From: Clostridiales bacterium
GTDB lineage: Bacteria; Bacillota; Clostridia; Peptostreptococcales; Anaerovoracaceae
Assembly (NCBI GenBank): GCA_012729355.1
Contig: JAAYDG010000015.1
Span: forward strand, 1-32,426
Direction of reading: 5' to 3'
Length of the DNA: 32,426 bases
In this document: positions 1 to 32,426 of the stretch, one piece after another
Layout of the letters: each line of letters begins with the position of its first letter
Position numbering within the stretch: position 1 is the stretch's first letter
The notes under the pieces: model-generated
The model's database searches: none
Seen by the model: the letters and a program-made list of their open reading frames with translations, nothing else
What the model was told of the DNA's origin: nothing
Program-made: the position numbers and the translations under genes

Positions 1-629
1 GCGATCACAAACGAACTGTCGAATAGGTGCACGACGCCCAGGTTCGGTGTGGTCGTTGTAAAGTGATAATTTCCGATCTTGGGAGATGCGCTCGTCGCTA
101 CGGAAAGAAGTGTGGATTTTCCCACGTTGGGGTAGCCGACCAGCCCCACGTCGGCGATGAGCTTTAACACCAGCTCGATCTCCTTTTCCACCGGGAATCC
201 GCCTGCTTCCGCAAAATTCGGAGCCTGTCGAACGGAATTTTTGAAGCGAACATTCCCGCGACCGCCGCGACCGCCTCTTGCGGCGATCACCCGATCATCG
301 TGGGTCTTCAGGTCTTTCATGACTGCCTTCGACTTTGCATCGATTACCAGGGTGCCCACCGGCACTCTGACGTAAAGGTCTTCTCCGTTTTTGCCGAATT
401 GCTTCTTTTTCCTTCCGTCTTCCCCGCTCTGTGCTTCATATTTTCTTTTATAACGAAAATCCATCAGCGTTCTCAGGTTTTCGTCGGCAACGATCACCAC
501 ATCCCCGCCCTTGCCGCCGTCTCCTCCATCCGGTCCGCCCTGAGGAACAAAAGGTTCTCGACGAAAAGAGACGGAACCGTTGCCGCCTCTGCCGGATGTA
601 ATCAATATCTTTGCTCGATCCACAAACAT
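1..629 (-). CDS. obg: Obg family ribosome-assembly GTPase, 3' part missing (runs off window)
   Basis: Obg/CgtA is a GTPase that binds the large ribosomal subunit during assembly and links ribosome maturation to growth control. About 209 residues are visible. The N-terminal part is the glycine-rich Obg fold ([32 protein letters not shown]). It is followed by the G1 P-loop GYPNVGKST near residues 165-173 and a switch I stretch ending [10 protein letters not shown]. The rest of the G domain and the C-terminal domain lie beyond base 1. I start it at the second of two adjacent ATGs because the protein then begins MFVD, as in the family, and the weak GAGAAG ribosome site is better spaced. It is the third gene after rplU and rpmA, separated from rpmA by a hairpin. 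Confidence 0.95.
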
Positions 630-648
630 CATTTCTTCTCGATTCCAA

Positions 649-679
649 AGAAAAGAAAACCCCTATGTACTCATAGGGG
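649..679 (-). terminator. Rho-independent terminator or attenuator between rpmA and obg
   Basis: On the minus strand an 8-bp perfect stem, CCCCTATG / CATAGGGG with a 4-base loop (660-679), is followed by TTTTCTTTTC. It lies after the rpmA stop and only about 20 bases before the obg start, so it may set the ratio of L27 to Obg by partial termination. No separate obg promoter was seen in the short gap. Confidence 0.8.
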
Positions 680-686
680 CCTTTTC

Positions 687-947
687 TTACGCTTCCTGGG
701 AATAAACGCTTACCTGTTTCCGTTTCTTGTCTTTTCTCTCGAATTTGACAACTCCGGATTCCTTTGCAAACAGCGTATCGTCTCCGCCAATACCCACGTT
801 GTTTCCCGGATGGAACTTCGTTCCTCTCTGTCGAACCAGAATGGTACCGGCATTCACAAACTGACCGTCAGCCCTTTTGACTCCTAAACGTTTCGATTCA
901 CTATCGCGACCGTTTTTGGAACTGCCGACTCCTTTTTTACTTGCCAT
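687..947 (-). CDS. rpmA: 50S ribosomal protein L27, short N-terminus
   Basis: Large-subunit protein whose N-terminus reaches the peptidyl-transferase centre. The 86-residue product starts [16 protein letters not shown] and carries the family motifs [15 protein letters not shown] and GGDDTLFA. Most Bacillota L27 proteins start with a short leader ending in a phenylalanine-containing site that the protease Prp removes. Here an ideal AAAGGAGGTG ribosome site sits just before the ATG, so translation starts directly at the mature-like end and no such leader exists. No prp gene lies in the 29-base gap between rplU and rpmA, its usual place. It is co-transcribed with rplU from the promoter at 1537-1565. 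Confidence 0.97.
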
Positions 948-976
948 GGTTCTTCACCTCCTTTGTTGAAGTGGGA

Positions 977-1456
977 TTATTGCATTGCAGCTTCGATCGT
1001 TTCGATGATCACTGCATTCGTTGCTTTTTCGTCGATCTCGATCCCGTTGATAGTGGCATATTCGATGAGTTCTGCCTTTTTCATGGATTTGATCGATCCT
1101 TTTGCGGCAGGCTCCGTATCATTGACTGTATCCCCGCCGTTGGCGGCTTTCGTAATCTCTTCGATCTCCACCATGGTATACGGTTGTCTGTGACCCTGCT
1201 TTTTCCTGTAATCTTTTTTGGCTTTGTACTTAAAGGTAACGACCTTTTTCGCCTTGCCGTTTTCTACAACGGTTCCGGACACAAACGCACCTTCGACAAA
1301 AGGATTTCCGATCATCGTTCCCGCTTCGTCGCTGATCAGCAGGACTTGGTCCAACTTGATGCTTTGGCCTGCTTCCCCGGCTAACCTCTCCACGGTGATG
1401 ACGTCGCCTTTGGAAACGCGGTACTGTTTTCCGCCCGTTTTAACGATTGCATACAT
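977..1456 (-). CDS. rplU: 50S ribosomal protein L21 with C-terminal HeH-like extension
   Basis: Ribosomal protein L21 binds 23S rRNA in the large subunit. Residues 1-102 are a normal L21 ([14 protein letters not shown] at the start; [17 protein letters not shown] near residues 78-94). The family usually ends there, but this protein continues to 159 residues. The extra part is an acidic linker (about 103-123) and a helical segment at about 124-157 ([18 protein letters not shown], then [14 protein letters not shown]) that resembles the HeH/SAP-type helix-extension-helix fold. Three in-frame ATGs are possible. I chose the one at 1456 because GGAGG is 8 bases upstream and the protein then begins exactly like its family. 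A structured leader precedes it. Confidence 0.95.
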
Positions 1457-1459
1457 AAA

Positions 1460-1530
1460 CATAACCTCCTCTATCCGTCTCGCCCGTATGGGTGGCATCT
1501 GCACTTACGATACCCACTCAGAGCGGCAAC
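1460..1530 (-). ncRNA. Ribosomal protein L21 leader-like 5' UTR
   Basis: The roughly 70-base transcript leader between the promoter and the rplU ribosome site can fold. AGUGGGUAUC can pair with GAUGCCACCCAU across a short loop, and CCGCUCU can pair with GGGCGAGACGG-type sequence downstream. Position and look fit the L21 autoregulatory leader family of Bacillota, in which excess L21 is thought to bind its own mRNA. I judged this by eye without a covariance model. Confidence 0.6.
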
Positions 1531-1536
1531 ATTGGT

Positions 1537-1565
1537 AATATATCACAGGTCGACATGCGTGTCAA
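1537..1565 (-). promoter_or_regulatory. SigA-type promoter of rplU-rpmA-obg
   Basis: TTGACA (1560-1565) and TATATT (1537-1542) are separated by exactly 17 bases on the minus strand, close to the vegetative consensus. The predicted start is near 1530, just before the L21 leader. Confidence 0.9.
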
Positions 1566-1598
1566 ACACTATTTCTTATCCGCAGCATGACCCGTTGT

Positions 1599-2684
1599 TC
1601 ATGATTCTTCCAGTATCACACCGTCTTCGTCGGTAATCAGAGCAGACAGATCTTCTTTATGGTTGACCTTCACCGGCTTGATGTACATCTTGATGATCGC
1701 ATCTTCCAATTCCTGAAGAATCTCGAGATTTTCGTTGAGGTAATTCTTCACATTCTCGCGTCCCTGCCCGATTCGATTTCCGTTGTAACTGTACCAGGCG
1801 CCGGATTTTTCCACGATTCCCGCTTCCGCCGCGCAATCGAGCACATCGCCTGCCTTGGAGATTCCCTGTCCGTACATAATATCGAATTCCGCCATTTTGA
1901 AGGGCGGGGCCACTTTGTTCTTTACGACTTTGACGCGCGTTCGGTTCCCGATCATCTGATCACCGCTCTTGATGGTTTCGATGCGACGCACATCCAGTCG
2001 CAAGGAAGAATAGAATTTAAGTGCGCGGCCGCCGGTCGTCACTTCGGGATTCCCGAACATGATGCCTACTTTTTCTCTCAGCTGATTGATGAAAACCACG
2101 GATGTTTTGGTCTTGTTGATGACTCCTGTGAGTTTCCGCAGCGCTTGGGACATGAGCCTTGCCTGAAGCCCCATGTGGCTATCCCCCATCTCTCCCTGGA
2201 TCTCTGCTTTCGGTACCAGCGCAGCCACGGAGTCGATGACGACGACGGCGATCGCTCCGCTCCGAACCAGCATCTCGCAAATCTCCAGTGCATCTTCGCC
2301 GGTGTCCGGTTGGGAGACCAGAAGTTCGTCTATATCCACACCCAATGCTCTGGCGTATTCGGAATCCAGGGCATGCTCCGCATCGATAAAGGCAGCTTTA
2401 CCGCCTGCTTTCTGCGCTTCCGCGATAATGTGCAGCGCCAGTGTGGTTTTGCCGGAGGATTCCGGGCCGAATATTTCCGTTACTCTTCCTTTGGGAACGC
2501 CGCCGACACCGCAGGCGATATCCAGCGTGACGGATCCTGTCGAAATCGCTCCCACGTTGAGTCTGGCGCTGTCGTCCCCCAATTCCATGATGGTCCCTTT
2601 TCCGAATTTTTTATCGATTTGAAGCAAAGCTGCTTCCAGCGCCTTATCTTTGTCAGAAGTTTTTTCCTTCTTCGCAGTTGCCAT
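1599..2684 (-). CDS. recA: Recombinase A
   Basis: RecA forms filaments on single-stranded DNA, drives homologous pairing and strand exchange, and triggers LexA self-cleavage in the SOS response. The 361-residue protein has the Walker A motif GPESSGKTT (about 73-81), the ATPase core with [16 protein letters not shown], and the L2 DNA-binding region near [18 protein letters not shown]. The acidic C-terminus ([12 protein letters not shown]) is typical. An upstream in-frame ATG exists, but I start at 2684, where GGAGG stands 7 bases before the codon and the protein begins MATAKKEK. The gene closes the ftsK-rimO-pgsA-cinA-recA cluster. Its own tandem promoters and a LexA box lie at 2739-2840. Confidence 0.98.
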
Positions 2685-2738
2685 GGTTTCCTCCATTCTG
2701 CCTGGAGCGTGGTGCTCCTGTGTCAATACGGCCGATAA

Positions 2739-2750
2739 GAACAAATGTTC
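2739..2750. promoter_or_regulatory. LexA (SOS) box of recA
   Basis: GAACAAATGTTC matches the Gram-positive LexA operator core (GAAC-N4-GTTC, with the consensus RNRY centre). It begins about 8 bases downstream of the -10 hexamer at 2758-2763, so LexA bound here would cover the transcription start of the nearer recA promoter. Confidence 0.9.
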
Positions 2751-2757
2751 TCATGCC

Positions 2758-2786
2758 ATCATAAAACAAAATCAGCCATTCGTCAA
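2758..2786 (-). promoter_or_regulatory. Proximal recA promoter
   Basis: TTGACG (2781-2786) and TATGAT (2758-2763) are separated by 17 bases. The LexA box lies over the expected start site, so this is the SOS-controlled promoter. Confidence 0.88.
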
Positions 2787-2811
2787 TACTTTGTTCGATC
2801 ATATTTTACAT

Positions 2812-2840
2812 ATATTACCATATTTAGATTCTTGTGTCAA
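2812..2840 (-). promoter_or_regulatory. Distal recA promoter
   Basis: TTGACA (2835-2840) and TAATAT (2812-2817) are separated by 17 bases, nearly perfect consensus. The -35 hexamer overlaps the cinA stop codon. Its start point is about 55 bases upstream of the LexA box, so LexA could affect it only as a roadblock. Confidence 0.8.
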
Positions 2841-4078
2841 TCCTCCCGAAAGAGCGTTTTATACAAAACAAGAAACATGTGCATCACAGCGTTGCTTCGA
2901 ATATAGCGACGATTGGAATTGCGCAGTTGGTACCGATAGCTTCGAACTTCCCCGCGATGACGCAATCCGATATAAATCAGCCCTACGGGCTTTTCGGCGC
3001 TGCCGCCGTCGGGTCCCGCAATCCCTGTAATCGAGAGGCATAAGTCGCTTCGGCTCGCGCGGTACAGGCCGTCGGCCATCTCTTCGGCAACCTGGGAACT
3101 CACAGCTCCGTATTGCGCCAAAGTTTCGGCTCGGACCCCCAATTCCTGCATCTTTGCTTGATTGCTGTACGTCACGATTCCCCGGTCGAAAACAGCAGAT
3201 ACGCCCGGCACATCGGTTACAGCTTTGGAAAACGCTCCGCCGGTGCAGGATTCCGCCACCGACAAACTCAAGCCGTCCTGTAGCAATTTGCGCAAGACGA
3301 TTCGTGAAAGATCCTCATCCTCCTCGCTGTAGATGAAGGGACCGATGCGCTCCCGTACTTTGGCAAGCATTTCCGATACAGCCGCCTCCGCTTCTGCCCG
3401 GGTCTTCCGCTTGGATGCAATCCGCAGTGTGGATTCGTGATCCTTGGCATACGTAGCCAACGTGGGATCCGTCTGACTGTTGATGAGATCCAGAAGGCGT
3501 GTTTCCAGCATGGATTCTCCCAATTCGAAGACACGCAGCGTCTTATAGAAAAGCGCCCCGTCGCTGCGATTCTCAAGAAAGGGTCTTACTTGCTGTTCAA
3601 ACATAGGAACCATTTCCTTTGGAGGACCGGGCATGGAAACGATCAGCTTTCCGCTTTTTTCCAAAGCAAATCCCGGGGCTGTTCCGTTGGGATTGGGGAA
3701 GACCGTTGCGTTTTTGGGGAAATTCGCCTGTTTCAGATTGTTTTCCGTCATGGGGCGATCGTATCGTTTGAAGTGATTCTGCAAAATCTCCAACTGTTCC
3801 GGAAATGTGATGATCTCCTCACCGAAGGCTTCGGCAATCATTTCCTTGGTCAGGTCATCCTGTGTGGGCCCGAGACCGCCGGTCGTGATGATCATGTCGC
3901 AATCCACATAAGCGTGGCGAATCATGTCCTTCAGGCGGAGGGGATTATCCCCTACCGTCATATGGTACATGACGTCGATTCCCATTTCATTCATTTGCTG
4001 TGATAAATAGACTGTGTTTGTGTTGAGAATCGATCCAAACAACAGTTCGGTTCCGACGCTCAGAATGGTGCATTTCAT
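2837..4078 (-). CDS. cinA: CinA-family nicotinamide-nucleotide amidase / competence-damage protein
   Basis: CinA proteins deamidate NMN in pyridine nucleotide recycling; many also hydrolyse ADP-ribose through the N-terminal domain. The 413-residue protein has both domains. Residues about 1-170 form the MoaB/MogA-like part (GTELLFGSILNTNTVYLS, TTGGLGPTQDDLTKEMIAEA). Residues about 255-410 form the CinA amidase part, with the active-site serine in AESCTGG and the motif ITGIAGPDGGS. A GGAGG site precedes the ATG. It sits 16 bases after pgsA and immediately before recA, an arrangement conserved across Bacillota. Confidence 0.95.
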   Translation of the reverse strand: MKCTILSVGTELLFGSILNTNTVYLSQQMNEMGIDVMYHMTVGDNPLRLKDMIRHAYVDCDMIITTGGLGPTQDDLTKEMIAEAFGEEIITFPEQLEILQNHFKRYDRPMTENNLKQANFPKNATVFPNPNGTAPGFALEKSGKLIVSMPGPPKEMVPMFEQQVRPFLENRSDGALFYKTLRVFELGESMLETRLLDLINSQTDPTLATYAKDHESTLRIASKRKTRAEAEAAVSEMLAKVRERIGPFIYSEEDEDLSRIVLRKLLQDGLSLSVAESCTGGAFSKAVTDVPGVSAVFDRGIVTYSNQAKMQELGVRAETLAQYGAVSSQVAEEMADGLYRASRSDLCLSITGIAGPDGGSAEKPVGLIYIGLRHRGEVRSYRYQLRNSNRRYIRSNAVMHMFLVLYKTLFRED

Positions 4079-4094
4079 CCGTTTGTGCCTCCGT

Positions 4095-4613
4095 TTACGA
4101 ATTGAATATTTTTCGATTGTGATAAATATATTCCACGCCGGACAAGACGGTCATGATCACAGATGCCCACAAAAATAGCTGTGCGGCGACAGCGATCCAC
4201 TCCGGCCGGTTGAGTATGAGCAGCGGAACGGCAATCATCTGAAGGCCCGTTTTGATTTTCCCCGTGGTTCCGGCAGCGATCACAAGCCCTTCCGACGCAG
4301 CTACCGTACGCATCCCTGCCACCGTAAACTCTCTTGCAAGGATCACGATCAGCATCCACGCGGGAATCGTACCGTTTTCGACCATGCAACAAAAAGCGGA
4401 ATAGACAAGCACTTTATCCGCCAAGGGATCCATGATTTTCCCGAAGTTTGTAATCAACCGGTATTTCCGTGCCCAATAGCCGTCCAGGTAATCCGTAAAG
4501 GATGCAGCCAGAAATACAGCCAGTGCGGCTGTTGTATTCCCCTGCATATAGAGAACCACAAATACGGGAACAAGGACCACGCGTGCCACAGTGAGCTTAT
4601 TGGGCAGATTCAT
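4095..4613 (-). CDS. pgsA: CDP-diacylglycerol--glycerol-3-phosphate 3-phosphatidyltransferase
   Basis: This membrane enzyme makes phosphatidylglycerol phosphate from CDP-diacylglycerol and glycerol 3-phosphate, the committed step to phosphatidylglycerol and cardiolipin. The 172-residue protein shows the complete CDP-alcohol phosphotransferase signature D-x2-DG-x2-AR-x8-G-x3-D-x3-D (starting DYLDGYWAR, ending GKIMDPLAD, about residues 42-66). Several hydrophobic helices follow the LTVARVVLVPVFVVLYM segment. Its start overlaps the end of rimO by 17 bases, so translation is probably coupled. The length is normal for the family. Confidence 0.95.
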   Translation of the reverse strand: MNLPNKLTVARVVLVPVFVVLYMQGNTTAALAVFLAASFTDYLDGYWARKYRLITNFGKIMDPLADKVLVYSAFCCMVENGTIPAWMLIVILAREFTVAGMRTVAASEGLVIAAGTTGKIKTGLQMIAVPLLILNRPEWIAVAAQLFLWASVIMTVLSGVEYIYHNRKIFNS

Positions 4614-5934
4614 GAGTCACCTCCGGTTGGGCCACACCTGTCAGATCGTAATCAAAAGCATCGGTCACGAGTACCGGCACGATGTCGCCCGGCTTCAGCG
4701 CACGGTCCGAAGTAAAAAGAATGCCGTTGTCGATTTCCGGAGCATCCCGATAGGTCCGGCCGCCGAAACTTCCGTCGTCAAAGGGTTCATCCACCAGAAC
4801 ATCCAGCGTCTTCCCGATCATTCGGCGATTGCTTTCCAGCGAAATTTCTCTTTGCCGGGCCATGATACGATCTCGGCGTCGCTCCCGGACATCTCGTCGA
4901 ACCTGCCGGGGAAGAGCCGCTGCCGGGGTGCCTTCCTCTTTGGAATAAGCGAAAACGCCTAGCCGTTCAAACCGCATTTCATCGACGAAGTCCATCAGTT
5001 CGGCGAAATCCTCTTTCGTTTCTCCGGGAAAACCGACGATTAACGTGGTCCGCAACACAATTTCCGGCACTTGTTCACGTAATTTTGTTATCGTCTTTCT
5101 GATGGAACTGTTTGTGGAATGCCTGTTCATCTTCCGAAGAATGGAATCACTGCTGTGTTGAAGCGGAATATCTATATAGTTGCATATTTTCGGCTCTCTT
5201 CGAATCAACTCGATCAATGCATCCGTAATGCGATCTTCGTAACAATACATCAGTCGGATCCAAGAAATCTTCTCGATACGACATAAGTCTTCCAGCAGAC
5301 GGATAAGATGACCTTCGCCGGGCAGATCACATCCGTATGCCGTTACGTCCTGGGCAACGACGACCAGTTCCCTGCAGCCCGCTTCTGCCAACGCCTCAGC
5401 TTCTTTGATGATCTCGAACGCTTTTCGACTGCGGTAACACCCCCGGATGGAAGGAATGCTGCAGTAACTGCAGACATTGTTGCATCCTTCCGCAATCTTG
5501 ATCGGCGCCGTATGCACCGGTCCGTCTGTGATTCGACACCCGATCTCCTCATACAACGTTTCACAGGAACTCTGAAAGACACGCGGCCCTTTTGACTTTC
5601 CGTTCAAGATGTCAGGCAGTCTGCTGTAATCGTTCACACCCAAAAAAAAGTCCGCTTCCGGAATCAGTTTCGCCAGTTGTTCTCCGTAACGCTGCGAGAG
5701 GCAGCCGCTGACAATCAGCAGCTGATGTGCTTTTTTCTCCGCAGCCAGCGCCAGAATGGTGTCGATGGATTCCTGTTTGGCGTCCTGGATAAAGCCGCAG
5801 GTATTGACCATGATCACATCCGCTCCGGCTGCATCACCTGTCAACCGATGCCCTTTGCTCACAAGCAGGCCTGCGGTGCTCTGACTGTCGACTGTATTTT
5901 TATCGCAGCCGAGTGTTTTCATATAGATCTTCAA
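4597..5934 (-). CDS. rimO: Ribosomal protein S12 methylthiotransferase (RimO), TTG start
   Basis: RimO is a radical-SAM enzyme with two [4Fe-4S] clusters that adds a methylthio group to an aspartate of ribosomal protein S12. The 445-residue protein has the N-terminal UPF0004 domain (MKTLGCDKNTVDSQ, VNTCGFIQDAKQESID, SGCLSQRY), the radical-SAM triad CNNVCSYC and a C-terminal TRAM domain from about residue 375. CDKN near the start separates RimO from its relative MiaB. A stop codon lies directly before the TTG, so TTG at 5934 is the furthest possible start. AAAGG is 8 bases upstream and the N-terminus then aligns with the family; the next ATG would cut 4 residues. Confidence 0.93.
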   Translation of the reverse strand: MKIYMKTLGCDKNTVDSQSTAGLLVSKGHRLTGDAAGADVIMVNTCGFIQDAKQESIDTILALAAEKKAHQLLIVSGCLSQRYGEQLAKLIPEADFFLGVNDYSRLPDILNGKSKGPRVFQSSCETLYEEIGCRITDGPVHTAPIKIAEGCNNVCSYCSIPSIRGCYRSRKAFEIIKEAEALAEAGCRELVVVAQDVTAYGCDLPGEGHLIRLLEDLCRIEKISWIRLMYCYEDRITDALIELIRREPKICNYIDIPLQHSSDSILRKMNRHSTNSSIRKTITKLREQVPEIVLRTTLIVGFPGETKEDFAELMDFVDEMRFERLGVFAYSKEEGTPAAALPRQVRRDVRERRRDRIMARQREISLESNRRMIGKTLDVLVDEPFDDGSFGGRTYRDAPEIDNGILFTSDRALKPGDIVPVLVTDAFDYDLTGVAQPEVTHESAQ

Positions 5935-5950
5935 TCACGAAACCTTTCTG

Positions 5951-8491
5951 TTACTGATCTTTTGCCTGCTCTTCCAACAGAAGAAACTGATCCAGAGACA
6001 TCAGTACTTTTCTGGGTCTGGATCCATCGGACGGACCGATGATGCCGCGTTCCTCCATCATATCCACCAGGCGGGCCGCACGATTGTAACCGATCCTGAA
6101 TCGACGCTGCAGCATGGACACCGATGCCTGTTCGGCACGAACCACGGTTTCGATGGCGTCTGTGAGCAGTTCGTCGGCTTCCTCTTCGTGGCGTCCGCCG
6201 CCGGAACCGACGCGATCGATGGCGGCGATCACGTCTCCTGCGTATTCCGGCTCGGGCATATGTTTTTCCATATAGCTGATAATACTGTGCACTTCCGCAT
6301 CGGAGATGAAACAGCCCTGCACCCGCAGAGGCTTGCCCAGGCCCTGAGGACTGAAAAGCATATCTCCCTTCCCCACCAGCTTTTCGGCGCCGCCCATATC
6401 CAGAATCGTTCTGGAGTCGAACTGGGAAGACACAGCGAAAGCGATCCTGGAAGGAATGTTGGCCTTGATCACACCTGTAATGACATCTACGGAAGGACGC
6501 TGCGTGGCAACGATCAGATGCATGCCTGCGGCACGAGCCATTTGCGCCAGTCTGCAGATCGATTCTTCCACCTGGGACGGCGCAATCATCATTAGGTCCG
6601 CCAACTCGTCGATGATCATGACGATCTGGGGCAAGACAAGCGCATCCTCCCCCTTCGCGCGGACCGATTCGTTGTAGGAGTCCAGATCCCGAACGCCTTC
6701 CTCCGCAAATTTTTTATAGCGGTCGGTCATTTCCGAAACCGCCCAACTCAATGCGGCAGCTGCTTTCTGCGGTTCTGTCACAACAGGAATCAACAAGTGA
6801 GGTATTCCGTTGTAATTCCCGAGTTCCACGACTTTTGGATCGATGAGCAGGAGCTTGACTTCCTCCGGCTTTGCACGATATAAAATACTGATGATCAGCG
6901 TGTTGATGTAAACCGACTTTCCGGATCCGGTAGCTCCTGCGATCAACAGATGAGGCATATCCTTGAGATCGGTAACGATGCAGTCTCCCGAAATTCCTTT
7001 TCCGACCGCCACGGCGATCTTCGATTTATGCTGGCGAAACTCTTTGGATTCGATGAGCTCCCGCAGAACGACTTTATTGATGGATTCATTTTCCACCTCG
7101 ATGCCGATGGCTGCTTTTCCCGGAATCGGTGCTTCGATCCGGATGCTCTTTGCCTTGAGATTCAGTGCGATATCATCTGCCAAACGTACGATACTGGCCA
7201 CTTTTACGCCTGCGCTGGGTTGGATTTCGTACCGGGTGACCGTAGGGCCTTTTACCACATTGAGCACACTGGCGCTGACCCCGAAGCTGCTCAGCGTCTC
7301 TTCCAGCAGTTTTGCTTTGTTCTGGAGTGTGCTCTTTTCAAAGGTTCCCCGAATCATTTCCGGTTTTTTCAACAGATCAACGGGAGGAAACCGATAGACC
7401 TTTTCCGCAGGTGTCTTGCTTTCCTCCTTTTCCTCAAAAGGGCTCTTGGCCTTGCGATCCGGAGCTACAGGACTGCCCTCCAGCCCAAACCCTTCCGACG
7501 TTTTCTTTTTGCCGTCGCCGAAGAGCGTTTCATCGGTGACGTACTCGATGATCTTTTTGTGCCTGTCCGTCAGTTCCTGCGGCTCTTTGGCCGGATTCAG
7601 GCCGATGGTTTCCGGTGTAAACCGCGGCAGAGATTCTTCCTCGGGCATGGCTTTGAATTCTTCTCCGCTGATGTGTATGTCGGGAGCGCCCCGAGTTTCT
7701 TCTCTTTCCGGTGCCCGTTCTTCTTTGGCACGCTCCGAGGCCTCTTTGACTTTTCTTGCTCTTTCCAGTTCTTCTTCCATGCGCTGGCGTCCGGTGCCCT
7801 GAGCGCTTTTTTCGATGATCGAGCGGTTGATGGCCAACTGTTCTTCCTTCGTTTGCCGGGATGCCATTCGTTTGATTTTCCAGCTGTCGAAAAAAGTGGC
7901 AAGAGGGGTGTCGATGATGAACAGCAGCGTGATCATGATTCCGACGACGGAAACGATGTACAATCCTGCTTTGCCCACCGATTTCACCAGCAGGGATGCG
8001 GGAAGGATCCCCAGGACGCCGCCGTTTTCTGCGCCTGCTGCAAAGATCTGTCGCAAGGCCGCTATGCTCATCGTATCGTTCGCCTGCGGGTAGAACGACG
8101 CGTTGATCACCGAAGCAAAAAGAAACAAAAGAATCAGACACAGGATCGACCGAAACGTCATATACGACGCTTTTCTGGAAAATACCAGTATGCCGTATAA
8201 AATCAAATAATAAGGCAGGCCGTAGGCGATCCGCCCGAAACATCCGAACAACAACACCTGCACGAAATGACCGATCTCACCGGTTGCCTCCGTCTGCAGA
8301 CTGATGGCAAAGAACGTACCGATTGCGATCAGAACGATTGCCCAGATCTCGTCGTGCATGCGCTTTTTCCGTTGCAGCACTTCCTGCTTTTCTTTTTCTT
8401 TCGCCTGGATTTTCTCTTTTTCTGCTTTCCGTGCAGACGTCTTTTTCGAAGAGGCTGATGCTGTTGATTTGCCCTTCCTGGTGTTCGGCAT
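5951..8491 (-). CDS. ftsK: FtsK/SpoIIIE-type DNA translocase
   Basis: Septum-located motor that pumps chromosomal DNA during division or sporulation. The 846-residue protein starts with a charged cytoplasmic tail and then has hydrophobic segments forming about four membrane helices within residues 50-205. A long charged linker follows. The RecA-like motor has Walker A GATGSGKS at residues 519-526 and Walker B-like VMIIDELADLMM. The C-terminal winged-helix gamma domain (ASVSMLQRRFRIGYNRAARLVD, about 785-830) reads polar DNA motifs. I chose ATG 8491 because GGAGG is 7 bases upstream, although the frame continues 14 codons further. Sequence alone cannot separate a FtsK from a SpoIIIE role. It leads a cluster with rimO 16 bases downstream. 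Confidence 0.95.
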   Translation of the reverse strand: MPNTRKGKSTASASSKKTSARKAEKEKIQAKEKEKQEVLQRKKRMHDEIWAIVLIAIGTFFAISLQTEATGEIGHFVQVLLFGCFGRIAYGLPYYLILYGILVFSRKASYMTFRSILCLILLFLFASVINASFYPQANDTMSIAALRQIFAAGAENGGVLGILPASLLVKSVGKAGLYIVSVVGIMITLLFIIDTPLATFFDSWKIKRMASRQTKEEQLAINRSIIEKSAQGTGRQRMEEELERARKVKEASERAKEERAPEREETRGAPDIHISGEEFKAMPEEESLPRFTPETIGLNPAKEPQELTDRHKKIIEYVTDETLFGDGKKKTSEGFGLEGSPVAPDRKAKSPFEEKEESKTPAEKVYRFPPVDLLKKPEMIRGTFEKSTLQNKAKLLEETLSSFGVSASVLNVVKGPTVTRYEIQPSAGVKVASIVRLADDIALNLKAKSIRIEAPIPGKAAIGIEVENESINKVVLRELIESKEFRQHKSKIAVAVGKGISGDCIVTDLKDMPHLLIAGATGSGKSVYINTLIISILYRAKPEEVKLLLIDPKVVELGNYNGIPHLLIPVVTEPQKAAAALSWAVSEMTDRYKKFAEEGVRDLDSYNESVRAKGEDALVLPQIVMIIDELADLMMIAPSQVEESICRLAQMARAAGMHLIVATQRPSVDVITGVIKANIPSRIAFAVSSQFDSRTILDMGGAEKLVGKGDMLFSPQGLGKPLRVQGCFISDAEVHSIISYMEKHMPEPEYAGDVIAAIDRVGSGGGRHEEEADELLTDAIETVVRAEQASVSMLQRRFRIGYNRAARLVDMMEERGIIGPSDGSRPRKVLMSLDQFLLLEEQAKDQ

Positions 8492-8559
8492 ATTGGTTCC
8501 TCCGTGTGCTTTCGACAAACAACTGTCGCCCATCCGCTTTCATTGAAATCGTCACGATC

Positions 8560-8588
8560 ATGTTATCACAATTCCGGAGGCTCTGCAA
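8560..8588 (-). promoter_or_regulatory. Promoter of the ftsK-rimO-pgsA-cinA cluster
   Basis: TTGCAG (8583-8588) and TAACAT (8560-8565) are 17 bases apart, with a TG two positions before the -10 region. It lies about 70 bases upstream of the ftsK start, in the gap shared with asd. Confidence 0.65.
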
Positions 8589-8632
8589 TTCGCTTCGCTA
8601 CCGATCATTACGGCCGGATCGCCGAATTCAAC

Positions 8633-8662
8633 TTGTATTCTGTGTTTTGTTGTGTATATAAT
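8633..8662 (+). promoter_or_regulatory. Promoter of asd
   Basis: TTGTAT (8633-8638) and a perfect TATAAT (8657-8662) are 18 bases apart, about 55 bases before the asd start. With the ftsK promoter it makes a compact divergent control region. I found no riboswitch-like structure here. Confidence 0.65.
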
Positions 8663-8717
8663 TATGTTTAAACTACGGTAAACAAAAACATTATATACCG
8701 ACAAGGAGGTGTCGTAA

Positions 8718-9713
8718 ATGAATAAAAAACCCACTATCGCCGTCGTGGGAGCCACCGGGCTGGTGGGAACCACTTTCCTGAAGATCCTGGAAGAACGTGC
8801 GTTTCCTTTCGAGAACCTGTATCTGATGGCCAGCGCCAAATCAGCCGGGAAATCCATTCGATTCAGAGGGGTCGAATACGTCGTCGAAGAACTCGGTGAA
8901 GACTCGTTCCGAAAACCCATCGACATTGCTCTCTTTTCGGCAGGTGCCGGTATTTCTCTGAAATACGCCCCGATTGCAGCGGCCTCCGGCTGCATCGTTG
9001 TAGACAACAGCAGCGCTTGGCGAATGGATCCGGACGTCCCGTTGATCGTCCCTGAAGTAAATCCCGAAGCTGTGGAAAAGGCAACGAAGGGGATCATCGC
9101 AAACCCTAACTGTTCTACGATCCAGGCAATGTTACCGATCAAAGCGCTGCACGACGCATATAAAGTCCGACGCATTGTATATGCGACCTACCAGTCGGTA
9201 TCCGGAGCAGGGGTCAAAGGCCTTCGCGATTTGGAGGAGGGATTGAAAGGAAATGACATCTGCAAGGCTTTTCCCCACCCCATCGCAGGCAATTGCATCC
9301 CGCACATCGACGTTTTTCTGGATAACGGGTACACGAAAGAAGAGATGAAAATGGTCAATGAGACACGGAAGATCCTGGGAGACGAATCGATCCAGATTAC
9401 TGCGACTACCGTCCGGGTCCCGGTGCGCGGCTCTCACAGCGAATCGATCAATCTGGAATTCGAACGGCCTTTCGACTTGCAGGATGCAAAAGCAAAGCTC
9501 GCGGCTATGAGTGGGCTTGTTGTCCTCGATGATCCGGCAACCAACACTTATCCGCTGGCTAGGGATGCGGAAGGAACCGACGAAGTCTATGTGGGACGAA
9601 TTCGTAGGGATTTCAGTGTGGAAAGCGGCCTCAACCTCTGGTGCGTAGCCGACAATATTCGGAAGGGCGCAGCAACCAACACGGTGCAAATCGCAGAACT
9701 GCTTATCAAATAG
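8718..9713 (+). CDS. asd: Aspartate-semialdehyde dehydrogenase
   Basis: Makes aspartate semialdehyde from aspartyl phosphate with NADPH, the branch point to lysine, diaminopimelate, threonine and methionine. The 331-residue protein begins with the nucleotide-binding loop VVGATGLVGTTFLKIL and has the substrate-binding stretch VDNSSAWRMDPDVPLIVPEVN. The catalytic cysteine is C132 in NPNCSTIQ. The C-terminal part carries RVPVRGSHSESI, with the conserved arginine and histidine. AAGGAGGTG stands at a good distance before the ATG. The gene is single; the next genes have their own promoter-like sequence inside its last codons. Confidence 0.97.
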   Translation: MNKKPTIAVVGATGLVGTTFLKILEERAFPFENLYLMASAKSAGKSIRFRGVEYVVEELGEDSFRKPIDIALFSAGAGISLKYAPIAAASGCIVVDNSSAWRMDPDVPLIVPEVNPEAVEKATKGIIANPNCSTIQAMLPIKALHDAYKVRRIVYATYQSVSGAGVKGLRDLEEGLKGNDICKAFPHPIAGNCIPHIDVFLDNGYTKEEMKMVNETRKILGDESIQITATTVRVPVRGSHSESINLEFERPFDLQDAKAKLAAMSGLVVLDDPATNTYPLARDAEGTDEVYVGRIRRDFSVESGLNLWCVADNIRKGAATNTVQIAELLIK

Positions 9714-9731
9714 TGCGAAGTCATGTATACT
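9703..9731 (+). promoter_or_regulatory. Promoter of the isomerase-kinase operon
   Basis: TTATCA (9703-9708), 17 bases, TATACT (9726-9731). The -35 hexamer lies within the last codons of asd. It is followed by a leader of about 55 bases and an AGAGGAGAAG ribosome site. Confidence 0.6.
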
Positions 9732-9792
9732 ATTGTCGTCAGCTATTCCACAATCCGAATCACATAAACTTGGAATTTAGAGGAGAAGAAAC

Positions 9793-10824
9793 ATGCAAAG
9801 AGCAGACGCCGGCCTCGGGTTCATCATGCAGTACGAAAACGTCGCTTGGTTTCAGGACGGAAAAGTGCGTATTTTGGACCGTCGCATCTATCCCATCCGC
9901 ACCGAATACGTTACGTGTCAGAAACACGAAGAAGTAGCACAAGCCATCGCCGACATGGTAACCCAGAGCGGAGGCCCCTATACCGCGGCCAGCATGGGGA
10001 TGGTTCTGGCCTGTTACGAATCCGAAGCGATGAAGGAAGCCGATCGACTCGCTTATTTAAAAAAAGCAGCCTATACCCTTTCCCATGCGAGACCGACCAC
10101 CTCCGCAAAAATGGAACGTTTCACCGGCAGCATCCTGAATGCCGCTGCGAAGGCCATGCGCGAAGGCGGCGACGTGGTGGACGCAGCCAGAGAAAAAGCT
10201 GTTCAAGATCTGAACGATCGATACAATCGCTTCGAACCTGTCGGTGAAATCATCGCTTCGTTGATCCCGAAAAACGGAACAATCCTCACACAATGCTGGG
10301 CGGAAACCGATATCGCCATGACTCTGCGTGCCTGCCGCAACCAAGGGAACGAGATCAAAGTCATCTGTGCGGAGACAAGGCCCTATTTTCAGGGGGCCCG
10401 TCTCACTGCCAGTTGCGCCCGCGATATGGGCTTCGACGTGACGGTCATCTGCGACAACATGCCCGCATACACGATGAAAATGAAGAAGATCGATCTGTTC
10501 ACTTCCGCAGCGGATGTGATCAGCTGCGACGGCTATGTCGTGAACAAAATCGGAACGTTCCAGATCGCACTGGCCGCCGATTACTGGGGTGTCCCCTACT
10601 ACGCCACGGGAAACCCCAACGCCGCGCACCCGACGATCGACACCGTCACCATCGAAGAACGGGATCCGGAGCTGGCGCTGCACGCCATGGATGTCAAACT
10701 GACCCTGGAGGGCGTCAAGGGATACTATCCGGCTTTCGACATCACACCGCCGGAACTGATCACCGGAATTGCCACGGTCAAAGGACTCATGAAACCCGAC
10801 GAACTTTCCGGCTATTTTGCGTAA
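9793..10824 (+). CDS. MtnA/eIF2B-alpha family sugar-1-phosphate isomerase, divergent
   Basis: This family converts aldose 1-phosphates such as methylthioribose 1-phosphate or 5-deoxyribose 1-phosphate to the ketose form. The 343-residue protein keeps the family core: TQCWAET with the catalytic-cysteine position C168, ETRPYFQGARLTAS, CDNMPAYTMK, and SAADVISCDGYVVNKIGT with D241 and N251-K252 in the catalytic-aspartate region. The N-terminal half differs: where standard MtnA has a VRGAPAIG-type substrate loop, this reads QSGGPYTAASMG. I therefore call family and reaction type, not substrate. It is 15 bases from a kinase of the MtnK family, which would supply a pentose 1-phosphate. No later salvage enzyme (aldolase, MtnB, MtnD) is nearby. 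Confidence 0.8.
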   Translation: MQRADAGLGFIMQYENVAWFQDGKVRILDRRIYPIRTEYVTCQKHEEVAQAIADMVTQSGGPYTAASMGMVLACYESEAMKEADRLAYLKKAAYTLSHARPTTSAKMERFTGSILNAAAKAMREGGDVVDAAREKAVQDLNDRYNRFEPVGEIIASLIPKNGTILTQCWAETDIAMTLRACRNQGNEIKVICAETRPYFQGARLTASCARDMGFDVTVICDNMPAYTMKMKKIDLFTSAADVISCDGYVVNKIGTFQIALAADYWGVPYYATGNPNAAHPTIDTVTIEERDPELALHAMDVKLTLEGVKGYYPAFDITPPELITGIATVKGLMKPDELSGYFA

Positions 10825-10839
10825 CAGGAGGAACCGAGC

Positions 10840-12027
10840 ATGTACACAGCTGAATCCATCATCCCTTATGCCGTCGATCGATTGCCGAAATTTTTTTCCA
10901 AGGATGCGAAATTGGTATCCGAAGAGATCGGCGACGGAAACATCAATTATGTGTATCGAATCAAAGATGAAACATCCGGAAAATCTTTGATCGTGAAACA
11001 TGCGGAAAACGAACTTCGCATCTACAAAGCCCGTTTTGTCGGGACGGACAGAAACCGGATCGAATACGAAGTGCTGTCGTTCCAACGTCGCCTTGCACCT
11101 GAATACATACCGGAGCTGTATCTCTACGACGATGAAAATAAAAACATCTTCATGGAAGATATGCAGGGATACGAGAACATGCGCTATGAGCTGTGTGCGC
11201 ATAAAATATTCCAATACGCGGCAGAACACCTGGCAGATTTCTGCGCCAAAGTATTGATCAATACAACGGATACGGTGGTCGGCGCTATGGACAAAAAGGA
11301 ACTGGTCAAACGATACATCAATGTGTATCCCTGCGAAATCACGGAACGGCATGTTCTGACAGAACCGTATCAGGATCTGGAAGAAAACGGTGTCTGTCCG
11401 GCTAACGACGCATTTATGCGGAAGATGATTTACGAAAACGACGCACTCAAAGCCCGGGTCGGGATCCTGAAGGATCGTTTTCAGACCAAGGCCCAGGCGC
11501 TGATTCACGGAGACTTGCACACAGGTTCGATTTTCGTGACTCCCGAGCGAACCTGCATCCTGGACCCTGAATTTGCTTTCTACGGACCCATCGGCTATGA
11601 CACCGGCAATTTTGTCGCCAACATGATCTTTGCCTATGCCAATGCCCGGGTCACCATGGAAGACGGGCCGGAAAAGACAGCGTATATCGATTGGATCCTT
11701 CGTACCATAGAATCTTTTACCGATCGATTCGTTTCGAAGTCTTTGCAGATCCTCAGAAATCAATCCAAAGATTTCATGATGCAATCCGAGGAGTTCTTCG
11801 CACTGTATATCAGAGACATCCTCGAAGATACCGCAGGGTACGCCGGAACCGAATTGATCCGCAGGATCGTGGGAAGTTCTGGCGTCCGGGATATCAAATC
11901 CATCCCGGACGAATCGGGCAAGGCCAGAGCTGAAATGATCTGCCTGAAGGCCGGAATCCACTTCATCATGCACCCGGATCGGTTTACAACCGGCACAGCG
12001 TATACGGAATATCTGCGCTCCCTATGA
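10840..12027 (+). CDS. mtnK: MtnK-family kinase (S-methyl-5-thioribose kinase-like)
   Basis: MtnK phosphorylates the C1 hydroxyl of methylthioribose, or of 5-deoxyribose-like sugars, with ATP. The 395-residue protein has the aminoglycoside-phosphotransferase fold with the MtnK versions of its motifs: EEIGDGNINYVYRI (glycine loop), LIVKHAE (ATP lysine), HGDLHTGSIFV (catalytic loop), DPEFAFYGPIGYDTG (metal site), and LIRRIVGSSGVRDIKSI near the C-terminus. The stretch after the ATP lysine (ELRIYKARFVGTDRNRIE) lacks the usual proline- and glutamate-rich substrate segment, so the sugar may not be methylthioribose. An AGGAGG site sits in the 15-base gap after the isomerase gene; the two form an operon closed by a strong terminator. 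Confidence 0.85.
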   Translation: MYTAESIIPYAVDRLPKFFSKDAKLVSEEIGDGNINYVYRIKDETSGKSLIVKHAENELRIYKARFVGTDRNRIEYEVLSFQRRLAPEYIPELYLYDDENKNIFMEDMQGYENMRYELCAHKIFQYAAEHLADFCAKVLINTTDTVVGAMDKKELVKRYINVYPCEITERHVLTEPYQDLEENGVCPANDAFMRKMIYENDALKARVGILKDRFQTKAQALIHGDLHTGSIFVTPERTCILDPEFAFYGPIGYDTGNFVANMIFAYANARVTMEDGPEKTAYIDWILRTIESFTDRFVSKSLQILRNQSKDFMMQSEEFFALYIRDILEDTAGYAGTELIRRIVGSSGVRDIKSIPDESGKARAEMICLKAGIHFIMHPDRFTTGTAYTEYLRSL

Positions 12028-12070
12028 TCTGCAACCGGAGGTTCTGGTGCTTATCGAATTGCTCTCCAAA

Positions 12071-12107
12071 AGAAGCCCCGGGAATCGACCCGGGGCTTCT
12101 TTTTCTG
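12071..12107. terminator. Bidirectional terminator between mtnK and coaE
   Basis: A perfect 12-bp stem, AGAAGCCCCGGG / CCCGGGGCTTCT with a 6-base loop (12071-12100), is followed by TTTTC on the plus strand. The other side gives TTTT on the minus strand, so it can end both the mtnK and the coaE transcripts. Confidence 0.92.
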
Positions 12108-12108
12108 T

Positions 12109-12717
12109 TCACTGCTGCACCACATTATCCAGTGATGCCACGGCCTTTTCCACCTGCTCTGCCAGGTCCGATTCCGAGCCGGAATTGTCCAAGATCAGGT
12201 CAGCTCGAGCGATCTTTTCCTCTTCGCTCATCTGGAGCTTCATGCGGGCCAGCACTTCCTGCCGTCGACTGTGATCCCTCCGGACGACTCTTTTGAGGCG
12301 AATATCTTGCGGCGCGGTGACCAGCCATACCTCATCCGTATATTTATCCCATCCGGCTTCGTACAGCATCGGTACATCAAAGAAACATGCATCCACTTCT
12401 CCGGACATGCGCAAATGGTTGAAATATTCCAGCGCACGCACCAAGATCGCAGTCTGAACGAGTTCATTGAGCCTGCGCGTACCGTGCTGAGAGTCGAACG
12501 CAAGGTCGGCCAGTTTCTTTCGATCCATGGTGCCGTCTTCCCGTATGATTTCAATGCCGAACTCCCGTACCAACAACCGCAGCAGCGGCGAGCCCTTTTT
12601 ACAGACTTCGCGCGAGAGTTCATCTGCATCCACGACGGTGTATCCGCGCTCTTTCAACAACTCGGAAACAGTACTTTTTCCTGATCCGATGCCTCCGGTC
12701 AATCCAATAATTTTCAT
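12109..12717 (-). CDS. coaE: Dephospho-CoA kinase
   Basis: Catalyses the last step of coenzyme A synthesis, ATP-dependent phosphorylation of the 3'-hydroxyl of dephospho-CoA. The 202-residue protein starts with the P-loop GLTGGIGSGKST (about 5-16), followed by VVDADELSREV, the substrate-binding region. It also has the conserved FFDVPMLYEAG and the lid region RLKRVVRRDHS. A TAGGAG site precedes the ATG. It lies 8 bases after polA and is the last gene of the long minus-strand operon. The polA-coaE order is common in Bacillota, often with mutM between them, which is missing here. Confidence 0.96.
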   Translation of the reverse strand: MKIIGLTGGIGSGKSTVSELLKERGYTVVDADELSREVCKKGSPLLRLLVREFGIEIIREDGTMDRKKLADLAFDSQHGTRRLNELVQTAILVRALEYFNHLRMSGEVDACFFDVPMLYEAGWDKYTDEVWLVTAPQDIRLKRVVRRDHSRRQEVLARMKLQMSEEEKIARADLILDNSGSESDLAEQVEKAVASLDNVVQQ

Positions 12718-12725
12718 GTTGTCTC

Positions 12726-15410
12726 CTACTTCAGTAAGTACCAGTTTTCTCCTTCATTCAACGACACGTCCATTGTCACGGTCAGCTCTGCCGCCCCTTT
12801 CATAGAGTCTTCCAACAGTCTGCGCACTTTCTCCGTCTCCGTGCGATGCGCCTGTATGATCAGTTCGTCGTGGATTTGGAGAATCAGAGCCGACTTTGGG
12901 CAATCCCGCTTCAATGCATCGTAGGCCTTGATCATCGCCAGCTTAATGATATCTGCTGCGCTTCCCTGGATCGGTGTGTTCATAGCCAACCGCTCTCCCT
13001 GCTGCCGGACCGTAAAAGCGGATGCATTGATCTCCGGAATCGGGCGTTTGCGGCCAAACATCGTCGTTACATAGCCCTTCTCACGGCATTCCCTGATCGT
13101 CGTGTCCATGAAAGTTTTGACCTGCTCATACTTGGCAAAATACTCGTTGATATAGTGCTCGGCCTGTGCCCGGCTGATGGTCAGTTCGTTTGCCAGACGA
13201 AATCCACCCATACCGTAGATCACACCAAAATTCACCGCCTTGGCATCGGAACGCATGCCATCGGTCACTTGGTCTTCCGGAACGCCGAACACTTTCGATG
13301 CCGTAATCCGATGGACATCAAGCCCTTTGTTGAATCCTTCGATCAACGTGGGATCCTGAGACATGTGTGCCAGCACACGCAGTTCGATCTGCGAGTAATC
13401 TGCGCCGACCAGAATGTAGTCCTGACTTTCCGCAACAAAAGCTTTTCGAAGCTGTCTGCCCAACTCCTGTCGAATGGGGATGTTCTGCAAATTGGGCTCT
13501 GTACAGCTGATCCGGCCTGTGGCCGCCACCGTCTGCTGAAAGTGAGCATGGATCTTTCCGTTTTCATCGATGAGCGGGATCAATCCTTCCACATAGGTGC
13601 TGTTCAACTTGGTCAGCGTCCTGTACGAAAGCACCTTTTCCACGATCGGATGATCCGGCGCCAGCTTTTCCAGGATTTCCGCATGGGTGGCGAATCCGCG
13701 TTTTGTTTTCTTGGCGCCCGGGAGATTCAATTCTTCGAACAGGATCTGTCCCAGTTGTTGGGGAGAGTTGATATTGAATTCCCGTCCGGCCGATTCGTGG
13801 ATCTCTGTTTCCAGCGCATGGATGTCTTTTTTTAATCTGTCTCCGAATTCCTTCAGTGCGGCTTTGTCCACTTTCATGCCCTGCACTTCCATATCGGCAA
13901 GGATTCTGCATAAAGGAAATTCTATCGTATATAAGACTTCTTCCAGTTCCTGTTCACGAATCTGTTCTTTCAACATATCCTTCAGTTGATTCAACATGTG
14001 GAGCTTGGTCCCGACGGCCCGGAGACGTTCCCCTTCCGGATCATCCGCAAAGAAACCGATCTGCTCTTCCCGATCATCACTGCCCTCGTAGTCCTTGTGG
14101 AAGGTCTCGTACAACAGTGTTTTGAGACTGAGAGATCTCTTGTTGGGAGACAGAATGTACTGGGCGAGTGCGCAGTCGAACTTCGTGTTGAAGTTCCCGA
14201 TATCCACTCCTTGCGACATCAGCACATAGTAAACCCGCTGAAGATCGAATCCGATGAGATCCAGCGATTTTCCGGAAAGGACTTCCCGCAGTAATTCCGG
14301 AAGCTGTGACGTGCCGGGCATGTAGACGCACGTTCCGTCAACCAACCATTCGATACCGTCTAACGATGGCTTTCGCGTATGGCTGTCATCACTTTGCACG
14401 TCAATGACCACATCCTTTGCATTGTCCAGTTCCTTCAGCCATTTGCGCATATCTTCGTCCTGATCGATTCGCCGGGCAGGAGGAAATGGCGTATCGTTCG
14501 GCGCACGGTCTTCTTCGGATTCGTACATCCCCTCTTTTTCCTGTTCCATCAGGTTTTTCATGTGCGTTCTGAATTCCAGGCGGCGATACAATTCGATCAG
14601 TTCATGGATATTCGGCGACTGCATGCGGCATTCTTCCAATGTGAATGACAGTGGAACCCGGGTAAAGATCGTAGCCAGGCGCTTGCTCATCAGTGCAACG
14701 GTTGCATGTTCCTGCATTTTCTCCCGAAGCTTGGGACTTTCGATCTGATCGATATGGTCCAGCAGATTTTCGATGCTTCCGAACTGGCGGATCAGCTTGA
14801 CGGCAGTCTTCTCTCCCACGCCGGGCACACCCGGAATATTGTCGGAGGGATCTCCCCGCAAGCCTTTGTAGTCGATAAACTGAATGTGGCCGAAGCCGAA
14901 TTCTTCCTGCATGGCCTCTTCGTCGTAGGAGGCAAATTCGGAAATTCCTTTTTTCGTGATGATGACCGTAGTTTGATCATTGGCCAGCTGAAGCGCGTCT
15001 TTATCTCCTGTGATCACGTAGGCCTGGATGCCTTCCTCTTCCGATTTCTTTGCAACGGTCCCGATGATATCGTCCGCTTCGTAGCCATCCAGTTCATACA
15101 TCCTGATGTTCATGGCAGAGAGAATATCTTTCAGCAGCGGAAGCTGCATTGCCAGCTCGGGAGGCATTTTCTGACGACCCGCTTTGTATGCATCGTATTC
15201 CTGATGACGAAACGTGGGTGCCTTTCTGTCCCATGCGACTAACATATGGGTAGGTTCATAGTCGTTTCGTATCTTCTGCAGCATACTTAAAAACCCGTAA
15301 ATACCTTGAGTATACAGGCCTTCTTTGGTGATCATCGGACGCTGGATTGCATAATATGCCCGGTTCACCAGGCTGTTGCCGTCGATGATTACAATTCGTT
15401 CTCGCTCCAA
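12726..15410 (-). CDS. polA: DNA polymerase I, TTG start
   Basis: DNA repair and Okazaki-fragment maturation polymerase. From the TTG the protein is 894 residues. About 1-290 is the 5'-3' exonuclease (IDGNSLVNRAYYA, ITGDKDALQL, GDPSDNIPGVPGVGEKTA). About 310-490 is a 3'-5' exonuclease-like domain without its acidic metal ligands (VIDVQSDD at D337, where an active site would read DxE). The rest is the polymerase, with DYSQIELRVLAHMS, VNFGVIYGMGGFRL and QIHDELI. An upstream ATG exists, but AGGAG lies 6 bases before this TTG and the protein then starts MERERIVIIDGN, like the family. The start overlaps the anti-sigma gene by 22 bases. Confidence 0.95.
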   Translation of the reverse strand: MERERIVIIDGNSLVNRAYYAIQRPMITKEGLYTQGIYGFLSMLQKIRNDYEPTHMLVAWDRKAPTFRHQEYDAYKAGRQKMPPELAMQLPLLKDILSAMNIRMYELDGYEADDIIGTVAKKSEEEGIQAYVITGDKDALQLANDQTTVIITKKGISEFASYDEEAMQEEFGFGHIQFIDYKGLRGDPSDNIPGVPGVGEKTAVKLIRQFGSIENLLDHIDQIESPKLREKMQEHATVALMSKRLATIFTRVPLSFTLEECRMQSPNIHELIELYRRLEFRTHMKNLMEQEKEGMYESEEDRAPNDTPFPPARRIDQDEDMRKWLKELDNAKDVVIDVQSDDSHTRKPSLDGIEWLVDGTCVYMPGTSQLPELLREVLSGKSLDLIGFDLQRVYYVLMSQGVDIGNFNTKFDCALAQYILSPNKRSLSLKTLLYETFHKDYEGSDDREEQIGFFADDPEGERLRAVGTKLHMLNQLKDMLKEQIREQELEEVLYTIEFPLCRILADMEVQGMKVDKAALKEFGDRLKKDIHALETEIHESAGREFNINSPQQLGQILFEELNLPGAKKTKRGFATHAEILEKLAPDHPIVEKVLSYRTLTKLNSTYVEGLIPLIDENGKIHAHFQQTVAATGRISCTEPNLQNIPIRQELGRQLRKAFVAESQDYILVGADYSQIELRVLAHMSQDPTLIEGFNKGLDVHRITASKVFGVPEDQVTDGMRSDAKAVNFGVIYGMGGFRLANELTISRAQAEHYINEYFAKYEQVKTFMDTTIRECREKGYVTTMFGRKRPIPEINASAFTVRQQGERLAMNTPIQGSAADIIKLAMIKAYDALKRDCPKSALILQIHDELIIQAHRTETEKVRRLLEDSMKGAAELTVTMDVSLNEGENWYLLK

Positions 15411-16147
15411 TTGAAACTCCTGACGTTCGAATAGGATAGCCATCCGGGGTCCGATGCGTCGTATCGCAGCGTACGGCGTTCGTCCTCATAGAAGTATATC
15501 ACAAAAGTCGCACTTCCGTCTTCCTCCGGGATACACTCCACCAATTCGTATCCGTAGCCCAAATCGTTTTCAGTGAGCCAATCGTTGAATATCGGGTCCT
15601 GCAGCGCCCGGTCGAAAGCGTCCGGTCCTTTCTCCGTTTCGCACTCTACATAGCGCAGTGCGTCGACTGTCTCCTGCGTGTCCGTGTATCCGTCTCCGTC
15701 CGATTGCTGTTCAGGCGGCAATTCGCCGACCGAGGAAGCGCCATAGTCCGGTTCTTCTCCTTCGGCCTCCTTTATCCCACTCGTATGTGATAAATGTTCA
15801 TCCTTCGCCTGCTGCGTATCGATCCCTCCCTGGTTCATGACCAGCGCGGAACCTGCGAATACCAGCAGCACGGCGGCCACACTGACCCACTGCCTGTGTT
15901 TTGAGCGGTTTCGATTTCGGGCCGATGCAATGATCTCCGTTACATCCGGGATGACTGCCGTCGGAACGTCCACCTCCGGTTCGGCGCGCAGCAAATCCGT
16001 GATCTGCTCGAATTCACGAAGCAGTTCACGGCATTTGCTGCAGGATCTCAGATGCTGCGTCAACGCTTCCTGCAGTGCAGGGTTCAACGTGCCGTCCCGA
16101 TAATCCTGAAACATCGATGTGTAATTTTGGCAATCCTGATTCAACAT
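15389..16147 (-). CDS. Membrane-anchored zinc-finger anti-sigma factor
   Basis: Probably holds the ECF sigma factor encoded directly upstream in an inactive state. Of 252 residues, 1-50 form an anti-sigma zinc domain with H32-x3-C36-x2-C39 (HLRSCSKC). One transmembrane helix is predicted at about 86-104 (WVSVAAVLLVFAGSALVM). The remaining 150 residues should lie outside the cell. That part is acidic and contains SDGDGYTDTQE (149-159), which resembles a calcium-binding loop, and then a segment rich in aromatic and acidic residues that I do not recognise (DPIFNDWLTENDLGYGYELV, YFYEDERRTLRY). AAGGAT precedes the start. It ends inside polA. What signal it senses is not visible. Confidence 0.85.
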   Translation of the reverse strand: MLNQDCQNYTSMFQDYRDGTLNPALQEALTQHLRSCSKCRELLREFEQITDLLRAEPEVDVPTAVIPDVTEIIASARNRNRSKHRQWVSVAAVLLVFAGSALVMNQGGIDTQQAKDEHLSHTSGIKEAEGEEPDYGASSVGELPPEQQSDGDGYTDTQETVDALRYVECETEKGPDAFDRALQDPIFNDWLTENDLGYGYELVECIPEEDGSATFVIYFYEDERRTLRYDASDPGWLSYSNVRSFNWSENEL

Positions 16148-16176
16148 GGTTATCCTTGTAGGAGCGCTTTTATTCT

Positions 16177-16764
16177 TTAGACGAAGAACTCCGGGTTTTG
16201 TTCCTTCAATATCTCACACAATCGGAGTTTGGCGCGATTGATCCTGGATTTCACAGTACCTTCGGAGAGCTCCAGGATCCGTGAGATCTCTTCGTAGGAA
16301 TACTGCTGATACTCCCTTAGGACCAATACATCCCGGTGCTCCGGCGAAAGGGATTCCATCGCTTTCTCGAGCATTGAACGTCTTTCTTCTTTCAGCACAG
16401 CTTCTTCCGGGGAGTCCTCCGGGCCGGTTCCCGGCATCATGTCCCGGGGGTCGTCGCCCTCATCGGCCGGATTCCTTCTGTTTCGGGTACTCTTTTGTTG
16501 CCGCAGCGCATCGTAGCAGCAGTTGATGACGATTCGGATGAACCACGTGTCAAAGCTGCTCCTGTGAGAGAACGTCTTCAGTTTTGTATACAGTTTGATA
16601 TAGGCTTCCTGGAGTACGTCCTGGGTATCCGATTCGTTTTTCATATAGCGAAACGCCACGGCATACGCTTTGCTGTGACAAGATAAAATGAGCGCTTCAA
16701 ATGCTTCGGCGCTCCCTTTTTTTGCTCTTTGTATCAGTTGTTCCTGTTTCAGATCGATTGCCAT
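16177..16764 (-). CDS. ECF-type RNA polymerase sigma factor
   Basis: Small sigma factor of the sigma-70 extracytoplasmic-function group that redirects RNA polymerase to a stress or signal regulon. The 195-residue protein has region 2 at about 18-90 (the sigma-2 motif ESDTQDVLQEAYIKLY, then FDTWFIRIVINCCYDALRQ). A charged linker of about 40 residues follows. Region 4 lies at about 129-187 (LSPEHRDVLVLREYQQYSYE; LSEGTVKSRINRAKLRL is the helix-turn-helix). The frame is open further upstream, but I start at 16764, which follows the peptidase stop by 7 bases. The ribosome site there is weak, suggesting coupled translation. Its anti-sigma partner is 29 bases downstream. No autoregulatory promoter was obvious. 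Confidence 0.93.
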   Translation of the reverse strand: MAIDLKQEQLIQRAKKGSAEAFEALILSCHSKAYAVAFRYMKNESDTQDVLQEAYIKLYTKLKTFSHRSSFDTWFIRIVINCCYDALRQQKSTRNRRNPADEGDDPRDMMPGTGPEDSPEEAVLKEERRSMLEKAMESLSPEHRDVLVLREYQQYSYEEISRILELSEGTVKSRINRAKLRLCEILKEQNPEFFV

Positions 16765-16771
16765 CTTGAGA

Positions 16772-17758
16772 TCATTGAACGTCGGCCTGAAAATCCGCCG
16801 CACATTTGAGTCCGTAGGCAGGACGCGCTTCTTTGACGGCACGATTGATTGCCCGCGCAACCGCCTCCCTGGCCAGGATGCCTGCGGCAAGAGGATCCGC
16901 ATCCACTTCGCCCAATGCCAGTGTAAATACCGTATCCCCGTCGTTCATGGTGTGTACGGGAGAGATCACGTCTACAAGGCCGTTTTGGGCGATCGAAGCC
17001 AATTTTCCCGCCTGAGGCTTTGTGAGTCTCGCATTGGTCACGACGCAGCAAATCGTCGTGTTTCCGGAAAAAACATCCTTTTCGGGCGTTCGGTTCTCCA
17101 AAACGAGACGGCACGTGTCATCGATGCCGCTCAAATCTTCGTTCAGTACGCCGGCAAGCTTTTCCTTCCTGTCGCAGGAAAGCACATCACCCAATGCGTT
17201 TACCGCAACGATGGCTCCGACTTTCAGTTTGCCGGATTGCAGCGCATACTGTCCGATACCGGATTTCATCATGCGGCTGGGGCCTGCATATTTTCCCACA
17301 GTGGCTCCGGTGCCCGCACCGTGATTTCCTTCCAAAAGCGGAGTCCGGTCAAAAGCATTTCCGCACGCTTTGTATCCCATCTCTGCATCGGGGCGGACCG
17401 ATCCGTTCCCGACGGCCAAATCGAACAGCGACGCTCCGCACACGATGGGAACGACCATTTCTCCCACCGGAAATCCGATGTGTTTCTCTTCCAGGAAACG
17501 CATGACGCCGCCGGCGGCATCCAGTCCGTATGCGCTCCCTCCCGACAGGATCACCGCAAAGACCGTTTCCACCATATTGACGGGATCCAGTAAATCTGTT
17601 TCCCGGGTGGCGGGCCCTCCGCCGCGCACATCCACTCCGCCGACAGCACCGCCGGGAACAACGATCACGGTACAGCCGGTTCCGGCGTCGGAATCTTCCG
17701 CCTGGCCGATCCGAAGATCTCCCACATCACGGATATCGATGATCTTTGTCGCTCTCAT
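16772..17758 (-). CDS. P1/S58-family (DmpA-like) self-processing aminopeptidase
   Basis: P1-family proteins are N-terminal-nucleophile amidohydrolases that cut themselves into two chains and then release N-terminal amino acids or act as D-esterases. The 328-residue protein shows the family landmarks: VDVRGGGPATRETDLL, FAVILSGGSAYGLDAAGGVM, GAGTGATVGK, and the processing site in FSGNTTICCVVTNARLTKPQ. The likely nucleophile is T234 or T235, where DmpA itself has serine. It begins one base after the fchA stop and ends 7 bases before the sigma factor, so it is part of that operon. The natural substrate is unknown. Confidence 0.9.
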   Translation of the reverse strand: MRATKIIDIRDVGDLRIGQAEDSDAGTGCTVIVVPGGAVGGVDVRGGGPATRETDLLDPVNMVETVFAVILSGGSAYGLDAAGGVMRFLEEKHIGFPVGEMVVPIVCGASLFDLAVGNGSVRPDAEMGYKACGNAFDRTPLLEGNHGAGTGATVGKYAGPSRMMKSGIGQYALQSGKLKVGAIVAVNALGDVLSCDRKEKLAGVLNEDLSGIDDTCRLVLENRTPEKDVFSGNTTICCVVTNARLTKPQAGKLASIAQNGLVDVISPVHTMNDGDTVFTLALGEVDADPLAAGILAREAVARAINRAVKEARPAYGLKCAADFQADVQ

Positions 17759-17759
17759 C

Positions 17760-18356
17760 TTACTGAAGTTCCCTTTCTACTTGTTTCATCAAATCTCGGG
17801 CCCGCTTGATCCCCTCCGGGATCAGCACATCCAGAAGCATTTCGAATTCTTTCCGTACGTTCGGTGCGCCGATGTATCGGAGGTTCACCAAGATATTGAT
17901 GCGGCTCGTTTCCAGCGCTGCAGCAGCACAGCAAGCTCCGACGCCTACGTCGCTCAAAACATTCTTGTTGCCCTTCTCTTTGAATACATTCAGGATGTCC
18001 AAGAGCGTAACGATTTCGTGGATTGTCCGTGCAGCCGGTTCCGAAGCATTGGCGTATGCCTGGTCGTTCGCACCGGTTTTCCACGCTTTCATCAACGCTT
18101 CGAAGGCAATCGCATCCTCATCGATCAGCTGCAGCAGACGATTCCGAAGTTCATTGGCCTTTTGGATCAGCTTTTCACACTCGAGTGAAAACGCTTCGTA
18201 TCCTTTTTTTTCGACAGTCAGGTTCCCTACCATGGAAGCCAGACAAGCGGAGAGCACACCCAGCAAAGCACCGACGCCGCCGCCGCCGGGGATCGGTGCC
18301 GCAGAAGACAGCGCATCCGTCCACTCGCTGATTGTCATGCTCTGTGCTTTGTTCAT
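17760..18356 (-). CDS. fchA: Methenyltetrahydrofolate cyclohydrolase (cyclodeaminase/FTCD_C family)
   Basis: Converts 5,10-methenyl-THF to 10-formyl-THF, or acts as formimino-THF cyclodeaminase, in one-carbon metabolism. The 198-residue, mostly helical protein matches the FTCD C-terminal family: APIPGGGGVGALLGVLSACLASMVGNLT, then DEDAIAFEALMKAW, and ACCAAAALETSRINILVNLRYI. GGAG lies 7 bases before the ATG. The protein stands alone and is not fused to a formiminotransferase. That fits the FchA type found in anaerobes using the folate C1 pathway, but no hutI or ftcD neighbours help decide. It is the first gene after the 6S RNA terminator, only 15 bases away. Confidence 0.9.
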   Translation of the reverse strand: MNKAQSMTISEWTDALSSAAPIPGGGGVGALLGVLSACLASMVGNLTVEKKGYEAFSLECEKLIQKANELRNRLLQLIDEDAIAFEALMKAWKTGANDQAYANASEPAARTIHEIVTLLDILNVFKEKGNKNVLSDVGVGACCAAAALETSRINILVNLRYIGAPNVRKEFEMLLDVLIPEGIKRARDLMKQVERELQ

Positions 18357-18371
18357 GAATCCGCTCCGCTC

Positions 18372-18546
18372 AAAAAAATCCCAAAGTGCCGTCAGACCCT
18401 AATTCACGCCCTATCATCCGATAGGTGGGTTACCTGTTACCGTTTTCTGCCTTCCACTCTGCAGAGGCCTGACATAGTCGGATAAACGCGGAGTCCCGAA
18501 AAATTAGTGTAGGTTGAATTAACGGTCTTAACGAACACCCCAGGAT
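18372..18546 (-). ncRNA. ssrS: 6S RNA
   Basis: 6S RNA mimics an open promoter and binds the housekeeping RNA polymerase holoenzyme. The roughly 175-base candidate lies in a gap without an open frame. Its ends can pair: UCCUGGGGUG at the 5' side (18536-18545) with CACUUUGGGA at the 3' side (18379-18388), ten pairs with several G-U. Seven U residues (18372-18378) follow, as in a terminator. The sequence just inside (GUGUUCGUUAAGACCGUU, CCUACACU, GGGACUCCGC) agrees with the conserved 6S closing-stem and bulge-flank motifs as I remember them, including GUUCG and CUCCGC shared with E. coli. It sits 7 bases after the yebC stop. No strong promoter is visible, so processing from a yebC transcript is possible. 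Confidence 0.85.
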
Positions 18547-18553
18547 AGTTGTT

Positions 18554-19282
18554 TTACTCTTCGTACAGATCGATCGTACAATTTGTATAGACTTTTTGCA
18601 CGTCGTCATCTTCTTCCAGTGTTTCGATCATTTTCTTTAAATTTTTGATATCTTCTTCCGAAGTGGGCGTCGATTCCATCGAGGGAATTTGATCCACATC
18701 TGCTTCCAGAGGATTCAGCCCCGCTTCCTTGAAACTTTCTCCGACTGAATCGAATTGCTCCGGCGCGCAGAGAACTTCGAAGCTGTCATCGTATACAAGC
18801 ACATCGTCGGCTCCGGCTTCCAACGCGACCTCCATCAATTCCTCTTCCGTGATCCCGTCGGCCTTGTCGAAGACGAAAACTCCTTTTCGGTCGAACATAT
18901 AAGAAACGCATCCCGGAACACCCAGATTTCCGCCGTATTTATCAAAAGCATGTTTCACCGAAGCAGTTGTTCGGTTTCTGTTATCGGTGAGCACATCCAC
19001 CACGACGGCAACGCCTCCGGCACCGTATCCTTCGAAGCTTCCTGTTTCGTAGGTTTCGCCCTCCAGTTCACCGGTACCCTTTTTAATGGCACGGGTGATG
19101 TTGTCGTTGGGCATATTGATGCTTTTCGCTTTATCGATCGCATGCTTCAAAGATACATTGTACTCCGGGTCGCCTCCGCTTTTTGCGGCTACCGTAATGG
19201 CTCTTGCGTACTTCGTAAAAACTGCTGCTCTCTTTGAATCCTGCGAGGCTTTCCGCCCAGCGATCGTGCCGTGCCTGCCCAA
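18554..19282 (-). CDS. YebC/TACO1-family protein, TTG start
   Basis: YebC/TACO1 proteins were described as transcription regulators and more recently as translation factors that help ribosomes through difficult sequences. The 242-residue protein begins MGRHGTIAGRKASQDSKRAAVFTK and carries IKKGTGELEGETYE, FEGYGAGGVAVVVDVLTDNRNRT and the acidic C-terminal part typical of the family. The open frame runs 23 codons further upstream, but that stretch (with CSHLCYYLG) is unlike the family. TTG at 19282 has AAGGGAG 9 bases upstream and gives the expected N-terminus, so I use it. The gene has a consensus promoter and is followed by the 6S RNA. Confidence 0.92.
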   Translation of the reverse strand: MGRHGTIAGRKASQDSKRAAVFTKYARAITVAAKSGGDPEYNVSLKHAIDKAKSINMPNDNITRAIKKGTGELEGETYETGSFEGYGAGGVAVVVDVLTDNRNRTTASVKHAFDKYGGNLGVPGCVSYMFDRKGVFVFDKADGITEEELMEVALEAGADDVLVYDDSFEVLCAPEQFDSVGESFKEAGLNPLEADVDQIPSMESTPTSEEDIKNLKKMIETLEEDDDVQKVYTNCTIDLYEE

Positions 19283-19312
19283 TGGTATCAGCTCCCTTCT
19301 CGTTGTGCCTAA

Positions 19313-19341
19313 ATAATAGCATAAATGAGAACAAATTTCAA
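19313..19341 (-). promoter_or_regulatory. Promoter of yebC (and perhaps 6S RNA)
   Basis: TTGAAA (19336-19341) and TATTAT (19313-19318) with a 17-base spacer and a TG just before the -10. The transcript would start near 19306, about 25 bases before the TTG codon. Confidence 0.85.
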
Positions 19342-19368
19342 GAACCGACACCGTTGACGCAAACGAAC

Positions 19369-19397
19369 TTGACAGAAAAAATTTGCACCTATATAGT
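19369..19397 (+). promoter_or_regulatory. Promoter of the MATE exporter
   Basis: TTGACA (19369-19374) and TATAGT (19392-19397) separated by 17 bases. It is divergent from the yebC promoter, the two -35 boxes lying less than 30 bases apart. Confidence 0.85.
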
Positions 19398-19427
19398 GAA
19401 AAGGCGTGAAAGGATACCGGTTACCGT

Positions 19428-20816
19428 ATGTCACAAAATCTGCCACCTGCAAATCAAAATGAAACGACTTCTTCCCGTAAGAATCGCATGGGCACCGATC
19501 CGATTCTCCCGCTGATCATGAAAATGTCTCTGCCTGCCATGTTTTCCATGTTTATTCAGGCGTTTTACAACATCGTAGACAGTATTTATGTGTCAAGGTT
19601 GGGGGAAAGTGCACTATCGGCAGTTTCTCTGATCTATCCGATCCAACTTCTTTCCATCGCTATCGGTGTCGGTACCGGCGTTGGTCTTGCATCTCTCATC
19701 TCCAGACGGCTGGGCGAAGGCAGACAAAAGGAGGCGGATTTGACCGCTGCGCACGGTATATTTCTTGCACTCTGCAGTTGGATCGTGTTTGCGTTGTTCG
19801 GACTCTTTTTTTCGGAGGTGTTCGTCCGCGCATTCAGTGACGATCCCCTGCTGATCGTGCCGGCAGCTTCGTACTGCCGGATTATTTGTACCGGATCTCT
19901 TTTCATTTTTACCGCAATCAACGCAGAACGAATCATGCAGGCAACAGGGAATATGATCCTCCCGATGTTGTGCGCACTGAGTGGCGCGATCACGAACATC
20001 ATTCTGGATCCGATCCTGATCTTCGGACTGCTGGGGATGCCTGCCATGGGTGTGACCGGCGCAGCGATCGCCACCGTCATCGGCCGATTCGTCGCCATGG
20101 TTCTTTCGATGACCCTGCTTTACACCAAACCGTTTTCCGTCAAAATCCATCTCCGAAACTTTCGGCCTGTTGCAAGGATCATCAAGGATGTGTACATCGT
20201 AGGACTGCCCAGCATTATCATGCAGTCGGTGGGTTCGATCCTGACGCTGGGACTGAACGCACTGCTGATTCAGTTCAGCGCCACAGCCGTTGCAGTACTC
20301 GGTGTTTACTATAAAGTTCAAACCTTCGTCTTCTTACCGGTGTTCGGGCTGAACCAAGGTCTTCTGCCCGTGCTCGGGTATAATTACGGCGCCAAAAACC
20401 GGGGCCGATTGAAGAAGACATTCTTTGTGGGAATCGTTACCGCTCTCACGATCATGCTGTTTGGAACATTTGTATTTCAAACGTTTCCGCGGGAAGTCAT
20501 GGGACTCTTCCGGGCAGAAGGTGAACTGATGCGCATGGGCGTTGATGCATTGCGTATCATCAGTCTTTGCTATCCTTTTGCCGCAGTCGGCATATTGATG
20601 TCTACCTTTTTTCAAGCGACGGGACACGGCATTTACGCACTGATCTCTTCGATCCTGCGACAACTGATCCTTCTGCTCCCCCTCGCATACATTCTGGCAT
20701 ACACGCTGGGATTGGACACCGTTTGGTGGTCCTACGTGATTGCCGATGTGGCAGCGACCTGCGTGAGCCTATATCTGCTCCGAAGGCTTTGGAAGAAGGA
20801 AATACAGACCTTGTAA
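19428..20816 (+). CDS. MATE-family multidrug/sodium antiporter
   Basis: Membrane exporter of the multidrug and toxin extrusion family, normally driven by a sodium or proton gradient. The 462-residue protein has about 12 hydrophobic helices in two related halves, each opening with the family pattern of helix, polar segment and P/Q-containing turn (MSLPAMFSMFIQAFYNIVDSIYVSRLG; VGLPSIIMQSVGSILTLGLNALL). The length is typical. A stop codon lies 7 codons upstream, so ATG 19428 is the earliest ATG start. AAAGGA is 13 bases away, further than usual, so translation may be weak or start at the ATG 20 codons on. Substrate cannot be inferred. It has its own promoter and stands alone. Confidence 0.93.
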   Translation: MSQNLPPANQNETTSSRKNRMGTDPILPLIMKMSLPAMFSMFIQAFYNIVDSIYVSRLGESALSAVSLIYPIQLLSIAIGVGTGVGLASLISRRLGEGRQKEADLTAAHGIFLALCSWIVFALFGLFFSEVFVRAFSDDPLLIVPAASYCRIICTGSLFIFTAINAERIMQATGNMILPMLCALSGAITNIILDPILIFGLLGMPAMGVTGAAIATVIGRFVAMVLSMTLLYTKPFSVKIHLRNFRPVARIIKDVYIVGLPSIIMQSVGSILTLGLNALLIQFSATAVAVLGVYYKVQTFVFLPVFGLNQGLLPVLGYNYGAKNRGRLKKTFFVGIVTALTIMLFGTFVFQTFPREVMGLFRAEGELMRMGVDALRIISLCYPFAAVGILMSTFFQATGHGIYALISSILRQLILLLPLAYILAYTLGLDTVWWSYVIADVAATCVSLYLLRRLWKKEIQTL

Positions 20817-20853
20817 AAAAACCCGGAAGCGAACACGCGGCGCTTCCGGGGTT
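20815..20853. terminator. Terminator between MATE gene and GNAT gene
   Basis: CCCGGAAGCG (20822-20831) pairs with CGCTTCCGGG (20841-20850) around a 9-base loop. The minus-strand side ends in seven T residues (20815-20821); the plus side has only GTTT. It is therefore strongest for the GNAT operon but may serve both converging transcripts. Confidence 0.88.
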
Positions 20854-20863
20854 TCTGCAAGGG

Positions 20864-21697
20864 TTACAATATTCTTTCCATCATGATGATGTCGTTGCCA
20901 TTCAGTGTGAAGCCGCGGGCCCTCAGCACATCGGCCAGTTCCTGCCTGTCGCTGGGAATCATGCAGACGATCTTGGGTACGCTCTGTCGAAGACCTTCGG
21001 CAACAGCGAAATCGATGCAGTGATCTGCGTTGCCGCACAGCATACCCACGTGCAGCGCGGATTCGTGACGATACCGAGACCCGACCACGACGACCGCATC
21101 ATCTTTTGCCCATATTTTCCCGTCTTCGGCCAATGCTTTGTAGAGCGCATCGTTCATTTCGTAAAAGGTACGATTGGTGAAATAATAGCCATGGTACCCG
21201 TCTTTATAGGGTGCCAGCACCCGCGCTGCGTCTTTGTAAGCAACCGGCTGAAAATCATGTTTGAAAGGCGCCGGAACATTCTGCAATTTCAATTCGTATT
21301 CATGGGTGTTCAGACAGATTCCCAATCCGTTACGGTAAGCCAGCTTGATCGATCCGTCGTTTCCGATATTGGTATACATGCGAACGGCCGGCGGATTCAT
21401 TTCTCTGCATTTTTCCATGATTCGGTCCCAGATCGCCGCACCGGCGCCCTTCTTCTGCAGAGGCGGATCCACGCGCAGCGTTTCGATCCAGGCGGCATTA
21501 TCGTACTGGATCGAATAGTGTGCAAAACCGGCCACGATACCGTCGATCTCGGCTACGATCAGCTCGCCTCTGTCCGGATCGTAAAACTCCTCTTCCACTT
21601 CCGCCAGATATCTTGTCGAAGGCAAAGCGGCGGCTTCGATGGCCAGCAGACGCTGCAAATCACCTCTTTCGGCGAACCTGGTCGTTACATTTCTCAT
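20864..21697 (-). CDS. GNAT-family N-acetyltransferase with a second GNAT-like half
   Basis: Transfers an acyl group from acyl-CoA to an amine; the substrate is unknown. Of 277 residues, the first 150 form a complete GNAT domain, with the strand before the CoA loop (AAWIETLRVDPPLQKKGAGAAIWDRIMEKC) and YTNIGNDGSIKLAYRNGLGI after it. Residues about 150-277 repeat a looser acetyltransferase-like pattern ending DVLRARGFTLNGNDIIMMERIL but lack a clear CoA loop, so only the first half is likely catalytic. AAGGAGGG precedes the ATG. It is the last gene of an operon with xth and a ROK kinase, 74 bases after the latter. Confidence 0.85.
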   Translation of the reverse strand: MRNVTTRFAERGDLQRLLAIEAAALPSTRYLAEVEEEFYDPDRGELIVAEIDGIVAGFAHYSIQYDNAAWIETLRVDPPLQKKGAGAAIWDRIMEKCREMNPPAVRMYTNIGNDGSIKLAYRNGLGICLNTHEYELKLQNVPAPFKHDFQPVAYKDAARVLAPYKDGYHGYYFTNRTFYEMNDALYKALAEDGKIWAKDDAVVVVGSRYRHESALHVGMLCGNADHCIDFAVAEGLRQSVPKIVCMIPSDRQELADVLRARGFTLNGNDIIMMERIL

Positions 21698-21771
21698 GGT
21701 CGGATCCCTCCTTGCGCCATTGCGTTATTCTCTTTTTCTGCTGTTGCATTCTTTGCACTTACACCCATTGC

Positions 21772-22662
21772 TTACAAGCAATCGCCGGCTACGGCAGCAC
21801 CTACGATTCCCGCATCGTTGCCCATTGAGGCCCTGACAATCCGGCGCTCCGCGACGAAGAAAGATTTTTCACGCACTTTTCGGGCCGTCATGTCGATCAA
21901 CGGCGCACCTGCGTTGGAGATCCCGCCACCCAATGCGATCACCTCGGGATCCAGTAAGTTCACGATGGACACCAAAGCACTGCTCAAAGCATCGGTGTAT
22001 CGATCCAACACTTTTTCCGATTCGGCATCGCCCCGTCGAATCCCTTCGATGATCTCTCGCGGCGTTGCCTCCGGTTTCTCTGTAGCCAGACCGTGTGCTC
22101 CGCAGTACATTTCCACGCAGCCATTGTTGCCGCAAATGTGAGGCTCTCCGTCATAGCGAAGTGTCATATGCCCCGGTTCCACACCATTCCCCAGTCCTCC
22201 GCCGAAAAGTTTTCCGTTCAGGATCAAGCCTCCGCCTACCCCGGTACCCAGGGTTAAGAGTACGGCGGTACGCGCTCCTTTCAATACTCCGAATTGATGT
22301 TCGGCAACGGTGGCCGCATCACCGTCGTTCATGACGGCAAGAGGAGTATGCGGAAAGCGTTCTTGCAGAGGTCTGTAAACCAGTGTGCCGTGGAAATTCA
22401 GATTATAGGCGTGGATCACCGTGGTTTTATCCGGGCTCAATGTGCCCGGCAGGGCCACGCCGACGAAGCCAAGGTCCGCCGGATCCATCTTCTGCGATCG
22501 AAGCAGTTTCTTGACGGACGCATCCACAAGATCCCAGACAGCCTCTTCGCCCTGTCCTTTCGGAAACGGGACAGAACAGCGCGCTTTGATCCGGCCGTTT
22601 GCGGTATCGACCAAGCCTGCCTTGATGAAGGATCCACCGATATCTACGCCAGCAGCAATCAT
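21772..22662 (-). CDS. ROK-family sugar kinase (glucokinase-like)
   Basis: Phosphorylates a hexose with ATP; glucose is the commonest substrate in this family, but N-acetylmannosamine or fructose are alternatives. The 296-residue protein has the ATP phosphate loop GVDIGGSFIKAGLVD at the N-terminus, the catalytic aspartate region VMNDGDAATVAEH, the second loop LGTGVGGGLILNGKL, and the ROK signature EPGHMTLRYDGEPHICGNNG followed by CVEMYC. In the usual CxCGxxGC zinc motif the first cysteine is replaced by histidine. It has no N-terminal DNA-binding domain, so it is an enzyme and not a repressor. A GGAGG site lies in the 9-base gap after xth. Confidence 0.9.
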   Translation of the reverse strand: MIAAGVDIGGSFIKAGLVDTANGRIKARCSVPFPKGQGEEAVWDLVDASVKKLLRSQKMDPADLGFVGVALPGTLSPDKTTVIHAYNLNFHGTLVYRPLQERFPHTPLAVMNDGDAATVAEHQFGVLKGARTAVLLTLGTGVGGGLILNGKLFGGGLGNGVEPGHMTLRYDGEPHICGNNGCVEMYCGAHGLATEKPEATPREIIEGIRRGDAESEKVLDRYTDALSSALVSIVNLLDPEVIALGGGISNAGAPLIDMTARKVREKSFFVAERRIVRASMGNDAGIVGAAVAGDCL

Positions 22663-22671
22663 CGATTCCTC

Positions 22672-23427
22672 CTAAAGGTCAATATCCAGTACAACGGGGC
22701 AGTGATCGCTGCCCATGATGTCATCCCGTATGATGACATCGCAAATCGATGAGACGATCCGGTTTGAAACAACGAAATGATCGATCCGCCATCCTGCGTT
22801 CCGCTCTCTGGCACGAAAGCGATAGCTCCACCAGGTGTAGGCCTCCTTTTTCTCCGGGAAGAGATGTCTGAATGCATCGGTAAAACCGGAGGCCAGCAAC
22901 GAAGCAAATGCTTCTCTTTCTTCATCTGTAAACCCCGCGTTTCTGCGGTTGCTCGACGGATTTTTCAAGTCGATCTCCTGCGGCGCCACGTTCAGATCCC
23001 CGCAGAGAATGACCGGTTTCTTCTGATCCAGACTTTCGAGAAACGTCCGGTTGTCCGTTTCCCACTGCAACCGGTATGCCAATCGCGCCAACTGATCCTG
23101 GGAATTGGGGGTATAATTGGTCACCATATAGAATGTCGGGTATTCCAGGGTCAAGGCGCGTCCTTCTGTGCCGTGCACATCGATACCGATATCCATGAGA
23201 ACGTGCAAGGGCTCTTTTTTGGTGAATATTGCAGTGCCGGAATATCCTTTTTTTTCAGCACTGTTCCAATATTGAAAATACCCGGGCAGATCCACGACTG
23301 CCTGGCCGACTTGCATTTTGGTTTCCTGAATACATATTATGTCTGCGTCTTCGCTTTGCACGTAATCCAGAAAGCCTTTCCCCAGGCATGCCCGAATTCC
23401 GTTTACATTCCATGTGATTATTTTCAA
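22672..23427 (-). CDS. xth: Exodeoxyribonuclease III / AP endonuclease, TTG start
   Basis: Base-excision repair enzyme that cuts DNA at abasic sites and has 3'-phosphatase and exonuclease activity. The 251-residue protein shows the full exonuclease III motif set: IITWNVNGIRACL, IICIQETKMQ (catalytic glutamate), VTNYTPNS, CGDLNVAPQEIDL, WRIDHFVVS and GSDHCPVVLDI at the end. The frame continues 33 codons upstream, but AAGGAG is 6 bases before TTG 23427 and the protein then starts exactly where the family does. A TATACT -10 element (23458-23463) with only a weak -35 lies in the gap shared with the divergent epimerase gene. Confidence 0.95.
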   Translation of the reverse strand: MKIITWNVNGIRACLGKGFLDYVQSEDADIICIQETKMQVGQAVVDLPGYFQYWNSAEKKGYSGTAIFTKKEPLHVLMDIGIDVHGTEGRALTLEYPTFYMVTNYTPNSQDQLARLAYRLQWETDNRTFLESLDQKKPVILCGDLNVAPQEIDLKNPSSNRRNAGFTDEEREAFASLLASGFTDAFRHLFPEKKEAYTWWSYRFRARERNAGWRIDHFVVSNRIVSSICDVIIRDDIMGSDHCPVVLDIDL

Positions 23428-23457
23428 TTCGCACTCCTTTTGTGATAAACTGTGTAC

Positions 23458-23486
23458 AGTATACCATATTCGCAATTGATTTCGAA
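23458..23486 (-). promoter_or_regulatory. Possible promoter of xth-ROK-GNAT operon
   Basis: TATACT (23458-23463) with TTCGAA (23481-23486) 17 bases upstream. The -10 is good and the -35 poor. The imperfect palindrome CTGTGTACAG (23450-23459) lies over the start region. Confidence 0.4.
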
Positions 23487-23512
23487 AGTCATTTATACAA
23501 CAGGAGGAATCG

Positions 23513-24364
23513 ATGAGTACAATCAAATTTGAACAGTTCTCTGTTATGAGCGTGCAGTATGTTCAGCACTCTCTTGCCTATTATCTGGATTCCATGGTCC
23601 GGTGCGGGATCCGCAATGTGGATTTTTGGGGCGGTGTTCCCCACTATAACCGGATGAGTTATTCTACAGCCGCAGAGGCAGAACAAAGATTGAAGCAAAT
23701 TCGCCGCAACATTGATGACAGGGGATTGCATGTCGTAGTCTATACCCCGGAAACACTCTCCTATCCGTTCAGCTATGCCTCTCCGGAAAAGGCTGTTCGC
23801 AACAGCACGATCCGATACATGGAAGCAGCAATGGAAGATGCGGAAATCCTGGGCACGAATCAGGTGTTTCTGAATACGGGATGCGGTCTTCGGGATCTAC
23901 CCCGGGAAGAATCGTGGAAACGATGTGTAGAATCGATACGAACACTGTGCGAAAAAGCGGAATCCAGAGGCATCGAAATGATTATTGAGCAATTGCAGCC
24001 TTACGAAAGCAATTTGCTCGTCTCCCGGGAAGATATGACGCGTATGCTCCGAGAGGTCGACAGCCCCGCCCTGAACGTTTGCGTCGATGTGGTCGCCATG
24101 GAAGTGATGGGTGAAACGCTGCGGGATCAATACGACCGATTCCGGGATCATATCCGCCTTATCCATTACTGTGACGGCGACCCTTCGGGACACTCGATCC
24201 TGGGCACGGGAAACCTTCCGTTGAAGGAATATATCGACATCTTGGAGGAAAACGATTTCACCGGCTATCTAAGCCTGGAAATCAACGATTCCATCTACTG
24301 GATGGATCCACACGACAGCATACAGAAAAGTGTGGACTACATCCACAATGAACTGGGACTCTAA
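23513..24364 (+). CDS. Sugar phosphate isomerase/epimerase, FrlC-like TIM barrel
   Basis: Xylose isomerase-like TIM-barrel protein (AP endonuclease 2 fold) that normally uses a divalent metal to shift a proton on a sugar. The 283-residue protein resembles fructoselysine 3-epimerase FrlC along its length: NVDFWGGVPHY, VVVYTPETLSYPFSYAS, and IIEQLQPYESNLLVSREDM, which contains the first metal-ligand glutamate. CVDVVAME, LIHYCDGDPSGHSILGTGNLPL and LSLEIND supply further metal-site positions. CAGGAGG precedes the ATG. The usual frl partners (deglycase FrlB, kinase FrlD, transporter) are absent, so the substrate is uncertain. It stands alone between xth and a strong terminator. Confidence 0.8.
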   Translation: MSTIKFEQFSVMSVQYVQHSLAYYLDSMVRCGIRNVDFWGGVPHYNRMSYSTAAEAEQRLKQIRRNIDDRGLHVVVYTPETLSYPFSYASPEKAVRNSTIRYMEAAMEDAEILGTNQVFLNTGCGLRDLPREESWKRCVESIRTLCEKAESRGIEMIIEQLQPYESNLLVSREDMTRMLREVDSPALNVCVDVVAMEVMGETLRDQYDRFRDHIRLIHYCDGDPSGHSILGTGNLPLKEYIDILEENDFTGYLSLEINDSIYWMDPHDSIQKSVDYIHNELGL

Positions 24365-24365
24365 A

Positions 24366-24407
24366 AGAACAACGCTGCGCATCTGCGCAGCGTTGTTCGG
24401 CTTTTTT
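24366..24407. terminator. Terminator after the FrlC-like gene, shared with porB
   Basis: A perfect 13-bp stem, AACAACGCTGCGC / GCGCAGCGTTGTT with loop ATCT (24368-24397), is followed by CGGC and six T on the plus strand. The minus side gives TTCTTTT, so it also ends the por operon, whose last stop codon lies at its edge. Confidence 0.9.
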
Positions 24408-25341
24408 AGAGACTGCATTTTTTCTGCAGCAATTCCCATCTTTTGTCGACTTCGGCCTGAAGTTTTGCGACCTGGTCTTCTTTTCCGGGCTGCAGCAGGT
24501 GGCGAAACCGCCCCTGCAGCTTCAGGAATTCTTCGATCGGCAGCTTTTTCTTCGGTTCATAGGTAATAGTCCACTTTTCGCCGTTTTCGACCTCGTAAAG
24601 CGGCCAGAAACAGGTGTCTGCGGCTGCTTTACAAATATCCATGATATTTTCGGCTTCGTAGCGCCATCCTCTCGGACAAGGTGCCAGGATATTCAGGAAG
24701 CAGGCACCTTCCGTATAAATCGCTTTTTCGGCTTTCACGATCAAGTCCTTGAAGTTTCCCATCAATGTGGTTTGACCCGCATAGGGGATCTTGTGGGCCG
24801 CCATTACTTCGGTCAGATCCTTCCGGTTTTGTTTTTTCCCGTCAGACACCGTCCCGCTGGGCGTTGTCGTGGTGTCTGCAAACATGGGCGTTGCGGAAGA
24901 CCTCTGGATGCCCGTGTTCATGTAGGCTTCATTGTCGTAGCAGACGTATACCATATCGTGGTTGCGTTCCATCGCCCCCGACAGGGATTGGAAGCCGATG
25001 TCATACGTTCCCCCGTCACCGCCCACTGCGAGGAATTTGAATGTTTCGTCGATCTTGCCCCGCTTCTTCAGCGCATTGTATGCTGCTTCCACACCGCCGG
25101 CTGTAGACGCGGCGTTTTCAAACGCATTGTGGATGTAGCTGTCCGTCCAGGCCGAATACGGATACGTAAAAGTGGATACTTCCATGCATCCGGTGGCGTT
25201 GGCGATGACTGCCTTATCTTCGGGTTTGATTGCTTTCAGCACGTTCCTGAGCGCTACGGTGGCTCCGCAGCCTGCACACATTCTGTGGCCGGGCACCAGG
25301 CGCTCCGGACGGCTCATTACTTCTTTGAAATTATATGCCAT
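24406..25341 (-). CDS. porB: Pyruvate:ferredoxin oxidoreductase, beta subunit
   Basis: Thiamine-diphosphate and [4Fe-4S] cluster subunit of the four-subunit oxidoreductase that interconverts a 2-oxoacid and acyl-CoA plus CO2, passing electrons to ferredoxin. The 311-residue protein has the cluster cysteines C22 and C25 (MCAGCGA), C52 (ATGCMEV) and one in LAPCPRGW near residue 220. The TPP-magnesium motif is GGDGGTYDIG, followed by CYDNEAYMNTG. The stretch TGIQRSSATP is typical of pyruvate-type enzymes. I start at ATG 25341, 8 bases after AGGGGG; an ATG three codons upstream has worse spacing. It is the last gene of the porGDAB operon, 12 bases after porA. Confidence 0.95.
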   Translation of the reverse strand: MAYNFKEVMSRPERLVPGHRMCAGCGATVALRNVLKAIKPEDKAVIANATGCMEVSTFTYPYSAWTDSYIHNAFENAASTAGGVEAAYNALKKRGKIDETFKFLAVGGDGGTYDIGFQSLSGAMERNHDMVYVCYDNEAYMNTGIQRSSATPMFADTTTTPSGTVSDGKKQNRKDLTEVMAAHKIPYAGQTTLMGNFKDLIVKAEKAIYTEGACFLNILAPCPRGWRYEAENIMDICKAAADTCFWPLYEVENGEKWTITYEPKKKLPIEEFLKLQGRFRHLLQPGKEDQVAKLQAEVDKRWELLQKKCSL

Positions 25342-25353
25342 GGTCCGCACCCC

Positions 25354-26532
25354 CTACTCTCTGACATTTACATAACGGTACGGAAGCTCTTTGCACTCGA
25401 AGTTTCCTGCTTCGAGATCCGCATAGATCATTTCCATATCTTCCACTGTGATATCTCTTCCGCCCAATCCGTACACCATGGAGAGGATCTCGGGGCACTG
25501 TTTCGCGTCGAAAAGCGCCGCTTTCAGCTCGGCTGCCATGGGACCGCTGTTGCCGCTGAAACTTTCGGCACGGTCCATTGCGGCGATCGCTTTTGCATTT
25601 TTCAGGGCAGCTGCCAACTCTGCCGCAGGGAACGGACGGAATACTCTGATCTTCAGTACACCGACTTTCTTCCCTTTTGCTCTGAGTTTGTCGCAGGCAT
25701 CCTTGGCCGCGCCGGAAGCTGATCCCATGATTACGATGACATAGTCTGCGTCTTTCGTGTGATATTCTTCGAAAAAGCTATAACCGCGTCCGCTGAGGGT
25801 TTCATATTCTCTCGCGATATCCAGGATGACTTTCCTGGAGGCGACCATACCTTCCGCCATAGATCTTCTGGCTTCCATATAATAATTCGTTACGGCATAA
25901 GGCCCCACCGCCATGGGGTTTTCTGCGTTGAGAAGGTAATTTTCGGGGGTGTATTCGCCCACGAATTTTTTGACTTCTTCATCTTCGAGCAAAAGTATGT
26001 TCTGAACGGCATGACTGGTGATAAATCCGTCCTGGCACACCATGACCGGAAGCAAGACATCCGGGTGTTCCGCGATGCGGAAGGCCATGACCATATTGTC
26101 GTAGGCTTCCTGATTGTCTTCCGAATAGAGCTGGATCCACCCGCAATCTCTGGCGCCCATTCCATCGGAGTGGTCTGCGTTGATATTGATGGGCCCGGAC
26201 AATGCTCGATTCACCAAAGCCAACACCACCGGAACCCTGTCGGAAGATGCGATGTGCAGTTCTTCCCACATGAGAGCCAATCCGGCAGAAGAGGTCGCTG
26301 TGAGCGCTCTGGCTCCTGCCGCCGATGCGCCGATGGTGGCGCTCATGGCGCTGTGTTCGCTTTCCACGGCAACAAACTCAGTGTCAATCAGTCCGTCAGC
26401 CACATAAGAAGATACGTATTGGGGTATCTCCGTAGAAGGTGTGATCGGAAATGCGGGCATGACATCCGGGTTGATCTGACGAATGGCAGTGGAGACTGCC
26501 TCGTTGCCGGATAATCTTTCACGTATGGCCAT
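25354..26532 (-). CDS. porA: Pyruvate:ferredoxin oxidoreductase, alpha subunit
   Basis: Large subunit that, with PorB, forms the substrate and thiamine pyrophosphate site. The 392-residue protein has the pyrimidine-binding domain at the N-terminus (PAFPITPSTEIPQYVSSYV, FVAVESEHSAMSATIGASAA, ATSSAGLALMWEELHIA). The C-terminal transketolase-like domain includes VIVIMGSASGAAKDACDKLR and RPFPAAEL. The PITPSTEI motif and overall length fit pyruvate synthase rather than 2-oxoglutarate or indolepyruvate enzymes, but 2-oxobutyrate is usually also accepted. The ATG follows the porD stop without a gap, so the genes are translated together. Confidence 0.95.
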   Translation of the reverse strand: MAIRERLSGNEAVSTAIRQINPDVMPAFPITPSTEIPQYVSSYVADGLIDTEFVAVESEHSAMSATIGASAAGARALTATSSAGLALMWEELHIASSDRVPVVLALVNRALSGPININADHSDGMGARDCGWIQLYSEDNQEAYDNMVMAFRIAEHPDVLLPVMVCQDGFITSHAVQNILLLEDEEVKKFVGEYTPENYLLNAENPMAVGPYAVTNYYMEARRSMAEGMVASRKVILDIAREYETLSGRGYSFFEEYHTKDADYVIVIMGSASGAAKDACDKLRAKGKKVGVLKIRVFRPFPAAELAAALKNAKAIAAMDRAESFSGNSGPMAAELKAALFDAKQCPEILSMVYGLGGRDITVEDMEMIYADLEAGNFECKELPYRYVNVRE

Positions 26533-26838
26533 TTACTTTACCCCCTTTTTCATTTCAATTGCACCAAAGGGGCAAACCTTGGCGCAGATCCCACAGCCTT
26601 TGCAGTGGTCATAATCAAAATCGGTACGTTTTCCGTCCACGACGGGAATGGAACTGTCGGGGCATACAGGCACGCACAGCAAGCATTGCTTGCATTGATC
26701 GACCAGGAAGATCGGTCTGTCCACACGCCATTCACCGGTATTAAACTGTTCGCTGCCGCCACTGTGAACAATACTGGCACCTATGGTCATATCCTGCCAT
26801 TTCACATCCAGTCCTTGTTTGCTGATATCTGTCTTCAT
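26533..26838 (-). CDS. porD: Pyruvate:ferredoxin oxidoreductase, delta (ferredoxin) subunit
   Basis: Two-cluster ferredoxin subunit that takes electrons from PorB and passes them to free ferredoxin. Of 101 residues, the first 40 form a non-cluster N-terminal region and the rest two CxxCxxCxxxCP motifs (CKQCLLCVPVCP and CKGCGICAKVCP), each for one [4Fe-4S] cluster. The start ATG overlaps the porG stop by one base and the stop abuts the porA start. Confidence 0.96.
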   Translation of the reverse strand: MKTDISKQGLDVKWQDMTIGASIVHSGGSEQFNTGEWRVDRPIFLVDQCKQCLLCVPVCPDSSIPVVDGKRTDFDYDHCKGCGICAKVCPFGAIEMKKGVK

Positions 26839-27413
26839 TATTCCTTCACCTCCTTGAGAGCGATCTTCAACGCCTTCATGTTCCCTTCGATCACTTGGGG
26901 TTTTGAGGCGAACTTGTGCTCATAGGACATTTGCATTTCTTCCAAAAACTTCTCTTCGGGCATGATTCCGCTTACCTTGATCACGGCAGCCAGCATGGGA
27001 GAATTCGGGAAATACATTCCCAGAGCTTCCATGGAAACCTTGCGCGCGTCGATGGTACAAACTCTGCCCTGATATCCCTTCAACAGCGGTATGATTTCTT
27101 CCTTATCCTTCGCTGTATTAATGATTACCGCACCTTCTTCTGAAAGTCCGGCAGTGACATCGATGTCCTCCAGCAGTGTTTCGTCTACGACGACGACGTA
27201 ATCCGGCGCGTAGATGTTTGAGTGGACTCGAATGGGCTTGTCGCTGACCCGATTGTATGCCGTTATCGGCGCACCCATACGTTCCGGACCGTACTCGGGA
27301 AACCCCTGTACTTCCGCACCCGTGCTGAATGCAACGTCGGCTAACAGAAGAGCGGCTGTCTTGGCGCCTTGGCCGCCGCGACCGTGCCATCTGATTTCGG
27401 TTAAACCTTTCAT
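26838..27413 (-). CDS. porG: Pyruvate:ferredoxin oxidoreductase, gamma subunit
   Basis: Subunit carrying the domain thought to bind coenzyme A in the four-subunit enzyme. The 191-residue protein begins TEIRWHGRGGQGAKTAALLLADVA and has GFPEYGPERMGAPITAYNRVSD, both family signatures. Later motifs are DYVVVVDETLL and YFPNSPMLAAVIKVSGIM. CGGAGG stands before the ATG. It is the first gene in the order gamma-delta-alpha-beta. A TATACT element with TG extension and an inverted repeat lie upstream (27447-27488). Confidence 0.96.
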   Translation of the reverse strand: MKGLTEIRWHGRGGQGAKTAALLLADVAFSTGAEVQGFPEYGPERMGAPITAYNRVSDKPIRVHSNIYAPDYVVVVDETLLEDIDVTAGLSEEGAVIINTAKDKEEIIPLLKGYQGRVCTIDARKVSMEALGMYFPNSPMLAAVIKVSGIMPEEKFLEEMQMSYEHKFASKPQVIEGNMKALKIALKEVKE

Positions 27414-27446
27414 TATTATTACCTCCGGTTTAAAAGTGTTGGTGGT

Positions 27447-27478
27447 TGAGTGTTTCAGTCAATTCACATTAACACTCA
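27447..27478. promoter_or_regulatory. Inverted repeat at the start of the por transcript (operator or hairpin)
   Basis: TGAGTGTT (27447-27454) and AACACTCA (27471-27478) form a perfect 8-bp inverted repeat with a 16-base spacer, directly downstream of the putative -10. AGTGTT appears again at 27435-27440 as a direct repeat 14 bases away. It could bind a regulator or fold in the mRNA leader. Confidence 0.5.
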
Positions 27479-27482
27479 TAAT

Positions 27483-27491
27483 AGTATATCA
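27483..27491 (-). promoter_or_regulatory. Extended -10 promoter element of porGDAB
   Basis: TGATATACT is an extended -10 (TG-N-TATACT) on the minus strand with no good -35 hexamer at 16-18 bases. The start would fall near 27476, within the inverted repeat. The porG coding region begins about 60 bases later. Confidence 0.55.
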
Positions 27492-27546
27492 TAATGGTCC
27501 AAGCTGTGCCATCGATAAATCTCCCATAAAGAAATTTGAAGGGAAA

Positions 27547-28443
27547 CTAATCTCGAATTTCAGATAAGTTGGGGGATTCTTTGCGAAGAACATTCAAAAA
27601 TGCCTTAGTGTTTGCGTCAAAAGCTGCCACAGGCTGATCCTCATGACCCTTTACTTTTGTGCACCAAATTTGTTCTCTGCAGGCCTGCATCACTTCTTCG
27701 TCACAGCAGCCCCTTCCCCATTCCTTCAGGACCAGATTTTTAAATGCAGCCGCGCTATTTTTTGCCAGTGTGAAATAAGCTTCCGGCGACAGATCAGATA
27801 TCTTGCCGTAATGAGAAACATAAAGGGTCTCCGCGCCCAATGCCTTGCACTTCTCGATGGAATCCATCGTCTGACCGTATCCGGTAAGGATCGACACGTC
27901 TACCCATGTGGGGTCCACGTAGACTCCGGTGCTTTCGGAAAGGAGAAGGATCTTGTCCTCCGGTTCATAAAAAGTGAGGCTGCACGTCGTATGACCGGGT
28001 GTCTCGTAGACCCTGAGACGTCGGGATCCCAGATCGATTTCGTCTCCTTCTCCGATGATCTCGTCCACACAGAGCGCATTTTCGTCAAAGGCGTCCAGTT
28101 CCGCATCCTCACCGATATAGGTCTTGGCTGCTTCCAGCCCCAGTTGCCGCATCACTTTTCTCGCCCCGGGGCGCTGCAGCACATAGGCCGCGTAGGCAGA
28201 GCCGTAGACCTTGATTCCGGGAAAAGCTTTCCGAATCGCCGGAATGCCGCCCACGTGATCGTAGTGCGTATGGGTAAGCAGCACAAAATCGGGATGTCTC
28301 CCTTCCAGCGCTTCCCGGATCACCGCAACGGTCTGTTCTGCACAGTGAAACATTCCCGTATCCAGGACCGCTGCTTTTTCTTCGGTTTGAAGCAGATATA
28401 AGTCACACCCTCTGCTCGGAACGAGCCTTTTGACCTTCAACAT
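27547..28443 (-). CDS. Metallo-beta-lactamase-fold hydrolase
   Basis: Metal-dependent hydrolase of unknown substrate. The 298-residue protein has the HxHxDH metal motif THTHYDH (H58, H60, D62, H63), a later histidine in ETPGHTTCSL, and a third ligand histidine in VSHYGKI. The position that in most relatives is the bridging aspartate reads LLSESTG, so an acidic residue may be shifted or replaced. The C-terminal 90 residues (with WGRGCCDEEVMQAC) are helical and cysteine-rich and I do not recognise them. AAGGAGC precedes the ATG. It is downstream of methionine gamma-lyase but separated from it by a terminator hairpin. Confidence 0.85.
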   Translation of the reverse strand: MLKVKRLVPSRGCDLYLLQTEEKAAVLDTGMFHCAEQTVAVIREALEGRHPDFVLLTHTHYDHVGGIPAIRKAFPGIKVYGSAYAAYVLQRPGARKVMRQLGLEAAKTYIGEDAELDAFDENALCVDEIIGEGDEIDLGSRRLRVYETPGHTTCSLTFYEPEDKILLLSESTGVYVDPTWVDVSILTGYGQTMDSIEKCKALGAETLYVSHYGKISDLSPEAYFTLAKNSAAAFKNLVLKEWGRGCCDEEVMQACREQIWCTKVKGHEDQPVAAFDANTKAFLNVLRKESPNLSEIRD

Positions 28444-28466
28444 ACATAGCTCCTTGCTGTTTTATG

Positions 28467-28498
28467 AAAACTCGGAAGCCGTCGGACTTCCGAGTTTT
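28467..28498. terminator. Terminator after methionine gamma-lyase
   Basis: AAAACTCGGAAG pairs with CTTCCGAGTTTT around an 8-base loop, a perfect 12-bp stem flanked by T residues on the minus strand. It lies 24 bases after the gene's stop codon and overlaps the leader of the hydrolase gene. Confidence 0.85.
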
Positions 28499-28522
28499 CA
28501 AATGTATTCTGACTCTAATTCG

Positions 28523-29719
28523 TTATTTGGTCGCGATATCCAGAGCCTGCAGCACATCCCAGATAATATCGTCGGGATCTTCCAGACCTACGGAAAGACG
28601 GACCAGGCACTTGGAAAAGCCGGCGGCTTCCATTTCTGCGTCACTGTATGTGGAATGGGTCATGGAGCCGGGATGCTGGATCAAGGTTTCGGCATCGCCC
28701 AGGCTTACAGCCAGTGTGCAAAGCTGAACATTGTTCATCATTTTCTCGGCGATTTCCGGTGTTTCTGTATCAAATGCGATCATACCGCCGAAGTTCTTCA
28801 GCTGCTTCTTAATGACGGCTGCATCCACATGGCTTGCCAAACCGGGATAATAAATGTTTTTGATTCTGGAGTCTTTTTCCAGAGCCTGTGCGATCTTCAG
28901 CGCGTTCTCGCAATGCTTCTGCATCCGGATCGTAAGTGTTTTGAGTCCTCTGTTGACCAGGAAAGCTTCCTGGGGGCCCAACACGGAACCGGTCAGGTCC
29001 TTAAGACCTACCCCTTTGATTGTAGCCATATATTTGTTTGAAGATGCTGCGAATCCTGCGATCACGTCGCCATGGCCATTCAGGTATTTCGTAGCGCTGT
29101 GTACGACGATATCCGCGCCAAGATTCAGCGGTTTGCATATCAATCCGGTGGCAAATGTGTTGTCTACCACAACGATACAATCCTTGTTGGCATCGTGAGC
29201 CAATTTTGCAGCTGCTTCGATATCGACTACCTTCATGGTCGGATTAGCGATGGTTTCAAAATAGATCATATCTGTCTTTTTTTCCAGAGCTTTCTTGACT
29301 GCGGCAAGATCTCTGAAATCAACAAATTCCACGTCGATCCCGAACTGGGAAAGCTTGTGGCTGAAGAGCGCGAACGTACAGCCGTAGAGAGCTTTGTCGG
29401 CAACCATTCTGTCGCCGGCCTTGAGGAAAGTGGTCGTCGAGGAGGAAATCGCGCCCATGCCGGAAGAAAAAGCACAAGCGGCTTCTGCATCTTCCAGATA
29501 AGCGACTTTTTCTTCTACTTGTGTCGTGGTCGGCGAGCCGAGTCTGCTGTAGATATAGCCGCCTTCTTTGCCTGCAAAACGAGCTGCGCCTTGTGCGGTG
29601 TTTTCGAATTCGAATGTGGAAGTCTGGAAAATAGGCATCTGTAAAGAGCCGTAGGGATTCATCCCGTGCTTTTCGCCGTGGATAATTTTGGTATCCGGTG
29701 CAAATTCTCTCTTACTCAT
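28523..29719 (-). CDS. megL: Methionine gamma-lyase
   Basis: Pyridoxal-phosphate enzyme that splits methionine into methanethiol, ammonia and 2-oxobutyrate. The 398-residue protein is a Cys/Met-metabolism PLP enzyme with YIYSRLGSPTTTQVEEKVA near the N-terminus and the PLP lysine K211 in SATKYLNGHGD. LYGCTFALF has Y112 and C114, and that cysteine at the substrate site distinguishes methionine gamma-lyases from cystathionine enzymes, which have glycine there. Related reactions on cysteine or homocysteine are possible. AAAGGAG precedes the ATG and a consensus promoter lies at 29770-29798. It is transcribed as a single gene, ended by the hairpin at 28467. Confidence 0.9.
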   Translation of the reverse strand: MSKREFAPDTKIIHGEKHGMNPYGSLQMPIFQTSTFEFENTAQGAARFAGKEGGYIYSRLGSPTTTQVEEKVAYLEDAEAACAFSSGMGAISSSTTTFLKAGDRMVADKALYGCTFALFSHKLSQFGIDVEFVDFRDLAAVKKALEKKTDMIYFETIANPTMKVVDIEAAAKLAHDANKDCIVVVDNTFATGLICKPLNLGADIVVHSATKYLNGHGDVIAGFAASSNKYMATIKGVGLKDLTGSVLGPQEAFLVNRGLKTLTIRMQKHCENALKIAQALEKDSRIKNIYYPGLASHVDAAVIKKQLKNFGGMIAFDTETPEIAEKMMNNVQLCTLAVSLGDAETLIQHPGSMTHSTYSDAEMEAAGFSKCLVRLSVGLEDPDDIIWDVLQALDIATK

Positions 29720-29769
29720 TATAAATCTCCTTTGTTTGCAATGTTATTGCAGATATACGTTCCATGAAA

Positions 29770-29798
29770 ATTATATGCTTTAAACGCCCGAATATCAA
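29770..29798 (-). promoter_or_regulatory. Promoter of megL
   Basis: TTGATA (29793-29798) and a perfect TATAAT (29770-29775) separated by 17 bases. The leader is about 45 bases; no SAM-type riboswitch fits in it. Confidence 0.88.
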
Positions 29799-29907
29799 GG
29801 CGAAAAGCGATTATTTGGAATTAAGAAAAAATTGTCGTATATTCTGTTTTCACGAAAATCATCCCGCATGACTACCTTATTCATGCACGTTAAGCCGAAT
29901 TGCTTAA

Positions 29908-29922
29908 TGATAATTATTATCA
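29908..29922. promoter_or_regulatory. Fur-type operator
   Basis: TGATAATTATTATCA is an exact match to the 7-1-7 Fur consensus of Bacillus (TGATAATNATTATCA), a perfect palindrome around one base. It overlaps a possible minus-strand -10 (TAATAA, 29914-29919) that has TTGGAA 17 bases upstream (29937-29942). Which neighbour is controlled is uncertain. Confidence 0.75.
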
Positions 29923-30031
29923 ACTGCACCCCATCATTCCAACCGCGTCAATATATCACTGCGTTCCGTTAAAAAGTGATAAGTTGTCTCTTCATACTGG
30001 TGTAAAATGAATCGCAAGGAGGCGTTGAATC

Positions 30032-30877
30032 ATGAGAGAGATCCATACCGACAAGATCCGGGATGCTGTGAGACAGTTATACTTGGATATGCTATGCACC
30101 ATAGGGGATGACATCACATTGGCCCTTCGATCCGGACTGGAACAGGAAGAATCCCCGATCGGATGCATGTTGCTTCGGCAATTGCTGGAGAACAATGAAA
30201 TCGCCCGCAACGAACGGGTCGGCATTTGCCAGGACACCGGCATGGCGATCCTGTTTGTGGAACTGGGACAGGAAATACACTTAACAGGGGGATCCTTTGA
30301 GGATGCAGTCAATCAAGGCGTACGGGAAGCTTATGAAGAAGGATATTTTCGAAAATCCGTGGTTGACGACCCGTTGTTTGATCGCATCAATACCAAAGAC
30401 AACACTCCTGCCGTGATCCATCTCCGGCTCCTCCCCGGTGACAAGATCTGCATCACGGCCATGGCTAAAGGATTTGGCAGCGAAAACATGAGCGCGATGC
30501 GCATGCTTGTGCCTGCTGACGGCGAAGAAGGCGTTCTGAAGACGATTCTGGACACTGTGAGACAGGCAGGACCGAATCCATGTCCGCCGATCATCGTCGG
30601 TGTTGGGATCGGCGGAACGATGGAAGTCGCGGCGCAACTTGCCAAATATGCCACCGCCCGACCGATCGGCGATCGTCATGCCGATCCGCGCTATGCCGAT
30701 CTTGAACAGAAAGCGTTGTCTGCGATTAATGCTCTCGGGATCGGTCCGGGAGGCTTGGGCGGGCGAGTCACCGCGCTGGATGTTCACATCGAATCCTGTC
30801 CGACGCACATCGCGGGTCTGCCGGTCGCTGTTAATATTTGCTGCCACGCGTCACGCCATGGAAAATGCGAAATCTGA
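30032..30877 (+). CDS. fumA: Class I fumarate hydratase / L(+)-tartrate dehydratase, alpha subunit
   Basis: Cluster-binding subunit of the oxygen-sensitive [4Fe-4S] hydro-lyase that interconverts malate and fumarate, or dehydrates tartrate. The 281-residue protein has the three cluster cysteines C66 (GICQDTG), C184 (PNPCPP) and C271 (NICCHASRH), and the motifs MAKGFGSENMSAMRML and GVGIGGTMEVAAQLAK. Fumarase and tartrate dehydratase cannot be told apart with certainty by eye; fumarase is more likely in a central-metabolism setting. AAGGAGGCG lies before the ATG. The beta subunit follows 14 bases later. The Fur-type box upstream would fit an iron-sulfur enzyme. Confidence 0.92.
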   Translation: MREIHTDKIRDAVRQLYLDMLCTIGDDITLALRSGLEQEESPIGCMLLRQLLENNEIARNERVGICQDTGMAILFVELGQEIHLTGGSFEDAVNQGVREAYEEGYFRKSVVDDPLFDRINTKDNTPAVIHLRLLPGDKICITAMAKGFGSENMSAMRMLVPADGEEGVLKTILDTVRQAGPNPCPPIIVGVGIGGTMEVAAQLAKYATARPIGDRHADPRYADLEQKALSAINALGIGPGGLGGRVTALDVHIESCPTHIAGLPVAVNICCHASRHGKCEI

Positions 30878-30891
30878 AGGAGCTGACATTG

Positions 30892-31452
30892 ATGGATTAT
30901 AAGAAGATAACCCCACCGCTCAACGAAATGACTGCCCGTTCGCTCCGTGCGGGAGATCTGGTCATGATCAGCGGGATCATCTACACCGGCCGGGATGCGG
31001 CGCATAAAAGGCTATTCGAATTGCTGGAAAAAGGAAAAGAGCTTCCTCTGGACCTGCGGGATCAAATCATCTATTATGTAGGGCCTACCCCTGCGCGCCC
31101 GGGCAGAGCCTGTGGCTCTGCCGGTCCCACGACCAGCTACCGAATGGACAAATACACACCGGCCTTACTGGATCGTGGGTTGCGCGGAATGATCGGCAAG
31201 GGCCTGCGCAGCAATGAAGTCATCGAGGCCATGGAGCGCAACGGTGCGGTCTATTTTGCTGCGACCGGTGGCGCGGGGGCATTGATCTCCTCCTGCATAA
31301 CAGAGGCCGTACCGATTCTCTACGAAGATTTGGGCACAGAAGCGATCCATCAAATGCATGTCCGTAATTTTCCGGTTACCGTTGTGATAGACAGCCTGGG
31401 CAACAACTTGTATGAGCAGGGACCGGTCCGCTATCGCAGAGACACGCCGTAA
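30892..31452 (+). CDS. fumB: Class I fumarate hydratase / tartrate dehydratase, beta subunit
   Basis: Small subunit that completes the active site of the class I hydro-lyase. The 186-residue protein begins MDYKKITPPL and has LRAGDLVMISGIIYTGRDAAHKRL, VGPTPARPGRACGSAGPTTSYRMD and KGLRSNEVIEAM, all typical. The frame is open 18 codons further upstream into fumA, but AAGGAG lies 9 bases before ATG 30892, which also gives the family N-terminus. Separate alpha and beta polypeptides are the usual anaerobe and archaeal form, unlike the fused E. coli FumA. A terminator follows 29 bases downstream. Confidence 0.93.
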   Translation: MDYKKITPPLNEMTARSLRAGDLVMISGIIYTGRDAAHKRLFELLEKGKELPLDLRDQIIYYVGPTPARPGRACGSAGPTTSYRMDKYTPALLDRGLRGMIGKGLRSNEVIEAMERNGAVYFAATGGAGALISSCITEAVPILYEDLGTEAIHQMHVRNFPVTVVIDSLGNNLYEQGPVRYRRDTP

Positions 31453-31480
31453 TTAGCCGGGACAAAACTGAATACGATAA

Positions 31481-31515
31481 AAAAGCCGGATAAGCGATAC
31501 GCCTATCCGGCTTTT
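31481..31515. terminator. Terminator after the fumarase operon
   Basis: AAAAGCCGGATA (31481-31492) pairs with TATCCGGCTTTT (31504-31515) around an 11-base loop. It can work on both strands and so may also back up termination of the RNase P RNA coming from the right. Confidence 0.88.
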
Positions 31516-31521
31516 GACAAC

Positions 31522-31541
31522 TTCTGCGGGTGCTCCGCAGA
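31522..31541 (-). terminator. Small hairpin downstream of RNase P RNA
   Basis: On the minus strand TCTGCGG and CCGCAGA form a 7-bp stem with a 5-base loop just after the rnpB 3' end. No T run follows, so it may be a processing or partial termination signal. Confidence 0.35.
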
Positions 31542-31555
31542 GGCTGCAAAACAAA

Positions 31556-31931
31556 ATGAGTAATCCTATAAGCCGGGTTCTGTATTCGGCAATCATCTAT
31601 CTAGGCGCATCGTTGCCGATGCGCTCATGCGACCTACCTTCCGGGAAGCGACGGGCCGCCGCCTTTCAGGCACTTTGCGCTTTGCGCAGTTACCTCCCTG
31701 CTTGGTCTTGCTCCGAATGGGGTTTGCATTGACGCGAGATCGTTACCGATCCGCCGGTGAGCTCTTACCTCGCCTTTTCACCCTTACCGCGAAATGCGGC
31801 GGTTGTTTTCTGTTGCACTTTCCTTAGGGTCACCCCCACCGGACGTTATCCGGCATCCTCGCCCTGCGGAGCCCGGACTTTCCTCATGAAACGAAATTCC
31901 TTTCGCCCATGCGATTGCCTGGATTACTCAT
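31556..31931 (-). ncRNA. rnpB: RNase P RNA, class A-like
   Basis: Catalytic RNA that trims the 5' leader of tRNA precursors. About 376 bases. The 5' part contains GAGGAAAGTCCGGGCTCC, the universally conserved core. The 3' part contains CAGAACCCGGCTTAT, which binds the tRNA CCA end through its GGU-type loop, after AGATAGATGATTGCCG. Conserved segments GAAAGTGCAACAGAAA and GTAAGAGCTCACC lie between them. The ends form an 11-bp perfect P1 helix, AUGAGUAAUCC / GGAUUACUCAU. The 5' end is only 6 bases after the nif3-family stop codon, so its promoter must lie inside that gene; TACAAT near 31934-31939 is a possible -10. Open frames inside this RNA are not genes. Confidence 0.97.
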
Positions 31932-31937
31932 ATTGTA

Positions 31938-32426
31938 CTAAAGGATGAAGTCATATGGATTCTGCATGACTTCGCTGCAGATGACCGTCAATGCGCCGAC
32001 GCTCTTCTGTTTCAGTTGCTGTGCCATGTTTTGCACAAAGATCCGCTCAGTGCCGTAATGCCCGGCATCCACCACGCATAAGCCCGATTCTCTGGCGTTC
32101 TGCGCCTCATGATGCTTGATATCTCCACTTACAAAGACATCGGCTCCGGCAGCCAGAGCGCCCTTATAGTATTCTCCGCCTCCGCCGCAGCAAACCGCCA
32201 CCTTTTGGATCAGTCTGCCGGGATCGCCGGAAACCTTAATGCCACCGGGATGTCCCAAAGCATGATCAAGCTTTTCCAAAAACCGGGATAAGAACATCGG
32301 CTCCGGCAGTGTTCCGATTCGCGCAAGCGTACTGTCTTCGAATCCTTTTCCCGGCAGGTTCAGCCTGGAATACCTTTGAATCCCCAGAAGGCTCATCAAA
32401 CGATCATTGTTGCCGTTGCGGGCGGA
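31938..32426 (-). CDS. Nif3-family dinuclear-metal protein (GTP cyclohydrolase 1 type 2 homologue), 5' part missing
   Basis: Widely conserved toroidal protein with a two-metal site; the family name GTP cyclohydrolase 1 type 2 is tentative and its cell role is unsettled. The visible 162 residues are the C-terminal part. They show VAVCCGGGGEYYKGALAAGADVFV, then GDIKHHEAQNARESG and VVDAGHYGTERIFV, which supply the histidine, aspartate and glutamate ligands of the metal pair. The frame continues without a stop to the right edge (SARNGNNDRLMSLLGIQ), so the true start is outside and the internal TTG/ATG near 32399 is not the start. Confidence 0.92.
   Translation of the reverse strand, partial: SARNGNNDRLMSLLGIQRYSRLNLPGKGFEDSTLARIGTLPEPMFLSRFLEKLDHALGHPGGIKVSGDPGRLIQKVAVCCGGGGEYYKGALAAGADVFVSGDIKHHEAQNARESGLCVVDAGHYGTERIFVQNMAQQLKQKSVGALTVICSEVMQNPYDFIL

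What the first reader, a model, noticed from the sequence alone, without database searches (positions are those of the whole stretch)
17760..18546. 6S RNA directly upstream of a folate gene, echoing ssrS-ygfA of gamma-proteobacteria
The sequence shows a 6S-like RNA with a U7 tail only 15 bases before fchA, a methenyl-THF cyclohydrolase. In E. coli and relatives, 6S RNA is co-transcribed with ygfA, a 5-formyl-THF cyclo-ligase. The two enzymes are unrelated in sequence but act on the same folate branch. A similar pairing in a Clostridia-like genome could be chance, or it could reflect a shared logic linking 6S levels to one-carbon supply.
Basis: partly seen in the sequence, partly recalled or inferred. 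Interest (0 to 1): 0.65.

Follow-up and report, generated by a model that had tools for sequence, protein, structure and literature searches.

The report
6S RNA beside inherited folate gene
A standard bacterial 6S RNA (a small RNA that restrains RNA polymerase) lies 15 bases before a folate-enzyme-like gene; about a fifth of the sampled relatives share a folate neighbour, but their gene tree points to one old rearrangement inherited by descent rather than a repeatedly evolved folate circuit.

Summary
Rfam RF00013 matches 18374-18549 (-) at 61.2 bits (cut-off 46.4). A U7 run follows, then 15 bases with a Shine-Dalgarno, then the ATG of an FTCD_C-family gene (18356-17760). "fchA" is too firm a name: the protein scores 124 bits against a 275-bit FchA cut-off and lacks about 12 residues that the other compared relatives have.

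The pairing is not confined to this genome. In the window's family, 21 of 105 6S loci have fhs and/or fchA within 3.5 kb downstream. Outside it, none of 59 6S loci do; those often show aspS-6S-tcdA. No ygfA (5-FCL) homologue lies near any of 162 loci.

All 16 6S-linked FTCD_C proteins fall in one 99%-supported clade, and forcing them into a single clade is not rejected (p-AU 0.90). So one fhs-fchA-folD operon most likely landed behind 6S in this lineage and was inherited, with genes later lost. polA sits 9-106 nt behind 6S in 11 relatives, so tight packing is not folate-specific.

Verdict: ordinary 6S RNA in a lineage-specific inherited neighbourhood that resembles ssrS-ygfA without being it. 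Co-transcription through 6S is likely in this genus. A folate-specific regulatory logic is not supported, but not excluded.

The parts
18554..19351 (-). yebC (TACO1/YebC family); orthologues start at MGRHGTIAGRK, so the true start is probably near 19282
   Evidence: PF01709 4.8e-56, NF001030 above cut-off; nearest labelled upstream gene of 6S in 66 of 105 family loci
18374..18549 (-). 6S (SsrS) RNA gene
   Evidence: RF00013 61.2 bits, full length; family alignment with covariation
18372..18378 (-). U7 run at the 3' end of 6S; with the closing stem a likely intrinsic terminator (inferred)
   Evidence: sequence; at least 5 T in 8 at this position in 96 of 103 family 6S loci, against 13% at random positions
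18357..18371 (-). 15-nt spacer GAGCGGAGCGGATTC with Shine-Dalgarno GGAG; no room for a promoter
   Evidence: sequence
17760..18356 (-). FTCD_C-family gene (FchA-like methenyl-THF cyclohydrolase / cyclodeaminase), divergent
   Evidence: PF04961 148.7 bits; below the FchA equivalog cut-off; only FTCD_C in the genome
16772..17758 (-). Peptidase_S58 (DmpA-like), next gene of the inherited block
   Evidence: PF03576 3.1e-34; same order in relatives such as L103 and L136
16177..16902 (-). ECF sigma factor of the block
   Evidence: PF08281/PF04542 and TIGR02937; same order in relatives
15389..16147 (-). zf-HC2 putative anti-sigma factor of the block
   Evidence: PF13490 1.4e-6
12726..15443 (-). polA, distal conserved flank of the block
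   Evidence: NF004397 1027 bits; directly behind 6S in 11 relatives
12109..12717 (-). coaE, distal conserved flank
   Evidence: PF01121 5.9e-50

Best explanation
This is an ordinary trans-acting 6S RNA gene in a neighbourhood inherited within its family: yebC - 6S - (fhs-fchA-folD) - (formate/nitrite transporter) - (peptide transporter) - S58 peptidase - ECF sigma/anti-sigma - polA - coaE, from which different lineages have lost different genes. The folate operon most likely became the 6S neighbour once, in an ancestor of a subgroup of the family. The window's genus keeps only fchA next to 6S. Shown: the 6S match, the gene order, the spacing and the gene tree. Inferred: because only 4 nt separate yebC from 6S and 15 nt separate 6S from fchA, the folate-family gene is transcribed through 6S, by leaky termination at the closing stem plus U7 or from a promoter inside 6S or yebC. 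Any coupling of its level to 6S is then a by-product of packing.
For: 6S hit. Gene order across 105 family loci. All 16 6S-linked FTCD_C in one 24-row clade, SH-aLRT 99; holding the 16 as a single clade is not rejected and gives a higher likelihood, p-AU 0.897. In six of the eight other genomes of that clade 6S itself now has a different neighbour, an opposite-strand PHP gene. On the YebC tree all 19 folate-linked loci fall in one half of the family, interleaved with polA and ECF neighbours as deletions would give. Gaps are not special to folate: median 118 nt for folate genes, 51.5 nt for other same-strand genes, 26 nt for polA. Outside the family 0 of 59 6S loci have Fhs, FTCD_C or 5-FCL downstream. 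Of 80 named FTCD_C loci only one, belonging to this family, has 6S upstream.
Against: fhs stays directly behind 6S in G049 and G068 although yebC is about 11 kb and 4 kb away, so the 6S-folate bond has outlasted the 6S-yebC bond in two lineages. Formate/nitrite transporter genes follow 6S in further lineages and their tree does not require one origin. In G007 fhs-fchA sits on the other, upstream side of 6S. The YebC tree is weakly supported at depth and rooted at the midpoint only.
Confidence: 0.78

Rival explanations
1. Functional coupling: read-through from 6S delivers one-carbon enzymes in step with growth phase, a circuit convergent with ssrS-ygfA, and selection keeps the pair together.
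For: Precedent: E. coli 6S is co-transcribed with ygfA, and folD rises in 6S-deficient cells, from which the authors of PMC2848244 proposed a purine / one-carbon link; ygfA lies next to 6S in many proteobacteria and some Firmicutes (PMC9130861; PMC4064990). Here fhs, fchA or formate/nitrite transporter genes lie within 3.5 kb downstream in 37 of 105 family loci, and spacing makes co-transcription likely in the window's genus.
Against: One origin fits the folate operon. polA, peptide transporter and S58 genes take the same place. Most relatives keep fhs-fchA-folD elsewhere. In relatives the 6S-fhs gap is 70-322 nt, long enough for a separate promoter.
Confidence: 0.15
2. The structure is a cis-acting leader (attenuator) of fchA rather than a trans-acting 6S RNA.
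For: The closing stem plus U7 sits 15 nt before the start codon and could terminate transcription.
Against: The same RNA with the same conserved features precedes polA, transporters, peptidases and convergent genes. It is a full-length match to the 6S model, and many relatives have a strong -10 just upstream: 58 of 101 match at least 5 of 6, against 6.4% in controls.
Confidence: 0.04
3. The adjacency is a coincidence of this one genome.
For: No 6S beside FTCD_C in nearly all of 80 named FTCD_C loci.
Against: Shared by three members of the genus, and folate genes follow 6S in 21 of 105 family loci.
Confidence: 0.03

Closest known systems
6S RNA (SsrS; Rfam RF00013)
   Same: Full-length model match above the gathering score; conserved bubble flanks and closing stem, supported by covariation in the family.
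   Different: Location between yebC and one-carbon genes; in other sampled Clostridia the commonest labelled context is aspS-6S-tcdA.
ssrS-ygfA operon of proteobacteria (6S + 5-formyl-THF cyclo-ligase)
   Same: 6S directly upstream, same strand, of a gene of the folate one-carbon branch; co-transcription plausible.
   Different: The gene is FTCD_C, not 5-FCL; the 5-FCL homologue is on another contig; the arrangement arose separately inside one clostridial family.
fhs-fchA-folD one-carbon operon of Clostridia
   Same: fchA in the window belongs to the clade of fchA genes that includes those from such operons behind 6S.
   Different: In the window genome fhs is not found and folD is on another contig.

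Membership tests
6S RNA (RF00013) | covariance-model match above gathering score | tested here: met
   61.2 vs 46.4 bits, model positions 1-187
6S RNA (RF00013) | conserved rod-like fold with closing stem and central bubble, supported by compensatory changes | tested here: met
   44 consensus pairs, 25 with double-sided compensation over 40 family sequences; window copy folds at z -2.37
6S RNA (RF00013) | binds sigma-A/70 RNA polymerase holoenzyme and templates pRNA | not testable with these tools
   needs RNA-protein experiments
ssrS-ygfA operon | downstream gene is 5-formyl-THF cyclo-ligase (PF01812) | tested here: not met
   downstream gene is PF04961; the PF01812 gene is on contig C51; no 5-FCL near any of 162 6S loci
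ssrS-ygfA operon | 6S and downstream gene co-transcribed | not testable with these tools
   inferred from the 15-nt spacing only; needs transcript data
FchA (methenyl-THF cyclohydrolase) | NCBIfam equivalog cut-off NF045657 | tested here: not met
   124.2 vs 275 bits; a relative from G007 also falls below, at 156.6
FTCD_C superfamily | PF04961 gathering score | tested here: met
   148.7 vs 24.5 bits
fhs-fchA-folD operon | fchA flanked by fhs and folD | tested here: not met
   fchA is flanked by 6S and an S58 peptidase; fhs not detected in the assembly, folD elsewhere

The most novel reading that the evidence does not exclude
6S RNA in this family works as the leader of a one-carbon transcription unit: read-through past the 6S end sets fhs/fchA/folD levels by growth phase, a second, independently evolved 6S-folate pairing alongside ssrS-ygfA.
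Probability: 0.13. Interest if true: 0.65.

Novelty: new member of a known kind. Interest (0 to 1): 0.3.

Why it matters
Why 6S RNA sits before a folate gene in proteobacteria is an open question. A second lineage with 6S ahead of a different folate operon could be used to test whether the pairing means anything. Here the evidence favours one old rearrangement kept by descent, which warns against reading function from shared neighbours without a tree. The family still offers a natural experiment: close relatives with 6S followed by fhs, fchA, a formate/nitrite transporter or polA.

Tried and rejected
A single-genome coincidence: rejected by the family survey. Repeated convergent gain of folate genes: not required by the FTCD_C tree and AU test. 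Linkage to yebC rather than 6S: weakened by G049 and G068, where 6S is far from yebC but still directly before fhs. THF or ZTP riboswitch near the 6S-folate loci: none among 15 loci, although ZTP and THF riboswitches appear at other FTCD_C loci. A genome-collection scan with the window protein alone found no relative; a scan with an alignment did. Two genomes first scored as lacking 6S (G011, G068) do have it, at 70.4 and 62.8 bits, because the many-genome search uses stricter filters; 6S counts here are therefore lower bounds. My first ORF calls sometimes took an antisense frame over yebC; labels were redone with tblastn. The main papers on 6S gene context (Wehner 2014) and ssrS-ygfA termination (Chae 2011) are not held.

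Full report
Observation. Rfam RF00013 (6S) matches window 18374-18549 on the minus strand over the whole model, at 61.2 bits against a gathering score of 46.4. It is the only 6S found in the genome. Upstream, 6S starts 4 nt after the yebC stop codon. The window copy folds better than shuffles (z -2.37). An alignment of 40 family 6S RNAs gives 44 consensus pairs, 25 of them with compensatory changes. The downstream protein is FTCD_C (PF04961, 148.7 bits) but scores only 124 against a 275-bit FchA equivalog cut-off. Members of the window's genus also lack about 12 residues that the other compared proteins have. I therefore call it FchA-like.

Is it only here? No. I surveyed 6S loci in the window's family (149 genomes), order and class, and fetched their surroundings. 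In the family, yebC is the nearest labelled upstream gene in 66 of 105 loci. The first labelled downstream gene varies: formate/nitrite transporter 12, Fhs 11, PolA 11, FTCD_C 8, OPT transporter 8. In 21 of 105 loci Fhs and/or FTCD_C lie within 3.5 kb downstream on the same strand. Two genomes without a 6S hit in the many-genome search turned out to have 6S before FTCD_C (G011) and before Fhs (G068) when searched directly. The family is probably Anaerovoracaceae: one contig (G135:C54, 21,001 bases) matches in length a named Clostridiales record, and Emergencia and Mogibacterium are among the protein's named relatives. This name is an inference.

Outside the family. None of 59 6S loci from the rest of the order and class have Fhs, FTCD_C or 5-FCL downstream in the 1.5 kb fetched. 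27 of them have tcdA downstream, usually with aspS upstream; glyA lies within 1.5 kb downstream in 13. Among 80 named FTCD_C loci across Clostridia and other phyla, one (of this family) has 6S upstream, and one Fusicatenibacter locus has 6S 3.3 kb downstream beyond other genes. The linkage therefore belongs, as far as sampled, to one family.

One origin or many? I fetched FTCD_C genes that lie away from 6S in about 80 family genomes. They mostly sit in fhs-fchA-folD operons elsewhere or stand alone. In the tree of 94 FTCD_C proteins, all 16 that sit behind 6S are in one clade of 24 with SH-aLRT 99. Forcing the 16 into one clade gives a higher likelihood than the quick free tree, p-AU 0.897. 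Of the eight clade members not linked to 6S, six have 6S next to an opposite-strand PHP gene, as if the linkage broke in that sublineage. On a YebC tree the 19 folate-linked loci all fall in one half of the family, mixed with polA-next and ECF-next loci. This fits one arrival of the operon behind 6S followed by deletions. The block order in the window (6S, fchA, S58, ECF sigma, anti-sigma, polA, coaE) matches what deletion of fhs and folD from the fuller block would leave. In this assembly fhs is not detected and folD and the 5-FCL homologue are on other contigs; two genus members have fhs elsewhere.

Is the spacing special? No. The gap from 6S to the next same-strand labelled gene has median 118 nt for folate genes, 51.5 nt for other genes and 26 nt for polA. 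The U-run at the 6S 3' end occurs in 96 of 103 family loci whatever gene follows. In 58 of 101 family loci a strong -10 lies just before 6S (control 6.4%); in the window it does not (3 of 6), where 6S abuts yebC. The scan of the window region also found no promoter-like site before 6S on its strand. So in the window's genus the likely transcription unit is yebC-6S-fchA-S58, with fchA read through 6S. That is inference from spacing, not a measured transcript.

Relation to what is known. In E. coli and many proteobacteria 6S is followed by and co-transcribed with ygfA (5-FCL), and papers state that this neighbour also occurs in some Firmicutes (PMC9130861; PMC7641849; PMC4064990). PMC2848244 reports folD raised in 6S-deficient E. 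coli and proposes a purine / one-carbon link. The present case is not a member of the ssrS-ygfA arrangement: the gene family differs and the tree points to its own origin. I found no paper in the held library describing 6S next to fhs/fchA, but the main survey of 6S gene context could not be read.

Verdict. The strongest points on the other side are that fhs stays directly behind 6S in two genomes where yebC lies 4 and 11 kb away, and that formate/nitrite transporter genes follow 6S in further lineages without needing one origin. These leave a modest chance of real coupling.

Noticed in passing
window 31553-31930 (-): Bacterial RNase P class A RNA, 291 bits.
   Followed up: no
window 17760-18356 (-): The FTCD_C protein of this genus lacks about 12 residues (a conserved stretch with Ala and Pro) that the other compared relatives have, and sits on a long branch, suggesting changed or relaxed function.
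   Followed up: partly
genome G000: No formate-THF ligase (fhs) detected in a 97.5% complete assembly, although 138 of 149 family genomes have it.
   Followed up: partly
L125, L130, L147 and eight other family loci: 6S lies 9-106 nt before polA in 11 family genomes, so DNA polymerase I may be read through from 6S there.
   Followed up: no
L032-L088 (order and class loci): aspS-6S-tcdA synteny, with glyA (a folate enzyme) within 1.5 kb downstream in 13 of 59 loci.
   Followed up: no
L048, L057, L134: FTCD_C lies upstream of 6S on the same strand: about 1 kb away in two loci of another family, and 125 nt away in G007, where polA follows 6S.
   Followed up: no
G260:C41:57334-57704: Two 6S matches in tandem, about 10 bp apart, in a genome of the same order.
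   Followed up: no
window 9793-12027 (+): Methionine-salvage pair: S-methyl-5-thioribose-1-phosphate isomerase and S-methyl-5-thioribose kinase.
   Followed up: no
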